The translations under genes and the position numbers were made by a program. A model generated the notes under the pieces. The model was not told the DNA's origin. It searched no databases and worked only from the letters and a program-made list of their open reading frames with translations. Shown here piece after piece: positions 1 through 64,000 of a stretch of 64,000 bases of DNA. Source of the DNA: Bacteroidales bacterium (GTDB taxonomy: Bacteria; Bacteroidota; Bacteroidia; Bacteroidales; UBA932); assembly GCA_017429475.1 (NCBI GenBank), contig JAFROX010000002.1, positions 62,001 through 126,000 on the forward strand. Direction: 5' to 3'. Each line of letters opens with the position of its first letter. Positions within the stretch are counted from its first letter, which is position 1.

Positions 1-545
<545 letters not shown>

Positions 546-563
546 CACAAGCGCCCTTGTAAC

Positions 564-597
564 AAAGAAGCCGGCCCGTCATCGGGTCGGCTTCTTT
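564..597. terminator. Bidirectional terminator between the esterase gene and rplQ
   Basis: A 15-bp stem (one G-T pair) closes on a TCAT loop. It is flanked by A-rich sequence on the left and T-rich sequence on the right, so it can end transcription arriving from the esterase gene (+) and from the long ribosomal operon (-). Confidence 0.8.
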
Positions 598-614
598 CGT
601 ATCGTATTGATAGA

Positions 615-1124
615 TTATTCAGCTGCGGGAGCTTCTGCTGCAGGCTCTTCAGCCTTCGGAGCTTCAGCCTTGGGTGCCTCGGCTGCCTTGGGAGCAGCTT
701 TCTTACCTGCACGGCGGGTAGAAGCTTTCTTGGTCTCTTTCTTCACAGTTGATGCGAGAGCTGCTTCGTTGAAGTCTACGAGCTCGATGAGTGCCATATC
801 GGCACCGTCACCCTGACGGAAACCGGTCTTGAGGATACGGGTGTATCCGCCGGGACGGTCAGAGATCTTGGGAGCAATGACCCTGAAGAGTTCGGTAACG
901 GCCTCTTTCTGCTTCAGATAGCTGAAAACTACACGACGTGAATGGGTTGAATCATCCTTAGATTTCGTGATCAGAGGTTCAACGTAAGTTCTCAAAGCCT
1001 TAGCCTTGGCAACGGTAGTCTCGATCCTCTTGTTGAGAATCAGAGAGCATGCCATGTTCGACAGCATAGCTTTGCGATGTCCGCTCTGACGACCCAGGTG
1101 GTTTATTGCCTTATTGTGTCTCAT
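615..1124 (-). CDS. rplQ: 50S ribosomal protein L17
   Basis: L17 is a large-subunit protein near the peptide exit tunnel. The first 120 residues match the family closely (start [12 protein letters not shown], then the [10 protein letters not shown] region). The last 40 residues form a low-complexity Ala/Lys/Glu/Pro tail, as is common in Bacteroidota L17, so the 169-residue length exceeds the roughly 120-130 of enterobacterial L17. It is the last gene of the ribosomal cluster, 3 bp after rpoA, and is followed by a strong terminator. Confidence 0.97.
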
Positions 1125-1127
1125 AGT

Positions 1128-2126
1128 TTATTGTTCCTTTTTTTCGATGTTATACTTAGAAATGTCCATTCCGAAGTTCAATTTGAGCCTGTCTACAAGA
1201 AGGTCGATCTCGTTGAGGGACTTCTTGCCGAAGTTGCGGAATTTCATCAGTTCAGACCTCTGGTGTGAAACCAGGTCAGCGAAAGTTTCAATGTTAGCAG
1301 CCTTCAGGCAGTTGAGGGCGCGGACTGAAAGTTCCATATCTGACAGTTTGGTGAGAAGCAGATGACGCATGCGGAGTGACTCCTCGTCAAGCTCTTTGTT
1401 CTCGACTTCCACGGGAGCTTCCAGGGTGATCTTGCTGTCTGAGAACAGCATGAAGTGCTGGATAAGGATAGTTGCAGCTTCCTTGAGAGCTTCCTTCGGA
1501 TGGATTGAACCGTCGGTAGTTATTTCGATAATAAGTTTTTCGTAGTCGGTTTTCTGCTCTACGCGCCAGTCTTCCCTTGCGAAGTTGACGTTCTTGATCG
1601 GAGTGTAGATGGAATCGATGGCGATTGTGCCTACCGGTGCATTCTCATCTTTATTCTCGTCTGCCGGAACGTAACCCCTGCCTTTACCCACTGTGAAGTC
1701 CATAACGATCTTTACGCTCGGTTCCATCGTGCAGATGTGCAGGTCAGGATTCAGGACTGTGAATGAAGACAGACTCTTCGAAAGATCGGCAGCAGTAAAT
1801 TCTTGCTTGCCACTAACAGTAACCGTTGCACTTTCGCTCTCTTCCTCCTCAATCATTCTTTTAAGACGAACTTGCTTCAGATTAAGGATGATGTCTACCA
1901 CACTCTCGATGACGCCGGGAATAGTGTCGAACTCGTGAGCGACACCTTCGATGCGGATCGAAGTGATGGCAAAACCTTCCAGAGAGGAGAGCAGAATGCG
2001 GCGAAGTGCGTTACCGATGGTAGTTGCGTATCCCGGCTCAAGAGGGCGGAACTCGAAACGGCCAAAGGTATCGGTAGCATCGAGCATTATGACCTTATCA
2101 GGTTTTTGGAATGCTAAAATTGCCAT
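1128..2126 (-). CDS. rpoA: DNA-directed RNA polymerase subunit alpha
   Basis: RpoA dimerises to scaffold assembly of RNA polymerase. At 332 residues it has the normal length. The N-terminal domain carries [11 protein letters not shown] near residues 37-47, and the C-terminal domain has the helix-hairpin-helix DNA and activator contact region ([18 protein letters not shown]) from about residue 265. It sits between rpsD and rplQ, the standard place in the alpha operon, and is translated as part of the same message. Confidence 0.98.
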
Positions 2127-2173
2127 ATTGTTTTGTTAAATATTAGTGTTCTTTGCTTCAAGCAAGAATATTA

Positions 2174-2779
2174 TTACTTAGAGTACAACTCGACGATGAG
2201 CTGTTCGTTGATGGTCTCAGGGATCTCGGTACGCTCAGGATAGTTGAGATATTTGCCAGAGCATTTCTCGTTATCCCACTCGATCCAAGAATATTTGTTG
2301 TTTCCACGAGAGAGGCTGTCCTGAACTACTTCGAGGCTCTTTGAGCGCTCGCGAACTGCGATGACGTCACCGGGGCGTGCGATGGCTGAAGGCACATTGC
2401 AGATTTCGCCGTTGCGGGTGATGTGGCAGTGGCTTACGAGCTGACGTGCAGCAGGGCGGCTGGGAGCGATACCCATACGGTAAACGAGGTTGTCTACGCG
2501 TGATTCGAGAAGGATGATCAGGTTTTCACCTGTACGGCCCTTCATCCTGGCAGCCTTGTCGTACATCTTGCGGAACTGACGCTCGAGAACACCGTAAGTA
2601 TATTTAACTTTCTGTTTCTCAGCGAGCTGGGTGCCGTACTCAGAAGTTTTCTTGCGCTTCTTGGCCATTCCGTGCTGTCCCGGAGGATAATTCCTCTTTT
2701 CGAGATATTTGTCAGGTCCGTAAATCGGTTCGCCGAATTTGCGGGCTATTTTGCTTTTGGGTCCTGTATATCTTGCCAT
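2174..2779 (-). CDS. rpsD: 30S ribosomal protein S4
   Basis: S4 is a primary 16S rRNA binder that nucleates assembly of the 5' domain, and is an autogenous repressor of the alpha operon in some bacteria. It is 201 residues long, starting [17 protein letters not shown], with an S4 RNA-binding domain from about residue 92 ([25 protein letters not shown] in two halves). It lacks the N-terminal cysteine cluster seen in zinc-binding S4. It sits between rpsK and rpoA. Confidence 0.98.
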
Positions 2780-2812
2780 AATAATTTCCTTTTTTCAATT
2801 AAACGTTAAGGA

Positions 2813-3202
2813 TTATACTCTGCGGCGGCCTTTAGGACGGCATCCGTTGTGAGGCAGAGGGGTTACGTCGATGATTTCGGTAACCTCGATGCCTGCTCCG
2901 TGCAGAGTGCGGATTGCAGATTCACGACCTGCACCCGGGCCCTTCACATAAGCTTTGATTCTGCGCAAACCGAGATCGTAAGCCACTTTGGCTGCATCCT
3001 GAGCGGCAACCTGAGCTGCGTAGGGAGTGTTCTTCTTAGAACCCCTGAAGCCCATCTTACCGGCTGAAGACCAGCTGATGGTCTGACCTGTGCTGTTTGT
3101 AAGAGTAACGATGACATTGTTGAAAGTCGATGAAATATGAGCCTCGCCATAGGCATCAACTTTGACAACCCTCTTCTTGTTTGTTGTGGTTTTCTTTGCC
3201 AT
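2813..3202 (-). CDS. rpsK: 30S ribosomal protein S11
   Basis: S11 lies on the platform of the small subunit near the E site. At 129 residues it shows the family core [14 protein letters not shown] and the conserved basic C-terminus [15 protein letters not shown]. It is spaced 12 bp after rpsM and 33 bp before rpsD, in canonical alpha-operon order. Confidence 0.98.
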
Positions 3203-3214
3203 GATTCAAGTCTC

Positions 3215-3592
3215 CTATTTAGTTGCTTTCTTCTTGTTGGCCACAGTTTTCTTACGGCCTTTACGTGTACGTGCGTTGTTTTTGGTGCTCTGTCCGCGGA
3301 CAGGGAGGCCAACACGGTGACGGATACCGCGATAACATCCGATATCCATCAGTCGTTTGATGTTCATTTGTACTGAAGAACGAAGTTCACCTTCGATCTT
3401 ATACTCACCTGCAATCTTTCCACGGATTGCAGCGATCTGGTCGTCATTCCAATCTTTAACCTTGATGTTCTCATCAATGTTAAGCTCTTCCAAAATCTTC
3501 TTTGAAGAGCTACGACCGATTCCGTAGATATAGGTCAAACCTATAACTCCGCGCTTGTTGTTCGGTAAATCTACTCCGGCTATACGTGCCAT
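3215..3592 (-). CDS. rpsM: 30S ribosomal protein S13
   Basis: S13 is a head protein that contacts L5 across the subunit bridge and the P-site tRNA. The 125-residue product starts [15 protein letters not shown], has the helix-hairpin-helix part ([15 protein letters not shown]), the [14 protein letters not shown] motif, and a Lys-rich tail. It follows rpmJ in the message, as in other Bacteroidota. Confidence 0.98.
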
Positions 3593-3637
3593 ACTAATTC
3601 TTTTATTTTTATATTGTTTTTTTACAAATCAATAAAA

Positions 3638-3754
3638 TTATCCTTGGCGCATTTTGAACTTCGGATTCTTTTTGCAAATAACATACAAGCGGCCTTTGCG
3701 CTTAACTATTTTACAATCCGCACTACGCTTCTTGATGGATGTCTTTACTTTCAT
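3638..3754 (-). CDS. rpmJ: 50S ribosomal protein L36 (38 aa)
   Basis: A short gene read directly from the minus strand: it begins [15 protein letters not shown] and ends KFKMRQG, followed by TAA. Only two cysteines (residues 14 and 27) remain of the zinc ligand set, and the ligand His is replaced, so this is the zinc-independent form. It lies between infA and rpsM, the expected place, with a 15-bp gap from infA. Confidence 0.95.
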
Positions 3755-3769
3755 TTCTGTATATTTTTA

Positions 3770-3988
3770 TTATTTGTATCTGAAGGAAATCCTACCTTTT
3801 GTCAAATCGTACGGTGACATTTCAACTTTTACCTTATCACCAGGGAGAATGCGGATGTAGTGCATACGCATCTTGCCTGAAATGTGAGCTATAATCACGT
3901 GACCGTTGTCAAGCTCGACGCGGAACATCGCGTTGGACAGGGCCTCGATGATGGTGCCTTCTTTCTCTATTGATGACTGTTTGGGCAT
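3770..3988 (-). CDS. infA: Translation initiation factor IF-1
   Basis: IF-1 blocks the ribosomal A site during initiation. The 72-residue product is a single OB-fold S1-like domain with the family signatures [21 protein letters not shown] and the [17 protein letters not shown] core. The map-infA-rpmJ-rpsM order is typical of this phylum. Confidence 0.98.
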
Positions 3989-4014
3989 ATATTAAAATTT
4001 ATGGTTCCGTACGG

Positions 4015-4782
4015 TTATTTGTTGTTTTCGATAAATGCGAATGTTGACAAGACATCCGGAGCGCCTTTCTTCACGGCCACTGTCAGCTCGAAGTGAGCCG
4101 ATTTCTTGTGGTCGGCGGTGTAGACTGCCCAGCCGTTGTCGTCAAGGTAAACATCCTTTACACCCTGATTGATCATCGGCTCGATGCAGATCACCATGTT
4201 CTCCGACAGTTTCACTCCGTGTCCGCGGCGTCCGTAGTTCGGAACTTCGGGACTTTCGTGGAGATGATGTCCGATTCCGTGACCCACAAGCTCCCTTACT
4301 ACAGAGTATCCGAGAGCTTCGGTATAAGACTGGATAGCGTATCCGATGTCACCTACGCGGCCACCGGCAACTGCATGTTCGATTCCCTTGTAGAGAGAAG
4401 CCTTGGTGGCGTCAAGCAATGCCTGGTCCTCGGCGCTGATCTGCCCTACCGGGAAAGTGTATGCAGAGTCCCCGTTCAACCCTTTGTATGTCGTGCCACA
4501 GTCCACTGAGATTATGTCTCCTTCCTGAAGCCTGTAATCTGAGGGGAAACCGTGAACCACGGTCTCGTTGACCGACAGACAAAGAGTGTAAGGGAATCCG
4601 CCATAACCCAAGAAGCCCGGTTCGGCACCGTGATCGCGGATGAATTCTTCCGCTATCTTGTCGAGTTCGAGCGTAGTCACGCCGGGGGCGATGTGCCGTC
4701 CCACCTCAGCGAGAGTCTTCGATACTATGATCGCATTCTCCCTGAGCAGCTCGATTTCTTCTTCGGTTTTGATCTTAATCAT
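4015..4782 (-). CDS. map: Methionine aminopeptidase, type I
   Basis: It removes the initiator Met from new proteins. At 255 residues it is the standard bacterial type Ia length. The dinuclear metal site is complete: the two Asp ligands in the VDCGTTYKGLNGDSAYTF region, His in GHGIGHHLHESPEVPNYG, Glu in MVICIEPM, and a final Glu near the C-terminus (HFELTV). It follows secY by 25 bp within the ribosomal operon. Confidence 0.98.
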   Translation of the reverse strand: MIKIKTEEEIELLRENAIIVSKTLAEVGRHIAPGVTTLELDKIAEEFIRDHGAEPGFLGYGGFPYTLCLSVNETVVHGFPSDYRLQEGDIISVDCGTTYKGLNGDSAYTFPVGQISAEDQALLDATKASLYKGIEHAVAGGRVGDIGYAIQSYTEALGYSVVRELVGHGIGHHLHESPEVPNYGRRGHGVKLSENMVICIEPMINQGVKDVYLDDNGWAVYTADHKKSAHFELTVAVKKGAPDVLSTFAFIENNK

Positions 4783-4807
4783 TATTCGTATCTATTACTA
4801 ACAGTAA

Positions 4808-6133
4808 TTACATTCCGGAACGACCCTGAAGACGTCCTGTCTTCATAAGACCGTCGTAGTGGCGCATAAGCAGGTGGCTTTCGATGTGCTGGAGAGTATC
4901 CAGGATCACACCCACGAGGATCAGCAGTGAAGTACCGCCGTAGAAGGATGCGAACTGGTTGTTGACTCCGAGCAGCTGTGCAAACGCAGGCAGGATGGCT
5001 ACGATTGCCAGGAAGATAGAGCCGGGAAGCGTAATGCGTGACATAATGGTATCGATATAATTGGCAGTCTGCTTGCCGGGCTTGTAGCCGGGGATGAAAC
5101 CGCCGTTCTTCTTCATTTCCTCAGCCATATTGGTGGGGTTGATGGTGATGGCTGTGTAGAAGTAAGTGAACAGCACTACCATCAGGAAGAAGATGAAGTT
5201 ATACCAGAAACCGATAGGATTGTTCAATACAGCTGCAAGACCTTTGGTCACGTCAAAGCGGGTGAACAGAAGCGGAATCAGCATCATTGCCTGGGCGAAG
5301 ATGATAGGCATAACGCCTGCTGCATTTATCTTCAGGGGAATGTACTGACGGACGCCACCGTACTGCTTGTTGCCGACGATGCGTTTTGCATACTGTACAG
5401 GAACCTTGCGGACTGCCTGGACAAGGGCGATGGTTGCGATGAAGACGAAGAAGAGCACGATGATCTCGATGATGAACACGAGCACACCACCGTTGGTCTG
5501 AGTGAACTTCTCGCTGATTTCAATCCAGAGGGCCCTCGGCAGACGGGCGATGATACCGATCATGATGATCAGGGAAATACCGTTGCCCAGACCGCGGTCG
5601 GTGATTCTTTCACCGAGCCACATCACGAACATCGTACCGCCGATGAGGATCAGGGTTGCGAACAAGCCGTACCAGCCGCCCTGCATTGTAGAGACGAATG
5701 CTTCGGCAGGAAGCTGTGCGTGCAGGTTGGCGATATAAGCCGGACCCTGGATGGCGAGGATGAGGATGGTAAGGTACCTTGTGTATTGATTCATCTTTCT
5801 GCGGCCGCTCTCGCCTTCTCTCTGGAGACGCTGGAAGAACGGAAGCATCACACCCAACAGCTGGATAACGATGGATGCGGAGATATAAGGCATAACGCCC
5901 AATGCAAAGATTGAAGCATTACCGAATGCACCTCCCGAGAACATGTTCAGCAAACCGAGCAGTCCTTCAGAGGCCTGGTTCTGCAGATTCGCAATCTGAG
6001 ATGCATCTATACCAGGTATCACGACAAAGCAACCCAAACGGTAGACTGCCAGCAATGCCAGTGTATAGAGAATCCTCTTGCGAAGCTCTTCAATCTTCCA
6101 TATGTTCTTTAATGTCTGAAAGAATCTTTTCAT
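4808..6133 (-). CDS. secY: Preprotein translocase subunit SecY
   Basis: This is the channel subunit of the Sec translocon in the inner membrane. The 441-residue protein has ten predicted membrane helices. It shows the plug-region and family signatures (GCFVVIPGIDA near the N-terminus, GLGNGISLIIMIGI in helix 5, TYFYTAITINPTNMAEEMKKNGGF near the C-terminal cytoplasmic loop). It lies 5 bp after rplO and is transcribed with the spc genes. Confidence 0.98.
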   Translation of the reverse strand: MKRFFQTLKNIWKIEELRKRILYTLALLAVYRLGCFVVIPGIDASQIANLQNQASEGLLGLLNMFSGGAFGNASIFALGVMPYISASIVIQLLGVMLPFFQRLQREGESGRRKMNQYTRYLTILILAIQGPAYIANLHAQLPAEAFVSTMQGGWYGLFATLILIGGTMFVMWLGERITDRGLGNGISLIIMIGIIARLPRALWIEISEKFTQTNGGVLVFIIEIIVLFFVFIATIALVQAVRKVPVQYAKRIVGNKQYGGVRQYIPLKINAAGVMPIIFAQAMMLIPLLFTRFDVTKGLAAVLNNPIGFWYNFIFFLMVVLFTYFYTAITINPTNMAEEMKKNGGFIPGYKPGKQTANYIDTIMSRITLPGSIFLAIVAILPAFAQLLGVNNQFASFYGGTSLLILVGVILDTLQHIESHLLMRHYDGLMKTGRLQGRSGM

Positions 6134-6138
6134 GATGC

Positions 6139-6585
6139 TCAGATGATTGTTGCTTTACCCTCGCAGGCCTCGATCTTTGCGATCGCGCTCTTTGAGAATG
6201 CATTGGCTGTAACTTCCAGTTTAGCGGTCAGGTCGCCGTTGCCAAGGATCTTGACGAGATCGTTCTGGCGTGCAAGGCCGGCCTCAACCATTGCGTCGAT
6301 ACCGATCACATTGGTATTCAGTTTCTCGCTGAGTGCCTGGAGAGAGGCTACGTTAACGCCCCTGTACTCAACTCTAGTGTGGTTCTTGAAACCGAACTTA
6401 GGGCTGGTACGCTGGAGAGGCATCTGACCTCCCTGGAAACCGATCTTACGGTTGTAACCGCTGCGGGCCTGTGCTCCTTTGTTACCGCGGGTTGAAGTAC
6501 CACCACGACCTGAGCCTTCACCACGTCCGATGCGTTTTACTTTCTTTGTTGAACCTTTTGCAGGTTTAAGACTATTGAGTTTCAT
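6139..6585 (-). CDS. rplO: 50S ribosomal protein L15
   Basis: L15 is a late-assembling 23S rRNA binder. The 148-residue product has the Gly/Arg-rich extended N-terminus (RIGRGEGSGRGGTSTRGNKGAQAR) and the MPLQRTSPKFGFKN motif. It sits between rpmD and secY. Confidence 0.98.
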   Translation of the reverse strand: MKLNSLKPAKGSTKKVKRIGRGEGSGRGGTSTRGNKGAQARSGYNRKIGFQGGQMPLQRTSPKFGFKNHTRVEYRGVNVASLQALSEKLNTNVIGIDAMVEAGLARQNDLVKILGNGDLTAKLEVTANAFSKSAIAKIEACEGKATII

Positions 6586-6597
6586 TGATTATTCCTC

Positions 6598-6783
6598 CTA
6601 TTCTGCGACTTCCTCGACCTTAACCAGGTGGCGGACCTTCTCGATCATACCTTTGGTCACCGGAGTAAGTTCAACCTCGACTGTCTGATTGATGCGGTGG
6701 ATGCCGAGTGAAAGCAGGTTGGCCTGCTGACGTTCGGTCGCACTGTTCTTGCTTATTACTTGAGTAACTCTAACTTTTGCCAT
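6598..6783 (-). CDS. rpmD: 50S ribosomal protein L30
   Basis: A 61-residue L30 with the family pattern KVRVTQVISKNSATERQQANLLSLG split over its first strand and helix, ending in an acidic tail (VEEVAE). It lies between rpsE and rplO with 11-12 bp gaps on both sides. Confidence 0.96.
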   Translation of the reverse strand: MAKVRVTQVISKNSATERQQANLLSLGIHRINQTVEVELTPVTKGMIEKVRHLVKVEEVAE

Positions 6784-6794
6784 AGTATGACCTC

Positions 6795-7313
6795 CTAGCC
6801 TTTAAATACTCTTTCCATGGGAATGCCGCGAAGGCCGGCTACCGTATAGGCGTCTCTCATTTCGCAGAGAGCTGAAACGGTGGCTTTTACCAGGTTGTGA
6901 GGGTTAGACGAACCTTTTGATTTGGCGAGAATGTCGTGAATTCCTACAGACTCGAATACGGCACGCATAGCACCACCGGCCTTGATACCGGTACCGGGAG
7001 CTGCGGGAGCCATGAAAACGCGTGCTCCACCGAATTTAGCTTCCTGTGCGTGAGGAATTGTACCGTGGTTGATCGGAATCTTCACGAGGTTTTTCTTTGC
7101 ATCCTCGATGCCCTTTGAAATGGCGGTGGTAACTTCGTTAGCCTTTCCAAGACCGTAACCGACAACACCATTCTCATCGCCTACTACGACGATTGCCGCG
7201 AAAGAGAAGTGACGGCCACCTTTGGTGACTTTGGTTACCCTCTGAACGGCTACCAGACGATCTTTAAGTTCAAGATCAGCTGTTTTAACTTTCTTAACGT
7301 TGATATCTGCCAT
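6795..7313 (-). CDS. rpsE: 30S ribosomal protein S5
   Basis: S5 helps maintain decoding accuracy and, with S3 and S4, lines the mRNA entry channel. It is 172 residues long with the double-stranded RNA-binding N-terminal domain ([19 protein letters not shown]) and the C-terminal domain ([24 protein letters not shown]). It follows rplR by 8 bp. Confidence 0.98.
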
Positions 7314-7321
7314 TTTACTTC

Positions 7322-7687
7322 TTAGAATTTAAGGCCACCCTCGCGGGCACCGTCTGCCAAACTTTTAACTCTTCCATGATAAAGGTAACCTCCACGGTCG
7401 AATGACACGGTGGTGATGCCTTTCTCCATAGCGCGTTTTGCTATTTCGTTTCCTACGATCTTCGCAGCCTCGATGCCGGGTTTGCCCTTGCAAGAGTCAA
7501 CGAGAGCCTTGTCAGCTGAAGATGCTGAGCAGAGTGTTACGTGCTTAACATCGTCGATGACCTGGACGTAGATCTGTTTATTGCTTCTGAAAACGACCAT
7601 TCTCGGACGCTCGGCAGTACCGTTGACAACCTTGCGGATGCGATAATGGATTCTTTGTCTTCTCTCTTTTTTATTCATTGTTGCCAT
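7322..7687 (-). CDS. rplR: 50S ribosomal protein L18
   Basis: L18 binds 5S rRNA and joins it to the large subunit. The 121-residue reading frame starts [12 protein letters not shown]; an internal ATG three codons in (7678) is an equally good start. The conserved core [20 protein letters not shown] and the C-terminal [23 protein letters not shown] are intact. Confidence 0.97.
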
Positions 7688-7702
7688 TTTTCAATCCTCC
7701 CA

Positions 7703-8263
7703 TTATTTAGCAGCGGCGCTCTTACCGGCCTTGCGACGGAGTTCCTCACCAACGAACTTGATACCCTTGCCCTTGTAAGGCTCCGGTTTGCGGAGTGAAC
7801 GAACTTTGGCAGCTACTTGTCCGAGCAATTGTTTGTCACAACTCTTAAGTACCAATACAGGATTCTGTCCTTTCTTGACAGGTTCAGCTTCAGCCTTGAT
7901 TTCGGCGGGAAGCATGAACTGAATGTCGTGCGAGTAACCCAGGCTGAGGGTTACGATCTGACCTTGTACGTCGACACGGTAACCGACACCGACGAGTTCT
8001 TGTTTGATGGTGAAACCTTCTGAGCATCCGGTTACCATATTCTGGATCAGTGCGCGGTAGAGACCGTGCATTGAACGGTGACGGGGCTGGTCAGTAGGGC
8101 GGCTCACCTTGATTTCTCCCCCTTCTACTTCGACCTTGATGTCCGGGTCTACTTTCTGGCACAACTGGCCCTGGGGTCCTTTAACCTTTACCACGTTGTC
8201 ATCTGTGATCTCAACGCTCACATTTGCGGGCAGGTGTACAGGCAATTTACCTATTCTTGACAT
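7703..8263 (-). CDS. rplF: 50S ribosomal protein L6
   Basis: L6 sits near the sarcin-ricin loop and the L7/L12 stalk. The 186-residue product contains the two tandem L6 folds and the C-terminal signature KPEPYKGKGIKFVGEELRRKAGKS. It sits 23 bp after rpsH and 15 bp before rplR. Confidence 0.98.
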   Translation of the reverse strand: MSRIGKLPVHLPANVSVEITDDNVVKVKGPQGQLCQKVDPDIKVEVEGGEIKVSRPTDQPRHRSMHGLYRALIQNMVTGCSEGFTIKQELVGVGYRVDVQGQIVTLSLGYSHDIQFMLPAEIKAEAEPVKKGQNPVLVLKSCDKQLLGQVAAKVRSLRKPEPYKGKGIKFVGEELRRKAGKSAAAK

Positions 8264-8286
8264 TATACTTGATTTTAATAATTATA

Positions 8287-8682
8287 CTAATAAACGTAGC
8301 AGAGAATTTCGCCGCCTACATTCAGCTCCTTGGCTTCCTTATCGGTGATGACACCCTTGGAAGTAGAGATGATTGCGATACCCATTCCGTTGAGTACGCG
8401 GGGCATATCATCTACACCTGCATATTTCCTCAAACCGGGAGTACTGATGCGCTCGATTTTCTTGATAGCTGCTTTCTTTGTCTCAGGATGATACTTGAGA
8501 GCGATCTTGATTGTGTTGTAAGGTTCTGCTTCAACGACTTTGTAAGCCAGGATGTAACCCTTCTCGTGGAGAATGCGTACAATCTCGCATTTCAGCTTTG
8601 ATGCAGGGACTTCAACAGTCTTGTGGCCTGCTGCATAGGCGTTACGGATTCTCGTAAGCAGATCTGCAATTGGATCAGTCAT
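8287..8682 (-). CDS. rpsH: 30S ribosomal protein S8
   Basis: S8 is a primary binder of the central domain of 16S rRNA and the autogenous repressor of the spc operon in Escherichia coli. The 131-residue protein begins MTDPIADLLTRIRNAY and has the RNA-binding C-terminal STSKGVITDKEA motif. The 74-bp spacer upstream of it is the largest internal gap in this ribosomal cluster and holds a GC-rich hairpin (8704-8719). Confidence 0.98.
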   Translation of the reverse strand: MTDPIADLLTRIRNAYAAGHKTVEVPASKLKCEIVRILHEKGYILAYKVVEAEPYNTIKIALKYHPETKKAAIKKIERISTPGLRKYAGVDDMPRVLNGMGIAIISTSKGVITDKEAKELNVGGEILCYVY

Positions 8683-8703
8683 TTGTTTTCTTTTTTTGTG
8701 GAC

Positions 8704-8719
8704 GACGCCCTGGGGCGCC
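8704..8719 (-). promoter_or_regulatory. GC-rich hairpin in the rpsN-rpsH spacer
   Basis: On the transcribed strand GGCGCC pairs with GGCGUC around a CCAG loop, in a spacer otherwise very A/T-rich. No U-tract follows, so it is not a simple terminator. It lies just upstream of the S8 start, so a translational control element is possible. I cannot match it to the known S8 binding consensus. Confidence 0.35.
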
Positions 8720-8756
8720 CGATATCCGATTGTTTATTTTTATTAATAATGTATTT

Positions 8757-9026
8757 CTACCAGCTTGCTTTCTTCACGCCCGGAAGAAGACCTGCAGAGG
8801 CCATCTCGCGGAACTGAATACGGCTGATGCCAAACTCACGCATATATCCTCTCGGACGACCGGTGAGAGAGCAGCGATTGTGCGCGCGGCAGGGGCTTGA
8901 GTTCTTAGGAAGCTTGTCCAGAGCAGCCCAGTCGCCAGCCTTCTTGAGGGTCTCGCGTTTCGCGGCATATTTAGCTATCATCTTCGCACGTTTAACTTCG
9001 CGTGCCTTCATTGATTCTTTTGCCAT
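8757..9026 (-). CDS. rpsN: 30S ribosomal protein S14 (zinc-free long form)
   Basis: S14 is a late head protein of the small subunit. The 89-residue product starts [16 protein letters not shown] and has [21 protein letters not shown], the pattern of the long form without the CxxC-CxxC zinc site. It sits between rplE (6 bp) and rpsH (74 bp). Confidence 0.97.
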
Positions 9027-9032
9027 ATTTCT

Positions 9033-9635
9033 TTACTTTTTACTGTTTTTAAAAGGTAAACCGAATTCGCGAAGGAGAGCGTGAGCCTCTTCGTCCTTCT
9101 TGGCAGTGGTCACGAAAGTGATTTCCATACCCATCACCTTGGTGATCTTGTCAATGTCGATTTCAGGGAATATGATCTGCTCCTTGATACCGAGAGTGTA
9201 GTTACCTCTTCCGTCGAAATTCTCGGCAATACCCTTGAAGTCACGGATACGAGGGAGAGAGATGGCAACGAGTCTTTCAAGGAACTCATACATGTTCACA
9301 CCGCGAAGGGTAACCTTAGCGCCGATCGGCATGCCGCGACGGAGCTTGAAGTTAGAGATGTCTTTCCTTGAAACGGTCTGAACTGCTTTCTGTCCGGTGA
9401 TGGCAGTGAGTTCTTCCTGTGCTACCTCAACGAGTTTCTTGTCCTGGGTTGCACGGCCCACACCTTCGTTGATGGTGATCTTGACCAGTTTGGGAACCTG
9501 CATGATGGTCTTGTAGCCGAACTCCTTCATGAGTTTGTCTACGATTTCCTCTTTGTACTTCTTCTGCAGATTGGGAACGTATGACTTCGGAAGAGCCTGA
9601 GCTACGGGCGCTGTTTCTTTCTTAGCTTTTGCCAT
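9033..9635 (-). CDS. rplE: 50S ribosomal protein L5
   Basis: L5 binds 5S rRNA and contacts the P-site tRNA. At 200 residues it is slightly longer than the enterobacterial form because of an N-terminal extension ([18 protein letters not shown]). Core motifs [16 protein letters not shown] and [17 protein letters not shown] are intact. Its start codon shares one base with the rplX stop codon, suggesting coupled translation. Confidence 0.98.
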
Positions 9636-9955
9636 TATTTGATTTCCTCCCCTGATTTTTTAGCATAGCGTACATTCTTGCCTTCTGCATTGCGGCGACG
9701 GCCGATGCGGGTAGGGCCACCCTTGACGGGGTCCACAACCTGGAGGTTAGAGATGTGAATGCCAGCTTCTTGTTCGATGATACCACCCTGAGGGTGCTGT
9801 GCATTGGGTTTAGTATGTTTCTTCACCATGTTGACTCCTTCAACGATGGCGCGGTCCTTCTTCGTAATGATCTCGAGAACTTTACCGGTCTTGCCCTTGT
9901 CGTTCCCTGCGTTTACATATACGGTATCGCCTTTCTTGATATGCAACTTTTTCAT
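9635..9955 (-). CDS. rplX: 50S ribosomal protein L24
   Basis: L24 is one of the two initiators of large-subunit assembly. The 106-residue product carries the KOW motif ([23 protein letters not shown]) near the N-terminus and the [18 protein letters not shown] signature. It overlaps rplE by one base and follows rplN by 11 bp. Confidence 0.98.
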
Positions 9956-9966
9956 TGTCTAGTGTA

Positions 9967-10332
9967 TTATATTACCTCGGGGGCAAGTGAAACTATTTTC
10001 ATGAAATTCTCGCGCAACTCTCTGGCAACCGGACCGAAAATACGGGTACCGACAACTTCATCCTGCTTGCTGAGCAATACGCAAGCATTGTCATCGAAAC
10101 GGATGTATGAACCGTCGGCGCGGCGGATTTCCTTCTTGGTGCGGACAACTACCGCATTGGAAACCGTACCTTTCTTAATATTGCCACCGGGAATCGCACT
10201 CTTAACAGCGACAACGATCTTGTCGCCTACACTGGCATAGCGACGGCGGGTACCGCCGAGCACGCGGATGCAGAGGACTTCCTTAGCACCGCTGTTATCT
10301 GCCACCAACAAACGTGATTCTTGCTGTATCAT
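9967..10332 (-). CDS. rplN: 50S ribosomal protein L14
   Basis: L14 forms part of intersubunit bridges with 16S rRNA. At 121 residues it is a full-length, highly conserved protein ([27 protein letters not shown], shown by start and by the [14 protein letters not shown] motif near the C-terminus). Only one base separates it from rpsQ. Confidence 0.98.
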
Positions 10333-10333
10333 A

Positions 10334-10588
10334 TTATTTAACTTTTTCTACGATTTCTACTACTCTCCAACGTTTGGTCTTGCTGAGGGGACGGGTTTCC
10401 ATAATGCGTACGGTATCACCTTCGCTGCATTCGTTCTTATCGTCCTGAGCGACAAACTTTGTGGTTTTATTTACGAACTTACCGTAAATAGGGTGTTTCT
10501 CTTTGGTCTTTACGGCAACTACGATAGACTTGTCCATTTTGTTGCTTACCACAACCCCGATTCTTTCTTTACGAAGATTTCTTTCCAT
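10334..10588 (-). CDS. rpsQ: 30S ribosomal protein S17
   Basis: S17 is an OB-fold protein and primary binder of the 5' domain of 16S rRNA. The 84-residue product has [21 protein letters not shown] and the C-terminal [15 protein letters not shown] signature. It lies between rpmC and rplN. Confidence 0.98.
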
Positions 10589-10600
10589 AATTTAGAATCA

Positions 10601-10801
10601 TTAATTCTGTTTTTCTCTTTCTGCCAGGATAGTCATCATACGTGCGATGTCGGTCTTGGCTTTTTTAATCTTGGACGTATCTTCCAGGGGAGAGATCACG
10701 TGGTTCATTCTCATACTGTTGAGATTCTGTTTCTCGACCTCGATGCGCTCGCGCAGATCTTTGATGGCCATTTCGCGTACTTCGTGTGCTTTCATTGTCA
10801 A
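10601..10801 (-). CDS. rpmC: 50S ribosomal protein L29
   Basis: L29 sits beside the exit tunnel near L23. The 66-residue two-helix protein starts MTMKAHEVREM; an internal ATG two codons later (10795) is a possible alternative. It follows rplP by 12 bp. Confidence 0.95.
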   Translation of the reverse strand: MTMKAHEVREMAIKDLRERIEVEKQNLNSMRMNHVISPLEDTSKIKKAKTDIARMMTILAEREKQN

Positions 10802-10813
10802 TTCTCTCCTTGG

Positions 10814-11239
10814 TTAGACTGTTTCAACATAATCTCTTCTTACCACAAACTGGCAAGCTACAGGAAGTTTCTGGGCTCCGAGACGGAGAGCTTCCTTTGC
10901 AATCTGCATGGGAACGCCCTCAGCTTCGATGAGGATACGGCCGGGAGTAACAGGCGCAACGAATCCCTCGGGATTACCTTTACCTTTACCCATACGAACC
11001 TCAGCCGGTTTCTTAGTGTAAGGCTTGTCAGGGAATATCCTGATCCAGATCTGACCTTCACGTTTCATGTGGCGGACCACTGCTTGACGGGCAGCCTCAA
11101 TCTGCTGACCTGTGAGCCAGCAGCTCTCCATGGTTTTAATACCAAATGAGCCAAAGGCGAGTTGAGTGCCTCTGTGGGCATTACCCTTCATACGTCCTTT
11201 CTGCTGCCTTCTAAATTTGGTTTTCTTAGGTTGTAACAT
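10814..11239 (-). CDS. rplP: 50S ribosomal protein L16 (first gene of this ribosomal cluster)
   Basis: L16 lies at the A site of the large subunit and organises the tRNA acceptor region. It is 141 residues with the [19 protein letters not shown] start, [25 protein letters not shown] (in two parts) and the [15 protein letters not shown] loop. In nearly all bacteria rpsC lies directly upstream. Here there is a 302-bp non-coding gap with its own promoter and then an unrelated transporter, so rplP heads the operon. Confidence 0.98.
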
Positions 11240-11282
11240 GGTTTTATACTATTGTTAAAATATTATAAACACTTAATTATCA

Positions 11283-11312
11283 GCGTTTTAAGCATTTAGG
11301 GGCATAAAACGC
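11283..11312 (-). promoter_or_regulatory. 5'-terminal stem-loop in the rplP operon leader
   Basis: A perfect 8-bp stem (GCGTTTTA with TAAAACGC) encloses a 14-nt loop. Judged from the promoter, the transcript would begin within a few bases of this stem. The remaining leader to the rplP start is about 43 nt, A/T-rich and without another obvious structure. Confidence 0.55.
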
Positions 11313-11318
11313 GGGATG

Positions 11319-11349
11319 CAAAGGTAATCCAAATAATCTAATTACCAAA
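11319..11349 (-). promoter_or_regulatory. Bacteroidota-type promoter for the rplP-rplQ operon
   Basis: Read on the minus strand this is TTTG, exactly 19 bp, then TACCTTTG, a full match to the -33/-7 consensus of the primary sigma factor in Bacteroides (TTTG-N19-TAnnTTTG). It lies 79 bp upstream of the rplP start in non-coding A/T-rich DNA. It explains how the cluster is expressed without the S10 block. Confidence 0.85.
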
Positions 11350-11477
11350 CTTTTTTCAAAATATTTTCACATAATTTCTACCAGTATTTTTGAAGGCTAA
11401 ATTCAGCGAAGTCAATCAATTACAAGATTTGATCATTACGCCGAAACATATATTTTCGACGAGTGTGCCGAACAGAT

Positions 11478-11513
11478 AAAAAAAACTGCGGACCGCACTT
11501 GACGGTCCGCAGT
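11478..11513 (-). terminator. Terminator after the GPH transporter gene
   Basis: An 11-bp perfect stem (ACTGCGGACCG and complement) with a 7-nt loop is followed, in the minus-strand direction, by eight T residues. It insulates the recA-trpS-transporter unit from the ribosomal promoter downstream. Confidence 0.85.
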
Positions 11514-11541
11514 CTATATAAGGTTCAAGCCTGTGCCCCGA

Positions 11542-12972
11542 CTATGCGTGGCGGGCTTCGATTTCGCGGTTGATCTCATCCATACGCTCGTCGCTGAGTT
11601 CATACTTGCTGATGATGAAGATAGCGAGAAGGAGAAGGATGGCAGGTATGACGCATACAAGCCAGAGAATACCCTGAAGGGCCAGCGGAGTCTGCTGGGC
11701 GGCATCGGCGTTGAAACCCACCCACGCAAGCACGAGCCCCGGGACCACGCCGCCGAGAGCCATACCGGCCTTGAAGAAGATGCCGGTGAGGGCGTTTACG
11801 ATGCCGGCGATGCGCTTGCCGGTGGTGTACTCACCGTAAGAGATGACCTCAGGCACGAGAGCCCACATATAACCGGTAGCAGTGATGATACCTGTGGACT
11901 TGATGAACTGGGCGATGCAAAGCAGCACGAAGTTGCTCTTGGTGGCAGGGATGGAAACGAATGTGTACATCATCATCATACCGAGTATCGCAACGCCAAG
12001 GAAGAGGTAGAACATTCCTTTCTTGCCGATTTTACGCTTGATGGCGGGCACGAGCGGCATGAAGATGAACGCAGGAATCGTTCCGAGCCACATGAACAAT
12101 GTGGTCAGGAGCGGAGTCGCACCCACATTGAATGTCATGAAGTAGGCATCTGCAGCATTGCTGACGCTCATCATTGCAAAGGCTGTGATGAAGAAGAACG
12201 CAACTACGCGCAAAGGTTTGTTGCGTCCGAATTCCATCCAAAGGTCACTGACCTTCACGTTGGCTGACTCCTTCTCGTCCATAACGACACGTTCCTTGCA
12301 CTTCGCGAAGCAGAAGAACAGCAGAGCGAGGCCGACCAGGGCGAAGATGGTCATAGTGATGAACCAGGCCGGAGCGGCTTCCGGAGTATTGTATACGGCA
12401 GTCATCTTGCCTGTGGCGGGATCGAGCACCTTCGGAGCGAAGATGGCGATGATGATGGGCAGGGACTTCACGCAGAGGGCTCCGAGATTCGCCATGAACA
12501 TACGGGTTGAAGTAAGGATGGTGATCTCGTTGGTGTCGCGGGTCAATGAAGCGTTCAGCGCGCCGTAAGGCACATTCACAAGGGTGTAGCACATTGACAT
12601 GCCCACATAGGTGATGTACGCGTAGAGCAGCGAGCCGCTGAATCCGTTCCAGAAGCAGAGGATGGCAAGACCGACCAGAGGAATACCGCCAAGCACGAGC
12701 CAAGAACGGTATTTGCCCCACTTGGGATTTTTCTTGTCAACGATGGTACCGACAACCGGGTCCCAGAGGACGTCCACGAGACGGACGATGAGGAACATCA
12801 GCGCAGCGGCACCGGGTTTGAGCCCGAACACGTTGGTGTAGAAGAAAAGCAGCCAGATGCTTATGGTCTGGTAGACCAGGTTCTGAGCCATATCACCGGC
12901 ACCAAAACCTATTCTCTGACCCCAGGACAACTTATAGAAGCCTTTCGATTCTTTTGTTGAAGTTTCAGCCAT
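11542..12972 (-). CDS. Sugar:cation symporter of the GPH family (MFS), likely oligosaccharide or pentoside importer
   Basis: The 476-residue membrane protein has about twelve predicted helices. Its start (LSWGQRIGFGAGDMAQNLVYQ) and the RLVDVLWDPVVGTIVDKK motif are typical of the glycoside-pentoside-hexuronide family (MelB, XynB, YicJ relatives). Such carriers bring di- and oligosaccharides in with Na+ or H+. The Asp residues of helix 2 in the DVLWDP motif are the usual cation site. It lies 20 bp after trpS in the same direction, so it is probably the last gene of a recA-trpS message. Given the xylanase, GH3 and GH43 genes in the window, xylo-oligosaccharides are a reasonable guess, but the sequence does not prove the substrate. 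Confidence 0.88.
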   Translation of the reverse strand: MAETSTKESKGFYKLSWGQRIGFGAGDMAQNLVYQTISIWLLFFYTNVFGLKPGAAALMFLIVRLVDVLWDPVVGTIVDKKNPKWGKYRSWLVLGGIPLVGLAILCFWNGFSGSLLYAYITYVGMSMCYTLVNVPYGALNASLTRDTNEITILTSTRMFMANLGALCVKSLPIIIAIFAPKVLDPATGKMTAVYNTPEAAPAWFITMTIFALVGLALLFFCFAKCKERVVMDEKESANVKVSDLWMEFGRNKPLRVVAFFFITAFAMMSVSNAADAYFMTFNVGATPLLTTLFMWLGTIPAFIFMPLVPAIKRKIGKKGMFYLFLGVAILGMMMMYTFVSIPATKSNFVLLCIAQFIKSTGIITATGYMWALVPEVISYGEYTTGKRIAGIVNALTGIFFKAGMALGGVVPGLVLAWVGFNADAAQQTPLALQGILWLVCVIPAILLLLAIFIISKYELSDERMDEINREIEARHA

Positions 12973-12992
12973 AGTATTTAGTTTTTGAATTG

Positions 12993-13982
12993 CTAAAATG
13001 GTTTGAAGCCCACAGCCTCACGGGCCAGCTTCAGGGTTGCCGCAGCGGAAGCGCGGGCCTTGTCGCGACCCATCTCGGTCACGCGGTGCAGGTAGCCGGC
13101 ATCATTGTAGATAGCGTCGATGCGCTCGCGGATGGGGGCCACTGTCTTGCAGATATCTGCTGCAAGCTGCTTTTTCATATCTCCGTAGCGGATAGAGCAG
13201 TCGTTCCATTTCTCATCGAAGAAAGCCACGGTTTCGGGCTCGCTCACAAGTTTCATCAGTGTGAAGAGATTCTCTATCACCTCGGGCTTCTTCGAATTCG
13301 GCTCTGTCGGGCCATTGTCGGTGACTGCCCTCATCACCTTCTTCGTGATGGACTTGTCGTCCTCGTAGAGGTATACGCCGTTGCCTTCGCTCTTGCCCAT
13401 CTTGCCGCTGCCGTCAAGTCCGGGGACCTTGATGAGATCGTCTCCGAAATTGAAAGCCTGGGGCTCGGGGAACACGTCCACTCCGTACATATGGTTGAAG
13501 CGGCGTGCCAGCAGACGGGCTATCTCGAGGTGCTGTTCCTGGTCCTTGCCCACCGGCACATATTTCGAACGGTGGATGAGGATGTCGGAAGCCATCAGCA
13601 CCGGATAGGTCAGAAGGCCTGTGTTGACATTGTCGGGCTGCAGACGCACCTTATCCTTGAAGGAAGCCGTGCGCTCCATCTCGCCCTTGTATGCAAGCAT
13701 ATTCAGCAGGACATACAACTCCGACACCTCCGGGACGTCACTCTGCACGTAGAGGGCGCATTTCTCGGGATCGAGGCCTGCGGCCAGATACTCCGACAGG
13801 ATTATGCGGACTCCGTTGTGGAAATCCTCGGGATGCGGATGGGTCGTGAGGGAATGAAGGTCTGCTATGAAAAAGAAGCACTTGTGTGTTTCCTGAATCT
13901 TGACGAAGTTGCGCAGCGCCCCGAAATAGTTGCCAAGGTGGAGATGGCCGGTAGGGCGTATGCCGCTGAGAACGATATCCAT
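12993..13982 (-). CDS. trpS: Tryptophanyl-tRNA synthetase
   Basis: A class Ic synthetase that charges tRNA-Trp in the cytoplasm. The 329-residue length is typical. The HIGH-type motif is HLGN (residues 15-18) and the KMSKS-type loop is KMGKS (194-198). The GKDQEQHLEIAR segment (about 145-156) belongs to the family's conserved mobile region. It starts 9 bp after recA and is followed closely by the transporter gene. Confidence 0.97.
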   Translation of the reverse strand: MDIVLSGIRPTGHLHLGNYFGALRNFVKIQETHKCFFFIADLHSLTTHPHPEDFHNGVRIILSEYLAAGLDPEKCALYVQSDVPEVSELYVLLNMLAYKGEMERTASFKDKVRLQPDNVNTGLLTYPVLMASDILIHRSKYVPVGKDQEQHLEIARLLARRFNHMYGVDVFPEPQAFNFGDDLIKVPGLDGSGKMGKSEGNGVYLYEDDKSITKKVMRAVTDNGPTEPNSKKPEVIENLFTLMKLVSEPETVAFFDEKWNDCSIRYGDMKKQLAADICKTVAPIRERIDAIYNDAGYLHRVTEMGRDKARASAAATLKLAREAVGFKPF

Positions 13983-13991
13983 TTCTTAATA

Positions 13992-15020
13992 TTAGTCTTT
14001 AATTTGTGTGAGGACTTCGCGGATCTTGGCCTCTATCTCGTCTGCGAGCTGAGGATTGTCCAGAAGTATCTGTTTGACGGCGTCACGGCCCTGGCCGATC
14101 TTGGTCTCGCCGTAGCTGAACCAGCTGCCGGACTTGTTGATTATGTTGAATTCCACGCCAAGGTCGATGATCTCGCCGATCTTGGAGATGCCTTCGCCGA
14201 AGACGATGTCGAACTCAGCCTTGCGGAACGGCGGAGCCATCTTGTTCTTTACGATCTTCACGCGGGTGCGGCTGCCTGTGGCGTCCTCACCGTCCTTTAT
14301 CTGACCGATCTTGCGCACGTCGATGCGCACTGAAGCGTAGAACTTGAGGGCGTTGCCGCCGGTGGTCGTCTCGGGGTTGCCGAACATCACGCCGATCTTC
14401 TCCCTGAGCTGGTTGATGAAGATGCAGCAGGTGTTGGTGCGGGAAATATTGGCGGTGAGCTTGCGGAGCGCCTGGCTCATCAGGCGGGCCTGAAGACCCA
14501 TCTTGCTGTCTCCCATCTCCCCTTCTATCTCAGCCTTAGGGGTAAGGGCGGCCACGGAGTCGATGACGATGATATCGATGGCGCCGCTGCGGATGAGGTT
14601 GTCAGCAATCTCGAGGGCCTGCTCGCCGTTGTCCGGCTGAGATATCAGCAGGGTGTCGACATTCACGCCCAGATTCTTTGCGTATGTGCGGTCAAACGCA
14701 TGCTCGGCATCGATGATGGCAGCTATGCCGCCTGCCTTCTGAGCCTCGGCTATCGCGTGGATGGCCAGGGTGGTCTTACCGCTGGATTCCGGTCCGTAGA
14801 TTTCAATGACGCGCCCGCGGGGATAACCTCCGATGCCGAGTGCGTGGTCGAGCCCGATAGAGCCCGAAGCGATTGTAGAAACTGAACAATCAGGCTGATC
14901 TCCCAATGTCATGATTGTCCCTTTGCCATAGTCCTTCTCTATTTTAGAGATGGTGGCCTGCAGAGCCTTGAGCTTCTCTGAGTTCGGTTCGGCCTGCTTC
15001 TTTTCTTCTTCTTTAGCCAT
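13992..15020 (-). CDS. recA: Recombinase RecA
   Basis: The strand-exchange ATPase of homologous recombination and the SOS co-protease. The 342-residue protein has the Walker A loop GPESSGKT (76-83), the Walker B strand [10 protein letters not shown], and the L1/L2 DNA-binding loops ([18 protein letters not shown]). It begins a likely recA-trpS-transporter unit with a promoter in the short recA-rlmN gap. No LexA-like palindrome was recognised upstream. Confidence 0.98.
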
Positions 15021-15066
15021 AATGTTGATTGTTTTGGAGTTAATAAACCGCTGATGTTTGTTCTCG

Positions 15067-15097
15067 CAAATTTAATCTTTTTCCTACTTTTGCACAA
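15067..15097 (-). promoter_or_regulatory. recA promoter
   Basis: On the minus strand TTGT (one mismatch to the -33 box) is followed after exactly 19 bp by TAAATTTG (-7). The predicted leader is about 45 nt. The -33 half lies beyond the -7 box of the divergent rlmN promoter. Confidence 0.65.
15085..15092 (+). promoter_or_regulatory. rlmN promoter, -7 box
   Basis: TACTTTTG matches TAnnTTTG and lies 18 bp before the chosen rlmN start. No good -33 box is at 19 bp; the nearest TTTG is 24 bp upstream. It sits back to back with the recA -7 box, 10 bp apart. Confidence 0.5.
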
Positions 15098-15110
15098 CAT
15101 ATATTTGGGT

Positions 15111-16157
15111 ATGGGAAAAGCACTTCTGGGAATGACTTTGTCTGAGCTCGAAGCACTGTGCGGAGAGCAGGGCCTGCCTCGTTTCGCGGCGAAGCAGATA
15201 GCCGACTGGCTCTACAAAAAGAAGGTCTGCGACATCTCCCGGATGACGAATCTCTCAAAGGCTGCGCGAGAGAAACTGTCCCTGTCCTGCGAAGTCGGGG
15301 CCCCCGCCGCAGCGGGTTGCATCACCTCGACGGACGGCACTAAAAAATACACCTTCCCGACCTCGGAAGGCCGCTTCGTGGAGACTGTAATGATACCCGA
15401 CGGAGACAGGGCTACGGTATGCGTATCCTGCCAGGCCGGATGCAAGATGGGATGCAAGTTCTGCATGACCGGAAGGCAGGGTTTCCACGGCAACCTGAGC
15501 GCCGCCGAGATTCTCGCACAGTTCATCCGCATCGACGAGGCGGACCAGCTCACCAACGCCGTCTTCATGGGTATGGGTGAGCCTCTTGACAACTGGGAGA
15601 ACATAAGCAGGGCCATCGAGGTCCTTACCGCCGACTGGGGCTTCGCCTGGAGCCCGAAGCGCATCACGCTCTCCACGATAGGCATCCCCGACAAGTTGAA
15701 GGCTTTCCTGGACACGACCAAATGCCATCTGGCCGTCAGCCTGCACAACCCCTTCCCCGACGAGCGCGAGGAACTGATGCCCGTGCAGCACAGATACGAC
15801 ATCCGGGATGTCATCTCCCTCATCAAAAAATATGACTTCAGCGGGCAGCGCCGCGTCAGCTTCGAATACACGATGTTCGCGGGGATCAACGACGACAAGC
15901 GTCACGCCGACGGCCTGATTGCGCTGCTCAAGGGCATCCCCTGCCGCGTCAACCTCATCCGCTTCCACAAGATTCCGGACAGCGACCTGAACACCTGCCC
16001 CACAGGAATAATGGAAATCTTCGAGCAGAGGCTCGCGAAGGCAGGCATCACCACCACGATACGCGCATCACGCGGCGAAGACATCCTCGCCGCCTGCGGA
16101 ATGCTGGCAGGAAAAGTCAGGGAAGACCGGCAGTCTACTGGAAGTGAATGCTCTTGA
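15111..16157 (+). CDS. rlmN: 23S rRNA (A2503-C2) / tRNA (A37-C2) methyltransferase, radical SAM
   Basis: RlmN methylates carbon 2 of A2503 in 23S rRNA and A37 in a subset of tRNAs. The start at MGKALLGMTL (348 residues) is preferred over an upstream in-frame ATG at 15054, because the promoter -7 box lies between them. The radical SAM cluster motif is C111-x3-C115-x2-C118. The catalytic Cys toward the C-terminus lies in SRGEDILAACGML. The last 23 bp overlap the 3' end of the convergent yitT-like gene. Confidence 0.95.
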   Translation: MGKALLGMTLSELEALCGEQGLPRFAAKQIADWLYKKKVCDISRMTNLSKAAREKLSLSCEVGAPAAAGCITSTDGTKKYTFPTSEGRFVETVMIPDGDRATVCVSCQAGCKMGCKFCMTGRQGFHGNLSAAEILAQFIRIDEADQLTNAVFMGMGEPLDNWENISRAIEVLTADWGFAWSPKRITLSTIGIPDKLKAFLDTTKCHLAVSLHNPFPDEREELMPVQHRYDIRDVISLIKKYDFSGQRRVSFEYTMFAGINDDKRHADGLIALLKGIPCRVNLIRFHKIPDSDLNTCPTGIMEIFEQRLAKAGITTTIRASRGEDILAACGMLAGKVREDRQSTGSECS

Positions 16158-17025
16158 AGCCCTCTCCAAGAATCTCGGAACTGTTGATCACGTTGATGAA
16201 GGCCTTGGGGTCTATCTCGGCGATAAGCTTGCGCAGCTGTATCACCTCGCGCCCGCTCACCACCACATAGATTATGTCGCGCTGCTTGCCCTCGTAAAGG
16301 CCGGTGCCTGGTATCAGGGTGGCGCCACGGCCCATCTCCTCGATGATATAGTCGCGCACTTCGTTTACCCTTGAGGTGATGATCATCAGCGTCTTCGAAG
16401 GAGCGCCCTGCATCACGCGGTCCTGGATGACCGCAGCCACGAAGATAATCACCCACGAATACATCGGCAAGGTCCAGTCTCCGAACGCGAGAACGGTCGA
16501 CAGGGTGATCAGGCCGTCGACGATGATCGAGGCCGTTCCCATCGATATGTGGAAATATTTCCTCACTATCATATTTATGACGTCGGAGCCGCCGGTGGTG
16601 GTACCCGTGCGGTAGACCATACCGAGGCCGACGCCGTAGATCACGCCGCCGAAAATGGAAGACAGCATCTGCTGGTCCATCTGGGTAAAGTCAGTCAGAC
16701 CAGGATCAAGCAGCGCGTCATATCCGTAGACGCTGTGGACAAGGAGCATGAACAGAGGCAGCAGTATTGTACAGATCAGCGTCTTGATGCCGAACTTGGC
16801 CCCGAGGATGATGGAGCCTATTATGAGAAGGGGGATATCCATACACAATGCGGCGACTTCAGTACGCCATCCCCACAGATGGTGGAACACCATCGCCAGA
16901 CCGTAGGTACCGCCGGGAGCGAATCCATAAGGCTCGACGAAAAGCACGGCGCCGAAAGAATAAAGGAAACAACCCACAACCATCATGGTGTAGTCCTTCA
17001 CCGAATCGTGTATCTTTATCTTCAT
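16135..17025 (-). CDS. YitT family membrane protein (DUF161/DUF2179)
   Basis: A 296-residue protein with about five or six N-terminal membrane helices containing the family signature GFAPGGTYGLAMV and GVGLGMVYRTGTTTGGSDV. A cytoplasmic DUF2179 domain (about 215-290, ITSRVNEVRDYIIEEMGRGATLI) follows. The biochemical role of YitT proteins is not settled. A TAAATTTG box (17030-17037) ends only 4 bp before the ATG, so the transcript should be nearly leaderless. That box is embedded in the tail of the rplI terminator. Its 3' end overlaps rlmN. Confidence 0.9.
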   Translation of the reverse strand: MKIKIHDSVKDYTMMVVGCFLYSFGAVLFVEPYGFAPGGTYGLAMVFHHLWGWRTEVAALCMDIPLLIIGSIILGAKFGIKTLICTILLPLFMLLVHSVYGYDALLDPGLTDFTQMDQQMLSSIFGGVIYGVGLGMVYRTGTTTGGSDVINMIVRKYFHISMGTASIIVDGLITLSTVLAFGDWTLPMYSWVIIFVAAVIQDRVMQGAPSKTLMIITSRVNEVRDYIIEEMGRGATLIPGTGLYEGKQRDIIYVVVSGREVIQLRKLIAEIDPKAFINVINSSEILGEGFKSIHFQ

Positions 17026-17029
17026 ACTC

Positions 17030-17037
17030 CAAATTTA
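17030..17037 (-). promoter_or_regulatory. -7 box of the YitT-family gene
   Basis: TAAATTTG on the minus strand, immediately after the rplI terminator T-run and 4 bp before the start codon. No clear -33 box. The predicted leader is 0-2 nt. Confidence 0.5.
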
Positions 17038-17074
17038 TAAAAAAAAACTGACCGGATTGTCAGAACCCGGTCAG
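17034..17074 (-). terminator. Terminator after rplI
   Basis: CTGACCGG pairs with CCGGTCAG around an 11-nt loop, followed on the minus strand by a run of nine T residues. It ends the rpsF-rpsR-rplI message. Confidence 0.85.
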
Positions 17075-17106
17075 CCTTATGATATGGTTCAAAAGAATCC
17101 GGCTGA

Positions 17107-17583
17107 TTATTCAGCCTTCTCTTCTGCTTTCTCTTCAGCAGCTTCTTCGCCGGCAACCTCGACCTTGAGAGTGGCCTTCACGTTGCGATAGCATTTAACT
17201 GCCACGTCATAAACACCGACTTCCTTGATGGCGTCCATGTCGATGTTCTTGCGGTCGATTTCGTAACCCATAGCGGCGAGAGCCTCAGCCACCTGGATGT
17301 TGCCTACTGAACCGAATACCTTGCCGTTTGAGCTGACCTTTGCAGGAACTTTGACGGTGAGGCCTTCGAGCTTAGCTGCAAGAGCTTCAGCGTCGGCCAC
17401 CAGCTTAGCCTCTTTGTGGGCACGCTGACGGAGATTCTCAGCGTGAACCTTCTTTGCAGAAGGGGTAGCCATAATAGCCATTCCCTGAGGAATGAGATAA
17501 TTGGCTGCGTAACCGTTCTTAACCTTTACGATGTCGTCTTTCAGACCAAGGTTCTTGATGTCTTGTTTGAGAATGATTTCCAT
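17107..17583 (-). CDS. rplI: 50S ribosomal protein L9
   Basis: L9 is an elongated protein at the L1-stalk side that helps suppress frameshifting. The 158-residue product has the N-terminal rRNA-binding domain (MEIILKQDIKNLGLKDDIVKVKNGYA in two parts), a connecting helix and a C-terminal domain. It ends with an acidic Ala/Glu/Lys tail not present in shorter homologues. It follows rpsR by 11 bp. Confidence 0.97.
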   Translation of the reverse strand: MEIILKQDIKNLGLKDDIVKVKNGYAANYLIPQGMAIMATPSAKKVHAENLRQRAHKEAKLVADAEALAAKLEGLTVKVPAKVSSNGKVFGSVGNIQVAEALAAMGYEIDRKNIDMDAIKEVGVYDVAVKCYRNVKATLKVEVAGEEAAEEKAEEKAE

Positions 17584-17594
17584 AGTGCAGCCTC

Positions 17595-17858
17595 CTATTT
17601 CAAAAGGTCAGTAACATAAGGAAGAAGAGCAAGATGGCGAGCCCTCTTGATGGCCTGGGCCACTTTGCGCTGGAATTTCAGAGAAGTACCGGTGATACGG
17701 CGGGGAAGAATCTTGCCCTGCTCGTTGAGGAATTTCTTGAGAAACTCAGGATCCTTGTAATCTACATACTTGATACCGGCTTTTTTGAAGCGGCAGTATT
17801 TTTTCTTTCTAACCTCGACTGTCGGGGGATTGAGATATCTGATATCGTCCTGTGCCAT
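17595..17858 (-). CDS. rpsR: 30S ribosomal protein S18
   Basis: S18 pairs with S6 on the platform. The 87-residue protein has [19 protein letters not shown] and the conserved [32 protein letters not shown] region. It lies 3 bp after rpsF, allowing balanced synthesis of the S6-S18 pair. Confidence 0.98.
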
Positions 17859-17861
17859 TGT

Positions 17862-18230
17862 TTATTCCTCCGTATTAGCTGGTTGTTCTGAAGCAGCGTT
17901 GGCCTTCTTTGCGCGACGGCGCTCTGCATAAGCCACTGCGTGTTTGTCCATAGCCACAGTCTGGAAGCGGATGATGCGCTCATCACGCCTGTACTGGGTC
18001 TCCAATGTGTTGATAAATTCAGGTTCTGCCTTGAACTCGATCAAGTGATAAAAACCTGTGGTCTTCTTCTGGATAGGGTAAGCGAGCTTGCGCAGGCCCC
18101 AATCCTCCTCATACACAACCTCACCGTTGTTACCTTTGATAAGGTCGGTGTACTTAGCTACCGCTTCCTTCATCTGGCTTTCAGACAAAACGGGAGTTGC
18201 GATGAAAACGGTTTCGTACTGATTGAACAT
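17862..18230 (-). CDS. rpsF: 30S ribosomal protein S6
   Basis: S6 binds the central domain of 16S rRNA with S18. The 122-residue protein has the [15 protein letters not shown] start and the [23 protein letters not shown] core, with a charged C-terminal extension. It begins a three-gene operon with a strong promoter and a structured leader. Its promoter region is shared with the divergent HTH gene. Confidence 0.98.
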
Positions 18231-18260
18231 GTTTTTTTATTTAAAATATTGTGTAATAAA

Positions 18261-18287
18261 AGCCCCTATGGTTTTTCCAAAGGGGCT
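18261..18287 (-). promoter_or_regulatory. Stem-loop at the 5' end of the rpsF leader
   Basis: AGCCCCTTTGG pairs with CCATAGGGGCT with one T-T mismatch and an AAAAA loop, then TTTTATTA follows on the minus strand. It begins about where the promoter predicts the transcript start. It may be a stabilising 5' hairpin, a weak attenuator, or an S6-S18 autoregulatory site, which is known in several phyla. I do not see enough to choose. Confidence 0.6.
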
Positions 18288-18288
18288 G

Positions 18289-18319
18289 CAAAGATACTAC
18301 TTTAATCTTAATTACCAAA
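18289..18319 (-). promoter_or_regulatory. rpsF operon promoter
   Basis: On the minus strand TTTG, exactly 19 bp, then TATCTTTG: a complete Bacteroidota-type promoter, 58 bp upstream of the rpsF start. Confidence 0.85.
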
Positions 18320-18327
18320 TAATTCGC

Positions 18328-18335
18328 TAACTTTG
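18328..18335 (+). promoter_or_regulatory. -7 box of the LysR-HTH gene
   Basis: TAACTTTG ends 8 bp before the ATG at 18344, giving a predicted leader of about 5 nt. No -33 box at the usual distance. Confidence 0.45.
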
Positions 18336-18343
18336 GGCTTGTT

Positions 18344-18598
18344 ATGACAGACAACCGTCTCAGAGCTTTCTGTGAGGCCGCCGAGTGCCTCAACTTCAGC
18401 AAGGCAGCCGCCTCGCTCGGCATCAGCCAGCCCGCAGTTTCGAACCACATAGCCAAACTTGAGGAGGAACTGGGCTGCGCCCTTTTCATCCGTTACGACA
18501 AATCCCTCATCCTTACCGAAAAGGGAGAGCAGTTGCTCAAGGTCGCCCGTTCCATCCTCGACAAGTACGCCGAGATCGACGCACTCAAGCTTTCCTGA
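18344..18598 (+). CDS. Stand-alone LysR-type helix-turn-helix protein (84 aa)
   Basis: The whole protein is the N-terminal DNA-binding part of a LysR-family regulator. It has a winged HTH with the signature FSKAAASLGISQPAVSNHIAKLEEELG (split over residues 18-43), the wing LFIRYDKSLILTEKGEQLL, and the start of the linker helix (65-82). The effector-binding domain of about 200 residues is absent: the stop codon comes at residue 85, and pepD starts its convergent 3' end 3 bp later. It could be a functional minimal regulator, a dominant-negative partner, or a remnant of a longer gene. The reading frame and promoter are intact. It diverges from rpsF-rpsR-rplI. Confidence 0.8.
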   Translation: MTDNRLRAFCEAAECLNFSKAAASLGISQPAVSNHIAKLEEELGCALFIRYDKSLILTEKGEQLLKVARSILDKYAEIDALKLS

Positions 18599-18601
18599 AG
18601 G

Positions 18602-20065
18602 CTATTTCTTCGGAGCGTCCCTGAGGACCGCCACGATGAAATCCCAGAACTTGGCCACGCTGGACACAAGCACCCTCTCGTCCGGAGAATGGGGCGAGCA
18701 GAGGGTCGGTCCGCAAGACACCATATCCCATTTCGGATATTTGGCGCCGAGTATGCCGCACTCCAGACCGGCGTGGACGGCCATCACTTCCGGCTCCCTG
18801 CCGTAAAGCTTCTTGTATACCTTCTTCATCTCGGCCAGGATTGCCGAATCCATATTGGGCTTCCAGCCTGAATAAGCACCAGAGAAGGTCACCTTTGCGC
18901 CTGCAAGTTCGAATACGTTGCGCATCTGCTCTGCCATATCCATCTTGGACGAATCGATGGAACTGCGGATAAGGCTGCTGACGGTAAACACGCCGTTCTC
19001 TGTCCTGACTATCGCAAGGTTCCCGGATGTCTCCACCATACCGGGCATATCGAGGCTCATCCTTGTGACCTCGTTGGTGCAGGCCGATATGGCCTTGACC
19101 ATCTTCAGGGCCACGTTGCCGGCTATGACAGTCTTCGCCTCCGCCTTCTTTGAAGAAATTGAAACGGCAGGATCGATCTTGCCCATCTCGTTCCGAACCT
19201 CCGAAAGCACACGTGAAACAGCTACTTCCACAGAGACGGCCTCTGCCTCGGGCACTGCCACTACTGCCACGCACTCGCGGGGAATGGCGTTGCGCAGGTT
19301 TCCGCCCTCGATGCAGGACAGCTTGCCCTTGTGGTCACGGAGCAACGGCAGCAGGACTCTTGCCATAATCTTGTTGGCATTGCCGCGGCCCTCGTTGATC
19401 TCCATTCCGGAGTGACCTCCGCGAAGACCCTTTACCGTGACTTCATAAGCCACATAGCCCGCGGGCATTGCATCTTCCTTGTACTTGCGGGTGACGGTGA
19501 CGTCAACACCGCCGGCGCAGCCGACATACAGCTCGCCTTCAGTCTCGGAATCCATATTGATGAGGATCTCTCCTTTGAGCAGATTGGGCGCAAGCTTGAA
19601 GGCGCCGGTCATTCCGGTCTCTTCATCGACTGTGAACAGAGCTTCGATGGGGCCGTGCTGAAGGTCCTTGGCTTCGAGTATCGCCATAGCGGTCGCAACG
19701 CCCATACCGTTGTCAGCTCCCAGGGTGGTGCCGGTGGCATATACCCACTGCTCTCCGTCCTTCTCCACGATGCGGGGAGTGATGGGGTCCTTTTTGAAAT
19801 CGTGCACGACATCGTTGTTCTTCTGGGGAACCATATCCATATGGCCCTGCAGGATGATGCCCTTGCGGTCTTCCATTCCGGGAGTGGCGGGTTTGCGAAT
19901 GATTATGTTGCCCATCTTGTCCTTGATGGTCTCCAGGCCGAGGTCTTTGCCGAATTTCTCAAGGAATGCGGAAACCTTCTCTTCGTGTTTCGAAGGCCTG
20001 GGTATGCGTGTGAGAGCGTAGAAGTTCTTCCACACTCTTTCGGGGTTGAGATGACTTATATCCAT
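18602..20065 (-). CDS. pepD: Aminoacyl-histidine dipeptidase (Xaa-His dipeptidase, M20 family)
   Basis: A cytosolic zinc dipeptidase with broad specificity, classically cleaving carnosine-type dipeptides. The 487-residue length matches PepD. Metal and catalytic motifs are visible: GHMDMVPQ (His ligand), GADNGMGVA (bridging Asp region), FTVDEETGMTG (catalytic Glu) and the DSETEGELYVGCAGG segment. A final zinc-ligand His is likely in the CGPTLCSPHSPDERV motif near the C-terminus. It is the last gene of an lpxL-DUF4831-pepD unit with 4-bp gaps. Confidence 0.95.
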   Translation of the reverse strand: MDISHLNPERVWKNFYALTRIPRPSKHEEKVSAFLEKFGKDLGLETIKDKMGNIIIRKPATPGMEDRKGIILQGHMDMVPQKNNDVVHDFKKDPITPRIVEKDGEQWVYATGTTLGADNGMGVATAMAILEAKDLQHGPIEALFTVDEETGMTGAFKLAPNLLKGEILINMDSETEGELYVGCAGGVDVTVTRKYKEDAMPAGYVAYEVTVKGLRGGHSGMEINEGRGNANKIMARVLLPLLRDHKGKLSCIEGGNLRNAIPRECVAVVAVPEAEAVSVEVAVSRVLSEVRNEMGKIDPAVSISSKKAEAKTVIAGNVALKMVKAISACTNEVTRMSLDMPGMVETSGNLAIVRTENGVFTVSSLIRSSIDSSKMDMAEQMRNVFELAGAKVTFSGAYSGWKPNMDSAILAEMKKVYKKLYGREPEVMAVHAGLECGILGAKYPKWDMVSCGPTLCSPHSPDERVLVSSVAKFWDFIVAVLRDAPKK

Positions 20066-20069
20066 ATTT

Positions 20070-21161
20070 CTATTTTAAAACTGAGTTCAACGGGAAAGAA
20101 ACCGTCTGGCCGAACTGGTAGACGGGGACTCTTGTCTGGAGCAGCATCTGGCTGCCGTCCATGATGCGTGCGGTAGCTATGACCGGTACCCTGTAATATA
20201 CAGTGCTTGAGGGCAGCAACTTGGCAGACGCCACACCGCCGGTGGTGACTTCGGGAGCCTTGTCGAACGACAGTTCAAGCACTATCGGACGGCCGGACAC
20301 GTCGTTGGCGGGCAGCAGTCCTTCGGTCTCAGAGAGCCTGAAAGCCACGTACATCTGCTGTCTCGAAGAAGCGTTGGAGGCGGTGGGGACCACATCGAAA
20401 TTCATAGTCTGTACTGATGTGGTGCTGGTGCCGTAGAACAGGCTCATATATTCCTGTTCCATCCTTGTGATTTCGGAAATGGCGGCCTGCATTGCCTCGC
20501 CGCTGTAGGTTGCATCGGTGTCGCCTGTGACGATCTGCATACGGCTCTTGCGAAGGTCGAAGATCGCATTGGCGGTCTCCTGCGCTTTCTTCTCGAGAGA
20601 TTTCTCTACCACCTGGCTCTGAGAGACAGCCACCCTCTGGAAACCTTCGGCAGTATTGACTGTCTTGTAAAGAGTGGTGGTGGCGCTTGTCAGGTTGCCT
20701 CCTACGTCCTTGCCGGCAAAGACGTCATTGTTGGCTATCGAGGGGAACCTCCAGGCCTCGGGCTTGCCAGTGTAGCTGTCGGAAGCCACGATGAGTCCCT
20801 GGGCGCAGAGCTGCAGGAAGTTGGCAGCCGCATTGCCCCTCCCCGAAAGGTTGAGCGCTATCCTGGTCGAAGGGTCGGCCTCGAGGTAGGGAGCCATATC
20901 TATCGACTTGAGGGTATAGGTCACAGCATCTTCGGTGCGGGCCTCTGAACCCATATATTTCTGGGCGAACTGTGCGTAGGGACCGGCCACGAAATTCTCT
21001 TTCTCAGCGGTGACGGTCAGCATTATCGAAGTGGAAGGCAGCGAATAGATCACCACACCGGAGGGCTGCTCCTGTCCTGCCTCGAGCATCTGGGCATTTG
21101 CCATCTGTACGCCAGCAAACAGGCAGAGCAATGCACAAAGGGTTTTTGTCAGTCGTTTCAT
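20070..21161 (-). CDS. DUF4831 family exported protein
   Basis: A 363-residue protein with a clear cleavable signal peptide (MKRLTKTLCALLCLFAGVQMANA). The start at 21161 is chosen because the upstream in-frame extension overlaps lpxL and lacks homology-like character. Mature sequence features include YAQFAQKYMGSEA and a central FDLRKSRMQIVTGDTDATYSGEAM segment, which I recognise as the Bacteroidota DUF4831 family. The function is unknown. It starts 4 bp after lpxL, hinting at an envelope role. Confidence 0.75.
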   Translation of the reverse strand: MKRLTKTLCALLCLFAGVQMANAQMLEAGQEQPSGVVIYSLPSTSIMLTVTAEKENFVAGPYAQFAQKYMGSEARTEDAVTYTLKSIDMAPYLEADPSTRIALNLSGRGNAAANFLQLCAQGLIVASDSYTGKPEAWRFPSIANNDVFAGKDVGGNLTSATTTLYKTVNTAEGFQRVAVSQSQVVEKSLEKKAQETANAIFDLRKSRMQIVTGDTDATYSGEAMQAAISEITRMEQEYMSLFYGTSTTSVQTMNFDVVPTASNASSRQQMYVAFRLSETEGLLPANDVSGRPIVLELSFDKAPEVTTGGVASAKLLPSSTVYYRVPVIATARIMDGSQMLLQTRVPVYQFGQTVSFPLNSVLK

Positions 21162-21165
21162 ATCG

Positions 21166-22089
21166 TTATTGTTTGTTTTTCTCATAATTCCAAATATTCT
21201 TCCAGCGGCGGTGGCTCCACAGCCAGTTGACGCGGTCGTTCCTGATGTCCCTCTCGAGCATCGAGGCATAAGTTCCCGTGATGTCCCCGGGCCGCGTTCC
21301 TGCAGGGTCTTCACAGATGGTACTGCAGCTTATCGCATATTTTCCCCGGCCGCGGCGGTTGATGCCTATGTATGCAACCGGCATGCCTGTCTTGCGGGCT
21401 ATGGCCTCGGCTCCGGTCACCCAGGCAGTCCTCAGCCCGAGGAATTCGGTCTCCACCCCGCCCTTGCCCTCGGGACACTGGTCGGCGATGAAGAAATACA
21501 CCTTGCGGTCATCCCTGTGTTGCAGGACATAGCGGAGGAAACTGCCCGACGGGACCAGGTTCTGCCGTTTGAAACGGTGGAAGCTGCGCAGACGCAGGAA
21601 CAGTTCTTCGCTGAGCGGGCTTGACATCGTGTGGTATGCGCTCACAACATTGTCATAGCCATAGGTGGCCTCGTCGCTGTAGACCGGGAGTCCAGGAAGC
21701 AGCTCCCAGTTGCCGGTATGGCCGAGCAGCACCACCACGCTGCCGTACTTTTCAAAGAGCCTTTCGAGCTCCTGCCCGTTCTCGACGCTGCAGACTCCCT
21801 TGCGCCGGATGTGCCTGTAGCTGCGGGTAAGGCTCCACACCGTTTCGCAGATTATGTCTGCCAGGTGCCCGTAATAGTCCTTCGCAAGACCCCTCACTCC
21901 ATCTTCATCAAGGTCGGGGAACGCTCCCCTCAGGTTGGTGCGGATCACAGGCAGCCTGTACTTCAGCACATCCCCGAGCAGCCACGCCACAAAGCGGGCC
22001 AGAACCCGGTGTACGCACAGCGGCAACAGCGACAGCAGGACCAATGGCAACAGCAGGATGTAAACCGCCAGCGTGCGTAAAAACTTCAT
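21166..22089 (-). CDS. lpxL: Lipid A biosynthesis (late) acyltransferase, LpxL/HtrB family
   Basis: An inner-membrane acyltransferase that adds a secondary acyl chain to lipid A. The 307-residue protein has one N-terminal membrane helix (about 5-27), the HX4E catalytic motif H124-TGNW-E129, and the C-terminal WLWSHRRWK motif typical of the family. Bacteroidota lipid A is usually penta-acylated through a single late acyltransferase of this type. It is the first gene of the lpxL-DUF4831-pepD unit, with a TAAATTTG box 33 bp upstream. Confidence 0.92.
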   Translation of the reverse strand: MKFLRTLAVYILLLPLVLLSLLPLCVHRVLARFVAWLLGDVLKYRLPVIRTNLRGAFPDLDEDGVRGLAKDYYGHLADIICETVWSLTRSYRHIRRKGVCSVENGQELERLFEKYGSVVVLLGHTGNWELLPGLPVYSDEATYGYDNVVSAYHTMSSPLSEELFLRLRSFHRFKRQNLVPSGSFLRYVLQHRDDRKVYFFIADQCPEGKGGVETEFLGLRTAWVTGAEAIARKTGMPVAYIGINRRGRGKYAISCSTICEDPAGTRPGDITGTYASMLERDIRNDRVNWLWSHRRWKNIWNYEKNKQ

Positions 22090-22122
22090 TCCGGAGGACT
22101 TTTTTCAAGTTTTTGCAGTTTC

Positions 22123-22130
22123 AAATTTAA
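22123..22130 (-). promoter_or_regulatory. -7 box of the lpxL operon
   Basis: TAAATTTG on the minus strand, 33 bp before the lpxL start. The -33 region is not a good match. It diverges from the peptide-transporter promoter, with 18 bp between the two -7 boxes. Confidence 0.45.
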
Positions 22131-22148
22131 TACTTATTTCAGAATTGT

Positions 22149-22156
22149 TAAATTTG
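22149..22156 (+). promoter_or_regulatory. -7 box of the peptide-transporter gene
   Basis: TAAATTTG ends 31 bp before the ATG; a TTTA lies 18 bp upstream as a weak -33 box. Confidence 0.45.
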
Positions 22157-22187
22157 TTACTTAAGTAAGCTAAAACTTAATTCTACT

Positions 22188-23882
22188 ATGTTTAAAGGAC
22201 ATCCCAAAGGCTTGTATGCATTGGCTTTGGCCAACACAGGCGAACGATTCGGTTATTACACGATGCTTGCCATCTTCATGCTGTTCCTCCAGGCGAAATT
22301 CGGATGGGGCGGCTCCCTGGCGAGCACGACTTACGCAATTTTCCTGGCAGCAGTTTATTTCTTCCCTGTCGTGGGCGGTATCCTGGCCGACAAGATCGGC
22401 TACGGCAAATGCGTCGTGACGGGAATCTGCGTGATGTTTCTGGGTTATGTGGCGCTCTCCATCCCCACTGCGGCCAACACTCTCGGTGTCGTGCTGATGC
22501 TTGGAGCCCTGCTGTTCATAGCCATCGGCACCGGCCTCTTCAAAGGCAACCTGCAGGTGCTGGTGGGCAACCTCTACGATGACCCGAAATATTCTGCCAA
22601 GCGTGATTCCGCGTTCAGCCTGTTCTATATGGCAATCAACATAGGCGCGATGTTCGCTCCCGCTGCGGCAACCGCCATCACCAACAAGTTCCTCGGCAAG
22701 GCCGGCCTGATCTACAAGGCCGACATCCCTGCGCTGGCCCATCAGTTCCTGAACGGCACGATTTCGGCCGAGAACACCGCCAAGCTCCAGGACCTTGCAT
22801 CCCTGATGCCCGGCCAGGCGGCTTCGATGCCTCTCGACCAGTTCAGCTCATACTACATCGAGCATCTGGCTTCTTCATACAATATGGGTTTCGCCATCGC
22901 CTGCGTATCGCTGATCGTGTCGATGCTCATCTACGTGCTCACCCGCAACTGGCACAAACACGTTGACGTCAATGCCAAGCAGGCGGCTGCCAAGGGCAAC
23001 ACCGACATCGTCGAGCTCACCCCGAAGCAGACCAAGGACCGCATCGTCGCCCTCTGCCTCGTGTTCGCAGTCGTCATCTTCTTCTGGATGGCTTTCCACC
23101 AGAACGGACAGTCGCTCACCTGGTTCGCCCGTGACTACACTCAGGACCACGCCGACGGCTGGATAAGGATGGGATTCAACATCTGGGTTCTCGCGCTTAT
23201 CGCTGCTTCGGTATACACACTGTTCGGAACTTTCCAGTCCGAGACGCGCAAAGGCAAATTTATCTGCGGCTGCGTGACGGCCATTCTTTGGTTCGGCGCA
23301 TATTGGATATACAGAGGAATCCCCAATCCCCTCGAGATCCAGCCCCAGCTGTTCCAGCAGTTCAATCCCTTCTACGTAGTGGCCCTGACTCCCGTGTCGA
23401 TGGCGATCTTCAGCTCGCTGGCATCCAAGAAGAGTGAGAAGTATCCCAAGGGAATGGAACCTTCAGCCCCCAAGAAGATCGGACTCGGAATGTTCGTGGC
23501 AGCCATCGGATATGTAATAATGATGCTGGCCTCAAAAGGTCAGGCATCTCCCGCAGAACTGGGCGGCACAGTATCTCCCGACCCTGTGGTTCCGGCCTAC
23601 CTCATCTCGACCTACCTCGTGCTTACCTTCGCCGAACTGCTGCTCAGCCCTATGGGTATCTCGTTCGTCACCAAGGTCGCTCCTCCGAAATACAAAGGCT
23701 TGATGATGGGTCTGTGGTTCGCCGCGACTGCCATCGGCAACTATCTCAGCTCCATCCCCGGACTGCTCTGGAACAAGGTTCCGCTGTGGGCGAACTGGGG
23801 TATCCTTATGGCGCTCTGCGTGATTGCCGGCCTCATCATGTTCTCAATGCTCAAGAAGATCGAAGCAGCAACAGAGTCATAG
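22188..23882 (+). CDS. Proton-dependent oligopeptide transporter (POT/PTR2 family)
   Basis: An inner-membrane symporter that imports di- and tripeptides with protons. The 564-residue protein has the ExxERFxYY motif near its start (NTGERFGYYTM, residues 17-27) and at least twelve membrane helices. The family FYMAINIGAM motif lies near residue 145, and LSPMGISFVTKVAPPKYKGLMMG near 490. A long cytoplasmic or periplasmic segment between about 175 and 230 is typical of Bacteroidota members. With pepD nearby on the other strand, uptake and intracellular cleavage of dipeptides is a plausible link. Confidence 0.93.
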   Translation: MFKGHPKGLYALALANTGERFGYYTMLAIFMLFLQAKFGWGGSLASTTYAIFLAAVYFFPVVGGILADKIGYGKCVVTGICVMFLGYVALSIPTAANTLGVVLMLGALLFIAIGTGLFKGNLQVLVGNLYDDPKYSAKRDSAFSLFYMAINIGAMFAPAAATAITNKFLGKAGLIYKADIPALAHQFLNGTISAENTAKLQDLASLMPGQAASMPLDQFSSYYIEHLASSYNMGFAIACVSLIVSMLIYVLTRNWHKHVDVNAKQAAAKGNTDIVELTPKQTKDRIVALCLVFAVVIFFWMAFHQNGQSLTWFARDYTQDHADGWIRMGFNIWVLALIAASVYTLFGTFQSETRKGKFICGCVTAILWFGAYWIYRGIPNPLEIQPQLFQQFNPFYVVALTPVSMAIFSSLASKKSEKYPKGMEPSAPKKIGLGMFVAAIGYVIMMLASKGQASPAELGGTVSPDPVVPAYLISTYLVLTFAELLLSPMGISFVTKVAPPKYKGLMMGLWFAATAIGNYLSSIPGLLWNKVPLWANWGILMALCVIAGLIMFSMLKKIEAATES

Positions 23883-23888
23883 TTCCCT

Positions 23889-24959
23889 ATGCGACGTCTC
23901 TGGCTTTTCGCGATTCTGTCAGCAGTCCTGTCGTTCCATTCTCCGGACTTGAGAGCGGAACCGGAAAGTCCGTTCGCATTCCAGGAAACGACTCTTGACT
24001 TCGGAAAGATTAAGGAAGCCGACGGTCCCGTCAGCGGCAGTTTCTATTTCGTCAACCGCTCCTCAAGGCCTGTCCAGATAGACCTCGTCACGACCAGCTG
24101 CGGCTGCACTACCGCTGACTATCCCACCAGGCCGGTGCAGCCGGGCGAGATATGCGAGCTTGTGGTGCGCTTCAACCCCGCAAACATGTCCGGGAAGGTG
24201 TACCGCGACGTGACGGTCATCACTCGCGGCAGCGAGGACCGTCTGGTAATCACGGCCGACGTGGAGCCTGCCCCCATAGGTCCCGAGCAGATGTATCCGG
24301 GCGTCGTGGGTCAGGGGATCCGCTCCCGTGACCTCTCCTACCGTTTCGGCTATGCCGCTCAGGGCCGCAGCCAGTCGCAGAGCATAACCATCTACAACAG
24401 CGGTGACAAAACCGTGCTCCTCAAGGCCGAAAGCAGCAACCCGAACCTCACGGTCAAATGCCCTTATTCCCTCAAGCCGGGTGCGGCAGACGCCGTGACG
24501 GTGACCTACGACATTCCCGTCGGTGCCTCGAACTACGGCGTGACCGATGACATCATTACGCTCTATGTCGACGGAGTGAAGGCTGAACGTCCCATCCGCC
24601 TGAGCGCCATAATGGTCGACGACCTTGACCGCAACGACAAGGACGCCCCTTCGATGAGGGTCGACCCTTCCTACATAACCGTGAAGGACATTCGCAAGGG
24701 CAAGACGGTCCGCAGGCAGTTCACCATCTTCAACGACGGCCGCAAGGACCTTGTCATCCGCCACGTGAAGGCCTCCGCCAACATTTCCACTCCGCTCAAG
24801 GCCGGCACCAGCATCCCTGCAGGCAGGAGCGTCACGGTGGACGTGAAGGTGACAGCGCCCAGAGTCACCACCTCCCAGGTTCAGGAAAGCGTATACATAA
24901 TAACCAACGACCCCCTGAGGCCCCAGAAGGAGATAGTCATCAGAACCATTACCAAATAA
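23889..24959 (+). CDS. DUF1573 family exported protein
   Basis: The 356-residue protein has a signal peptide (about residues 1-24), followed by three beta-sandwich ASH/MSP-like repeats. The first (about 28-130) is the DUF1573 domain with its hallmark TTSCGCTTADYPTRPVQPGE. The second spans about 145-245 and the third about 255-356. DUF1573 proteins are common in Bacteroidota and Planctomycetes, and their role is not known. It begins 6 bp after the peptide transporter stop and is probably co-transcribed with it. Confidence 0.85.
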   Translation: MRRLWLFAILSAVLSFHSPDLRAEPESPFAFQETTLDFGKIKEADGPVSGSFYFVNRSSRPVQIDLVTTSCGCTTADYPTRPVQPGEICELVVRFNPANMSGKVYRDVTVITRGSEDRLVITADVEPAPIGPEQMYPGVVGQGIRSRDLSYRFGYAAQGRSQSQSITIYNSGDKTVLLKAESSNPNLTVKCPYSLKPGAADAVTVTYDIPVGASNYGVTDDIITLYVDGVKAERPIRLSAIMVDDLDRNDKDAPSMRVDPSYITVKDIRKGKTVRRQFTIFNDGRKDLVIRHVKASANISTPLKAGTSIPAGRSVTVDVKVTAPRVTTSQVQESVYIITNDPLRPQKEIVIRTITK

Positions 24960-24975
24960 CCTAAAACTTATACTC

Positions 24976-27612
24976 ATGAAAAAACTTTTCGTAGCTATGA
25001 TTGCGATGTCGATGCTGGTATTGACATCCTGCAAGAACAATGCTTCAGGCGATTATGAGTACCCGTTCCAGAATCCGAACCTGTCGACGGAAAAGAGGGT
25101 TGACAACATCATCTCCCTGCTGACCCCCGACGAGAAGATCGGCCTTATGATGAACGGATCGATTTCTGTGGAACGCCTCGGCATTCCCGCCTACAACTGG
25201 TGGTCAGAGGCCTGCCACGGCATCTGCACCAGCGGTGCCACAGTTTTTCCCCAGGCGATCGGCCTGGCTGCAACCTTCGACCAGGATATGCAGTATGACA
25301 TCTACACGATGGTATCCGACGAAGCCCGCGCCCACTGGAACATCACAAACCACAACCAGATGGACAAGACCGAGGCTACCGGAGGCATCTGGAACCAGGG
25401 ACTGTCGTTCTGGTGCCCGAACATCAACATCTTCCGTGACCCCCGCTGGGGACGCGGCCAGGAGACTTACGGCGAGGACCCGTACCTGACAGGCACTATG
25501 GGAAGCGCCACCGTAAGAGGAATGCAGGGCAACGACAAGAGATATCTCAAGACCCACTCCTGCGCAAAGCACTACGCAGTGCACAGCGGTCCCGAGTCAG
25601 GCCGCCACAGAGATGACGTATACGTTTCGATGCGCGACCTCTGGGAGACCTACCTCCCCGCTTTCAAGGAGCTCGTGACCGAAGCCGACGTACAGGAAGT
25701 GATGTGCGCATACAACCGCTACGAAGGCGAACCCTGCTGCGGCAACGACAGGCTCCTCGTCGACATCCTCCGCAACAAATGGGAATACAAGCATCTCGTG
25801 GTTTCTGACTGCGGCGCCATCAACAACTTCTACACCAGGGGACAGCACGAGACCCATCCCGATGCTGCAACCGCCAGCGTGGACGGCGTGCTCTCAGGCA
25901 CCGACATCGAATGCGGCACCAGCTACAAGGCCCTCAAGACCGCTCTTGCCGACGGCCTCATCAAGGAGAGCGACCTCGACGTCAGCCTGCGCCGCATCTT
26001 CACCAGCCGCTTCGAACTCGGTCTCCACGACCCTGAGGCGATGGATCCCTGGGCAAATCTCGGTGCTGAGACTATGAGTAGCCCCGAGCATACTGCAATG
26101 GCACAGAGGGCAGCCCGCGAGGCTATGGTCCTCCTCAAGAACGACGGCATCCTTCCTCTCTCAAAGAGCACCAAGACCATCGCCGTAGTAGGACCCAACG
26201 CCGACAATGCCGGAATGCAGAACGGTAACTACAGCGGTACTCCCACCGCAGAGAACACCCTCTCGATCCTCAATGCCCTCAAGAAGGCTGTTCCGGGTGT
26301 GAACATCATCTATGAAAAAGGCTGCGAGCTTGCCGATCCCTATCTGACAGTCGACCATATGGTTGATCTCAACGGCGGCAAGGGACTCCACGGCGAATAC
26401 TTCAACAACACTACGATGTCTGGCGCTCCCGTGGCCACAGCTGACTATACAAACCTCAACCTCCGCACCTCAGGCGACTACCGCTTCGCTCCCGGCGTCG
26501 AGATGACCAACTTCTCGGCACGCTACACCGGAACATTCATCGCAGACTTCACCGGTGACATGAACTACAGCATCCGCGGTAACGACGCCTGGAAATTCAC
26601 CGTGAACGGAAAGACCGTAGCCGAGCAGAAAGAGCCCACCACAGCCCGTTTCGGCCGAGGCCAGGTTCCGCAGACTTCATTCCCCGTTGTGAAAGGACGC
26701 ACCTACACGGTAGCCATCGACTTCTGCAAGGGTGAGACCGGCACCGCATACTTCGCTTTCAACCTCAGCCAGCGCAAGCTTCCCGATTACAACGAGATTG
26801 CAGCAAAGGTTGCCGACGCAGACGTAATCATTATGGTAGGCGGCCTCTCAGCACAGCTCGAGGGCGAGGAAATGATGGTGACTTACGACGGATTCTCAGG
26901 CGGTGACCGCACCAAGATCGAACTTCCCGATCCTCAGGTCAAGCTGCTCCAGGCTATGCATTCTACCGGCAAACCCGTCGTGTTCGTGAACTGCACCGGC
27001 AGCGCCATCGGTTTCGGCCCCATCGAGAACCAGTACAACGCCCTTCTCCAGGCCTGGTACGGCGGACAGGCGGCAGGTATCGCAGTGGCTGACATCCTCT
27101 TCGGCGACTACAACCCTGCAGGGCGTCTTCCTGTGACCTTCTACGCTTCTACCAGCCAGCTTCCTGACTTCAAGGACTACAGCATGGAGAACCGCACTTA
27201 CCGCTACTTCTCCGGCAAGCCCCTCTACGCTTTCGGCTATGGCCTCAGCTATACCAAGTTCGCCTATGGCGACGCCTCTCTGTCAAAGAAATCAGTAAAG
27301 GCCGGCAAGGGCGTCGAGATCACCGTTCCCGTCACCAACACCGGCAAGATGGACGGCGATGAGGTTATCCAGATTTATGTGAAGAGTCTCGACAATCCTG
27401 ACGCTCCTATCAAGGCCCTCAAGGGATTCAAGAGAGTCAACATCGCAGCCGGACAGACCGCAAGCGTGAAGATCGCACTGGAGCCAGATGCATTCGCATA
27501 CTACAGCGCAGCTATTGACGAACTTGCACCGAGGGCCGGCAAATACCAGATCCTCTACGGCAGCTCGTCACGCGACGAAGACCTCAAGGCACTTGACTTC
27601 CAGGTTCTCTAG
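24976..27612 (+). CDS. Glycoside hydrolase family 3 lipoprotein with PA14 insert (beta-xylosidase/beta-glucosidase)
   Basis: An 878-residue exo-acting hydrolase. A lipobox (LTSC, Cys19) makes it a lipoprotein. The GH3 barrel carries the nucleophile Asp278 in VVSDCGAI, plus GIPAYNWWSEACHG and the KHYAVHSGPESGRH substrate-binding motifs. The latter resemble beta-xylosidases more than plain beta-glucosidases. The second GH3 domain (from about 380) is interrupted by a PA14 domain (about 470-600, GLHGEYFNNTTMSG), which often shapes substrate length preference. A fibronectin-III-like domain ends the protein. It follows the DUF1573 gene by 16 bp and ends at a strong terminator. Confidence 0.93.
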   Translation: MKKLFVAMIAMSMLVLTSCKNNASGDYEYPFQNPNLSTEKRVDNIISLLTPDEKIGLMMNGSISVERLGIPAYNWWSEACHGICTSGATVFPQAIGLAATFDQDMQYDIYTMVSDEARAHWNITNHNQMDKTEATGGIWNQGLSFWCPNINIFRDPRWGRGQETYGEDPYLTGTMGSATVRGMQGNDKRYLKTHSCAKHYAVHSGPESGRHRDDVYVSMRDLWETYLPAFKELVTEADVQEVMCAYNRYEGEPCCGNDRLLVDILRNKWEYKHLVVSDCGAINNFYTRGQHETHPDAATASVDGVLSGTDIECGTSYKALKTALADGLIKESDLDVSLRRIFTSRFELGLHDPEAMDPWANLGAETMSSPEHTAMAQRAAREAMVLLKNDGILPLSKSTKTIAVVGPNADNAGMQNGNYSGTPTAENTLSILNALKKAVPGVNIIYEKGCELADPYLTVDHMVDLNGGKGLHGEYFNNTTMSGAPVATADYTNLNLRTSGDYRFAPGVEMTNFSARYTGTFIADFTGDMNYSIRGNDAWKFTVNGKTVAEQKEPTTARFGRGQVPQTSFPVVKGRTYTVAIDFCKGETGTAYFAFNLSQRKLPDYNEIAAKVADADVIIMVGGLSAQLEGEEMMVTYDGFSGGDRTKIELPDPQVKLLQAMHSTGKPVVFVNCTGSAIGFGPIENQYNALLQAWYGGQAAGIAVADILFGDYNPAGRLPVTFYASTSQLPDFKDYSMENRTYRYFSGKPLYAFGYGLSYTKFAYGDASLSKKSVKAGKGVEITVPVTNTGKMDGDEVIQIYVKSLDNPDAPIKALKGFKRVNIAAGQTASVKIALEPDAFAYYSAAIDELAPRAGKYQILYGSSSRDEDLKALDFQVL

Positions 27613-27626
27613 AACAGGGAAGCATA

Positions 27627-27672
27627 TAATAATAAGGGCCGCTCCTTTCGGGAAGCGGCCATTATTATTTTA
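27627..27672 (+). terminator. Terminator after the GH3 gene
   Basis: GGGCCGCT and AGCGGCC form a GC-rich stem with a short TTTC-containing loop, flanked by matching A/T arms (AATAATAA and TTATTATT) and a T-rich tail. Confidence 0.85.
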
Positions 27673-27682
27673 ACCTAAAAAC

Positions 27683-27712
27683 TTAACCTATGAAAAACTT
27701 GACTTAGGTTAA
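27683..27712. repeat. Inverted repeat between the GH3 and PPIase genes
   Basis: TTAACCTA and TAGGTTAA are separated by 14 bp, with a further direct TAACCTA copy at 27671. It lies between convergent genes, downstream of the terminator. It has no T-run and no recognised protein motif. Confidence 0.4.
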
Positions 27713-27732
27713 AGCAATAGGCGTGCCACAAT

Positions 27733-28392
27733 TTATTCTTTCACTTCCTTAACTGAAATAATTTTTACAGGCTCGAGAGGAAGATTGCGGTTGTTGGTGG
27801 CTACAGAGGCGATTTTGTCGATGACGTCAAGGCCGGAAATCGTTTCACCGAAAATGGTGTATTCTCCATCCAGATGTTTGCAGCCGTCCTCGCTCTGAAC
27901 AAGATAGAACTGCGAACCTGAAGAAGCTTTCTCGGGATTGACATTGTCACCCCTGCGGGCTGCAGCCAGGGCGCCTTTCTTGTGGGTCTTGCCGGGAACG
28001 ATTTCGGCGGGGATGGTGTAGTTGGGTCCGCCTGTGCCATACTGAGCTTCCTTGCCTTCCTGTTTGGTGAAGGGATCTCCGCCCTGTATCATAAAGTTCT
28101 TGATGACGCGGTGGAAGAGCATTCCGTCATAATAACCGCTCTTTGCCAGCTTCACGAAGTTGTCGCGGTGAAGCGGAGTCTCTTTGTAAAGTTTCACAAC
28201 GATGTCACCCTTTGAGGTGGAAATCTTGAAGACAGGCTCTTCGACGACAGCCTCGGGCTCCTGTACTTCGCCCTGTGAGAAAGAGGGCTGGTCTGCATTG
28301 ATATCTTTTTCGGGGGTCTTGTTGCCGTTCTTGCAACCTGTGAATAAAAGTGCCATTGTTACAATCAGTGATAATGCGAGTACTCGTTTCAT
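27733..28392 (-). CDS. Peptidyl-prolyl cis-trans isomerase, cyclophilin-type lipoprotein
   Basis: A 219-residue envelope folding catalyst. The start at MKRVLALSLIVTMALLFTGC gives a lipobox with Cys20; the longer in-frame extension upstream runs into the divergent gene and has no signal sequence. After an acidic linker, the cyclophilin domain (about 60-215) has FHRVIKNFMIQGGDP and the GSQFYLVQ and FGETISGLDVID motifs. It is probably exported and anchored in a membrane. A TAAATTTG box is 20 bp upstream. Confidence 0.93.
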   Translation of the reverse strand: MKRVLALSLIVTMALLFTGCKNGNKTPEKDINADQPSFSQGEVQEPEAVVEEPVFKISTSKGDIVVKLYKETPLHRDNFVKLAKSGYYDGMLFHRVIKNFMIQGGDPFTKQEGKEAQYGTGGPNYTIPAEIVPGKTHKKGALAAARRGDNVNPEKASSGSQFYLVQSEDGCKHLDGEYTIFGETISGLDVIDKIASVATNNRNLPLEPVKIISVKEVKE

Positions 28393-28412
28393 AATGTTGA
28401 TTATTTGCAGGG

Positions 28413-28420
28413 CAAATTTA
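28413..28420 (-). promoter_or_regulatory. -7 box of the PPIase gene
   Basis: TAAATTTG on the minus strand. It is back to back with the flippase -7 box, 11 bp apart, so the two promoters must overlap. Confidence 0.5.
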
Positions 28421-28431
28421 GCCAAATTTCC

Positions 28432-28439
28432 TATTTTTG
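28432..28439 (+). promoter_or_regulatory. -7 box of the flippase-dut-murF unit
   Basis: TATTTTTG ends 20 bp before the chosen flippase ATG; it helps reject a longer upstream reading-frame extension. A TTTG lies 24 bp upstream, too far for a standard -33 box. Confidence 0.5.
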
Positions 28440-28459
28440 TATGGTATTCTGACTCCGAG

Positions 28460-29954
28460 ATGGCAAATCCGTTGAAACAGTTGGCAGGCGAAACCGCCAT
28501 ATATGGTCTGAGCACCATTCTGGCCCGTGTCGTCAACTTCCTGCTGGTTCCCCTCTACACCGCAATTCTGAGCCGCTCCGACTATGGAGTGGTTACGGAA
28601 TTCCTGTCATATATCGCCATACTGCAGGTAGTCCTCGCCCTCGGACTCGAAACGGGGTGCTTCCGTTACGCCACCATCAAGGAGATAAATAACTCCCCGA
28701 AGGTATTCTCCACGGCCTTCTCCATAGTCTTCATCCTGTGCGCCGTGTTCTACATCTGCGTCTCGTCTTTCTCCGGCGGCATTTCGACCGCACTCGGATA
28801 TGAAGGCAACGGACGCGTCATCAAGTATGTGGGGCTCATCCTGTGGATAGACACCATTACGGCCATAATCTTTGCCAGGCTGCGATACGAGCACAAGGCC
28901 ATCAAGTTCGCCATCATAAAGACCTTGAAAATCTTTACTGAACTTGGGGTGAACCTGATGCTCTACCTACTCTTCCCCAAATTCGCCGCATCTCATCCTG
29001 ACAGCTGGATGCTCAATTTCGTGAGTGCCACTCCCGACTATACCTACGCGATTTTCGCCATCCTGGTGAGCTGCCTGGTGTGCCTGCTCCTGCTTCTGCC
29101 GGAGGTCCACAGGCTGCACTTCCATCTGGACAAAGAGCTCGCGAAATCGCTGCTGATCTACTCGCTGCCGCTTATGATAGCGGGCCTGCCCGGAGTGCTG
29201 AACGACTTTATGGACCGCATCCTGATGCGATTCCTCAACGCCGATCCGGAATTGTGGCGTGCCGACCTGGGTGTATATCAGGCCGGAGTGAAGATTGCCG
29301 TCATTATGTCCCTCTTCGTCCAGATGTTCCGCTATGCGGCGGAGCCATTCTTCTTCCAGAGGGAAAAAGACAAGGACAACAAGGCCCTTTACGCACAGGT
29401 GATGAGCTATTTCGTGGCCTTCTGCATGTTCGGATTCCTGGTGGTAACGCTCTATCTCGACGAGATCGGTCTCATCCTCGGCCGCAACTTCCGCGAAGGC
29501 CTCGCCATTACGCCCATAATGCTTATGGCCTATGTGCTGCTGGGAATGCAGTTCAACATAAGCATGTGGTACAAGCTGAGCGGCAAGACCGGCTATGCCG
29601 TCTGGATCACCCTTGCCGGCCTGGTCGTCACACTCGCCATCAACATAATATTCATGCCCCGCTTCAGCTACTATGCGGCTGCATGGGGCCACGTAGCAAG
29701 CTACGTCGTGATGATGGCAATATCCCTGTGGCTTGGAAACAAATACTACCCCATACCCTACAACTGGGTACAGATATTCCTCTGCATCCTGCTCGGACTG
29801 GGAATATATATCGGCTCGCTGTTCGTGCCAGAACTCTCGCTGTGGCCCAAGCTGGGCGTACAGACCCTGCTTCTGCTCTGCTATCTGGTTCCCGTAGCGA
29901 TCAGCGTCCTGTACTATCGCAGAATTAAACTGAAAGCCTCAAACCACCCGACAT

Positions 29955-29965
<11 letters not shown>
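28460..29965 (+). CDS. Oligosaccharide flippase family protein (MOP superfamily)
   Basis: A 501-residue membrane protein with about fourteen helices. It begins [37 protein letters not shown] (start and first helices), typical of polysaccharide biosynthesis proteins related to Wzx/RfbX. Such proteins move lipid-linked sugars across the inner membrane. The ATG at 28460 is chosen because it lies just after the promoter and begins the conserved part. The gene overlaps dut by 11 bp and probably shares a message with dut and murF. The substrate could be an O-antigen, capsule or other lipid-linked glycan. Confidence 0.85.
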
Positions 29966-30389
<424 letters not shown>

Positions 30390-30392
30390 CTT

Positions 30393-31691
30393 ATGAAAGA
30401 CTTGTACGACATTTTTCTGGAATGCGGAAGCAAGGTGTGCACTGACACCCGCCGCATAGTTCCAGGCTCAGTGTTCTTTGCCCTGAAGGGTGAAAATTTC
30501 GACGGCAACGACTTTGCAGAGGCAGCCCTTGAACAGGGTGCCGCCTACGCCGTGGTCGAAAGGACTCCCGAAGGCGCTGACGACCGCTTCATAAAAGTTC
30601 CTGACACCCTGCAGGCCCTGCAGCAGCTTGCCAGGATCCACCGTATGCATTTCGAGATTCCCGTGGTAGGAATCACCGGAACGAACGGCAAGACCACCAC
30701 CAAGGAACTGGTCAACGCCGTTCTGAGTGCAAAATACCGAACCCTCTGCACCAAGGGCAACCTCAACAACCACATCGGAGTGCCCCTCACCCTGCTCGGA
30801 CTGGACGGAGAGCACCAGATTGCCATTGTGGAAATGGGAGCCAGCCATCCCTGGGAGATAGCGTCTTCCGTTTCGATGGCCCTTCCCACCTGCGGACTCA
30901 TCACCAACGTAGGCCGCGCCCACCTCGAAGGATTCGGTTCGTTCGAGGGCGTCAAGAAGACCAAAGGCGAACTTTATGACTTCCTCAACGCCACATCCGG
31001 CACGGTCTTCTACAATGCGGACAGCAGCGACATCTGCTCGATGGTGAAGACACGCGACAAACTGGTCAGGATAGCCTACGGAGTGAAATACCAGGGCGTG
31101 AAGATACTGCCGGCAAACGTGCAGGAGCCGTTCCTGAGAATCGAAATGCCCGGCGGCCGCGTGATACGGACCCGTCTGGTCGGAGCCTACAACGCCGACA
31201 ACGTGCTGGCCGCCCTCTGCGTGGCAAGGCATTTCGGGGTTGAAGAGGATGCCGCCATTGCAGCGATCGAGGCATACGTGCCTTCCAACAACCGTTCTCA
31301 GATGGTCTCTACGGCAAGCAATACCCTCATCGTGGATGCCTACAATGCCAACCACACAAGCATGCTCACTTCGCTCGACAATTTCGCCGCCACGGACTTC
31401 GGAAACAAGGTGCTGATCCTCGGCGATATGTATGAGCTCGGAGAGTTCTCGCGACAGGCCCACGCCGACGTATTGCGCAAAGCCTGCGGCATCACGGGTG
31501 AACTGTTCCTCGTCGGCCGCGGCGAGTTCAAGGCAGCAGCAGCCGATGTGCCGGAAGCAGCGTGTGCAAAGTTCTTCGACAGCGCCGAAGCCCTCCGCCA
31601 ATGGCTGGAAGAGAATCCTCTAAAGGACAGGACAATTCTCTTGAAGGGCTCTAACAGCAACCGGCTGTTTATTCTGCCCGAAATTCTTTGA
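30393..31691 (+). CDS. murF: UDP-N-acetylmuramoyl-tripeptide--D-alanyl-D-alanine ligase
   Basis: MurF adds D-Ala-D-Ala to the UDP-MurNAc-tripeptide, the last cytoplasmic step of peptidoglycan precursor synthesis. The 432-residue protein has the MurF N-terminal domain with CTDTRRIVPGSVFFALKG, the ATP loop GTNGKTTTKEL (about residue 95), and the C-terminal domain with NNRSQMV and DAYNANHTSM. It sits outside the usual dcw cluster, which is not in this window. Confidence 0.97.
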   Translation: MKDLYDIFLECGSKVCTDTRRIVPGSVFFALKGENFDGNDFAEAALEQGAAYAVVERTPEGADDRFIKVPDTLQALQQLARIHRMHFEIPVVGITGTNGKTTTKELVNAVLSAKYRTLCTKGNLNNHIGVPLTLLGLDGEHQIAIVEMGASHPWEIASSVSMALPTCGLITNVGRAHLEGFGSFEGVKKTKGELYDFLNATSGTVFYNADSSDICSMVKTRDKLVRIAYGVKYQGVKILPANVQEPFLRIEMPGGRVIRTRLVGAYNADNVLAALCVARHFGVEEDAAIAAIEAYVPSNNRSQMVSTASNTLIVDAYNANHTSMLTSLDNFAATDFGNKVLILGDMYELGEFSRQAHADVLRKACGITGELFLVGRGEFKAAAADVPEAACAKFFDSAEALRQWLEENPLKDRTILLKGSNSNRLFILPEIL

Positions 31692-31715
31692 TTGCCTAAA
31701 AATCTTATAAATTTG
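31687..31715 (+). promoter_or_regulatory. Promoter of the GT2 gene following murF
   Basis: TTTG, 17 bp, then TAAATTTG. The -7 box ends 8 bp before the ATG, so the leader would be about 5 nt. The -33 box overlaps the end of murF. Confidence 0.5.
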
Positions 31716-31723
31716 TATTCCCT

Positions 31724-32734
31724 ATGGATACGGCGATAGTCATACTCAACTGGAACGGACTGCATTTCCTGAAGCGGTTCCTGCCCGTGCTGGAGGACTG
31801 TACCCCGAAGGAGAACTTCTTCCTCGTGGTCGCTGACAACGGCTCCATCGACGGCTCGGTTGAATGGCTGAAAGCCGAACATCCCGATGTACAGCTTATC
31901 GAGTTCGACCGCAACTACGGTTTCACGGAAGGATACAACCGCGCGTTCCGGGAAATTGAGGCCGACTATTACATCCTGCTGAATTCCGATGTGGAAGTCA
32001 CGCCAGGATGGGCCGAGACCCTCATCAACTTTATGGAGGACAACCCCGACGCCGGAATCTGCCAGCCCAAGATACTGTCGGAGTCGGCCAGGGACACTTT
32101 CGAATATGCCGGAGCCTGCGGTGGTTTCATCGACCATTTCGGCTATCCTTTCTGCCGCGGACGTATCCTGAGCAACATAGAGAAAGACCACGGCCAATAC
32201 GACGAGGAAGAAGAGATTTTCTGGGCTACAGGAGCCTGTATGGTCGTGCGATCTTCGCTCTACCACCATCTCGGCGGTCTTGACGACCTGTTCTTCGCCC
32301 ATATGGAAGAAATAGACTTCTGCTGGCGCGCCAAACTGCTCGGATTCCAAGTTTGGGCCGTTCCCCAGGCCAAGGTCTACCACGTAGGCGGCGGCACCCT
32401 GCCCAACAACGCCCCTCAGAAGCTGTATTACAACTACCGCAACAACCTGCTGATGCTCTACAAGAACCTTCCGGGCAACGTGCGCTGGAGCATCATCACC
32501 ACCCGCAAGTTTCTTGATTTCTGCTCTGCGATGGTATATCTGGTCACTTTCAGATGGGATTCCTTCAAGGCCGTATTCCGCGCACACCGCGACTACCGCA
32601 GACTGAAGAAAGTTGAAGACCATTCCGTTTTCTCTGAAGAATTCAACGACATCGGCCACCTTCGCGGCAGCATCCTGCTGAAGTTCTTCCTCAGCGGCAA
32701 GAAACTGACCTTCGACCAGCTTCGCTTCAAGTGA
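31724..32734 (+). CDS. Glycosyltransferase family 2 (rhamnosyltransferase-like)
   Basis: A 336-residue GT-A fold enzyme of the type that adds sugars during cell-surface glycan assembly. Motifs: the N-terminal IVILNWNG, VADNGSIDGS, the metal-binding DVE in LLNSDVEVTPGW, and the catalytic-base region HMEEIDFCWRAKLLGF. The C-terminal part has two amphipathic or membrane-associated helices. Donor and acceptor cannot be read from the sequence. Its TGA stop overlaps the GTG start of the next gene. Confidence 0.9.
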   Translation: MDTAIVILNWNGLHFLKRFLPVLEDCTPKENFFLVVADNGSIDGSVEWLKAEHPDVQLIEFDRNYGFTEGYNRAFREIEADYYILLNSDVEVTPGWAETLINFMEDNPDAGICQPKILSESARDTFEYAGACGGFIDHFGYPFCRGRILSNIEKDHGQYDEEEEIFWATGACMVVRSSLYHHLGGLDDLFFAHMEEIDFCWRAKLLGFQVWAVPQAKVYHVGGGTLPNNAPQKLYYNYRNNLLMLYKNLPGNVRWSIITTRKFLDFCSAMVYLVTFRWDSFKAVFRAHRDYRRLKKVEDHSVFSEEFNDIGHLRGSILLKFFLSGKKLTFDQLRFK

Positions 32735-33138
32735 TAATCCGCATCTTCACTCCGTTGCGCCGCATTCGCCGAAGAAGGCGCAAAGCCGTTCCGGACGAGG
32801 CTCTTCGGGCCGAGGCCAAGGCCTGGCTCGTACCGCGGCTTGCCACGCTTGCCGCAAAGCACGGTTTCAGTTACAACAAAGTATTCATCAAGAACAACGT
32901 GTCCAACTGGGGAAGCTGCAGCACGAAAGGCAACATCAACCTCAACATGCAGCTTATGCGTCTGCCCGAGGAGCTGAGGGATTACGTGATGCTCCACGAA
33001 CTCTGCCACCTGAAACAGCTGAACCACGGACCGGAATTCCACGCGCTGCTGGACTCCCTGTGCGGAGGCAGGGAGAAGGAGCTGCGCAGGCAGCTACGGC
33101 AATATCGCATAGGGGCTAACGGCGCCAGTGCCTCTTGA
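32731..33138 (+). CDS. YgjP-like metallopeptidase domain protein (DUF45)
   Basis: A 135-residue protein with an Arg-rich N-terminus. It has the family pattern NNVSNWGSCSTKGNINLN, then the zinc site H89-E90-x2-H93 and a third ligand region ending at H104 (HELCHLKQLNHGPEFH). The start is GTG, giving a 4-bp overlap with the preceding glycosyltransferase stop. The native substrate of YgjP proteins is unclear. The last 23 bp overlap the 3' end of the convergent flippase gene. Confidence 0.85.
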   Translation: MIIRIFTPLRRIRRRRRKAVPDEALRAEAKAWLVPRLATLAAKHGFSYNKVFIKNNVSNWGSCSTKGNINLNMQLMRLPEELRDYVMLHELCHLKQLNHGPEFHALLDSLCGGREKELRRQLRQYRIGANGASAS

Positions 33139-34558
33139 TGAACACGCGGGCCTCGCGATAGATTGCAGAATCGAGAAACTTCAGGGCGAGCACGTAAAGG
33201 ACCACTGTGACAATTATCTTGGCGCAGAGCAGCAAGGCCGCATTATGGACGAATCTGGTCGCAAAGTAAGTGACAGTCACCACCAGGATGGCCAGCCCTG
33301 CATATGGGAGCACGTCCATCAGCAACATAGGCAGCGTATATCCCACGTGTCTTCCGCTGATCAGCTGCCAGGCAGCCAGGACCACGAAATTGCAGGCGGC
33401 GATCGAAATGGCAATCACGTTTATTCCATACCTGTACACCACGAACGCCATCGCTATCTGAAGGGCCGCCCCTATGACGGTGATGAGCAGGTTCAGGTCG
33501 GAACGGCCGTGAGCGATGTTCATCTGGGAATACATATTCGAAAGCGAGAGGGCGATGCAGCCGATACTTATGAACTGCATCACAGGAACGCTCGGCATGA
33601 ATTCGGGATTGATGACCTGGATTAGCTGCGGAGCTATGAAGGCAATGCCAAGCATCGCCGGACAAACCATACAGGCAGTCAGCCTCATAAACTTGCGGAA
33701 TACTTTCAGGCTTCTTTCGGCATTGTCCACAACTTTGGCCATCGTTGGCTGGGCAACGCTGTTTACGGTACCTGAAATCATCGTCTGCCCCATCACTGTC
33801 CATTTGTTTCCCTGGGAGTAGAAACCCACCTCCCTCTCTGTATACGCCCTGCCGAGCACTACGGAAAATATGTTGTTCTGCAGCTGGGTCACGAACGAGG
33901 CGATGACGAGTTTGAAGCTGAAGCCGAACATCTCCCATACAGGATGGAAATTCAATTTGAGAGTAGGATGCCACGGAACTATTATTATCCTGAGCAGCGA
34001 TGCTACGAAGCTCATCAGCACTGTATTGACCACCAGCGCCCAGTAGCCATATCCCTTGATGGCCAGGATGATGGCTGCCAGGCCGGCAACTATGCTTGAG
34101 ATTATCTCGATCGCCGCCTTTTCTCGCACCATCAGGAATCGGAACAGATATGCGTTGTACGCCAGTGACATACCGTTGAACACGAATGCGAGGAAGAGCA
34201 CGCGGGAAATAGTCACCAGTTCAGGCTGGTCATAGAATCCGGCGATGAGCGGAGCGCAGAACCACAGCACCACATACATCAGGATGCTGATGAGGTTGTT
34301 GAACCAGAATACGGAGTTGAAATCGTCGTGGCTGAACTCCTTTCGGTTGGCAAGCGCAGAGGTGAAGCCGCCTTCCTGCAGAGTGCCGGCAATACCGGTG
34401 AAGATGGCAAGCATTCCCACCAGACCGTAGTCGCCGGGAGTCAGCTTGCTGAGCAGCACAAGGCCTATCAGCGCGCTGACGACCTGCTTCACGCCGCTGT
34501 TGAAGCCTCCCCAGAAGAGTCCTCTGATAGTCTTTGTCTTCAGTTCTGAACCTGCCAT
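33116..34558 (-). CDS. Lipopolysaccharide biosynthesis flippase, Wzx/WzxC-like (MOP superfamily)
   Basis: A 480-residue membrane protein of about twelve to fourteen helices. It starts MAGSELKTKTIRGLFWGG and continues with VSALIGLVLLSKLTPGDYGLVGMLAIF, the pattern of polysaccharide exporters of the WzxC/Tuc type. The ATG at 34558 is preferred to an upstream TTG at 34567, because a -7 box overlaps the latter. It is a second flippase within 6 kb, suggesting two separate lipid-linked glycans or a capsule/O-antigen pair. Confidence 0.88.
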   Translation of the reverse strand: MAGSELKTKTIRGLFWGGFNSGVKQVVSALIGLVLLSKLTPGDYGLVGMLAIFTGIAGTLQEGGFTSALANRKEFSHDDFNSVFWFNNLISILMYVVLWFCAPLIAGFYDQPELVTISRVLFLAFVFNGMSLAYNAYLFRFLMVREKAAIEIISSIVAGLAAIILAIKGYGYWALVVNTVLMSFVASLLRIIIVPWHPTLKLNFHPVWEMFGFSFKLVIASFVTQLQNNIFSVVLGRAYTEREVGFYSQGNKWTVMGQTMISGTVNSVAQPTMAKVVDNAERSLKVFRKFMRLTACMVCPAMLGIAFIAPQLIQVINPEFMPSVPVMQFISIGCIALSLSNMYSQMNIAHGRSDLNLLITVIGAALQIAMAFVVYRYGINVIAISIAACNFVVLAAWQLISGRHVGYTLPMLLMDVLPYAGLAILVVTVTYFATRFVHNAALLLCAKIIVTVVLYVLALKFLDSAIYREARVFIKRHWRR

Positions 34559-34564
34559 ATCATA

Positions 34565-34572
34565 CAAATTTA
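34565..34572 (-). promoter_or_regulatory. -7 box of the WzxC-like gene
   Basis: TAAATTTG on the minus strand, 6 bp before the ATG; the predicted transcript is nearly leaderless. Confidence 0.5.
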
Positions 34573-34617
34573 AACAATTTAAGGATTATTGCTACCTTCG
34601 TATAACTTCGTGCATCT

Positions 34618-35853
34618 ATGAACGTACTGCTGGTTAATACTTCCGAAACCACAGGAGGCGCCGCAATCGCCTGCGGACGCATCCTGAAAGCCCTTCGCAG
34701 CGAAGGCGTTGACGCACATATGATGGTCCGCAATGCAGAAAGCCACGACGAAGGAGTCATTCCTGTAGGAAACTGGCTGAACAGAAGATGGTGTTTCTTA
34801 TGGGAGAGATTCGTCATATGGCTATGCAATGCCCTGGACCGTAATAATCTGTTCAAGGTGTCAATTGCAAACAGCGGTATTGACATCACCAGGACCAGAG
34901 AGTTCATCGAGGCAGATGTGATCAACCTTCACTGGGTGAACCAGGGAATGCTCTCACTGAAAATCATCGGAAAAATATTGAAGTCCGGTAAGCCGGTGAT
35001 ATGGACGATGCACGATATGTGGCCCTGCACCGGCATTTGCCATCACGCATACGAATGCAATGCTTTCGGCTCAGAATGCGGCGGTTGCCCCTTCCTGCGA
35101 TTCCCGGGCAAGAGAGACTTGTCGTTCAGGATATTCCAGCGCAAGTTGAAGATGTTTGAAAAGGCCGGCAATCTTACTTTTGTGGCCGTAAGCAGCTGGC
35201 TGGAAGACAAGGCATCAAAGAGTGCACTTACCGGACGTTTTCCCGTACGCGTAATTCCCAACGTGCTGCCTCTGGCGCAGTTCAATATCATCGACCGCTC
35301 CGAAGCCCGCAGGATATCAGGAATTCACGAACGTTATGTCCTGGCATTTGGAGCCGCCCGCATCGACGATCCCATAAAAGGTTTCGGATATCTGACTGAA
35401 GCCCTGCGTCTGCTGGTCGTTTCCGGGCAATTCAAGGCAGAAGACATCCGTCTGCTGCTGTTCGGCAGGGTAAGGGACAACTCCGTACTCGATAATATTC
35501 CCGTCCCTTATAGTTATTTGGGATATATAGCCGATGCCAGCAACCTGTCGCAAGTCTACTCTGCCTCAGACGCAACCGTATCTTCCTCCTTATACGAAAC
35601 TTTCGGACAGACTCTGATTGAAGCCATGGCCTGCGGAAGTATCCCTGTTTCTTTCGATGGCAGCGGGCAGACAGACATCATTACACATAAACAGAATGGT
35701 TTTCTGGCGCAAAGACTGTCTGCAGAGAGTCTGGCGGAAGGTATCGCCTGGGCATTCAATCACCATCTTCCTGCCCTGGATCTGCGGCAAAGCGTCATAA
35801 GCCGTTACAGCGAAAGTGCAGTAGCTCGTCAATACATCTCCCTTTTCCAATGA
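34618..35853 (+). CDS. Glycosyltransferase family 4
   Basis: A 411-residue GT-B fold enzyme. The N-terminal domain has VNTSETTGGAAIACGRILKAL (start) and NLHWVNQG. A Cys-rich loop, TGICHHAYECNAFGSECGGCP, is seen in many Bacteroidota colanic-acid-type GT4 enzymes. The C-terminal nucleotide-sugar site has SLYETFGQTLIEAMACG with the usual Glu pair region. It overlaps the next GT2 gene by 4 bp (ATGA), so the two should be translated together. A weak -7 box (TACCTTCG, 34593-34600) lies upstream. Confidence 0.92.
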   Translation: MNVLLVNTSETTGGAAIACGRILKALRSEGVDAHMMVRNAESHDEGVIPVGNWLNRRWCFLWERFVIWLCNALDRNNLFKVSIANSGIDITRTREFIEADVINLHWVNQGMLSLKIIGKILKSGKPVIWTMHDMWPCTGICHHAYECNAFGSECGGCPFLRFPGKRDLSFRIFQRKLKMFEKAGNLTFVAVSSWLEDKASKSALTGRFPVRVIPNVLPLAQFNIIDRSEARRISGIHERYVLAFGAARIDDPIKGFGYLTEALRLLVVSGQFKAEDIRLLLFGRVRDNSVLDNIPVPYSYLGYIADASNLSQVYSASDATVSSSLYETFGQTLIEAMACGSIPVSFDGSGQTDIITHKQNGFLAQRLSAESLAEGIAWAFNHHLPALDLRQSVISRYSESAVARQYISLFQ

Positions 35854-36584
35854 AATATACCATCATAACCATATGCTACAACGCCTCGGCCACGATTGAA
35901 CGCACGCTTCGCAGCGTGACCGGACAGACGTGGACGGACAAGGAATACATAATCGTCGACGGTGCATCGAAAGATTCCACTCTTGAAATCATCTCACGCT
36001 ACCGCGACAATATCGACATCCTGGTAAGCGAACCCGACAAAGGCCTGTACGACGCGATGAACAAGGGCCTCAAGCTGGCCACTGGCGACTATGTCCTCTT
36101 TATGAATGCGGGCGACCGGTTCCACGAGGACACGACCCTGGAGCAGATTGCAGCACAGGTGCAGAAACTGGACAAGCTGCCCGGCGTGATTTACGGAAAC
36201 ACCGCCCTTACCAATATGGCCGGGGAAATCTACGGCATGCGCCGCCTTAACCCTCCCGAACATCTCGACTGGAAGAGTTTCAAGAACGGGATGCTGGTCT
36301 GCCATCAGGCATTCTACGCCCGCAGGGACATTGCCGAGCCCTATGACCTGAGATACCGTTTTTCCGCCGATGTTGACTGGTGCATAAGAGTGATGAAAAA
36401 GGCCGATACCCTCCACAACACCCATCTTATCGTTGCGGATTATCTGGAGGACGGCAGCGGAGTCACAATCGACAACCGCAAGGCATCACTGAAAGAGCGC
36501 TTCGCCATAATGCGCAGGCACTACGGACTGCCCAGCACCCTGCTTCATCACGCCTGGTTCGCAGTGCGTCTTCTCTTCAAATAA
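35850..36584 (+). CDS. Glycosyltransferase family 2 (WcaA/WcaE-like)
   Basis: A 244-residue GT-A enzyme of the short colanic-acid type. It has ITICYNASATIERTLRSV at the start, IVDGASKDST, and EPDKGLYDAMNKGLKLATGDY, followed by the metal-binding AGD of FMNAGDRFHED. It probably adds one sugar to the glycan assembled by the neighbouring GT4 enzyme. Its last 37 bp overlap the 3' end of the convergent yfhO-like gene. Confidence 0.92.
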   Translation: MKYTIITICYNASATIERTLRSVTGQTWTDKEYIIVDGASKDSTLEIISRYRDNIDILVSEPDKGLYDAMNKGLKLATGDYVLFMNAGDRFHEDTTLEQIAAQVQKLDKLPGVIYGNTALTNMAGEIYGMRRLNPPEHLDWKSFKNGMLVCHQAFYARRDIAEPYDLRYRFSADVDWCIRVMKKADTLHNTHLIVADYLEDGSGVTIDNRKASLKERFAIMRRHYGLPSTLLHHAWFAVRLLFK

Positions 36585-39043
36585 CGGCTGCAGGTATATC
36601 CAGCATAAACCAGAGCCAGACATACCAGGATGCCGAATGACATTCCGGCAAGTCTTTCCGTCTTCTTGAGCGAAACCGGATCGAAGACAAACTCAATCTT
36701 ATGCTGTCCGGCGGGAACGGCAAGAGCACGGAGGATATAGTCGGCACGACCCACCTTCACTTCGTTTCCATCTATGAAGGCCTGCCAAGAAGGATAGTAC
36801 ACTTCAGAGAACACCACCGTTCCAGGCTTTTCGCTGTCTGTGACGTATACCAGGCGGTTGGGAGCATATTCGGTCAGCGTCACCGTTCCTTCGGCACCGC
36901 CATTGCCGACGGCATCAAGGAATGACTTGTCAACCACAGCCACTTCAGCGGGGTTGATTCCGTGGAGGAAACTCAGTTCGGCGTTGGCATTGTCGACGGG
37001 GATCACCCTGTCCACGAACCAGCCGTTTCCGAGAGCGTTCGGATTGACGATAGGCATTGCCTCACCACTTGAAAGAGGAAACTCTATGTAGCGGGTGTTG
37101 AGCATATTGAGCACGGGCAACTTGGTAATGTCTATCGCGCCAAGATCACCTTCCGTCTTGCCGACCTCGTCGTAGAGCGTCATTATCTCGGGAGTGATAT
37201 GTTCTTCTATCACCTCCTGATAGCGGCGGAGCTTCACTGCGCTGTAGCCGCCGACACTCTTGTGCCAGTATGAAGTGGTGTTGTCGTTGAACACGTTTGC
37301 GGACAGGTTCAGCACGCGGTAGTCGGGATCTTTGTCATTGAGGATAAACTCGTCGGCGGCTGTCTTTTCGGCAACCTGGTTCAAAGATCTGGGGCTGATG
37401 AACATACTGTCATTCAGGTAGCGCTTGTCAACTGACCATAGATCCACGAAGCATAGCAGCGCGCAAAGGGCGACAGCCAGGTTTGCCTTCAGTTTGCCGG
37501 CGCGTAAAAGGAGAAGGATGGCAACTCCGACAGCAACTATGGCGAAACTGCGCCAGGCGTCGGCTGTGAATATGGCCACACGTACATCTTCAATCCATCC
37601 GGTCAGCAGCGTCCTGGACTGTTCGTCAAGCGAAGCGAGGGCAGACATTTCCGCTCCTGACACATAGCTCGGGAAAAAAACTTTCGGCAGCAGCGCGAAC
37701 AGCAATGCTATGCCCCCGGTGAGCGCCGCGCTGCCCCAGAATGCGCCTTTGCGCCTCTTGAGGACCGTCGGATCGTCAACAATCTGTTTGACGGCCAGCA
37801 CTGCCAGGAAAGGAATGGTGAATTCCGCAATTACCAGTATCGATGACACCGTCCGGAACTTGCTGTAAAGCGGCATATGGTCGATGAACAGGTTGGTGAG
37901 CCACATAAAGTTATGTCCCCAGCTGAGAAGTATGGACAGCACAGTAGCGGCAAACAGCGCCCATTTGACAGGACCTTTCACAATGAAGAGACCAAGCACG
38001 AACAGGAACAGCACGAAAGCCCCGACATAGACGGGACCCGAAGTGCCTGGCTGCTCTCCCCAGTACGAACCGAACTGGCCGACATACTGCCTGTTGTTCG
38101 CAGCCACCTTCCTTATGGCAGCCTTGTGGCTGCTCAGGGGGATGCTCGACGATCCGCCCTTTACATCAGGCACAAGAAGGGAGAAGGTCTCGCCGATGCC
38201 GTAGCTCCATTGGGTTATGTAATCCCTGTCAAGACCGTCGGCAGTCTGGTTTTCGCTGTCAGCTTTCACAAGCTCGCTTCCACCCCTCATCGTCTCCTTG
38301 CTGTATTCGTATGTATGGTAGAGATTGGATATGTTCATTCCAATGGCCAGCACGGCAGCTATGACCAGCACGCCGGTAGCCTTCAGGAAGCGCGGAATCT
38401 GCTTTTCCCGCACTGCGATCACCGCCTCCGCAATGACCAGCAGGGCAATGACGAAGAGGAAGTAATATGACATCTGGAGGTGGTTGCCGTATATCTGCAT
38501 GGCGGCGAAAAATGCCGCCATCAATCCTCCGGCAATATATTTTCCCCTATATGTGAGCAGTATTCCCGCGATGGTGGGAGGAGCATACGCCAGAACGTAC
38601 ACCTTCCAAATGTGGCCGGCGCCGATAATGATCAGAAAATATGATGAAAAGGCCCACACGACCGCTCCGAGGAAAGACAGCAGCACCGGAATGCCTAGCA
38701 CCCTGAGCATTATGTAGAAGCCCAGCAGCAGCACGAACAGATACCATACATATTTCGGCAGGAACAGGTGATAGACCTTTCCAAGAATCCATAGCGGAGT
38801 CAGAGAGTCATAGCTCGGAGACATCTGATAGTTTGGCATTCCACCGAATATGGAATTGGTCCATCTGGAAGTGATTCCCGTCTCGGCTTTGTATTCCACT
38901 GCATCCTGGTTAGCACCTATGACTCCGACGTGGTCGTCACCGGCCGGAACGCGACCCTGGAGGACTGCAGGAGTAAAATAAGCAAATGAGATGATGACAA
39001 AAGCCGCTATGGCTATGACATCGGGTAGTATTTTTTTCAGCAT
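36548..39043 (-). CDS. YfhO family integral membrane protein
   Basis: An 831-residue protein with about a dozen membrane helices in the first 530 residues. A soluble C-terminal part (VFSEVYYPSWQAFIDGNEV near residue 765) precedes a last helix. It matches the YfhO family, GT-C-like proteins. In Gram-positives they transfer sugars from lipid carriers to surface polymers; their role in Bacteroidota is not established. The ATG at 39043 (MLKKILPD) is preferred to an upstream TTG. It lies 30 bp downstream of the LytTR gene on the same strand and may be controlled with it. Confidence 0.85.
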   Translation of the reverse strand: MLKKILPDVIAIAAFVIISFAYFTPAVLQGRVPAGDDHVGVIGANQDAVEYKAETGITSRWTNSIFGGMPNYQMSPSYDSLTPLWILGKVYHLFLPKYVWYLFVLLLGFYIMLRVLGIPVLLSFLGAVVWAFSSYFLIIIGAGHIWKVYVLAYAPPTIAGILLTYRGKYIAGGLMAAFFAAMQIYGNHLQMSYYFLFVIALLVIAEAVIAVREKQIPRFLKATGVLVIAAVLAIGMNISNLYHTYEYSKETMRGGSELVKADSENQTADGLDRDYITQWSYGIGETFSLLVPDVKGGSSSIPLSSHKAAIRKVAANNRQYVGQFGSYWGEQPGTSGPVYVGAFVLFLFVLGLFIVKGPVKWALFAATVLSILLSWGHNFMWLTNLFIDHMPLYSKFRTVSSILVIAEFTIPFLAVLAVKQIVDDPTVLKRRKGAFWGSAALTGGIALLFALLPKVFFPSYVSGAEMSALASLDEQSRTLLTGWIEDVRVAIFTADAWRSFAIVAVGVAILLLLRAGKLKANLAVALCALLCFVDLWSVDKRYLNDSMFISPRSLNQVAEKTAADEFILNDKDPDYRVLNLSANVFNDNTTSYWHKSVGGYSAVKLRRYQEVIEEHITPEIMTLYDEVGKTEGDLGAIDITKLPVLNMLNTRYIEFPLSSGEAMPIVNPNALGNGWFVDRVIPVDNANAELSFLHGINPAEVAVVDKSFLDAVGNGGAEGTVTLTEYAPNRLVYVTDSEKPGTVVFSEVYYPSWQAFIDGNEVKVGRADYILRALAVPAGQHKIEFVFDPVSLKKTERLAGMSFGILVCLALVYAGYTCSRYLKRRRTANQA

Positions 39044-39073
39044 GACTGCAATTTTACACAATTAATGGCAGAT

Positions 39074-39907
39074 TTAGAGCTGTTCGCTCACCTCATCGTA
39101 ATATTTTTTGCTGATAGGGATCGCGGTATGTGCCAGATCGTCGATCTCAGCGTAAATGTAGTTGTCCTTATCCTTGCGCAAAGCGTGGATATGGCTCGGG
39201 TTGATGAAATAGGAACGGTGGCACCTGACAAGTCCGTTGGTCGTAAGGCTCTCCTCCAGCTTCTTCATCGTAGCCCTGAGCTGATAGCTCTTGACCTGGT
39301 CCGCATCCATATAATAGATCCGAACGTAATTCTCCTGCGCTTCGATATACAGGATCGCAGAGGCTGCCACGACGAACTTGAGGGTGTGCTTGTCGTCATA
39401 GAAACGCACGCGGCTGCTGGTGTCATCCACAATGGCAGCCTTCGACACCGCAGCCGATTTGAGCAGCTGCGAGAGGGTGATCAGCGCATAGGGAAAAATC
39501 AGGACGGCAAGCAGGTAGATAAAGGAATACAGCAATGCGTTGAAATAGGTAAGCGCGCCTTTGGTAATGAGCGTCACATACAGCGCAGTGAAAAGCGTCA
39601 TTGCCAGGAACTCGCCGGAAATCCATATGAAATAGTTGCCTCCGTCCTTGCTCAGACTCCTTCTCAATATATAGAGCAGGGTTCTTGAGAGCACCAGCAC
39701 CATCAGTATGATACACATTATTATCACGATGTTGAACTGGTAGCGGCCATTCGCGTCAGCCCAGACCGCGGGGTAGTTGCACAAGACGCTGTCCTCGATA
39801 TCGAATGGCTTGTAGGCTATCACGAAGACCAGGAAGAACAGGGGAATCAGTATGATATACCATAGCTGACTGCTGTATTTGCCAAGCAGGCGATCGTTAG
39901 TTTTCAT
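39074..39907 (-). CDS. Membrane-anchored LytTR-type transcription regulator
   Basis: The 277-residue protein combines four predicted membrane helices (about 15-32, 58-80, 95-115, 123-145) with a C-terminal LytTR DNA-binding domain (about 168-272). The latter shows ILYIEAQENYVRIYY, LRATMKKLEESL and VRCHRSYFINPSHI. There is no receiver domain, so the signal probably comes through the membrane part or a partner. The start MKTNDRLLGKY (39907) is chosen over an ATG at 39937 because it begins the hydrophilic leader before the first helix. Upstream DNA holds four phased direct repeats, the expected architecture for a LytTR site. Confidence 0.88.
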   Translation of the reverse strand: MKTNDRLLGKYSSQLWYIILIPLFFLVFVIAYKPFDIEDSVLCNYPAVWADANGRYQFNIVIIMCIILMVLVLSRTLLYILRRSLSKDGGNYFIWISGEFLAMTLFTALYVTLITKGALTYFNALLYSFIYLLAVLIFPYALITLSQLLKSAAVSKAAIVDDTSSRVRFYDDKHTLKFVVAASAILYIEAQENYVRIYYMDADQVKSYQLRATMKKLEESLTTNGLVRCHRSYFINPSHIHALRKDKDNYIYAEIDDLAHTAIPISKKYYDEVSEQL

Positions 39908-39966
39908 ATCCTGAATGCCGAAAATCCAAATTTGCATGCGGTGTGACGAAAATCCGTCTCCTCCAA

Positions 39967-40040
39967 TTTTGTCACAAATATAGCCTTTTTGTCACATATT
40001 GGATCGATTTGGTCAAATATAGAAAGCGTTGGTCACAATT
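39967..40040 (+). promoter_or_regulatory. Array of four helically phased direct repeats, probable LytTR binding sites
   Basis: The unit is roughly TTkGTCAmAwAT. Its GTCA core occurs at 39971, 39991, 40012 and 40032, with spacings of 20, 21 and 20 bp, two turns of DNA each. LytTR proteins bind direct repeats spaced by about two turns. The last copy ends just before the -33 position of the acyl-CoA ligase promoter. Copies one and three, read on the other strand, contain TATATTTG (39975-39982 and 40014-40021), possible -7 boxes for the LytTR gene itself. Confidence 0.75.
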
Positions 40041-40042
40041 GT

Positions 40043-40073
40043 TTTAAATAAAGTGCCCCAGCCGATACTTTTG
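40043..40073 (+). promoter_or_regulatory. Promoter of the acyl-CoA ligase gene
   Basis: TTTA (imperfect -33), 19 bp, then TACTTTTG (-7), 27 bp before the ATG. The poor -33 box together with the adjacent repeats suggests an activator-dependent promoter. Confidence 0.65.
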
Positions 40074-40100
40074 CTGGCGCAGTTATAGTTTTTTTTAATT

Positions 40101-41744
40101 ATGGCATATCCTCACTATCTACAAAGACTCCAGGATGCCACGCGCAAGTACTGGGACAAGGTCGCTCTCAACACGATAGGCGGCGAATCTTTCACTTATG
40201 GCCAGATGGCCACTCAAATCGAGAAGTTCCACCTCGCTTTCGAGGCTCTCAGGTTTGAGAAAGGTGAGAAAATCGCCCTCTATTCAGGAAACGGTGCCCG
40301 CTGGGGCATGGTCTATATGGCCGTCAACACCTACGAGACCGTCATTGTCCCCCTACTTGCCGACTTTACTCCCGAAAGTGCATCTTTCCTTGTCGACCAC
40401 TCAGAGAGCATAGCCATCTTCACCAACGAGGCCAAATGGAAGAAGATGGACCTCGGCAAGATGCCGCAGTTGCGCATCGCCATCGACGTTGACAACTGGA
40501 GCTGCCTCTGGGCAAAAGACGACAAAACAAGAAAGACATACGAGACTATGGACGCCCTCTTCGACGCCAAATGGAAAGGCGGCTACGGTCCCGACAATGT
40601 AGTATTCCCCACCGACAACTGGGACAACCTGTCTACCATAAGCTACACCTCAGGCTCTACCGGAGCCCCCAAGGGAGTAATGCTGACCTACCGCAACTTC
40701 AGCGCAAACGTAGACTACAGCCAGAGACACGTACCCGCCGGAGACAAGATGGTGTCGATGCTTCCGATGGCCCATATGTACGGCCTCGTCATCGAGTTCA
40801 TCTATCCCCTCTGCAACGGTACAGGCATCTACTGGCTCGGCAAGGCTCCGACCCCCGCAACCCTGATGAAGGCATTCGCCGAGGTCAAGCCCTACCTGCT
40901 CATTACCGTTCCCCTCGTAATGGAGAAAATCTACAAGAGCAAGGTGAAACCCACTCTCGACAAACCTGTCGTCAAGGTTCTCACCAAGATTCCCGGCCTG
41001 AACAACATCATTTACAAGAAAGTCAAGGACGGCCTTGTATCTGCATTCGGCGGCAACGTACTGGAGTTCATAATGGGTGGCGCCGCCCTCAACCCCGAGG
41101 TCGAGAAACTCTTCAAACGCATCAAGTTCCCTTATCTCGTAGGATACGGCATGACGGAGGCCTGCCCTCTGCTGGCCTATGAGCACTGGACCAAATATGT
41201 AGCGGGTTCCTGCGGCAAGGCGGTAGACTGCGCGACAGTCCGCATCGACTCAGAAGACCCCCAGCACATTGCCGGTGAAATCCAGGCAAAGGGCGAGAAC
41301 ATCTGCATCGGATACTTCAAGAATCCCGAGGCATCTGCAAACGCCTTCACCGAGGACGGCTTCCTGCGCACAGGAGACCTCGGCATAATGGACAAGGACG
41401 GCAACATCTTCATCAAGGGACGCAGCAAGAGTATGATCCTCAGTGCAAACGGCCAGAACATCTATCCCGAGGAGCTGGAGGCCATCATCAACAACCAGCC
41501 TTTCGTTGCCGAGAGCGTCGTGGTTGACCGCGACGGCAAGATAGTAGCGCTGGTTTATCTCGATCCAGAAGCAATCAGGAAGGAAGGCCTCGGCGCAGAA
41601 GCCGTTGCCGAGATTCCCGAAAAGATCAGGGCCGCCGCCAACCGCGTACTGCCGGGCTACAGCCAGATCGCCAAGGTCGAGCTCGTCGGCGAGCCTTTCG
41701 AAAAGACCCCGAAGATGAGCATCAAGAGATTCCTATACAAATAG
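40101..41744 (+). CDS. AMP-dependent acyl-CoA synthetase (long-chain fatty acid--CoA ligase type)
   Basis: A 547-residue adenylate-forming enzyme. Core motifs: YTSGSTGAPKGVM (phosphate loop, near residue 181), GYGMTEACP (A5, near 349), TGDLGIMDKDGNIFIKGRSKSMIL (A7/A8), and a C-terminal KTPKMSIKRFLY with the adenylation Lys. It most resembles long-chain acyl-CoA synthetases; an acyl-ACP or aryl substrate cannot be excluded. It is monocistronic, ends one base from convergent rpoN, and is preceded by the repeat array, so it may be the main target of the LytTR regulator. Confidence 0.9.
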   Translation: MAYPHYLQRLQDATRKYWDKVALNTIGGESFTYGQMATQIEKFHLAFEALRFEKGEKIALYSGNGARWGMVYMAVNTYETVIVPLLADFTPESASFLVDHSESIAIFTNEAKWKKMDLGKMPQLRIAIDVDNWSCLWAKDDKTRKTYETMDALFDAKWKGGYGPDNVVFPTDNWDNLSTISYTSGSTGAPKGVMLTYRNFSANVDYSQRHVPAGDKMVSMLPMAHMYGLVIEFIYPLCNGTGIYWLGKAPTPATLMKAFAEVKPYLLITVPLVMEKIYKSKVKPTLDKPVVKVLTKIPGLNNIIYKKVKDGLVSAFGGNVLEFIMGGAALNPEVEKLFKRIKFPYLVGYGMTEACPLLAYEHWTKYVAGSCGKAVDCATVRIDSEDPQHIAGEIQAKGENICIGYFKNPEASANAFTEDGFLRTGDLGIMDKDGNIFIKGRSKSMILSANGQNIYPEELEAIINNQPFVAESVVVDRDGKIVALVYLDPEAIRKEGLGAEAVAEIPEKIRAAANRVLPGYSQIAKVELVGEPFEKTPKMSIKRFLYK

Positions 41745-41745
41745 A

Positions 41746-43164
41746 TTATATCTCTTTGCGCAGGCGCGCTATAGGAATGTTCAGCTGCTCCCTGTATTTC
41801 GCCACGGTCCGTCGGGCAACCTTGTAACCCTTGTCCGTGAGGACGGTCACCAGCTCCTCGTCGGTCAGCGGCTTGGACTTGTCCTCCGCCTCTATGCTCT
41901 CAGTGAGGATCTTCTTGATTTCACGGGTCGAAACCTCCTCTCCACTCTCGGTCATAAGGCCTTCAGAGAAGAAATACTTCAAGGGATAGATGCCGAAATG
42001 GGTCTGGATGTACTTGCTGCTGACAACACGGGAAATGGTCGATATATCCAGTCCGGTGCGCTCTGCGATATTCTTGAGAACCATCGGCTTGAGCTTGGTC
42101 TCATCGCCGTCGATGAAGAAATCGTACTGGAACTCTATGATGGCGTTCATAGTGTTCTGCAGGGTGCGCTGCCTCTGCTTGATGGCCTCGATGAACCATT
42201 TGGCGGAATCGAGCTTCTGCTTGACGAAGGTCACGGCTTCCTTGCCCTCTTTGGTCGACTTGGATGCCGAATCCATAAGGATCTCAGCGTAGCGCTTGTT
42301 GATTTTCAACTCGGGAACGTTGAAGCGCGGCATCGACATCACCGGCTTTCCGTCTTTAAGCTCAAGCACGAAGTCGGGGACCACCTGCTGGGCCTGCTCA
42401 GTGTATGAGTCATCGATCTGACCGCCCGGACGGGGATTCAGATGCACGATTTCGTCGATGGCGGCCTTGAGTTGCTCCTCGCTTATCTTCATCTTGGAGA
42501 GAAGCTTCGAATAATGCTTCTTCGTGAACTCCTCGAAGTGGTTCTCAAGTATTTCCTGGGCATCGTCACGGGCCTGGCTCTGCGGTTTAGCCTTGATCTG
42601 CAGCAGCAGGCATTCGCGAAGGTCCCTTGCCCCCACTCCGACGGGATCGAACTCCTGGATTATGGAAAGGAGGTCTTCCAGTTCCTTCTCGTCGGTCTCT
42701 ATGTTGAGACGGAACGAAATGTCGTCTGCCAGGGACTGCAGGTCGCGGCGCAGATAGCCGTCGTCGTCGATCATTCCGATGATGAACAGGGCTATCTGGC
42801 GGGCTCTCGGAGTCAGATGGCAATATCCGAGCTGGGATTCAAGGTTCTGGTGGAAACTCTCCTTGACGGAGAAAGTATTGTACTGGGGCTTGAGGTCCTT
42901 GCCCTGGTTGTTTACATAAGTCTTGTATGAAGGTGTCTGGTCGTCGGCGGGATAATCGCTCAGGGAAACCTTCTTGGGAAGCCCTTCGTCATCCTCGGGA
43001 TTGTCGTCGGTGACTTCGTCCAGCACAGGATTCTCTTCGAGCTCTTTCTGGATCTTCTGCTCCAGCTCGATAGTGGGCAGCTCAAGAAGCTTTATCGTCT
43101 GTATCTGTAGAGGCGAAAGCTTCTGGATCTGCTTCTGCTGCAAAGACTGTTTGATCATTTCCAT
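41746..43164 (-). CDS. rpoN: RNA polymerase sigma-54 factor
   Basis: The alternative sigma factor that needs AAA+ enhancer-binding activators. The 472-residue protein has the Gln/Leu-rich region I (LQQKQIQKLSPLQIQTIKLLELP), the acidic region II, the core-binding domain, the HTH (GLDISTISRVVSSKYIQTHFGIYPLKYFF) and the RpoN box ARRTVAKYRE near the C-terminus. It is the third gene of a unit with a LEA14-like lipoprotein and a SPOR protein, 5 bp after the latter. No bacterial enhancer-binding protein is visible in the window. Confidence 0.97.
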   Translation of the reverse strand: MEMIKQSLQQKQIQKLSPLQIQTIKLLELPTIELEQKIQKELEENPVLDEVTDDNPEDDEGLPKKVSLSDYPADDQTPSYKTYVNNQGKDLKPQYNTFSVKESFHQNLESQLGYCHLTPRARQIALFIIGMIDDDGYLRRDLQSLADDISFRLNIETDEKELEDLLSIIQEFDPVGVGARDLRECLLLQIKAKPQSQARDDAQEILENHFEEFTKKHYSKLLSKMKISEEQLKAAIDEIVHLNPRPGGQIDDSYTEQAQQVVPDFVLELKDGKPVMSMPRFNVPELKINKRYAEILMDSASKSTKEGKEAVTFVKQKLDSAKWFIEAIKQRQRTLQNTMNAIIEFQYDFFIDGDETKLKPMVLKNIAERTGLDISTISRVVSSKYIQTHFGIYPLKYFFSEGLMTESGEEVSTREIKKILTESIEAEDKSKPLTDEELVTVLTDKGYKVARRTVAKYREQLNIPIARLRKEI

Positions 43165-43169
43165 ATCTG

Positions 43170-43658
43170 TCAGAAGCTAGGATATGTGATTCTCTCCCTT
43201 ACTATGAAACCTGACGGGAACTGTCCTTTTATCGTTTGCAGGAACCGGGTGGCATCAGCCTTTGTGCGGAAGTTGCCTACCGTCACCTTGAAATAGGGAT
43301 TCTCATATTCACGATAGACGGCAACCGAAGGGTATATGGCTGAGAAAGAGCCTGCCACCTGCTCGGAAACCGCCCTTGCGTTACGGCTGTTGTCGAAGAA
43401 AATCCTGACGCGGTAACCATTCATCTGCTTTGAAGCGTTGCGGGTCTTGTGGGTGGCCATCGCCGATACGAGCGAACTGGGCTGGTCTATGGTTATGGTG
43501 CCCTGACCGGTCCTTCCCTGTCCTATAACCGTAAACACATTCTTGCCGTATAGAGTCGAGTCAAGCGCTGCTTCTTTAACGACGGTAAGGTCATCCTGGG
43601 CAGCCGCCCCGAAGAGCGACATACAGGCCAGGACTGCTATTATGATCAGTTTTTTCAT
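43170..43658 (-). CDS. Exported SPOR domain protein
   Basis: A 162-residue protein with a cleavable signal peptide (about 1-20, MKKLIIIAVLACMSLFGAAAQ start). A C-terminal SPOR domain (about 80-160, YRVRIFFDNSRNARAVSEQ to YFKVTVGNFRTKADATRFLQTIKGQFP) follows. SPOR domains bind denuded glycan strands in septal peptidoglycan, so a role in division or cell-wall remodelling is likely. It overlaps the upstream lipoprotein gene by 4 bp and precedes rpoN by 5 bp. Confidence 0.9.
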   Translation of the reverse strand: MKKLIIIAVLACMSLFGAAAQDDLTVVKEAALDSTLYGKNVFTVIGQGRTGQGTITIDQPSSLVSAMATHKTRNASKQMNGYRVRIFFDNSRNARAVSEQVAGSFSAIYPSVAVYREYENPYFKVTVGNFRTKADATRFLQTIKGQFPSGFIVRERITYPSF

Positions 43659-44155
43659 TCTTCAGTTTTTATGAACGAATCCAGAGGGATATTCTTTTTG
43701 TTGATCTTGTGGAACTTGCCGCCCCTGGAGGCAGCCAGGCTGTAGTTCACCACATAGCCTTCCTCGCCCAGCTCTCTGACTGCGTCCACCCCTAGTGCGA
43801 GCAGGCGCATCGGATTGCTGACGTGCACCCGCAGGGGAGCCTGCAGTTCGGTCTTGGACTTGGCGTTTATGTCCAGGACCACACCGTCTTCCACCTTCAC
43901 GTCGGCTATGGCTTTGCCTTCAGGATCCACCACTTCGGCGGTGAAATCCTTGATCTTCATCGCGAAATAGGGATTGTCGACGGTCAGGGACGAGTTGACA
44001 ACGGCACGCAGATCCGTCAGGCTGTACTTCAGCGAATCTACCGAAGACACGCGGAAATCGCTGAAGACGATCTTGCTGTAGTCCGTGCAGCTGCACAGCA
44101 CGACTGCAGTGCAGACAAGCATCAGGAGTCTCTTCAGGGATGTTCTCATTGTCAT
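43655..44155 (-). CDS. LEA14-like lipoprotein
   Basis: A 166-residue protein (start at 44155; an internal ATG at 44149 is also possible). Its lipobox is LCSC (Cys23). The rest is one WHy/LEA14-like beta-sandwich with DFRVSSVDSLKYSLTDLRAVVNSSLTVDNPYF, seen here in short form. Such small lipoproteins are common in Bacteroidota with no known role. A longer in-frame extension to 44218 is rejected because the promoter lies inside it and it would overlap miaB. It heads the unit that includes rpoN. Confidence 0.75.
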   Translation of the reverse strand: MTMRTSLKRLLMLVCTAVVLCSCTDYSKIVFSDFRVSSVDSLKYSLTDLRAVVNSSLTVDNPYFAMKIKDFTAEVVDPEGKAIADVKVEDGVVLDINAKSKTELQAPLRVHVSNPMRLLALGVDAVRELGEEGYVVNYSLAASRGGKFHKINKKNIPLDSFIKTEE

Positions 44156-44162
44156 ATCTTTA

Positions 44163-44189
44163 TGCAAAGATAAAAAAACTATCTTTGCA
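44163..44189. promoter_or_regulatory. Palindromic pair of divergent -7 boxes (LEA14-SPOR-rpoN and miaB)
   Basis: TGCAAAGATA, seven bases, then TATCTTTGCA form a perfect 10-bp inverted repeat. Each arm contains a TATCTTTG -7 box: 44165-44172 (minus) for the lipoprotein-SPOR-rpoN unit and 44180-44187 (plus) for miaB. Each promoter's -33 position falls on the far side of the other, so both cannot be occupied at once. Confidence 0.65.
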
Positions 44190-44212
44190 GTTGCAATTAT
44201 AGCATCCAGGTA

Positions 44213-45583
44213 ATGCAAAACGGATACCAGTCAGTCAGGGCAATCTTTGACCCGGAGCGCCTGCAGGTCTACATCGAGACCTACGGCTGCCAGATGAACG
44301 TCAACGACAGCGAGGTGGTGCTGTCCATCCTGCAGAAGGCCGGATACGCCCTTTGCGAGAAGATCGAGGATGCATCGCTCGTGCTCATCAACACCTGCGC
44401 CATCCGGGACAACGCCGAGCAGAGAATACTCGGCAGGCTCGAAGTGTTCCGTCTTGAGAAAAAGAAAAATCCCGCACTTGTGGTGGGAGTCCTGGGATGT
44501 ATGGCAGAGAGGCTCAAGGAGAAACTCCTCGCACACCCTGTTGTGGACCTCGTGGCCGGTCCCGACTCATACCGCGACCTGCCGAGGCTGATCGCAGCCG
44601 TCACTGCCGACAGCAAGCAGATCAACACCATCCTGTCGCACGAAGAGACCTATGCCGACATTTCCCCCGTACGTATGGACAAGAATGCCGTCAGCGCATA
44701 TATCTCGATAATGCGAGGCTGCAATAATGTCTGCTCGTACTGCGTCGTGCCCTACACCAGGGGCGCCGAGCGCAGCCGCGACCCTCAGACCATCCTTCAC
44801 GAAGCGCGGGAGCTGTTTGCCAACGGCTACAGGGAGATCAGCCTTCTCGGCCAGAACGTGGATTCCTACAACTGGAAAGGCGCTCCAGGCTCCGAACAGC
44901 CTATGAACTTCGCCGCACTGCTGGAACAGGTAGCCCTGATAGACCCTTCGCTCAGGGTCCGCTTCTCGACCTCGCACCCCAAGGATATGAGCGACGAAGT
45001 CCTCTACGCCATGGCTGCACACAGGAACATCTGCCGCCACATCCATCTGCCCGTGCAGTCGGGCAGCAATGCAATGCTGGAGAAGATGAACCGCAAGCAT
45101 ACCCGCGAATGGTATCTGGAGCGCATAGCCGCCATCCGCCGCATCATTCCTGACTGCTCTGTCACCACCGATGTCATCGCCGGTTTCTGCGGCGAGACCG
45201 AAGCCGACCATCAGGACACCCTGAGCCTGTTCAGGGAGGTAGGGTTCGACGCAGCCTTCATGTTCCAGTATTCCGAAAGGCCCGGGACCAAGGCGGCACG
45301 CCATTTCATCGACGACGTTCCGCCCGAAGTAAAGACAGCCCGGCTCAACGAGATCATCGCCCTTCAGAACCGTCTCTCGCTCGAGAGCAACCGCCGGGAT
45401 GTCGGGAAAGAGTTTGAAGTGCTCATAGAAGGTCCTTCGAAACGTTCCGACCAGGATATGGTGGGACGCACCTCACAGAACAAGGCCTGCGTGTTCAAAG
45501 CCTCGGGATTCAAGGCAGGCGACTATGTCAATGTGAAAGTCGTCGACTGCACCAGCGCCACTCTGCTTTGCGAACTGGTCTGA
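44213..45583 (+). CDS. miaB: tRNA-2-methylthio-N6-dimethylallyladenosine synthase
   Basis: MiaB adds a methylthio group to i6A37 in tRNAs reading UNN codons. The 456-residue protein has the N-terminal UPF0004 domain with its own cluster (YGCQMN, NTCAIRDNAE, GCMAERLKE) and the radical SAM domain with RGCNNVCSYCVVPYTRG. The C-terminal TRAM domain (FEVLIEGPSKRSDQDMVGRTSQN) completes it. These identify MiaB rather than RimO or MtaB. It is transcribed from the palindromic divergent promoter. Confidence 0.96.
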   Translation: MQNGYQSVRAIFDPERLQVYIETYGCQMNVNDSEVVLSILQKAGYALCEKIEDASLVLINTCAIRDNAEQRILGRLEVFRLEKKKNPALVVGVLGCMAERLKEKLLAHPVVDLVAGPDSYRDLPRLIAAVTADSKQINTILSHEETYADISPVRMDKNAVSAYISIMRGCNNVCSYCVVPYTRGAERSRDPQTILHEARELFANGYREISLLGQNVDSYNWKGAPGSEQPMNFAALLEQVALIDPSLRVRFSTSHPKDMSDEVLYAMAAHRNICRHIHLPVQSGSNAMLEKMNRKHTREWYLERIAAIRRIIPDCSVTTDVIAGFCGETEADHQDTLSLFREVGFDAAFMFQYSERPGTKAARHFIDDVPPEVKTARLNEIIALQNRLSLESNRRDVGKEFEVLIEGPSKRSDQDMVGRTSQNKACVFKASGFKAGDYVNVKVVDCTSATLLCELV

Positions 45584-45682
45584 GCAGGTCGTCTCAAGCC
45601 CCGAAAAATCCGGAATCGGTTTGCTTTTTCAGCAATCGTAAAAATCGCCTCCTGCGGTGTAGGAAAGTACCCTGCTATGGGA

Positions 45683-45690
45683 TAGCTTTG
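45683..45690 (+). promoter_or_regulatory. -7 box of the zinc-ribbon gene
   Basis: TAGCTTTG, 28 bp before the ATG at 45719. No good -33 match. The rest of the miaB downstream spacer (45584-45682) shows no clear terminator or other element. Confidence 0.4.
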
Positions 45691-45718
45691 CCTGTGAGTG
45701 AGTAGAACTGCAAGCAAG

Positions 45719-46072
45719 ATGGAGAAGATGGAGAAAAAGTGTCTGGAATGCGGGAATGCCTTCAATGGGCGCAGCGACAAGAAATTCTGCAGCGATATGT
45801 GCCGCAACGCATACCACAACAGGATTTACCGACAGGAGAAAAGCCTGATCACCCAGGTCAACAGCAAGCTGGCCGCCAACCGCAGAATTTTGGAAAATCT
45901 ATACTCTGCAGGGGTGAGGAAGGTGCCGAAAAATCTGCTGGAAGAAGAAAAGTTCGATTTCGGGCATTACACTTCGCTCAGCCGCAATAAACTGGGCAAG
46001 GTGACCTACCGCTGCTATGAATTCACCTACTATTCAGACCTGCACAGAAACGTGACGATACGGAAGGACTGA
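45719..46072 (+). CDS. Small zinc-ribbon protein, function unknown
   Basis: A 117-residue basic protein. The N-terminal third is a treble-clef zinc ribbon, CLECGNAFNGRSDKKFCSDMCRNAYHN, of the kind found in MYND/YacG-like small proteins. The rest is mostly helical and ends YEFTYYSDLHRNVTIRKD. I recognise it as a conserved Bacteroidota hypothetical, but no function is established. The ATG at 45719 is used; another ATG three codons on (45728) is possible, and an upstream in-frame start (45698) would place the protein on the expected leader. Confidence 0.7.
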   Translation: MEKMEKKCLECGNAFNGRSDKKFCSDMCRNAYHNRIYRQEKSLITQVNSKLAANRRILENLYSAGVRKVPKNLLEEEKFDFGHYTSLSRNKLGKVTYRCYEFTYYSDLHRNVTIRKD

Positions 46073-46086
46073 AACCGCTTTTTTCG

Positions 46087-46094
46087 TATTTTTG
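46087..46094 (+). promoter_or_regulatory. -7 box of the M3 peptidase gene
   Basis: TATTTTTG, 22 bp before the ATG at 46117; it rules out the earlier TTG start at 46096. Confidence 0.45.
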
Positions 46095-46116
46095 ATTGAC
46101 TGAAACAACATCTGTA

Positions 46117-48156
46117 ATGAACGAGAATCCGTTGCTGGTAGAGTCCGGGAACCCTTTCGGGGCTCCGGCTTTCGACAAAATTGAAAACAGACATTACGTT
46201 CCCGCATTTGAACAGGCCCTGGCCGAAGCAAAGGCCGAAGTGGATGCGATAATCGCAAATCCGCAGGAGCCCACTTTCGATAATACGGTGCTTGCACTGG
46301 AACGCTGCGGGAAGAAGCTCAACACCGTGGAGGAGATATTCTTCAACCTCAACGAAGCCTGCACCGATGACGAAATGCAGCAGATTGCCGAACAGATGGC
46401 TCCCAAGCTGACAGAATTCAGTATGTATGTCTCCCTCAGCGAGGAACTCTTCTCCCGCGTCAAGTCCGTTTATGATCGCAGGGACAGCCTCGCCCTGAAC
46501 AAGGAGGACAGCAGGCTGCTCTCAGAAACATACAAGTCATACGCCCGTAACGGAGCGAATCTTCCGAAAGAGGACAAGGCTGTCTTCAGCAAACTTTCGG
46601 AGGAACTGTCCGTAGCATCTCTGAAGTTCGGCAACAACACCCTTGGAGCCACGAATGCATACACGCTCGAACTGACGGAAGAGGAGCAACTGGAAGGGCT
46701 GCCGGATTTCGTAAGGGAAGCCGCCGCAGAAGAAGCCGCCTCCCGCGGCAAGGATGGATGGGTATTCACCCTGGATCATCCGTCATTCGTGCCCTTTATG
46801 CAGTACAGCTCGCGCCGCGACCTGCGTGAACGGCTGTGGAAGGCATACAACACGCGTTGCATCGGCGACAAGTTCGACAATGAGGCCAACATACGCAAGA
46901 TCGTCGACCTCAGCACCCGCAGGGCGAGAATGCTGGGCTATGACACCTATGCCGATTATGCCACCGAAGAGCGGATGGCGAAGAACAAGGAGACAGTCAT
47001 CGCATTCGTAGGCGATATGATGGACAAATGCCTGCCCTACGCCCGCAAGGACGTGGCCGACCTGCAGGACTATGCCCGCGCCAACGGTTTCGAAGGGCGG
47101 CTGATGCCCTGGGATTTCGCTTTCTGGAGCGAAAAACTGCGCACTGAGAAATATTCTGTCAATGACGAGCTTCTCAAACCCTATTTCGAACTCGACGCAG
47201 TACGCGAGGCCATCTTCGGCCTGGCCGGGACACTCTACGGGCTGACGTTCGAACGTCGGAATGACATACCGGTATACCATCCTGACGTGCAGGTGTACGA
47301 GGTCCGTGACGGCGCCCGTTTCCTCGGGCTGCTCTATATGGATTTCTTCCCCCGGGAAAGCAAGCGCGGAGGTGCGTGGATGACATCGTTCCGCGACCTC
47401 AGCATAGAAGACGGAGTGGAGACCAGACCGCTCATCCAGCTCGTGACCAACTTCTCGAAACCCACTGCGGACACTCCGTCGCTGCTCACACACGACGAAG
47501 TGACGACCTTCCTGCACGAATTCGGGCACTGTCTGCACGGACTGCTTGCAGAAGGTTCCTATGCTTCGCTGACCGGCACTTCGGTAGCAAGGGATTTCGT
47601 CGAGCTGCCTTCGCAGTTTATGGAGAACTGGGCCTTCGAACCCGAATGGCTCAACACCTTCGCGAAACACTACAAGACCGGCGAGTCCATTCCCCAGGAA
47701 CTCATCGACAGGCTGGTCGCCGCAAAGAACTACCACGCGGGATATGCATTCGTACGCCAGCTTCAGTTCTGCGCCATAGACCTTGCCTGGTATACTTCCA
47801 CTGATGTCCCTGCTGCAAATGCCGTGGATTTCGAGCACGAAGTGATCGCCCCTACGGCCGTAATGCCTGTGATAGAAAGCACTGCGATGTCGCCCCAATT
47901 CACACACATATTCTCGGGCGGCTATGCCGCCGGGTACTATTCCTACAAGTGGGCGGAGGTGCTTGAAGCCGATGCATTCGCCCTCTTCAAGGAGAAAGGC
48001 ATCTTCAACAGGGAAGTTGCCGCTTCTTTCCGGAACAACATCCTTTCGAAAGGCAATCTGGAAGACGCCGACGTGCTTTACCGCAATTTCAGGGGCCGCG
48101 ACCCGCGTCCGGAGGCCCTTCTCGAGCAGAACGGTCTGAGCGAAAGGACAAAATAA
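46117..48156 (+). CDS. dcp: M3 family metallopeptidase (peptidyl-dipeptidase Dcp / oligopeptidase A type)
   Basis: A 679-residue zinc peptidase that trims peptides. The zinc site HEFGH lies at residue 467, followed by the downstream Glu region (FVELPSQFMENWAFEPEWL), as in Dcp/PrlC. No signal peptide is visible, so it is probably cytoplasmic, although Bacteroidota Dcp proteins can be exported. The N-terminal NPFGAPAFDKIENRHYVPAFEQAL is the usual family start. Dcp versus oligopeptidase A cannot be decided from motifs alone. Confidence 0.92.
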   Translation: MNENPLLVESGNPFGAPAFDKIENRHYVPAFEQALAEAKAEVDAIIANPQEPTFDNTVLALERCGKKLNTVEEIFFNLNEACTDDEMQQIAEQMAPKLTEFSMYVSLSEELFSRVKSVYDRRDSLALNKEDSRLLSETYKSYARNGANLPKEDKAVFSKLSEELSVASLKFGNNTLGATNAYTLELTEEEQLEGLPDFVREAAAEEAASRGKDGWVFTLDHPSFVPFMQYSSRRDLRERLWKAYNTRCIGDKFDNEANIRKIVDLSTRRARMLGYDTYADYATEERMAKNKETVIAFVGDMMDKCLPYARKDVADLQDYARANGFEGRLMPWDFAFWSEKLRTEKYSVNDELLKPYFELDAVREAIFGLAGTLYGLTFERRNDIPVYHPDVQVYEVRDGARFLGLLYMDFFPRESKRGGAWMTSFRDLSIEDGVETRPLIQLVTNFSKPTADTPSLLTHDEVTTFLHEFGHCLHGLLAEGSYASLTGTSVARDFVELPSQFMENWAFEPEWLNTFAKHYKTGESIPQELIDRLVAAKNYHAGYAFVRQLQFCAIDLAWYTSTDVPAANAVDFEHEVIAPTAVMPVIESTAMSPQFTHIFSGGYAAGYYSYKWAEVLEADAFALFKEKGIFNREVAASFRNNILSKGNLEDADVLYRNFRGRDPRPEALLEQNGLSERTK

Positions 48157-48157
48157 T

Positions 48158-48188
48158 TTTGCGTATTACAGTTTTTTATCTACTTTTG
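48158..48188 (+). promoter_or_regulatory. tRNA-Met promoter
   Basis: TTTG, exactly 19 bp, then TACTTTTG: a full consensus match. The -33 box begins one base after the dcp stop codon. A small CCGC-TTCG-GCGG hairpin (48193-48204) lies at the predicted 5' end of the precursor. Confidence 0.85.
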
Positions 48189-48213
48189 TTGCCCGCTTCG
48201 GCGGAAATATGAT

Positions 48214-48287
48214 GGCGGGATAGCTCAGCTGGTTAGAGCGCATGATTCATAATCATGAGGTCCCCAGTTCAATCCTGGGTCCCGCTA
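48214..48287 (+). tRNA. tRNA with CAT anticodon (elongator Met; Ile2 not excluded)
   Basis: A complete cloverleaf of 74 nt: acceptor GGCGGGA with TCCCGCT (first pair G-T), D arm GCTC/GAGC, anticodon stem CATGA/TCATG around TTCATAA (CAT at 48248-48250), T arm CCCAG/CTGGG with TTCAATC, and discriminator A. CCA is not encoded. It lacks the unpaired position 1-72 of initiator tRNA. A CAT tRNA modified by TilS to read AUA cannot be excluded by eye. Confidence 0.9.
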
Positions 48288-48288
48288 C

Positions 48289-48338
48289 CCCAACAAAAAG
48301 AAGCAACCGGATTTGCCGGTTGCTTTTTTGTTGGGGTA
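48289..48338 (+). terminator. Terminator after tRNA-Met
   Basis: AAGCAACCGG pairs with CCGGTTGCTT around a 5-nt loop and runs into T6. Flanking CCCCAACAAAAA and TTTTTGTTGGGG extend the inverted repeat. Confidence 0.85.
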
Positions 48339-48366
48339 AATCTTCGTTTTCATGGGAGGATTTTGT

Positions 48367-48374
48367 TATATTTG
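48367..48374 (+). promoter_or_regulatory. -7 box of the GH43 gene
   Basis: TATATTTG, 39 bp before the GH43 start; no clear -33 box at 19 bp. Confidence 0.45.
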
Positions 48375-48413
48375 TAAGAATCGATTACCAATACGACACA
48401 AATACTTTCCAAA

Positions 48414-49385
48414 ATGAAAACTCCGAAATACATTTTCCCTTCTGATTACATGGCAGACCCGTCGGTACACGTTTTCGACGGCCGTCTTTACGTCTATCCT
48501 TCTCACGACTGGGATTCAGGCGTGCCCGAGGATGACCTTGGCAACCATTTCAATATGAAAGACTACCACGTCCTGAGCACCGACGACGTGGAGAACGGCG
48601 AGTTCAAGGACCACGGCGTCATCCTCAAGCTGGAAGACATTCCCTGGGCAAAATGCCACCTGTGGGACTGCGACATCGCAAAGAAGGGAGACAAATACTA
48701 CCTCTATTTCCCGGCAAAGGACAAGACCCATATCTTCCGCTGCGGCGTTGCCGTTGCAGACAGCCCGACCGGTCCGTTCATTCCCCAGCCCGACCCGATC
48801 CGTGGCTCATACAGTATCGACTACTGCATCCTGGAGGATAAGGGAGAGTATTATTTCTATTTCGGAGGCATCTGGGGAGGCCAGTTGCAACGCTACCGCA
48901 ACAACGACGCCATCGAGCCCATCAAGCTCCCTGCCGACGACGAGCCTGCACTCTGCCCCAAGATCGCAAAGCTGTCGGACGATATGCTGCAGTTCGCAGA
49001 GGCTCCGCGCGACGTGCAGATCCTGGACGCTGACGGCAACCCTCTCAAGCACGGCGACCCTCACCGCTTCTTCGAGGCCACGTGGGTTCACAAATACAAC
49101 GGCAAGTATTATTTCTCATACTCTACCGGTGACACCCACTTCCTCTGCTACGCCATAGGCGACAACCCTTACGGTCCGTTCACATACCAGGGTGTCATCC
49201 TCACTCCGGTCGTAGGCTGGACTACACACCACTGCATCGTGGAATACAAGGGCAAATGGTATCTCTTCCACCACGACTGCGTGCCCAGCAACGGCGTCAC
49301 CTGGCTCCGCAGCCTCAAGGTCGTGGAACTCGAGTACGAACCCGACGGCCGCATCAAGACTATCAAGGGAACTGCTGACAAATAA
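48414..49385 (+). CDS. Glycoside hydrolase family 43, cytoplasmic (beta-xylosidase / arabinofuranosidase type)
   Basis: A 323-residue five-bladed beta-propeller enzyme without signal peptide, so it acts inside the cell on imported oligosaccharides. The three catalytic acids are visible: Asp15 (YMADPSVHVFDG, base), Asp136 (SIDYCIL, pKa modulator) and Glu221 (RFFEATWVHKYNG, acid). The length, with no C-terminal beta-sandwich, fits the smaller GH43 subfamilies. It may finish breakdown begun by the GH10 and GH3 lipoproteins. It is followed one base later by ispF and may share its message. Confidence 0.9.
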   Translation: MKTPKYIFPSDYMADPSVHVFDGRLYVYPSHDWDSGVPEDDLGNHFNMKDYHVLSTDDVENGEFKDHGVILKLEDIPWAKCHLWDCDIAKKGDKYYLYFPAKDKTHIFRCGVAVADSPTGPFIPQPDPIRGSYSIDYCILEDKGEYYFYFGGIWGGQLQRYRNNDAIEPIKLPADDEPALCPKIAKLSDDMLQFAEAPRDVQILDADGNPLKHGDPHRFFEATWVHKYNGKYYFSYSTGDTHFLCYAIGDNPYGPFTYQGVILTPVVGWTTHHCIVEYKGKWYLFHHDCVPSNGVTWLRSLKVVELEYEPDGRIKTIKGTADK

Positions 49386-49386
49386 T

Positions 49387-49866
49387 ATGGGCACTTTCAG
49401 AGTTGGCAACGGATATGATGTCCACGTCCTGGCCCCGGGCTACCGCCTTGTGCTTGGCGGCGTGGAGATAGACAATTCCAAAGGATGCGTGGCGCATTCC
49501 GACGGTGACGTGATCCTACACGCCCTGTGCGACGCTATGCTGGGAGCGCTGGCGCTGGGTGACATCGGGCATCATTTTCCTGATACCGACGCTCAATATT
49601 CGAATATCGACAGTTGCCTATTGCTTTCACGGGTTGCAGACCTTGTTGCACAGAGAGGATGGCGGCTTGTCAATGCCGACATAACACTGTTGCTCCAGAG
49701 GCCGAAAATCGCTCCTTACATCCTGCAGATGCGGGAAAAGATCGCCTCCGTGCTGAAAGTCGACAAGGACTGCATTTCTGTGAAAGCGACAACTACCGAG
49801 AAGCTTGGTTATGTGGGCAGAGAAGAAGGAGTTGCATCTTATGCAACAGTTTTGTTGGAGAAATAA
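49387..49866 (+). CDS. ispF: 2-C-methyl-D-erythritol 2,4-cyclodiphosphate synthase
   Basis: The fifth enzyme of the MEP isoprenoid pathway. The 159-residue protein begins with GNGYDVHVLAPGYRLVLGGVEI, containing the zinc ligands Asp-Val-His, then AHSDGDVILHALCDAMLGA and the GDIGHHFPDTDAQY loop. The C-terminal VSVKATTTEKLGYVGREEG-type motif is present as CISVKATTTEKLGYVG. It starts one base after the GH43 stop. Confidence 0.97.
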   Translation: MGTFRVGNGYDVHVLAPGYRLVLGGVEIDNSKGCVAHSDGDVILHALCDAMLGALALGDIGHHFPDTDAQYSNIDSCLLLSRVADLVAQRGWRLVNADITLLLQRPKIAPYILQMREKIASVLKVDKDCISVKATTTEKLGYVGREEGVASYATVLLEK

Positions 49867-49876
49867 TAATTTTTTA

Positions 49877-49884
49877 TACCTTTG
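49877..49884 (+). promoter_or_regulatory. -7 box of tRNA-Gln
   Basis: TACCTTTG, 30 bp before the mature tRNA. GTTG lies 19 bp upstream as a weak -33 box, overlapping the ispF 3' end. Confidence 0.6.
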
Positions 49885-49914
49885 CCACACTTTTGACCAG
49901 TAGAGGTCTACCAT

Positions 49915-49985
49915 TGAGGTATGGTGTAATGGCAGCACAAGAGATTCTGGTCCTCTTAGTGGCGGTTCGAGCCCGTCTACCTCAA
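49915..49985 (+). tRNA. tRNA-Gln (CTG anticodon)
   Basis: A 71-nt cloverleaf beginning T1-A72 (TGAGGTA with TACCTCA), as in glutamine tRNAs. The anticodon loop is TTCTGGT (CTG at about 49947-49949) and the T arm is GGCGG/CCGTC with TTCGAGC. The top pair of the anticodon stem is an A-C mismatch and position 37 is G. Discriminator A; CCA is not encoded. Confidence 0.85.
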
Positions 49986-49986
49986 C

Positions 49987-50015
49987 AAAAAAACCGGTGT
50001 GAAACCGGTTTTTTT
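49987..50015 (+). terminator. Terminator after tRNA-Gln
   Basis: An 11-bp stem (AAAAAAACCGG with CCGGTTTTTTT) around a 7-nt loop, symmetrical, so it also serves the convergent rsmE unit. Confidence 0.85.
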
Positions 50016-50027
50016 GTTATCAGGCTG

Positions 50028-50759
50028 TCAAGCTATATGTTTCAGATAAACGGCAGTCACGGCTGTGAGCGCCGCAGTCTCGATGCGGAGCCTCGAGGTT
50101 CCCAGCGAGACGGGCTGCCAACCCCTGTCCACGGCCAGACGCATCTCGTCGCGGCTGAAATCGCCTTCAGGGCCTATCATTATCACATACCTGTCACCGC
50201 CTGCCTTTGACATCGCCTCCCGGATCGAAATCTTTTCCACACCCAGGAAGTCCGTATCATCGCAGTAGCATATGAACTTCGCAGTTCCGTCTTCGAACGG
50301 CTGCTGCAGGAAATTCCTGACAGTCACGGCATCGTCCACCACAGGTACCGCACCCTTGTGGGACTGTTTGGCTGCCGCCACCACAATCCTCTCGCAACGC
50401 TCCTTCTTGAAAACTTTCCTTTCGGAATAGTCGCCGAACAAAGGGGTTATGCGGTCCACGGCTATTTCGGTGGCCTTTTCCGCGAACCATTCGAAACGGT
50501 CGATGTTTTTTGGAGGCGCTACTGCCATCTGCAGAGTGTAGGGATGGGAGCCGTAGCCTTCCTCCACCTTCAGCACGGTGAAACCGACAGCCTTCGGAGA
50601 GGCGTCATCTATCCTGCATTCGTAGATACCGCCACGACCGTCCACCACGTGGATGACGTCTCCGGCAGCGTGACGCAGCACTCTGATGCAGTGGTTGCTT
50701 TCCTCCTGGTCGAGAGTGCGGCCGCCGTCCGCGATATCCCTTGAATAGAAAAGTTCCAT
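50028..50759 (-). CDS. rsmE: 16S rRNA (uracil1498-N3)-methyltransferase
   Basis: It methylates U1498 near the decoding site. The 243-residue SPOUT-fold protein has the N-terminal PUA-like domain (NHCIRVLRHAAGDVIHVVDGRGG) and the C-terminal knot with VIMIGPEGDFSRDEMRLA and the SLGTSRLRIETAALTA motif. It is the last gene of a ten-gene minus-strand run and lies 4 bp after tsaC. Confidence 0.96.
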   Translation of the reverse strand: MELFYSRDIADGGRTLDQEESNHCIRVLRHAAGDVIHVVDGRGGIYECRIDDASPKAVGFTVLKVEEGYGSHPYTLQMAVAPPKNIDRFEWFAEKATEIAVDRITPLFGDYSERKVFKKERCERIVVAAAKQSHKGAVPVVDDAVTVRNFLQQPFEDGTAKFICYCDDTDFLGVEKISIREAMSKAGGDRYVIMIGPEGDFSRDEMRLAVDRGWQPVSLGTSRLRIETAALTAVTAVYLKHIA

Positions 50760-50763
50760 TCCG

Positions 50764-51339
50764 TTATTCCCTGATGACTTTTATTTCGCCGTCGAGTCCG
50801 ACTTTGATTATCTGCGAAGAAACGCCGGTCGCACCCTCCTCGTAGAAAGGATCCACGATGTGGTCCACCGCGTCGAGAATCGCCGCATTTATGTCTTCGA
50901 AAGAAGCGGGAGCCTCCTCACCGGAAATGTTGGCTGAAGTAGAAACGATCGCTCCGCCGAAGCGACGGCAGAGCTGCCTGCAGAATTCAGTCTGGGGAAT
51001 CCTTATGCCGACGCTTCCGTCCTCGGCAAAGACGTTCCCGGCCAGGCCCATAGCCCCGGGATAGATGATGGTCATCGGCTTGTCGTTGACTTCTATAAGC
51101 TCTATCGCCATCTGGGGGATGACCTTCACGTAGCGGCCGATCATATCGGCATCCGCCACCAGGGTTATCAGGCTTTTGGCGTCTTCGCGCTCCTTGATTT
51201 CAAAAACCCTTGCGACTGCATCCTTGTCAGAGGCATCGCAGCCTATTCCCCATACGGTGTCGGTGGGATAAAGTATCACGCCACCTTCCTTGAGAACTTT
51301 GACGGCAGCTTCTATTTCCTGTTTGAGGTCTTCTTCCAT
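50764..51339 (-). CDS. tsaC: L-threonylcarbamoyladenylate synthase (Sua5/YciO/YrdC family)
   Basis: It makes threonylcarbamoyl-AMP for t6A37 in tRNA. The 191-residue product is a single YrdC domain with ILYPTDTVWGIGCDASD, SLITLVAD and VSTSANISGEEAP. The family also contains YciO paralogues with an unclear role, but the presence of tsaE in the same run favours t6A synthesis. It follows the EEP gene by 3 bp. Confidence 0.92.
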   Translation of the reverse strand: MEEDLKQEIEAAVKVLKEGGVILYPTDTVWGIGCDASDKDAVARVFEIKEREDAKSLITLVADADMIGRYVKVIPQMAIELIEVNDKPMTIIYPGAMGLAGNVFAEDGSVGIRIPQTEFCRQLCRRFGGAIVSTSANISGEEAPASFEDINAAILDAVDHIVDPFYEEGATGVSSQIIKVGLDGEIKVIRE

Positions 51340-51342
51340 AGT

Positions 51343-52473
51343 CTATCTGTATATGTAAGTGCTGACCGGATAGTGGTCAGAATATTTTTCTCTTTTAATT
51401 TCGTTCTGGAACGCAGTGAATTCCTTGGGGAAAAGGATATAGTCTATCCTCAGCAACGGCCAGAGATAGGAATAGCTGGCCCCGAATCCGTTCCCGGCCT
51501 CTGCGAAACTGTCCTTGCGGCCTTTGCGGAGTTTGTAATATGTGTGAGAAACGGGCGTGTCGTTGAAGTCGCCGCAAATCACTACAGGGTATTCGCACTG
51601 GCTGCAGTGGGCAAGGATGTCCTCGACCTGCTGGGCACGCAGCCTGTTGGAGTTGCGCAGCTTCTCGTGGACCTCGCGGATCTCGTTTGTCAGCTCCCCT
51701 TTGGTCGCAATACGCTGGATCAGGCTGGTGAACGAGATGGTGGAAGACTGCAGATGGCAGTTGTATACCCTTATCTTGTCTCCGTCCAGGTCAATGTCGA
51801 CCCAGACGCACATATTGTGGCTGTCCTCAAACTTGATGACCCCGCTGCCGGTGATAGGATAGCGGCTGAGTATCACATTGCCGCAGAGCTCGTTGTTGCC
51901 GAAGACGAATTCCCGGCGGAAGGGCAGTCCGGGCACGAACTGCTGGTATTCGTCCCTGTTGCGCATCATGAATTCCTGCATACATACTATGTCGGGGCGC
52001 TCAAGCTCTATGAATTTCTCGATCCTGTCAGTATTGGCCGCATACTCGAGGCCATCCCTCGACAGGCGCATCCTTCCCACGTTGTAGGTGATCATCTTTA
52101 TCGGCTCGCCTTCGGGCACAACCTCGTTCTTGTTGAACTTGACGAACAGGTCGGCATAGAACAGCGTCGGCAGCATCGCAATCAGGGTCAGAAAAGCCAC
52201 TGCCTTCAGCCTGAAGAGAGCTATCAGGAATATTATGACGTTGAAGAATAGGATCGGAAGGAAATACAGCCCGAAAAACATCAGCACCGAAGAGAGTTCG
52301 GAAGGCTGGAGGTATACGGAGACATATGACAGCACGAGGGCCACCGCTCCGGCCAGCGCAAATAGTTTAAGCAGGAAATCCTTGAGGGAGAACCGGCTGA
52401 AGAGCATCTCCTTCTTTCCTGCCTTGCCCCACTGGGACTCGGTCTTGTTCTGATATTTGCGTACCCTCGGCAT
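51343..52473 (-). CDS. Membrane-anchored endonuclease/exonuclease/phosphatase family protein
   Basis: A 376-residue protein with an N-terminal basic leader, three predicted helices (about 33-52, 60-80, 85-105), then an EEP domain (about 125-375). Catalytic motifs: MITYNVGRM, DIVCMQEF (metal-binding Glu), NCHLQSS, VICGDFNDTPVS (Asp-Asn pair) and the final SDHYPVSTYI (His). Substrates in this family range from DNA to phosphoinositides and sphingolipids. The membrane anchor and domain placement outside or at the membrane argue against DNA repair. It is 1 bp from the rhomboid gene. Confidence 0.88.
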   Translation of the reverse strand: MPRVRKYQNKTESQWGKAGKKEMLFSRFSLKDFLLKLFALAGAVALVLSYVSVYLQPSELSSVLMFFGLYFLPILFFNVIIFLIALFRLKAVAFLTLIAMLPTLFYADLFVKFNKNEVVPEGEPIKMITYNVGRMRLSRDGLEYAANTDRIEKFIELERPDIVCMQEFMMRNRDEYQQFVPGLPFRREFVFGNNELCGNVILSRYPITGSGVIKFEDSHNMCVWVDIDLDGDKIRVYNCHLQSSTISFTSLIQRIATKGELTNEIREVHEKLRNSNRLRAQQVEDILAHCSQCEYPVVICGDFNDTPVSHTYYKLRKGRKDSFAEAGNGFGASYSYLWPLLRIDYILFPKEFTAFQNEIKREKYSDHYPVSTYIYR

Positions 52474-52474
52474 A

Positions 52475-53122
52475 CTAATAGTACATTCTGTTTTTCTTCT
52501 TCCAGTACAGTATCAGCAGCAGGCCGAAGAGCATACCGCCCAGATGGGCGAAGTGCGCGATGTTGCCGCCCATCCCGGTTATGCCGGTCAGCAGCTCGAT
52601 TGCTCCGAATATGATCACGAACCATTTGGCCTTCATCGCCACAGGCGGAAAGATGAGCTGAAGCACGTGATTGGGGAACAGCATTGCGTAACCCAACAGC
52701 ACTCCGTATATGGCGCCTGAGGCACCCACGGTGGGAGTCGCCATCGCAACCGCAGCCTTTGCGGTTTCACCGATAGCAGTGAAATGCTCGATCTGGAGAT
52801 GCAGCACGAGGTTGTGGCACAGTGCGGCTCCAAGTCCCGTCACGAAGTAGAACAGCAGGAACTTCTTGCCACCCCACATCCGTTCCAGCGCAGTGCCGAA
52901 GATCATCAGGGTGTACATATTGAAGAACAGATGCCAGAAGCCTCCGTGCATGAACATATGGGTGACCATCTGATAACCCTTGAAATAGTGGGATTCGAAG
53001 GGGAACAGAGCCAGATACTCATAAGCTTTGTCGCCGATGAGCATCGTGCCCAGCAGGATGACGGTGTTTATTATTATCAGGTTCTTGACCACAGGGGTCA
53101 CCATTCTCCAGAAATTGCTCAT
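52475..53122 (-). CDS. Rhomboid family intramembrane serine protease
   Basis: A 215-residue protein with six predicted helices. The catalytic pair is Ser135 (VGASGAIYG) and His193 (HFAHLGGMLFG); the family HMFMHGGFWHLFFNMYTLMIFG loop lies around 55-76. It is likely to cut a membrane-protein substrate, which cannot be predicted. It overlaps mutL by 4 bp (ATGA). Confidence 0.93.
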   Translation of the reverse strand: MSNFWRMVTPVVKNLIIINTVILLGTMLIGDKAYEYLALFPFESHYFKGYQMVTHMFMHGGFWHLFFNMYTLMIFGTALERMWGGKKFLLFYFVTGLGAALCHNLVLHLQIEHFTAIGETAKAAVAMATPTVGASGAIYGVLLGYAMLFPNHVLQLIFPPVAMKAKWFVIIFGAIELLTGITGMGGNIAHFAHLGGMLFGLLLILYWKKKNRMYY

Positions 53123-54843
53123 AATCTCTTCTCTATATCTTCGTCAGTAATGATGGTGTAGGTCCTGCCACCCGAAGGGGCCGTCTCGGGCTGATTGCAG
53201 TCCAGCAGCTGTCTTACCAACAATTGTGCCCCGGCCTGGCCGACGCTGCTGTGGTCGGCAAAAGCCACGGAATGTGCCAAAGTGGCAGCGTCACGGGCCG
53301 CATCATCGCCCAGCTTACCCTGTCTTATGTCATCTATGATCATCTCAATCGCATCTTCGATGCCTCCGCCATCGGCGTTCATACCTGCAGGAAGTCCGTA
53401 GAGCACTATCGAGTTCTGCCCTAGATCGCGCAGGTCGAAACCCAGCTTTGCGAACAGGTCGGAGTTATCCAGGGCAAGGTCGTGGTCTTCGGGCGAGAGG
53501 TCCAGGCTAAGAGGATACAGCGACTGCTCCGTCACGGGATGTCTTTCCGCCAGCAGGGGGAAATATTCTTCGTAGAGGATCCTCTCCCTCGCCCTTTGTA
53601 TGTCAACCACCATCAGGCCTTCATCCACCGGCACTGCCACAAAACGGGAACCGAATGTCACAACCGGCCTTTCAGATGCAGCAGGGCCGGCCTGGGGAAC
53701 GTGCACCGGAATGTCTGCGGGCATGCGGCGCTCCTGCTCGAAAGGATCGAAAAGCGGATTGTAGTCGATTTTAGGGGGAGCGGTATATCTCGGAGCGTCC
53801 TTCGACATCGAAGGAAACTCTATGGAAGGCACCTGGTCGAAATCAAGGCTGGGCGTGAAGGCATTCTGGCCGAGGGCCTTGCGGACGGTGACACTCAATA
53901 TTTCGAAAATCATCGGTTCGTCCTCGAACTTCACTTCCGTCTTGGCGGGGTGGATATTCACGTCGATGGCCGACGGATCTACTTCGAAGAATATGAAATA
54001 GGACGGCGAGCTGCCCTCCTTAAGCAGATTCTCGTAGGGTTTGCATACTGCCTTGTGCAGATAGGGACTGCGGAAATAACGGCCGTTCACGAAGAAATAC
54101 TGGTTACCCTGCACCTTGCGTGCCTCGGCAGGTGCTCCGACGAAGCCTTTGATCTTCACCATTGACGTCTCAACCTCGATGTCCACCAGTTCCTTTGTGA
54201 GACCGACACCTCCGAAATCCACTATACGCTGCTTCTCGTTGCCTGCCGGACGCAGATTGTAGAGAGTCTTGCCGTTGTGTATGAAAGTGAAGGCGATGGA
54301 AGGATTGACTATGACCACCCTGGAGAACTCCTGCACAAGATGTCTGAGTTCAGCGGCGTCGGATTTGAGGAACTTGCGGCGGGCAGGCGTGTTGTAGAAC
54401 AGGTCCCTTATCTCGATGCTGCAGCCCTTGGGCGTCGATGCCGGCTCGGCCGACGTAATCTTCGATTCGGAGCAATGCACTTCGATGCCGACTTCATCTT
54501 CCTCCCTGCGGGTTCGCAAAGTAACCCTCGACACTGCGGCTATGGAGGCGAGAGCCTCGCCCCTGAAACCGTATGTCACGATGCTCTCCAGATCTTCAGC
54601 CGTGGAAATCTTGGAAGTGGCGTGGCGCTCGAAGCAAAGACGCGCATCTTCAGGACTCATTCCGCTGCCGTTGTCAATCACTCGGATGCAGGTGCGGCCC
54701 GCATCCTCAACCACCACGGAAATGTCGTCGGCACCTGCGTCGATGCTGTTTTCCAACAATTCCTTGAGAGCTGATGCCGGACGGTTGACTACCTCTCCCG
54801 CTGCTATCAAATTGGCTATGTTGCCCGGCAGTACGTTGATCAT
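53119..54843 (-). CDS. mutL: DNA mismatch repair protein MutL
   Basis: The coordinating ATPase of mismatch repair. The 574-residue protein has a normal GHL ATPase: LLENSIDAG (Glu31), DNGSGM and GFRGEAL (92-98), then NIHPAKTEVKF. The C-terminal dimerisation domain is present, but the endonuclease motif DQHAxxExxxxE reads D414-IQRAR-E420-RILY-E425. The CPHGRP-type motif is replaced by APSGGRT (555-561). It therefore probably lacks the intrinsic nicking activity of the common bacterial MutL. It overlaps the rhomboid gene and lies 3 bp after a small hypothetical gene. Confidence 0.95.
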   Translation of the reverse strand: MINVLPGNIANLIAAGEVVNRPASALKELLENSIDAGADDISVVVEDAGRTCIRVIDNGSGMSPEDARLCFERHATSKISTAEDLESIVTYGFRGEALASIAAVSRVTLRTRREEDEVGIEVHCSESKITSAEPASTPKGCSIEIRDLFYNTPARRKFLKSDAAELRHLVQEFSRVVIVNPSIAFTFIHNGKTLYNLRPAGNEKQRIVDFGGVGLTKELVDIEVETSMVKIKGFVGAPAEARKVQGNQYFFVNGRYFRSPYLHKAVCKPYENLLKEGSSPSYFIFFEVDPSAIDVNIHPAKTEVKFEDEPMIFEILSVTVRKALGQNAFTPSLDFDQVPSIEFPSMSKDAPRYTAPPKIDYNPLFDPFEQERRMPADIPVHVPQAGPAASERPVVTFGSRFVAVPVDEGLMVVDIQRARERILYEEYFPLLAERHPVTEQSLYPLSLDLSPEDHDLALDNSDLFAKLGFDLRDLGQNSIVLYGLPAGMNADGGGIEDAIEMIIDDIRQGKLGDDAARDAATLAHSVAFADHSSVGQAGAQLLVRQLLDCNQPETAPSGGRTYTIITDEDIEKRL

Positions 54844-54846
54844 TTC

Positions 54847-55215
54847 CTACTGCAGAAGAAGGTTGACTCCGATGGTGAAGTAATATACGGCCACAACGGC
54901 CAGCAGAAGCGACACGATGATGATGATCGTCCTCAGCTTGGTATTGGTGGTCTTGCGGCGGTTGCTGTCGATGCCGTTGCGGTATGCGTCACGGATAAGG
55001 ATGCCCGGAACATATCCGTCCCTGAGATGGTTCTTCGGTTCATCGTCCTTGGCCTGGGCATCATCTGAGCCCTTACCCTCCCACGGTGTGTTGGGATTGT
55101 ATTCCTTGCCGTATTTGGCATAGCGTTCTTTCATCTTCTCTTCCTTCTCGTTCCAGTAGCGGGGTTCGTAGTGGAAGACTCTGTGCTTGGGTGTAGGTAA
55201 AAAACTGATGCCCAT
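54847..55215 (-). CDS. Conserved Bacteroidota hypothetical with C-terminal membrane anchor
   Basis: A 122-residue protein. The N-terminus MGISFLPTPKHRVFHYEPRYWNEKEEKMKER is the conserved part of a small Bacteroidota family. A charged, low-complexity middle follows and one helix (about 95-115) near the C-terminus, so it is probably a tail-anchored or single-span inner-membrane protein facing the cytoplasm. Some database entries of this family carry a mistaken riboflavin synthase name. The function is not known. It lies between tsaE and mutL. Confidence 0.75.
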   Translation of the reverse strand: MGISFLPTPKHRVFHYEPRYWNEKEEKMKERYAKYGKEYNPNTPWEGKGSDDAQAKDDEPKNHLRDGYVPGILIRDAYRNGIDSNRRKTTNTKLRTIIIIVSLLLAVVAVYYFTIGVNLLLQ

Positions 55216-55227
55216 AATGTCTTGTTT

Positions 55228-55650
55228 TTATTCGTTGTCTATCTCTATTGTCCTGCTGTCGTCAGCGGCGACGGTTATGCGCACGTTCAGCGTCTGTTCG
55301 GGCAGCAGCGGCTCAACCTTTTCAGGCCACTCTATCAGGCAGAGACTGCCGGAATAGAGGTATTCCTCGAATCCGATGTCCACCGCCTCCCTGAGGGAGT
55401 CGATGCGGTAGAAATCGAAATGGAAGATGCTCTCGCCGTCGGCTGCGCGATATTCGTTGACTATGGTAAAAGTCGGGCTGCAGACATCGTCTGCAACCCC
55501 GTAATACCTGCACAGTGCGCTGATGAAGGTGGTTTTTCCAGCCCCCATGCTGCCATAGAAAGCCACGATCCGGTTCTCCCCAAGCACCGCGGCAAATTCC
55601 CTGGCCGCAGCATCAATGCTTTCGAGGCTGTCTATGACTATCGTTTTCAT
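55228..55650 (-). CDS. tsaE: tRNA threonylcarbamoyladenosine biosynthesis protein TsaE
   Basis: The ATPase of the t6A synthesis complex with TsaB and TsaD. The 140-residue product has the Walker A loop GSMGAGKTT (about residue 34-42), the HFDFYRI motif and LIEWPEKVEPLLP. The start overlaps the upstream methyltransferase gene by 4 bp. Together with tsaC in the same run, two of the t6A genes are clustered here. Confidence 0.95.
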   Translation of the reverse strand: MKTIVIDSLESIDAAAREFAAVLGENRIVAFYGSMGAGKTTFISALCRYYGVADDVCSPTFTIVNEYRAADGESIFHFDFYRIDSLREAVDIGFEEYLYSGSLCLIEWPEKVEPLLPEQTLNVRITVAADDSRTIEIDNE

Positions 55651-56648
55651 TTCCCTTTGTTAAAATCATCCAGAGCCTTGTAGAAGGCATCGATGTTGGC
55701 TGGCGCAACGCCGGGAGGCGTATCGCAGCCGGATGACAGTACAAAGTTAGGATATTTTGCCGTTGCCTGAAGAAGTTCGCTGGTGACTTTGTACATTTCT
55801 TCGGGACTAGCCTGCTTGAAGACAGAAACAGGGTCCACATTGCCGAATGCAAGTGCATCGGCAGGACAGCCCTCAAGTGCCTCGACCATCTTGATCTTGT
55901 TGCCGAAATGGAATCCCCAGGCACCTGTGGCAACCATAGCCTCGGTGCAGTGGCCGGTGTTTCCGCAGTTGTGGAGAACCACGGCGAAATTCTCATCCTG
56001 CACTGCATCGATGATCTTCTTCACATACGGAGTGCACCACATCAGGTTATCTTCGTTCGAGAGCAGGCCGGAGGCGGGTTCGGCCATAAGCACGGCGGGA
56101 CAGCCCGTCTCCTTGATGGCCTTCACATATTTGAGAAGGAATTCGGTGCATTTTTCAAGCAGCATCTGCATGGCATCCGGCTCGATGTAGATTCCCATCA
56201 TTATCTCTGTCATGCCATAGAGACGGCCTGCCAGAGAGAACGGTCCGATGCAGCCTGCCAGAACAGGTTTTGGCAATGTTGCCGCCAGTTTGTCGGCTTT
56301 GAGATATTCAGGAATCCTGCCGGCATCCAGAGACGGTACCTGCAGGGCTTCAATCGCGGCTGCATCTTCCACCAGGCGGCCTTCTATCGAAGGTATTGCT
56401 TCATAACTGAACGATACGTTGGCGCCGAAAGCCTGGGCCTCGACACTGAGGTCCATAATGGTGGTGAGGGCCGCTGACTGAGAATACTTTTCGCACAAAG
56501 CCTTGACGGCTTCATAATGTACCTGGCCGGAACTTACGGCCTCTTTCACATTGTAGCCGAGCATTTCAATACCCGGGTGGGTCATTACGGGAACGGCCGC
56601 CCTCCTGGTGGACGACAGTATCTCTTTCTTCCAGTCGTTGACGTTCAT
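55647..56648 (-). CDS. Uroporphyrinogen-decarboxylase-fold methyltransferase, MtaA/CmuA type with zinc motif
   Basis: The 333-residue protein has the UroD-like TIM barrel but no decarboxylase active-site signature. Instead it keeps the HxCxnC zinc-thiolate motif of methylcobamide:thiol methyltransferases: His226-Asn-Cys228 (VLHNCGNTGHC) and Cys308 (SSGCDTPPG). It should therefore move a methyl group from a corrinoid protein to a thiol, such as homocysteine or an unidentified carrier. It lies in a tight unit (corrinoid protein, activation-domain protein, this gene), overlapping the preceding gene and tsaE by 4 bp each. Confidence 0.85.
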   Translation of the reverse strand: MNVNDWKKEILSSTRRAAVPVMTHPGIEMLGYNVKEAVSSGQVHYEAVKALCEKYSQSAALTTIMDLSVEAQAFGANVSFSYEAIPSIEGRLVEDAAAIEALQVPSLDAGRIPEYLKADKLAATLPKPVLAGCIGPFSLAGRLYGMTEIMMGIYIEPDAMQMLLEKCTEFLLKYVKAIKETGCPAVLMAEPASGLLSNEDNLMWCTPYVKKIIDAVQDENFAVVLHNCGNTGHCTEAMVATGAWGFHFGNKIKMVEALEGCPADALAFGNVDPVSVFKQASPEEMYKVTSELLQATAKYPNFVLSSGCDTPPGVAPANIDAFYKALDDFNKGK

Positions 56649-57295
56649 TTCTTTATGTTTTTTAAACGGTTCTTATAACAATCCTTGCGGCCGCAGATGG
56701 CGCAGCCGTATTCTCTTTTCTCGACTTTCGCTCCCACCGAAACGATGCCGCTGACCGATTTGATAGGATACATCAGGCAGGAGTCGTTCAGGCTCACTCC
56801 GCAGGTGTCGCCGCCGAAGCGTGAGAAAATCTCCCGCTGGTCGGAAAGCACCCAGCCGCAGTAGCCCGGGCTGTAGGAATTGCTGACCCCGACTCCCGGA
56901 TAGTCAGCCTCCATTTCTTTCACGCACTCCCTGACGGTTGCCTCTGCTATTTCGCTCCCGATCAGATCGGCAGCATAGACCTTCACTATGTCGCCTTCTT
57001 CGGAGATCCTGTTAATCTCCTCCTGGAATTCCATTCCGGCCGTAGCGACGAACAGCAGATACTTCTCGGCCCCCGAAAGGCCTTTCATTATGATGCCTTT
57101 CGGAGAAAGGCCTTCGACGGTAGACTCAATGTAGTGGAACCTGGGATGACAAACCTGGCTGAACCGTTCCAGCAACCCGTCCACAATGGCTTTCATATCC
57201 TCGGGAGGGGCTTCCGGGTCCGGATAACCCATCGAACGGTAAATTTCGCTGATGTCAAGCGAAATATCCGCCATTGTCATCCTGCGGGAATCCAT
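56645..57295 (-). CDS. Methionine synthase activation-domain-like protein with C-terminal Cys cluster
   Basis: The 216-residue protein corresponds to the AdoMet-binding reactivation domain of MetH. The hallmark is SYSPGYCGWVLSDQ (140-153) followed by CGVSLNDSCLMYPIKSVSGIVSVG (165-188), which aligns with the MetH GVSLTES-MxPxxSVSG region. A C-terminal C198-x2-C201-x4-C206 cluster (CAICGRKDC) is added. As a separate protein it probably reduces and remethylates inactive cob(II)alamin on the partner corrinoid protein. It starts 3 bp after the corrinoid gene and overlaps the zinc methyltransferase gene by 4 bp. Confidence 0.8.
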   Translation of the reverse strand: MDSRRMTMADISLDISEIYRSMGYPDPEAPPEDMKAIVDGLLERFSQVCHPRFHYIESTVEGLSPKGIIMKGLSGAEKYLLFVATAGMEFQEEINRISEEGDIVKVYAADLIGSEIAEATVRECVKEMEADYPGVGVSNSYSPGYCGWVLSDQREIFSRFGGDTCGVSLNDSCLMYPIKSVSGIVSVGAKVEKREYGCAICGRKDCYKNRLKNIKK

Positions 57296-57298
57296 AAC

Positions 57299-57928
57299 TT
57301 AGATAAGTGACTTCGCAAGCGCTACCGCTTCGTTGGCATTGGCACTGTAACCGTCTGCTCCTATTTCCTTGGCAAAAGCCTCGCTGATGGGTGCACCACC
57401 GACCATAATCTTCACGCTGTCGCGAAGACCGGCTGACGTAAGGGCGTCTATGACCACTTTCATATTGCCCATCGTCGTGGTAAGGAGAGCGGATAGCGCC
57501 AGGATATCGGGATGATGCTGGTTGACTGCGTCGACGATCTTCTGGTCGGACTGGTCCACGCCAAGGTTGATGACTTCGAAGCCACAACCTTCGAGCATTG
57601 AGGCGACCAGGTTCTTGCCGATATCGTGAAGGTCACCTTTGACGGTAGCTATCACTATCTTGCCCATAGAGGTCACTCCGGAGCCCTGCATCATAGGTTT
57701 GAGTATTTCAAGGGAGCCCTTCATGGCTCGGGCGGCCATAAGAAGGTTGGGAACATAGGCCTGGCCGGCTTCGAATTTGGCTCCGATGTCTTCCATCGCC
57801 TTGATCATATAGTTGTTGACCAGGTCGCCCGGCTCGGCGCCTGCCTCTACGGCCTCCTTGGTGACGGCAACAGCTGCATTCAAATTGCCGGCAAGGATCG
57901 CATCGTGTAATTGGGGAAATTCTGCCAT
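57299..57928 (-). CDS. Corrinoid (cobalamin-binding) methyl-carrier protein
   Basis: The 209-residue protein has an N-terminal four-helix cap (about 1-85) and a B12-binding Rossmann domain (about 88-209). The Dx-H-xxG signature is Asp99-Leu-His101-Asp-Ile-Gly104 (GDLHDIGKN). The SxL stretch is at about 146-148 and the GG at 177-178. It carries the methyl group between the two UroD-type methyltransferases. It is the first gene of the minus-strand run and diverges from the second methyltransferase gene, with a 114-bp gap. Confidence 0.93.
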   Translation of the reverse strand: MAEFPQLHDAILAGNLNAAVAVTKEAVEAGAEPGDLVNNYMIKAMEDIGAKFEAGQAYVPNLLMAARAMKGSLEILKPMMQGSGVTSMGKIVIATVKGDLHDIGKNLVASMLEGCGFEVINLGVDQSDQKIVDAVNQHHPDILALSALLTTTMGNMKVVIDALTSAGLRDSVKIMVGGAPISEAFAKEIGADGYSANANEAVALAKSLI

Positions 57929-57985
57929 TGTATAGATATTATTGTTGTTGGACCTCTAAATTACAAAAATTATCAAGAAAAAGAG

Positions 57986-57993
57986 TACCTTTG
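57986..57993 (+). promoter_or_regulatory. -7 box of the zinc-less methyltransferase gene
   Basis: TACCTTTG, 49 bp before the ATG at 58043. A good -33 box is not seen. The minus-strand promoter of the corrinoid gene is less clear. Confidence 0.45.
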
Positions 57994-58042
57994 GAGAGAA
58001 TGCACCATTCCAAAACGTCTAACCTTAACATTATCCACAATA

Positions 58043-59104
58043 ATGAATGCCGATCAAATAAAGCTGATTGAAGAGACACTGGACCACAAGAACTCCAAGA
58101 TTCCCGTAGCCCTCATCGCCGACAGTCCCTGGATTCCGGGCTATTGCGGCCATACCTTCATCGATTATTATGCAAATACAAAGTTGTTCATAGAAGACAA
58201 CCAGAAGATTATCAGGGACTTTCCCGAGGCAATCTTCATCCCCGGATGGTGGGTTGAATACGGTATGACAGCCGAGCCGTCCGGATTCGGATGCTCGTTG
58301 TGCTTTTATGACGACAACCTGCCCCACCTGCGTCCTTTGACAGAAGATCTCGACAAGGCCCGTGAAGTGTTCGGCAACATCCATACACCTGACCCCCGTG
58401 TCGACGGCGTGATGCCTCTGTTGCTCAACCAGCAGAGAATATACCAGCCGATAATGGAGGCCCAGGGCGAAGAAGTGTATATGGTATGCGCCCGCGGTCC
58501 TTTCACCGTGGCGTCCCATATGTTCACCGTCACCCAGCTCCTGATGCTTATGATGATGGATCCCGATACCGCAGCAGTACTTCTCGAGAAGAGCACTCAG
58601 ATGGTGATCGACTGGCTGAACGCCCAGCTGGAGAACGTCAAGACCGCAAAGGCGATAATGGTTCTCGACGACGTGTGCGGCTACTTCAGCCCCGAAGACT
58701 TCCAGACTCTCTGCCAGCCCTATATGCAGAGGGTGTTCGACGCCTTCCCCGGCTACCGTCACTTCTTCCACAATGACTTCACTTCGAACTCTTGCTATTC
58801 TCACCTTGAGGAGATGGGAGTTCACGCCTTCAACTTCACCCATATGGAGGATATCGTCGCCAGCCGCAAACTTGCAGGAGACAAGGTTGTCCTGATGGGT
58901 AACGTTCCGCCGATGCTGCTCGTAAACGACACTCCCGAGAACGTTTACAAGGCAACCAAAGAAATAGTAGAGAAATACATCGCCGGCAACGGAAGCCATC
59001 ACGGACTGCTCCTCAGCACCGGAGGCGGACTGCCCATGGGTGCCAAGAAGGAAAACATCGACGCCCTGATCGCTGCCGTAGCTGACATCAATAAAACTCT
59101 GTAA
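58043..59104 (+). CDS. Uroporphyrinogen-decarboxylase-fold protein without zinc motif, probable substrate methyltransferase
   Basis: The 353-residue protein starts MNADQIKLIEETLD; a longer in-frame extension back to 57911 overlaps the corrinoid gene and is rejected. It shares the UroD barrel with the zinc methyltransferase across the divergent gap. However, the zinc motif has become His243-Asn-Asp245 (FFHNDFTSNSC), and the distal Cys is replaced in STGGGLPMG (326-334). Methyltransferase I enzymes, which take a methyl from an O- or N-methylated substrate, do not need the thiol-activating zinc. So this is the likely substrate-side enzyme. The substrate is unknown. Confidence 0.8.
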   Translation: MNADQIKLIEETLDHKNSKIPVALIADSPWIPGYCGHTFIDYYANTKLFIEDNQKIIRDFPEAIFIPGWWVEYGMTAEPSGFGCSLCFYDDNLPHLRPLTEDLDKAREVFGNIHTPDPRVDGVMPLLLNQQRIYQPIMEAQGEEVYMVCARGPFTVASHMFTVTQLLMLMMMDPDTAAVLLEKSTQMVIDWLNAQLENVKTAKAIMVLDDVCGYFSPEDFQTLCQPYMQRVFDAFPGYRHFFHNDFTSNSCYSHLEEMGVHAFNFTHMEDIVASRKLAGDKVVLMGNVPPMLLVNDTPENVYKATKEIVEKYIAGNGSHHGLLLSTGGGLPMGAKKENIDALIAAVADINKTL

Positions 59105-59106
59105 AG

Positions 59107-59610
59107 ATGAAAAGACTTCTCACATTGCTCGTTGCCGCTGTTTTTTGCAGTAGCATTGTAGCCACAGCCCAGGATATGAGCGACGTGATCAAGGCCGGGA
59201 AGAAAGCCCCTGCCTTCAAGCTCCCCACTCCCGAAGGGAAGATGGTTTCACTATCCGATTTCAAAGGGAAATTCGTTGTAATAGATTTCTGGGCTTCCTG
59301 GTGCCCGGACTGCCGCAAAGAAAATCCCGGTCTGGTGAAAATCCACAGCAAATATGCCCCCAAAGGCGTCGCCTTCATCGGAGTGTCGTTCGACACCGAA
59401 CGCGAAGCCTGGCTCAAGGGTATCGAGAGTGACAACCTCAAATGGACCCAGGTCAGCTCTCTCGTCAAATGGAAGGAAACTCAGATTTCCAAGGATTACG
59501 GCATCAACTGGATTCCCACGTTCTACCTCATCAACAAGCAAGGACGTGTGATAGGTGCATACATCACCGCCGAATCACTGGCCGCAGCCCTCGAGAAACT
59601 GGCTTTATAG
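59107..59610 (+). CDS. TlpA-like exported thioredoxin-fold protein
   Basis: A 167-residue protein with a signal peptide (about 1-21, ending ATAQ). A thioredoxin/AhpC-TSA fold follows with active site Cys66-Pro-Asp-Cys69 in FWASWCPDCRKENP, then the cis-Pro in WIPTFYLINKQG. It probably reduces or isomerises disulfides in the envelope. It starts 2 bp after the methyltransferase gene and could be co-transcribed, though no obvious functional link is visible. It ends at a shared terminator. Confidence 0.9.
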   Translation: MKRLLTLLVAAVFCSSIVATAQDMSDVIKAGKKAPAFKLPTPEGKMVSLSDFKGKFVVIDFWASWCPDCRKENPGLVKIHSKYAPKGVAFIGVSFDTEREAWLKGIESDNLKWTQVSSLVKWKETQISKDYGINWIPTFYLINKQGRVIGAYITAESLAAALEKLAL

Positions 59611-59634
59611 ACAAGACTCACATACTGCACAAAT

Positions 59635-59672
59635 AAAAAGACCGCAAACCCCGGGGTTTGCGGTCTTCCTTT
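59635..59672. terminator. Bidirectional terminator between the TlpA-like and hppA genes
   Basis: AAGACCGCAAACCCC pairs with GGGGTTTGCGGTCTT, flanked by an A-run on the left and a T-rich run on the right. Confidence 0.85.
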
Positions 59673-59686
59673 TTATGGAACATCGA

Positions 59687-61906
59687 TCAGAAGATGCTGA
59701 AGGCAACAACCAAGCCTGCAACTACGATCGAAACCATGGACATCAATTTAATGAGGATATCAAGAGAGGGGCCGGTTGTATCCTTGAACGGATCGCCTAC
59801 CGTATCTCCTACTACGGAAGCTTTATGGGCGTCAGAGCCCTTGCCGCCGTGATTTCCTTCCTCGATATATTTCTTGGCGTTGTCCCAGGCGCCTCCGGCA
59901 TTAGCCATAAACACTGCAAGGACGATTGCCGTGCTCAGACCTCCGACAAGAAGACCGACGACTCCGGCCACGCCGAAGATGATGCCAATTACGATAGGGA
60001 TGATGATGGCCAGCAATGCGGGCATCGTCATTTCCTTCTGCGCGCCTTTGGTAGAAATCTGGACGCAGCGCTGATAATCCGGAACCGCCTCTCCTGTGAG
60101 GATGCCTTTGATCTCACGGAACTGACGGCGGACCTCAGTCACCATATTCTCGGCTGCACGGCCCACTGCGTTGATGGTCATTCCACTGAAGAAGAATGCA
60201 ACCATAGCACCGAGGAAGATACATACGAGGACGATGGGATTCATCAGGCTTATATCGTAATATTTGACTATATCCATTATGGATGCGTCGCTCACTGCCA
60301 CTGAAGAGCCATCAGCGAACTGAAGCACATTCTGCCCGATGTGGCTGAAAGCAATCTTGATTTCCTCAAGGTATGAAGCGACCAGCGCAAGAGCAGTCAT
60401 AGATGCGGAACCGATTGCGAAGCCCTTTCCGGTAGCGGCAGTGGTGTTGCCCAGAGCGTCGAGGCTGTCTGTGCGGTGGCGTACTTCCTCAGGAAGGCCG
60501 GCCATCTCGGCAATACCTCCGGCATTGTCGGCAACAGGGCCGTAAGCGTCGGTTGCGAGGGTTATGCCAAGGGTAGAGAGCATACCTACGGATGCGATTG
60601 CGATTCCATAGAGACCGTGCTGCACATTGGTTGCAGTAAGCAGGTTATGGATATCGAAGTTGATGGCGCAGAGGTATGACATTATGATTGAGATACCGAT
60701 GACGGTGACAGGAATGGCAGTAGAAATCATGCCGGTTCCGATACCGTTGATGATGACAGTTGCCGAACCGCCGGTGTCGGCACTCTTGGCGATAGCCCTG
60801 GTAGGCTTATATGAGTGGGATGTAAAGTACTCAGTGACTTTTCCAATAATCACACCTGCCAGAAGACCGATGATGACGGCAGTTGCAAGCAAGTACCAGT
60901 TGGGAATACCGAGCAGATAGAGGATTGCGAAAGAGCAGATGGCGATCAGGACTGCACTGAAGTTCACGCCGCGGCTGATAGAGCCGAGCAGATCCTTCAT
61001 AGTAGCATCCTCTTTGGTCTTTACCATAAAGATTCCGATGATTGAGAGGAATACTCCAATCGCGGCGATGAGCATAGGCGCCATCACGGCCTTGACCTGC
61101 ATTGCCTCGCCTTGAGGTGCAAACGCTGCGGCGCCGAGAGATACGGCGGCAAGGACGGAACCGACATAGCTTTCATAGAGGTCCGCTCCCAGTCCGGCGA
61201 CGTCACCTACGTTGTCACCGACATTGTCGGCAATGGTTGCGGGGTTGCGGGGGTCGTCTTCCGGGATTCCAGCCTCGACTTTTCCTACGAGGTCGGCTCC
61301 CACGTCAGCGGCTTTAGTGTAGATACCTCCGCCGACACGTGCGAACAACGCCTGGGTAGAAGCACCCATACCGAACGTCAGCATCGTAGTGGTGATGACG
61401 ATCAGTTTCTGGGTTCCGTCGATATCGACGAAACGGTTGAGGATCAGATACCACAAAGCGATATCCAGCATACCGAGGCCTACAACTGTGAGACCCATCA
61501 CGGCGCCGCTTCTGAATGCGACTGTCAGGGCCTTGTTAAGCGACTTGGTTGCAGCGTGCGCGGTACGTGACGACGCATAGGTTGCAGATTTCATTCCGAA
61601 GAAACCGGCAAGACCGGAGAATATACCTCCGGTGAGGAAAGCGAAAGGAACCCAGTTGTTCTGAACGTGGAGTCCATAAGCCAGGAAGGCAAAGAATACG
61701 GCAAGACATATGAACACGATGATAACGACTTTATACTGCTGGCGCAGGTAAGCCATCGCACCTTGTCTTATGTACATTGCAACTTGTTTGATGCGGTCAG
61801 TACCTTCATCTTCACGCTTCATCGTCTTGTAGAAGAAGAAAGCAAAACAAAGAGCTATGATAGATGCTGCGGGCACAAACCAGAAAATGGCTGGTACGTG
61901 TTGCAT
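59687..61906 (-). CDS. hppA: Membrane-bound ion-pumping pyrophosphatase
   Basis: A 739-residue protein with about sixteen helices that couples pyrophosphate hydrolysis to Na+ and/or H+ export. The substrate-binding loop KVEAGIPEDDPRNPATIADNVGDNVGD (in two parts) is complete. The GNTTAATGKGFAIGSA segment has Ala at the position that marks the K+-dependent subfamily, whose Bacteroides members are known as Na+ or Na+/H+ pumps. It is a single gene facing the GH10 gene's terminator. No clear TAnnTTTG box was found upstream. Confidence 0.96.
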   Translation of the reverse strand: MQHVPAIFWFVPAASIIALCFAFFFYKTMKREDEGTDRIKQVAMYIRQGAMAYLRQQYKVVIIVFICLAVFFAFLAYGLHVQNNWVPFAFLTGGIFSGLAGFFGMKSATYASSRTAHAATKSLNKALTVAFRSGAVMGLTVVGLGMLDIALWYLILNRFVDIDGTQKLIVITTTMLTFGMGASTQALFARVGGGIYTKAADVGADLVGKVEAGIPEDDPRNPATIADNVGDNVGDVAGLGADLYESYVGSVLAAVSLGAAAFAPQGEAMQVKAVMAPMLIAAIGVFLSIIGIFMVKTKEDATMKDLLGSISRGVNFSAVLIAICSFAILYLLGIPNWYLLATAVIIGLLAGVIIGKVTEYFTSHSYKPTRAIAKSADTGGSATVIINGIGTGMISTAIPVTVIGISIIMSYLCAINFDIHNLLTATNVQHGLYGIAIASVGMLSTLGITLATDAYGPVADNAGGIAEMAGLPEEVRHRTDSLDALGNTTAATGKGFAIGSASMTALALVASYLEEIKIAFSHIGQNVLQFADGSSVAVSDASIMDIVKYYDISLMNPIVLVCIFLGAMVAFFFSGMTINAVGRAAENMVTEVRRQFREIKGILTGEAVPDYQRCVQISTKGAQKEMTMPALLAIIIPIVIGIIFGVAGVVGLLVGGLSTAIVLAVFMANAGGAWDNAKKYIEEGNHGGKGSDAHKASVVGDTVGDPFKDTTGPSLDILIKLMSMVSIVVAGLVVAFSIF

Positions 61907-61998
61907 ATAAATATTGGTTGATAAAGGGTTTTAAAAAAACAAAAAATTCACATTGCAATTTAACCAAAAAAATCGGGATTTCCTATAGTTCGGGGCAT

Positions 61999-62028
61999 AA
62001 AAAAATCGGCTCAGGGCCGATTTTTTTT
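61999..62028 (-). terminator. Terminator after the GH10 gene
   Basis: AAAAATCGGC pairs with GCCGATTTTT around a 5-nt loop, with A- and T-runs on both sides. Confidence 0.85.
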
Positions 62029-62042
62029 AAATATGTCAAAAA

Positions 62043-63209
62043 CTACTGTTCTGCTTTGGGCGGTTCAGGAATTGTCAACACGGCATCGAGCGCCTTGTGG
62101 GGAGTGAGGTCCCTGTTGAAAAGCAGAGGATAGTTTGTCCTTCTGGGTATAGGAGAACCGTTTTTCCAGGAAGCCCCGTCGTGCAGGCCCCAGAAAGTCA
62201 CGCGGTCTATCTGGTCACGATGGTTGTAGAAAATCCTGAAGAGTTCCTCATATCTTGCAGCCAGTTGGTCTTCAACCTCGGCGGGGAGACCTTCCTTGTA
62301 AGGATCAAGGAACTCTTCGAACTCCTCCAACTGGTACTGGGGATCCTGAAGCGAGCGGCCGATGACCTGTCCTTCTTTCGAAATGGGAAGCACATCCACG
62401 TCAAGCTCGGTAATCATTACCTTTACACCGAGTTCGGCAAGCTGGTCGATAGCCTCTTCGATATACTCGTTCTTGGGATAGTTGAGTCCCCAATGGGCCT
62501 GGATGCCGACGCCGTCTACCTTGAGACCGTCAGCGCGCAGCCTGCGGACAAGATTCACGACTCCTTCGAGCTTGGACGGACGCCATACATTGAATTCATT
62601 ATAGTAGAACTCTGTTCCTTCAGGTGCATATTCATTGGCGAACTGGAAGGCAAGCTTTGCAACCTCGTAGCCGTCACCTCCGAATGCGTGCACCCAGCCA
62701 AGGTCGCGGAAACCGCCGTCCTCGGCAACTATTTCATTAACTACGTCCCATGCGTCCACCCTTCCAGCGAAGTGCGTAACAACAGTCTCAATGTAACTGC
62801 GCAGTGTTTCAACAAGCTCCTCCCGGCTCTTGGGAGTGCCGTCTGGCCTTGTCCAGAAGAAATCCGGGGTCTGGTTGTGCCAGCAAAGAGTGTGGCCAAG
62901 CACGAACATTCCGTGCGCCTTTCCATAATCTACATAGGCGTCGGCAGGGCCGAAGTTCCACACATCGGGACCGGGATGCAGACTCTCGGGTTTCATCGCA
63001 TTGTCAGGGGAGATTGCGTTGAAATGCTTTTCGAGAAGTTCCTGAGCCTCAGGATTACGGCCGCTTATCGTCATCGGGCTGATTGCGCAGCCCATCTTGA
63101 AGCTGTCCGCATATGCTTCCTTCAGGGATGTGGGTTTATTTCCGACCTGGTCGCACGAAACTGCAACAATGCATACGAATGCAAGGAAAAGAATGGATTT
63201 TGCCTTCAT
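62043..63209 (-). CDS. Endo-1,4-beta-xylanase, glycoside hydrolase family 10, lipoprotein
   Basis: A 388-residue single-domain GH10 that cleaves inside the xylan backbone. The lipobox is VSC (Cys19), so it is anchored to a membrane, probably at the surface. Acid/base Glu159 lies in AWDVVNE and the nucleophile Glu268 in MITELDVD. Further motifs are GHTLCWHNQTPDFFW and GVGIQAHW. The start at 63209 is chosen because an upstream ATG at 63230 lies on the promoter -7 box. No SusC/SusD neighbours are present. Its products could be further cut by the GH3 lipoprotein and GH43 enzyme. Confidence 0.95.
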   Translation of the reverse strand: MKAKSILFLAFVCIVAVSCDQVGNKPTSLKEAYADSFKMGCAISPMTISGRNPEAQELLEKHFNAISPDNAMKPESLHPGPDVWNFGPADAYVDYGKAHGMFVLGHTLCWHNQTPDFFWTRPDGTPKSREELVETLRSYIETVVTHFAGRVDAWDVVNEIVAEDGGFRDLGWVHAFGGDGYEVAKLAFQFANEYAPEGTEFYYNEFNVWRPSKLEGVVNLVRRLRADGLKVDGVGIQAHWGLNYPKNEYIEEAIDQLAELGVKVMITELDVDVLPISKEGQVIGRSLQDPQYQLEEFEEFLDPYKEGLPAEVEDQLAARYEELFRIFYNHRDQIDRVTFWGLHDGASWKNGSPIPRRTNYPLLFNRDLTPHKALDAVLTIPEPPKAEQ

Positions 63210-63227
63210 ATCAAATTCGATTTTGGG

Positions 63228-63260
63228 CAAAGATAGTCAGATTTCCGGCTGTTTGGCAAA
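63228..63260 (-). promoter_or_regulatory. Promoter of the GH10 gene
   Basis: On the minus strand TTTG, 21 bp, then TATCTTTG, 18 bp before the chosen start. The -33 box lies just before the stop codon of the ComM-type gene. Confidence 0.7.
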
Positions 63261-63265
63261 TAATT

Positions 63266-64000
63266 CTAGTGCTCAAGCCTGTCGAGGTTGCGGTACTGGA
63301 CTGCCTCGGATATTGCTTCGAGGGAAATGTCTTTATCGCCCGCAAGGTCGGCTATGGTCCTCGCCAGTTTCAGCACCCTTCCGTAGGCCCTTGCAGACAG
63401 GCCCAGTTTGTCAATCAACTTGCATAGGAACTCCTTTTCGCCGCTTCCCGTCGCACAGTGCCTTGTTATCATCTCGGCGTTCATCCGGGCGTTGGTGAAA
63501 ACCCCGTTTTCGCCCCTGAACCGTTCGGACTGGATCTTCCTGGCCCGCCTCACCCGTTCTGCAATGGCTGCACTGGGTTCCGCGCCGTCATCTGCGGTCA
63601 GGTCTTCCGCCGGAACCCTCTCTACGTATATGTGCATATCTATCCTGTCCATCAACGGGCCCGAAATCCGCGCCTTGTAATTGTCTACCATTGTCTGGGT
63701 GCAGCGGCAGCGGCCAGACGGGTCGCCATAGTAACCGCAGGGACAAGGGTTCATAGAGGCCACCAGCATATAGGAGCAGGGGTATTCAATCCTGTAGCGG
63801 GCACGGCTGATCACGATTCTGCCATCCTCCATCGGCTGACGCAGCAGGTCGAGAGTAACCTTGCTGAACTGGGCTATCTCATCCAAAAACAAGACTCCAT
63901 TATGTGCAAGCGAAATTTCACCGGGAAGTGCGTCGGGCCCGCCACCGAGCAGAGACACCCTGCTGGCACTGTTGTGAGGCGTTCGGAACGGTCTGGTCCT
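63266..64000 (-). CDS. ComM/YifB family AAA+ ATPase (Mg-chelatase-like), C-terminal part
   Basis: The frame is open through the right edge, so the start lies outside the window. The visible 244 residues begin with RPFRTPHNSAS and contain the Walker B/sensor region NGVLFLDEIAQF, the Cys-rich insert MNPCPCGYYGDPSGRCRC, the RISGPLMDRIDMHI arginine-finger part and the C-terminal Mg-chelatase lid domain. ComM is a hexameric branch-migration helicase in natural transformation; family members occur in many non-competent bacteria. It precedes the GH10 gene on the same strand, with a separate promoter between them. Confidence 0.93.
   Translation of the reverse strand, partial: RTRPFRTPHNSASRVSLLGGGPDALPGEISLAHNGVLFLDEIAQFSKVTLDLLRQPMEDGRIVISRARYRIEYPCSYMLVASMNPCPCGYYGDPSGRCRCTQTMVDNYKARISGPLMDRIDMHIYVERVPAEDLTADDGAEPSAAIAERVRRARKIQSERFRGENGVFTNARMNAEMITRHCATGSGEKEFLCKLIDKLGLSARAYGRVLKLARTIADLAGDKDISLEAISEAVQYRNLDRLEH

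Follow-up and report, generated by a model that had tools for sequence, protein, structure and literature searches.

Four neighboring genes (g1 to g4) in a 64-kb stretch of a Bacteroidales contig (referred to here as the window) may encode a corrinoid-dependent O-demethylation relay, in which a methyl group would pass from 4-O-methyl-D-glucuronate to the corrinoid protein g3 and on to a thiol, likely homocysteine, with g2 reactivating the carrier. We hold this reading tentatively, at slightly less than an even balance of probability. We computed gene identities, conserved motifs, conserved linkage, and co-occurrence, and we infer the chemistry of each step, which compounds donate and accept the methyl group, the Fe-S cluster, and the metal content. 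According to the proposal, an alpha-glucuronidase would free 4-O-methyl-D-glucuronic acid from glucuronoxylan, and the zinc-free g4 would move its methyl group onto the cob(I)alamin of g3; the D-glucuronate left after this step would enter the UxaC/UxuB/UxuA route. The H-C-C zinc site of g1 would transfer the methyl group carried by g3 to a thiol (homocysteine being the most likely one), yielding methionine, and g2, with a MetH-type activation fold and putative Fe-S cysteines, would re-reduce g3 after cobalt oxidation. Genomic context supports these roles, which an initial annotation had assigned from the sequence (g4 loads the corrinoid, g3 carries it, g2 activates, and g1 is a zinc thiol methyltransferase).

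Gene layout and the two UroD-fold enzymes

The positions of the four open reading frames (ORFs) were verified in the window (Table 1). Given the 4-bp overlap of g1 and g2 and the 3-bp spacing of g2 and g3, g3-g2-g1 were regarded as one operon; g4 lies outside it and diverges across a 114-bp gap. No Rfam match (E<=1) was found in positions 54800 to 59700, and no riboswitch was found near the genes. The ORFs, translations, Pfam matches, and alignments contained all of the components listed in the initial annotation: a corrinoid carrier with GDLHDIGKN, a MetH-type activator with an extra CxxCx4C cluster, a UroD enzyme with an intact zinc motif (H226, C228, and C308), and a paralogue with changed ligands (H243-N-D245 and Gly in the last-Cys column).

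Table 1. Positions of genes and motifs, given in window coordinates
Feature	Positions	Strand	Basis
g1, MtaA-like UroD-fold enzyme, 333 aa	55647..56648	-	PF01208 E=4.6e-49; HCC in 29/29 g1-type rows of the alignment
g2, stand-alone MetH-type activation protein, 216 aa	56645..57295	-	PF02965 E=9.7e-7, C-terminal half; 1j6r
g2 C198-x2-C201-x4-C206	56678..56704	-	C-terminal C-x2-C-x3-6-C in 40/40 stand-alone rows vs 0/8 MetH C-terminal domains
g2 C146 of SPGYCGW, fourth Fe-S cluster ligand (proposed)	56858..56860	-	Cysteine in 37/40 stand-alone rows, by eye
g3, corrinoid carrier protein, 209 aa	57299..57928	-	PF02607 + PF02310; 1y80 E=3.2e-60
g3 GDLHDIGKN (presumed DxHxxG cobalt-ligand motif)	57611..57637	-	Translation
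Divergent promoter region between g3 and g4, 114 bp	57929..58042	.	Sequence
g4, zinc-less UroD-fold enzyme, 353 aa from ATG at 58043	58043..59104	+	PF01208 E=2.3e-41; 18-member subfamily alignment; GH67, UxaC, UxuA neighbors in relatives
g4 H243-N244-D245	58769..58777	+	H, D in 92/93 subfamily rows; all three invariant in 18
g4 G327-G328-G329, replacing third zinc ligand	59021..59029	+	Invariant in 18 members
GH10 xylanase (context only, outside the claimed relay; 3 kb from g4)	62043..63200	-	PF00331 E=1.7e-84

The corrinoid carrier identity of g3 follows from its two domains together with GDLHDIGKN, which we take to be the DxHxxG cobalt-ligand motif. For g2, context supports a predicted role as the reductive activator of g3. 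Its PF02965 match spans model positions 126 to 265 of 273, and the four conserved cysteines could form an Fe-S cluster site; the 3 of 40 stand-alone activators without the PGYC cysteine (assigned by eye) were all located beside a split MetH. The best solved relative was the activation protein of the split MetH of T. maritima (TM0269; 1j6r), which has the same stand-alone MetH-type fold (PMC7857596, accessible part). In contrast to TM0269, g2 has the PGYC cysteine and CxxCx4C, and its predicted partner is a separate corrinoid protein instead of a split MetH.

Regarding the two UroD-fold enzymes, scores against the HemE model TIGR01464 (59.1 bits for g1 and 62.6 bits for g4) were far under the curated cut-off (302.95 bits), and a HemE decarboxylase identity was rejected for both. 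The zinc residues of g1 fit the H-x-C...C ligand pattern, and its best solved match was the MtaA structure 4ay7 (E=3.9e-12). The g4 type is, by alignment, a conserved H-x-D...G subfamily in which the zinc site is predicted to be absent. Altered zinc ligands would also be seen in a degraded paralogue. However, the change is not decay, because 92 of the 93 aligned members, which come from several phyla, retain H-x-D...G; there were also 42 invariant columns among 18 members, and the divergence of g4 was below that of g1 in 19 linked pairs (median, 0.25 versus 0.36). This motif conservation ruled out decay, the probability of which we consider negligible.

CdmB and MtvB are UroD-fold methyltransferases that work without zinc (PMC13222342, accessible part), so the predicted zinc-free state of g4 is not new as a kind. 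MtvB, OdmB, VdmB, MtoB, and CdmB resemble g4 and g3 in combining a UroD-fold methyltransferase I with a separate corrinoid protein. Their substrates are methoxy-aromatics or haloalkanes (chloromethane for CdmB), whereas the context here is that of sugar acids, and the second methyltransferase is a pterin enzyme in systems of the MtvB/CdmB kind but the zinc UroD-fold g1 here.

Linkage and genome-level co-occurrence

The four-gene order was found again in G079 and in six more loci (L229 to L234; 82 to 99% identity), of which L229 appears to be the contig of G014. A g1-type gene was linked to g4, in varying gene order, in 18 of 21 close loci. On the basis of this recurrence and linkage, the grouping is more than chance. 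The tree distances of g1 and g4 were correlated (r=0.80), which is weak evidence because it is expected from their linkage. The co-occurrence check suggested with the initial annotation thus had a mixed outcome: the g1-g4 pair was conserved, but the contiguous four-gene cassette was limited to the closest relatives of the window, and an activator and a carrier stood beside g4 in only 2 of 18 g4-bearing genomes of the order.

The carrier and activator are adjacent to g4 in the window type, and the link extends to the genome level. Of the sampled genomes, 15 of the 18 that have a g4 relative contained stand-alone activation-domain ORFs, compared with 2 of the 15 without UroD hits; for stand-alone corrinoid ORFs (160 to 290 aa) the figures were 16 of 18 versus 2 of 15 (hand count; length classes assigned by eye). 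In size and length the control sets fell short of the test set, and related loci are not independent. In both UroD-less exceptions, the activator was beside corrinoid-domain ORFs (774 and 820 aa), i.e., a split MetH. Against the proposal, a stand-alone activator hit was missing in 3 of the 18 g4 genomes. One locus (L288) carried a corrinoid protein, a PF02574-like enzyme, an activator, and a g4 relative in a single run, and another (L095) carried an activator, a corrinoid protein, and PF02574 divergent from g4. Nothing was found on viral contigs.

Among distant g4 relatives (70 loci; 6 of 76 were left out, with no g4 ORF chosen), a corrinoid protein or activator occurred in the same run in just 1 locus. 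Moreover, the g4 profile matched solved decarboxylases (3.3e-15) better than MtaA (1.5e-5) or CdmB (2.4e-4); the match to CdmB (solved structure, 9rui), the sole characterised member of the MtvB/CdmB kind compared, was weak, with no single stretch passing alone. These two observations run against the proposal and would suit a g4 that is a UroD-fold sugar-acid isomerase, lyase, or decarboxylase without methyl transfer, situated by chance near a corrinoid operon. We judge this to be quite improbable in view of the low HemE score, the genome-level association with activators and carriers, the L288 operon, and the g1-g4 linkage.

Candidate substrate of g4

Side groups of wood and grass xylan commonly include 4-O-methylglucuronate, and the neighborhoods of g4 relatives make 4-O-methyl-D-glucuronate the most likely substrate of g4. 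Of the 21 close loci, 13 had a GH67 alpha-glucuronidase gene directly before g1 or g4. Among distant relatives, GH67 was beside g4 in L257 and L255, UxaC (glucuronate isomerase) was beside g4 in L250, L283, and L285, and UxuA (mannonate dehydratase) was two genes on from g4 in L302. Overall, GH67, UxaC, or UxuA accompanied 26 of 99 g4 loci (13 of 78 when the close loci are set aside) versus 1 of 56 other corrinoid or UroD loci, counts for which the Fisher tests ignore relatedness. These counts include a weak UxaC in L262 (29% identity) and a GH67 piece in L096 (~110 aa) and exclude an incomplete UxuA match at the L288 edge, which would raise them to 27 of 99 and 14 of 78. A GH10 xylanase near g4 in the window also favors a xylan-linked substrate. 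The relay first described, with an unspecified O- or N-methyl substrate, is therefore partly supported by genomic context, which narrows the substrate to likely 4-O-methylglucuronate.

The same relay could instead act on another O-methyl sugar or on a fragment of a glycan, the GH67 linkage being a feature of one branch. No GH67, UxaC, or UxuA was found beside the seven closest, window-type loci (L229 to L235), none of which has GH67 within reach, and no hit to the three was found in the window plus 60 kb of flanking sequence (124 kb of its own contig); these absences also count against the main proposal. At other loci, beta-galactosidase, GH43, GH30, or sulfatase-like genes are the neighbors. 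Most distant relatives had partners of another kind, among them GFO/IDH/MocA (31 of 70 loci) and DUF6807 (30 of 70), and the subfamily may thus act on more than one sugar. Nevertheless, a quick tree placed the window type between GH67-linked loci, with L238 adjoining it, and L250, which has UxaC beside g4, is sister to the close clade. We therefore regard a different substrate as rather unlikely and retain 4-O-methylglucuronate.

A narrow open-access literature search found no paper covering anaerobic removal of the methyl group of 4-O-methylglucuronate. In marine bacteria, a cytochrome P450 demethylates 6-O-methyl-D-galactose (PMC10033563, accessible part), a route that likewise takes an O-methyl group off a sugar when a polysaccharide is used. 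The P450 route is oxidative and yields formaldehyde, whereas the proposed route is corrinoid based.

Methyl acceptor and wider meaning

Context supports g1 as a proposed zinc methylcorrinoid:thiol methyltransferase with an H-C-C site, which we presume to be typical of thiol-activating enzymes. The methylcobamide:CoM methyltransferases MtaA and MtbA have the same fold and site; unlike them, g1 scored under all curated NCBIfam cut-offs, including those of the MtaA/CmuA models (TIGR01463, 107.9 of 235.4 bits; PRK06252, 121.6 of 244). To our knowledge, CoM is not expected in Bacteroidales. An H-C-C type zinc site is cited for MetE/MetH, and the core methionine synthases MesA, MesB, and MesC transfer methyl groups from a corrinoid protein to homocysteine independently of folate, as proposed for g1 (PMC7857596, accessible part). 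However, these synthases are MetE relatives, and g1 has a UroD fold.

In the analysed stretches of the 18 g4 genomes, the acceptor modules were PF02574-like proteins (8; 2 checked with Pfam and the rest by blastp), pterin methyltransferases (4; 1 with Pfam and the rest by blastp), and g1-type proteins (4). Any such module was present in 15 of the 18, with two kinds only in G227. Because other genomes place a homocysteine S-methyltransferase or a pterin (THF-type) methyltransferase in the slot of g1, the thiol is likely to be homocysteine.

Regarding methionine, the three cassette genomes of the window's genus had no MetH, MetE, or MTHFR hits, while all four others had MetH and MTHFR. In the window's own genome, g2 was the sole PF02965 match, and the MetE model PF01717 had no match; g1 to g4 contain no homocysteine or pterin domain and do not constitute a MetH in one or split chains. 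The check proposed with the initial annotation, whether genomes with the cassette lack MetH and MetE, thus came out positive for the three sampled cases in the genus. However, both are also missing from many genomes of the family that have no cassette, which counts against the proposal. Since 29 of 99 family genomes had no PF02965 hit and just 3 of 99 had MetE, absence of MetH is no proof of a methionine role, and we rejected it as such. Homoserine acyltransferase (PF04204) was detected in 1 of 32 genomes, and homocysteine supply is therefore a weak point of the proposal; adenosylhomocysteinase was detected in 27 of 32, and neither enzyme was discriminating.

If g1 passes the methyl group to another thiol, or to an acceptor that is not a thiol, the relay would not be a methionine route. 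Full-length MetH also occurs in some g1 holders (G033, G116, G203, and G206), and the methyl group appears to be oxidised to formate where a pterin methyltransferase, MTHFR, and formate-THF ligase occur (in L222, also a formate transporter). We consider such an acceptor unlikely, because g1 retains its H-C-C site, a homocysteine S-methyltransferase family protein holds the same place in 8 of 18 genomes, and the three cassette genomes of the genus lack MetH, MetE, and MTHFR.

More broadly, although we regard it as doubtful, this UroD-fold subfamily across several phyla might represent an unrecognised anaerobic route that demethylates O-methyl sugars of plant or algal glycans via corrinoid proteins. 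The methyl group would go, in different genomes, either to methionine (by g1 or a homocysteine S-methyltransferase) or through oxidation via THF to formate; a new, Fe-S type of MetH activation protein would re-reduce the carriers, and the route would replace folate-dependent methionine synthesis in some gut Bacteroidales. The question is open to direct test with four small proteins. If the relay is real, it would name an enzyme for anaerobic 4-O-methylglucuronate demethylation, explain how anaerobes such as rumen and gut bacteria use that sugar, account for many of the "uroporphyrinogen decarboxylase" genes that lie in polysaccharide loci, and connect plant fibre with the supply of methionine or formate in the gut.

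Identity and arrangement of the four genes

Translation, Pfam searches, and alignment confirmed the four open reading frames (ORFs) of the initial annotation, together with their motifs, at the coordinates listed below.

Features of the window and of two related gene sets
Feature	Sequence	Coordinates	Strand
TsaE-like ORF	window	55228-55650	-
g1, zinc-type UroD-fold enzyme	window	55647-56648	-
g2, stand-alone MetH-type activator	window	56645-57295	-
g3, corrinoid carrier	window	57299-57928	-
Presumed -7 box	window	57986-57993	+
g4, zinc-less UroD-fold enzyme	window	58043-59104	+
TlpA-like thioredoxin ORF	window	59107-59610	+
g1-g3 homologues and neighbors (G033)	L034	10207-15250	
Corrinoid protein, pterin methyltransferase, and MTHFR	L222	4600-10188	

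The genes g3, g2, and g1 are packed on one strand (a 3-bp gap and then a 4-bp overlap), and g4 diverges from them across a 114-bp gap. Both g1 and g4 match Pfam URO-D, g2 matches the C-terminal part of Met_synt_B12, and g3 contains two B12-binding domains (Pfam); matches to the NCBIfam models MtaA, MtbA, CmuA, and HemE were below the cut-offs. The closest solved structures were MtaA (4ay7) for g1, the T. maritima MetH activation protein (1j6r) for g2, 1y80 for g3, and decarboxylases for g4.

Upstream of g4, TACCTTTG fits the Bacteroides -7 box consensus (TAnnTTTG). The TlpA-like ORF begins 2 bp past g4; in several close loci, an ORF is also downstream of, and codirectional with, g4. The TsaE-like ORF and the end of g1 share 4 bp, and the operon may thus extend into housekeeping genes.

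The g4 subfamily and its partners

Among 295 genomes of the order, g4 relatives were detected in 18 beyond the window's own (E ≤ 6e-46; 29 to 38% identity), well apart from other UroDs (best, 9e-25). Across species genomes of bacteria and archaea, a further scan confirmed at least 554 relatives; the best 80 of these, which were retained, came from Bacteroidota, Verrucomicrobiota, Planctomycetota, Hydrogenedentota, and other groups (record titles). H-x-D...G was present in 92 of 93 g4-type sequences (the window's and 91 of 92 others; the one exception is gapped), H-C-C was retained in all 29 g1-type sequences, and one branch with top support separated the two sets in a quick tree. Judged from these sequences, g4 is a member of a conserved subfamily.

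All 40 stand-alone activators (identical copies counted) carried a C-terminal C-x2-C-x3-6-C motif, which was found in none of eight MetH C-terminal domains. A PGYC-type cysteine was seen by eye in 37, the other three being split-MetH partners. Together, these four cysteines could hold an Fe-S cluster.

The proposed co-occurrence of all four genes held for the g1-g4 pair, whereas the contiguous cassette is limited to the window's nearest kin. A g1-type gene was linked to g4 in 18 of the 21 close loci (L229 to L249; 66 to 99% identity to g4), in the window's gene order (6 loci), directly before g4 (11 loci), or ~5 kb away (1 locus); the pair is thus conserved through rearrangement. Two of the three close loci without a linked g1 (L235 and L239) are contig ends. 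Within the order, activator and carrier adjoin a g4 relative only in G104 and G342.

At the genome level, a stand-alone activation-domain ORF was present in 15 of the 18 g4 genomes (missing from G328, G357, and G323). The comparison set comprised 20 genomes: 15 without a UroD match at 1e-10, of which 2 (G101 and G115) had such an ORF, and 5 with other UroDs, of which 4 did. In G101 and G115, the ORF adjoins a corrinoid-domain ORF of 774 or 820 aa, and these pairs thus represent split MetH. Stand-alone corrinoid ORFs of 160 to 290 aa were counted by hand in 16 of 18 g4 genomes versus 2 of the 15 without a UroD match.

In Bacteroidales genomes, MtaB-like methanol methyltransferase genes share stretches with corrinoid/activator genes in L039, L040 (PF12176), L043, L045, L218, and L191. 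A second UroD-type enzyme (433 to 540 aa) occurs near CobW-type GTPases in L035 to L038, L214, L220, and L225, with a thioredoxin-like C terminus in both of the members checked (L214, 539 aa; L035, 449 aa, weak).

Substrate context

GH67 alpha-glucuronidases free (4-O-methyl-)glucuronic acid from xylo-oligosaccharides. A GH67 gene is directly upstream of g1 in 12 close loci (L236 to L238 and L240 to L248) and directly precedes g4 in L249, with no g1 in between; GH67 identity in 13 close loci was assigned by Pfam for four and by blastp for the others. Downstream of g4 are a GH43 gene in L249 and a GH30-like gene in L238. GH67 also directly precedes g4 in L257 (Sedimentisphaerales) and is divergent from it in L255 (labelled Clostridiales). 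Glucuronate isomerase (UxaC) directly adjoins g4 in L250 (sister of the close clade in the quick tree), L283, and L285, and SDR and mannonate dehydratase (UxuA) genes are downstream of g4 in L302. At least one of GH67, UxaC, and UxuA occurred in 13 of the 21 close loci and in 13 of the 78 other g4 loci; among 56 comparison loci, the count was 1 (L213). A GH10 xylanase lies 3 kb from the window's g4, and GH67, UxaC, and UxuA had no match in the window plus 60 kb of flanks. We regard 4-O-methylglucuronate as a good guess for the g4 substrate.

Two observations count against this substrate: the lack of GH67, UxaC, and UxuA near the window, and the commonest partners of distant g4 relatives, which were GFO/IDH/MocA (31 of 70 loci) and DUF6807 (30 of 70). 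Given both, several O-methyl sugars may be substrates of the subfamily. Proteins of the GFO/IDH/MocA oxidoreductase and DUF6807 families recur beside g4 relatives in L080 to L096 and L250 to L308.

A P450 is reported to demethylate 6-O-methyl-galactose (PMC10033563). Methylglucuronate has been named among the products of xylan, in passages that describe no step removing its methyl group (PMC4765114). Narrow-term searches of the open-access literature returned no corrinoid enzymes tied to 4-O-methylglucuronate.

The proposed methyl relay and its probable acceptors

The relay initially proposed, in which g4 loads g3 with a methyl group, g1 passes it to a thiol, and g2 reactivates g3, is well supported by gene context, which makes corrinoid loading by g4 highly probable. 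Its working mode is that of known O-demethylase systems; what sets it apart is the substrate context and its second enzyme. CdmB, a UroD-fold methyltransferase I, is reported to be active and to crystallize without zinc; zinc is likewise missing from the Moorella O-demethylase but present in certain other O-demethylases (PMC13222342); MetE-related core methionine synthases accept methyl groups from corrinoid proteins (PMC7857596). Judged from the acceptor genes described below, homocysteine is the likely thiol for g1. Corrinoid loading by g4, 4-O-methylglucuronate as substrate, and homocysteine as acceptor form, jointly, a tentative proposal, nearly as apt to hold as to fail.

Cassette genomes had been expected to lack full-length MetH and MetE. 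Among seven sampled genomes of the genus, the three with the cassette (G000, G014, and G079) had no full-length MetH, MetE, or MTHFR match, and G033, G051, G066, and G091 had both MetH and MTHFR. However, many cassette-less genomes of the family also lack both MetH and MetE, and G000 is 80% complete; thus, the pattern fits a methionine role but does not prove it. In G033, g1-g3 homologues lie next to another UroD, which has genes for an MFS transporter and a GH38 enzyme at its side; we regard this set as a second sugar-linked version.

A corrinoid protein adjoins pterin methyltransferase and MTHFR in L222, L217, L224, and L194, with formate-THF ligase in the first three and a formate transporter in L222 and L217; these sets possibly represent a methyl-to-formate pathway in Bacteroidales.

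Within the sequence stretches retrieved from the 18 g4 genomes, the carrier or activator adjoins a PF02574-like homocysteine S-methyltransferase in 8 genomes and pterin methyltransferase plus MTHFR in 4 (3 of these also with formate-THF ligase), and a g1-type gene is present in 4. Any of these three acceptor kinds was found in 15 of 18 genomes, with two kinds only in G227; in L288, a single run combines a g4 relative with a carrier, a PF02574-like enzyme, and an activator. That the acceptor genes differ by genome suggests interchangeable outlets serving one methyl-corrinoid pool.
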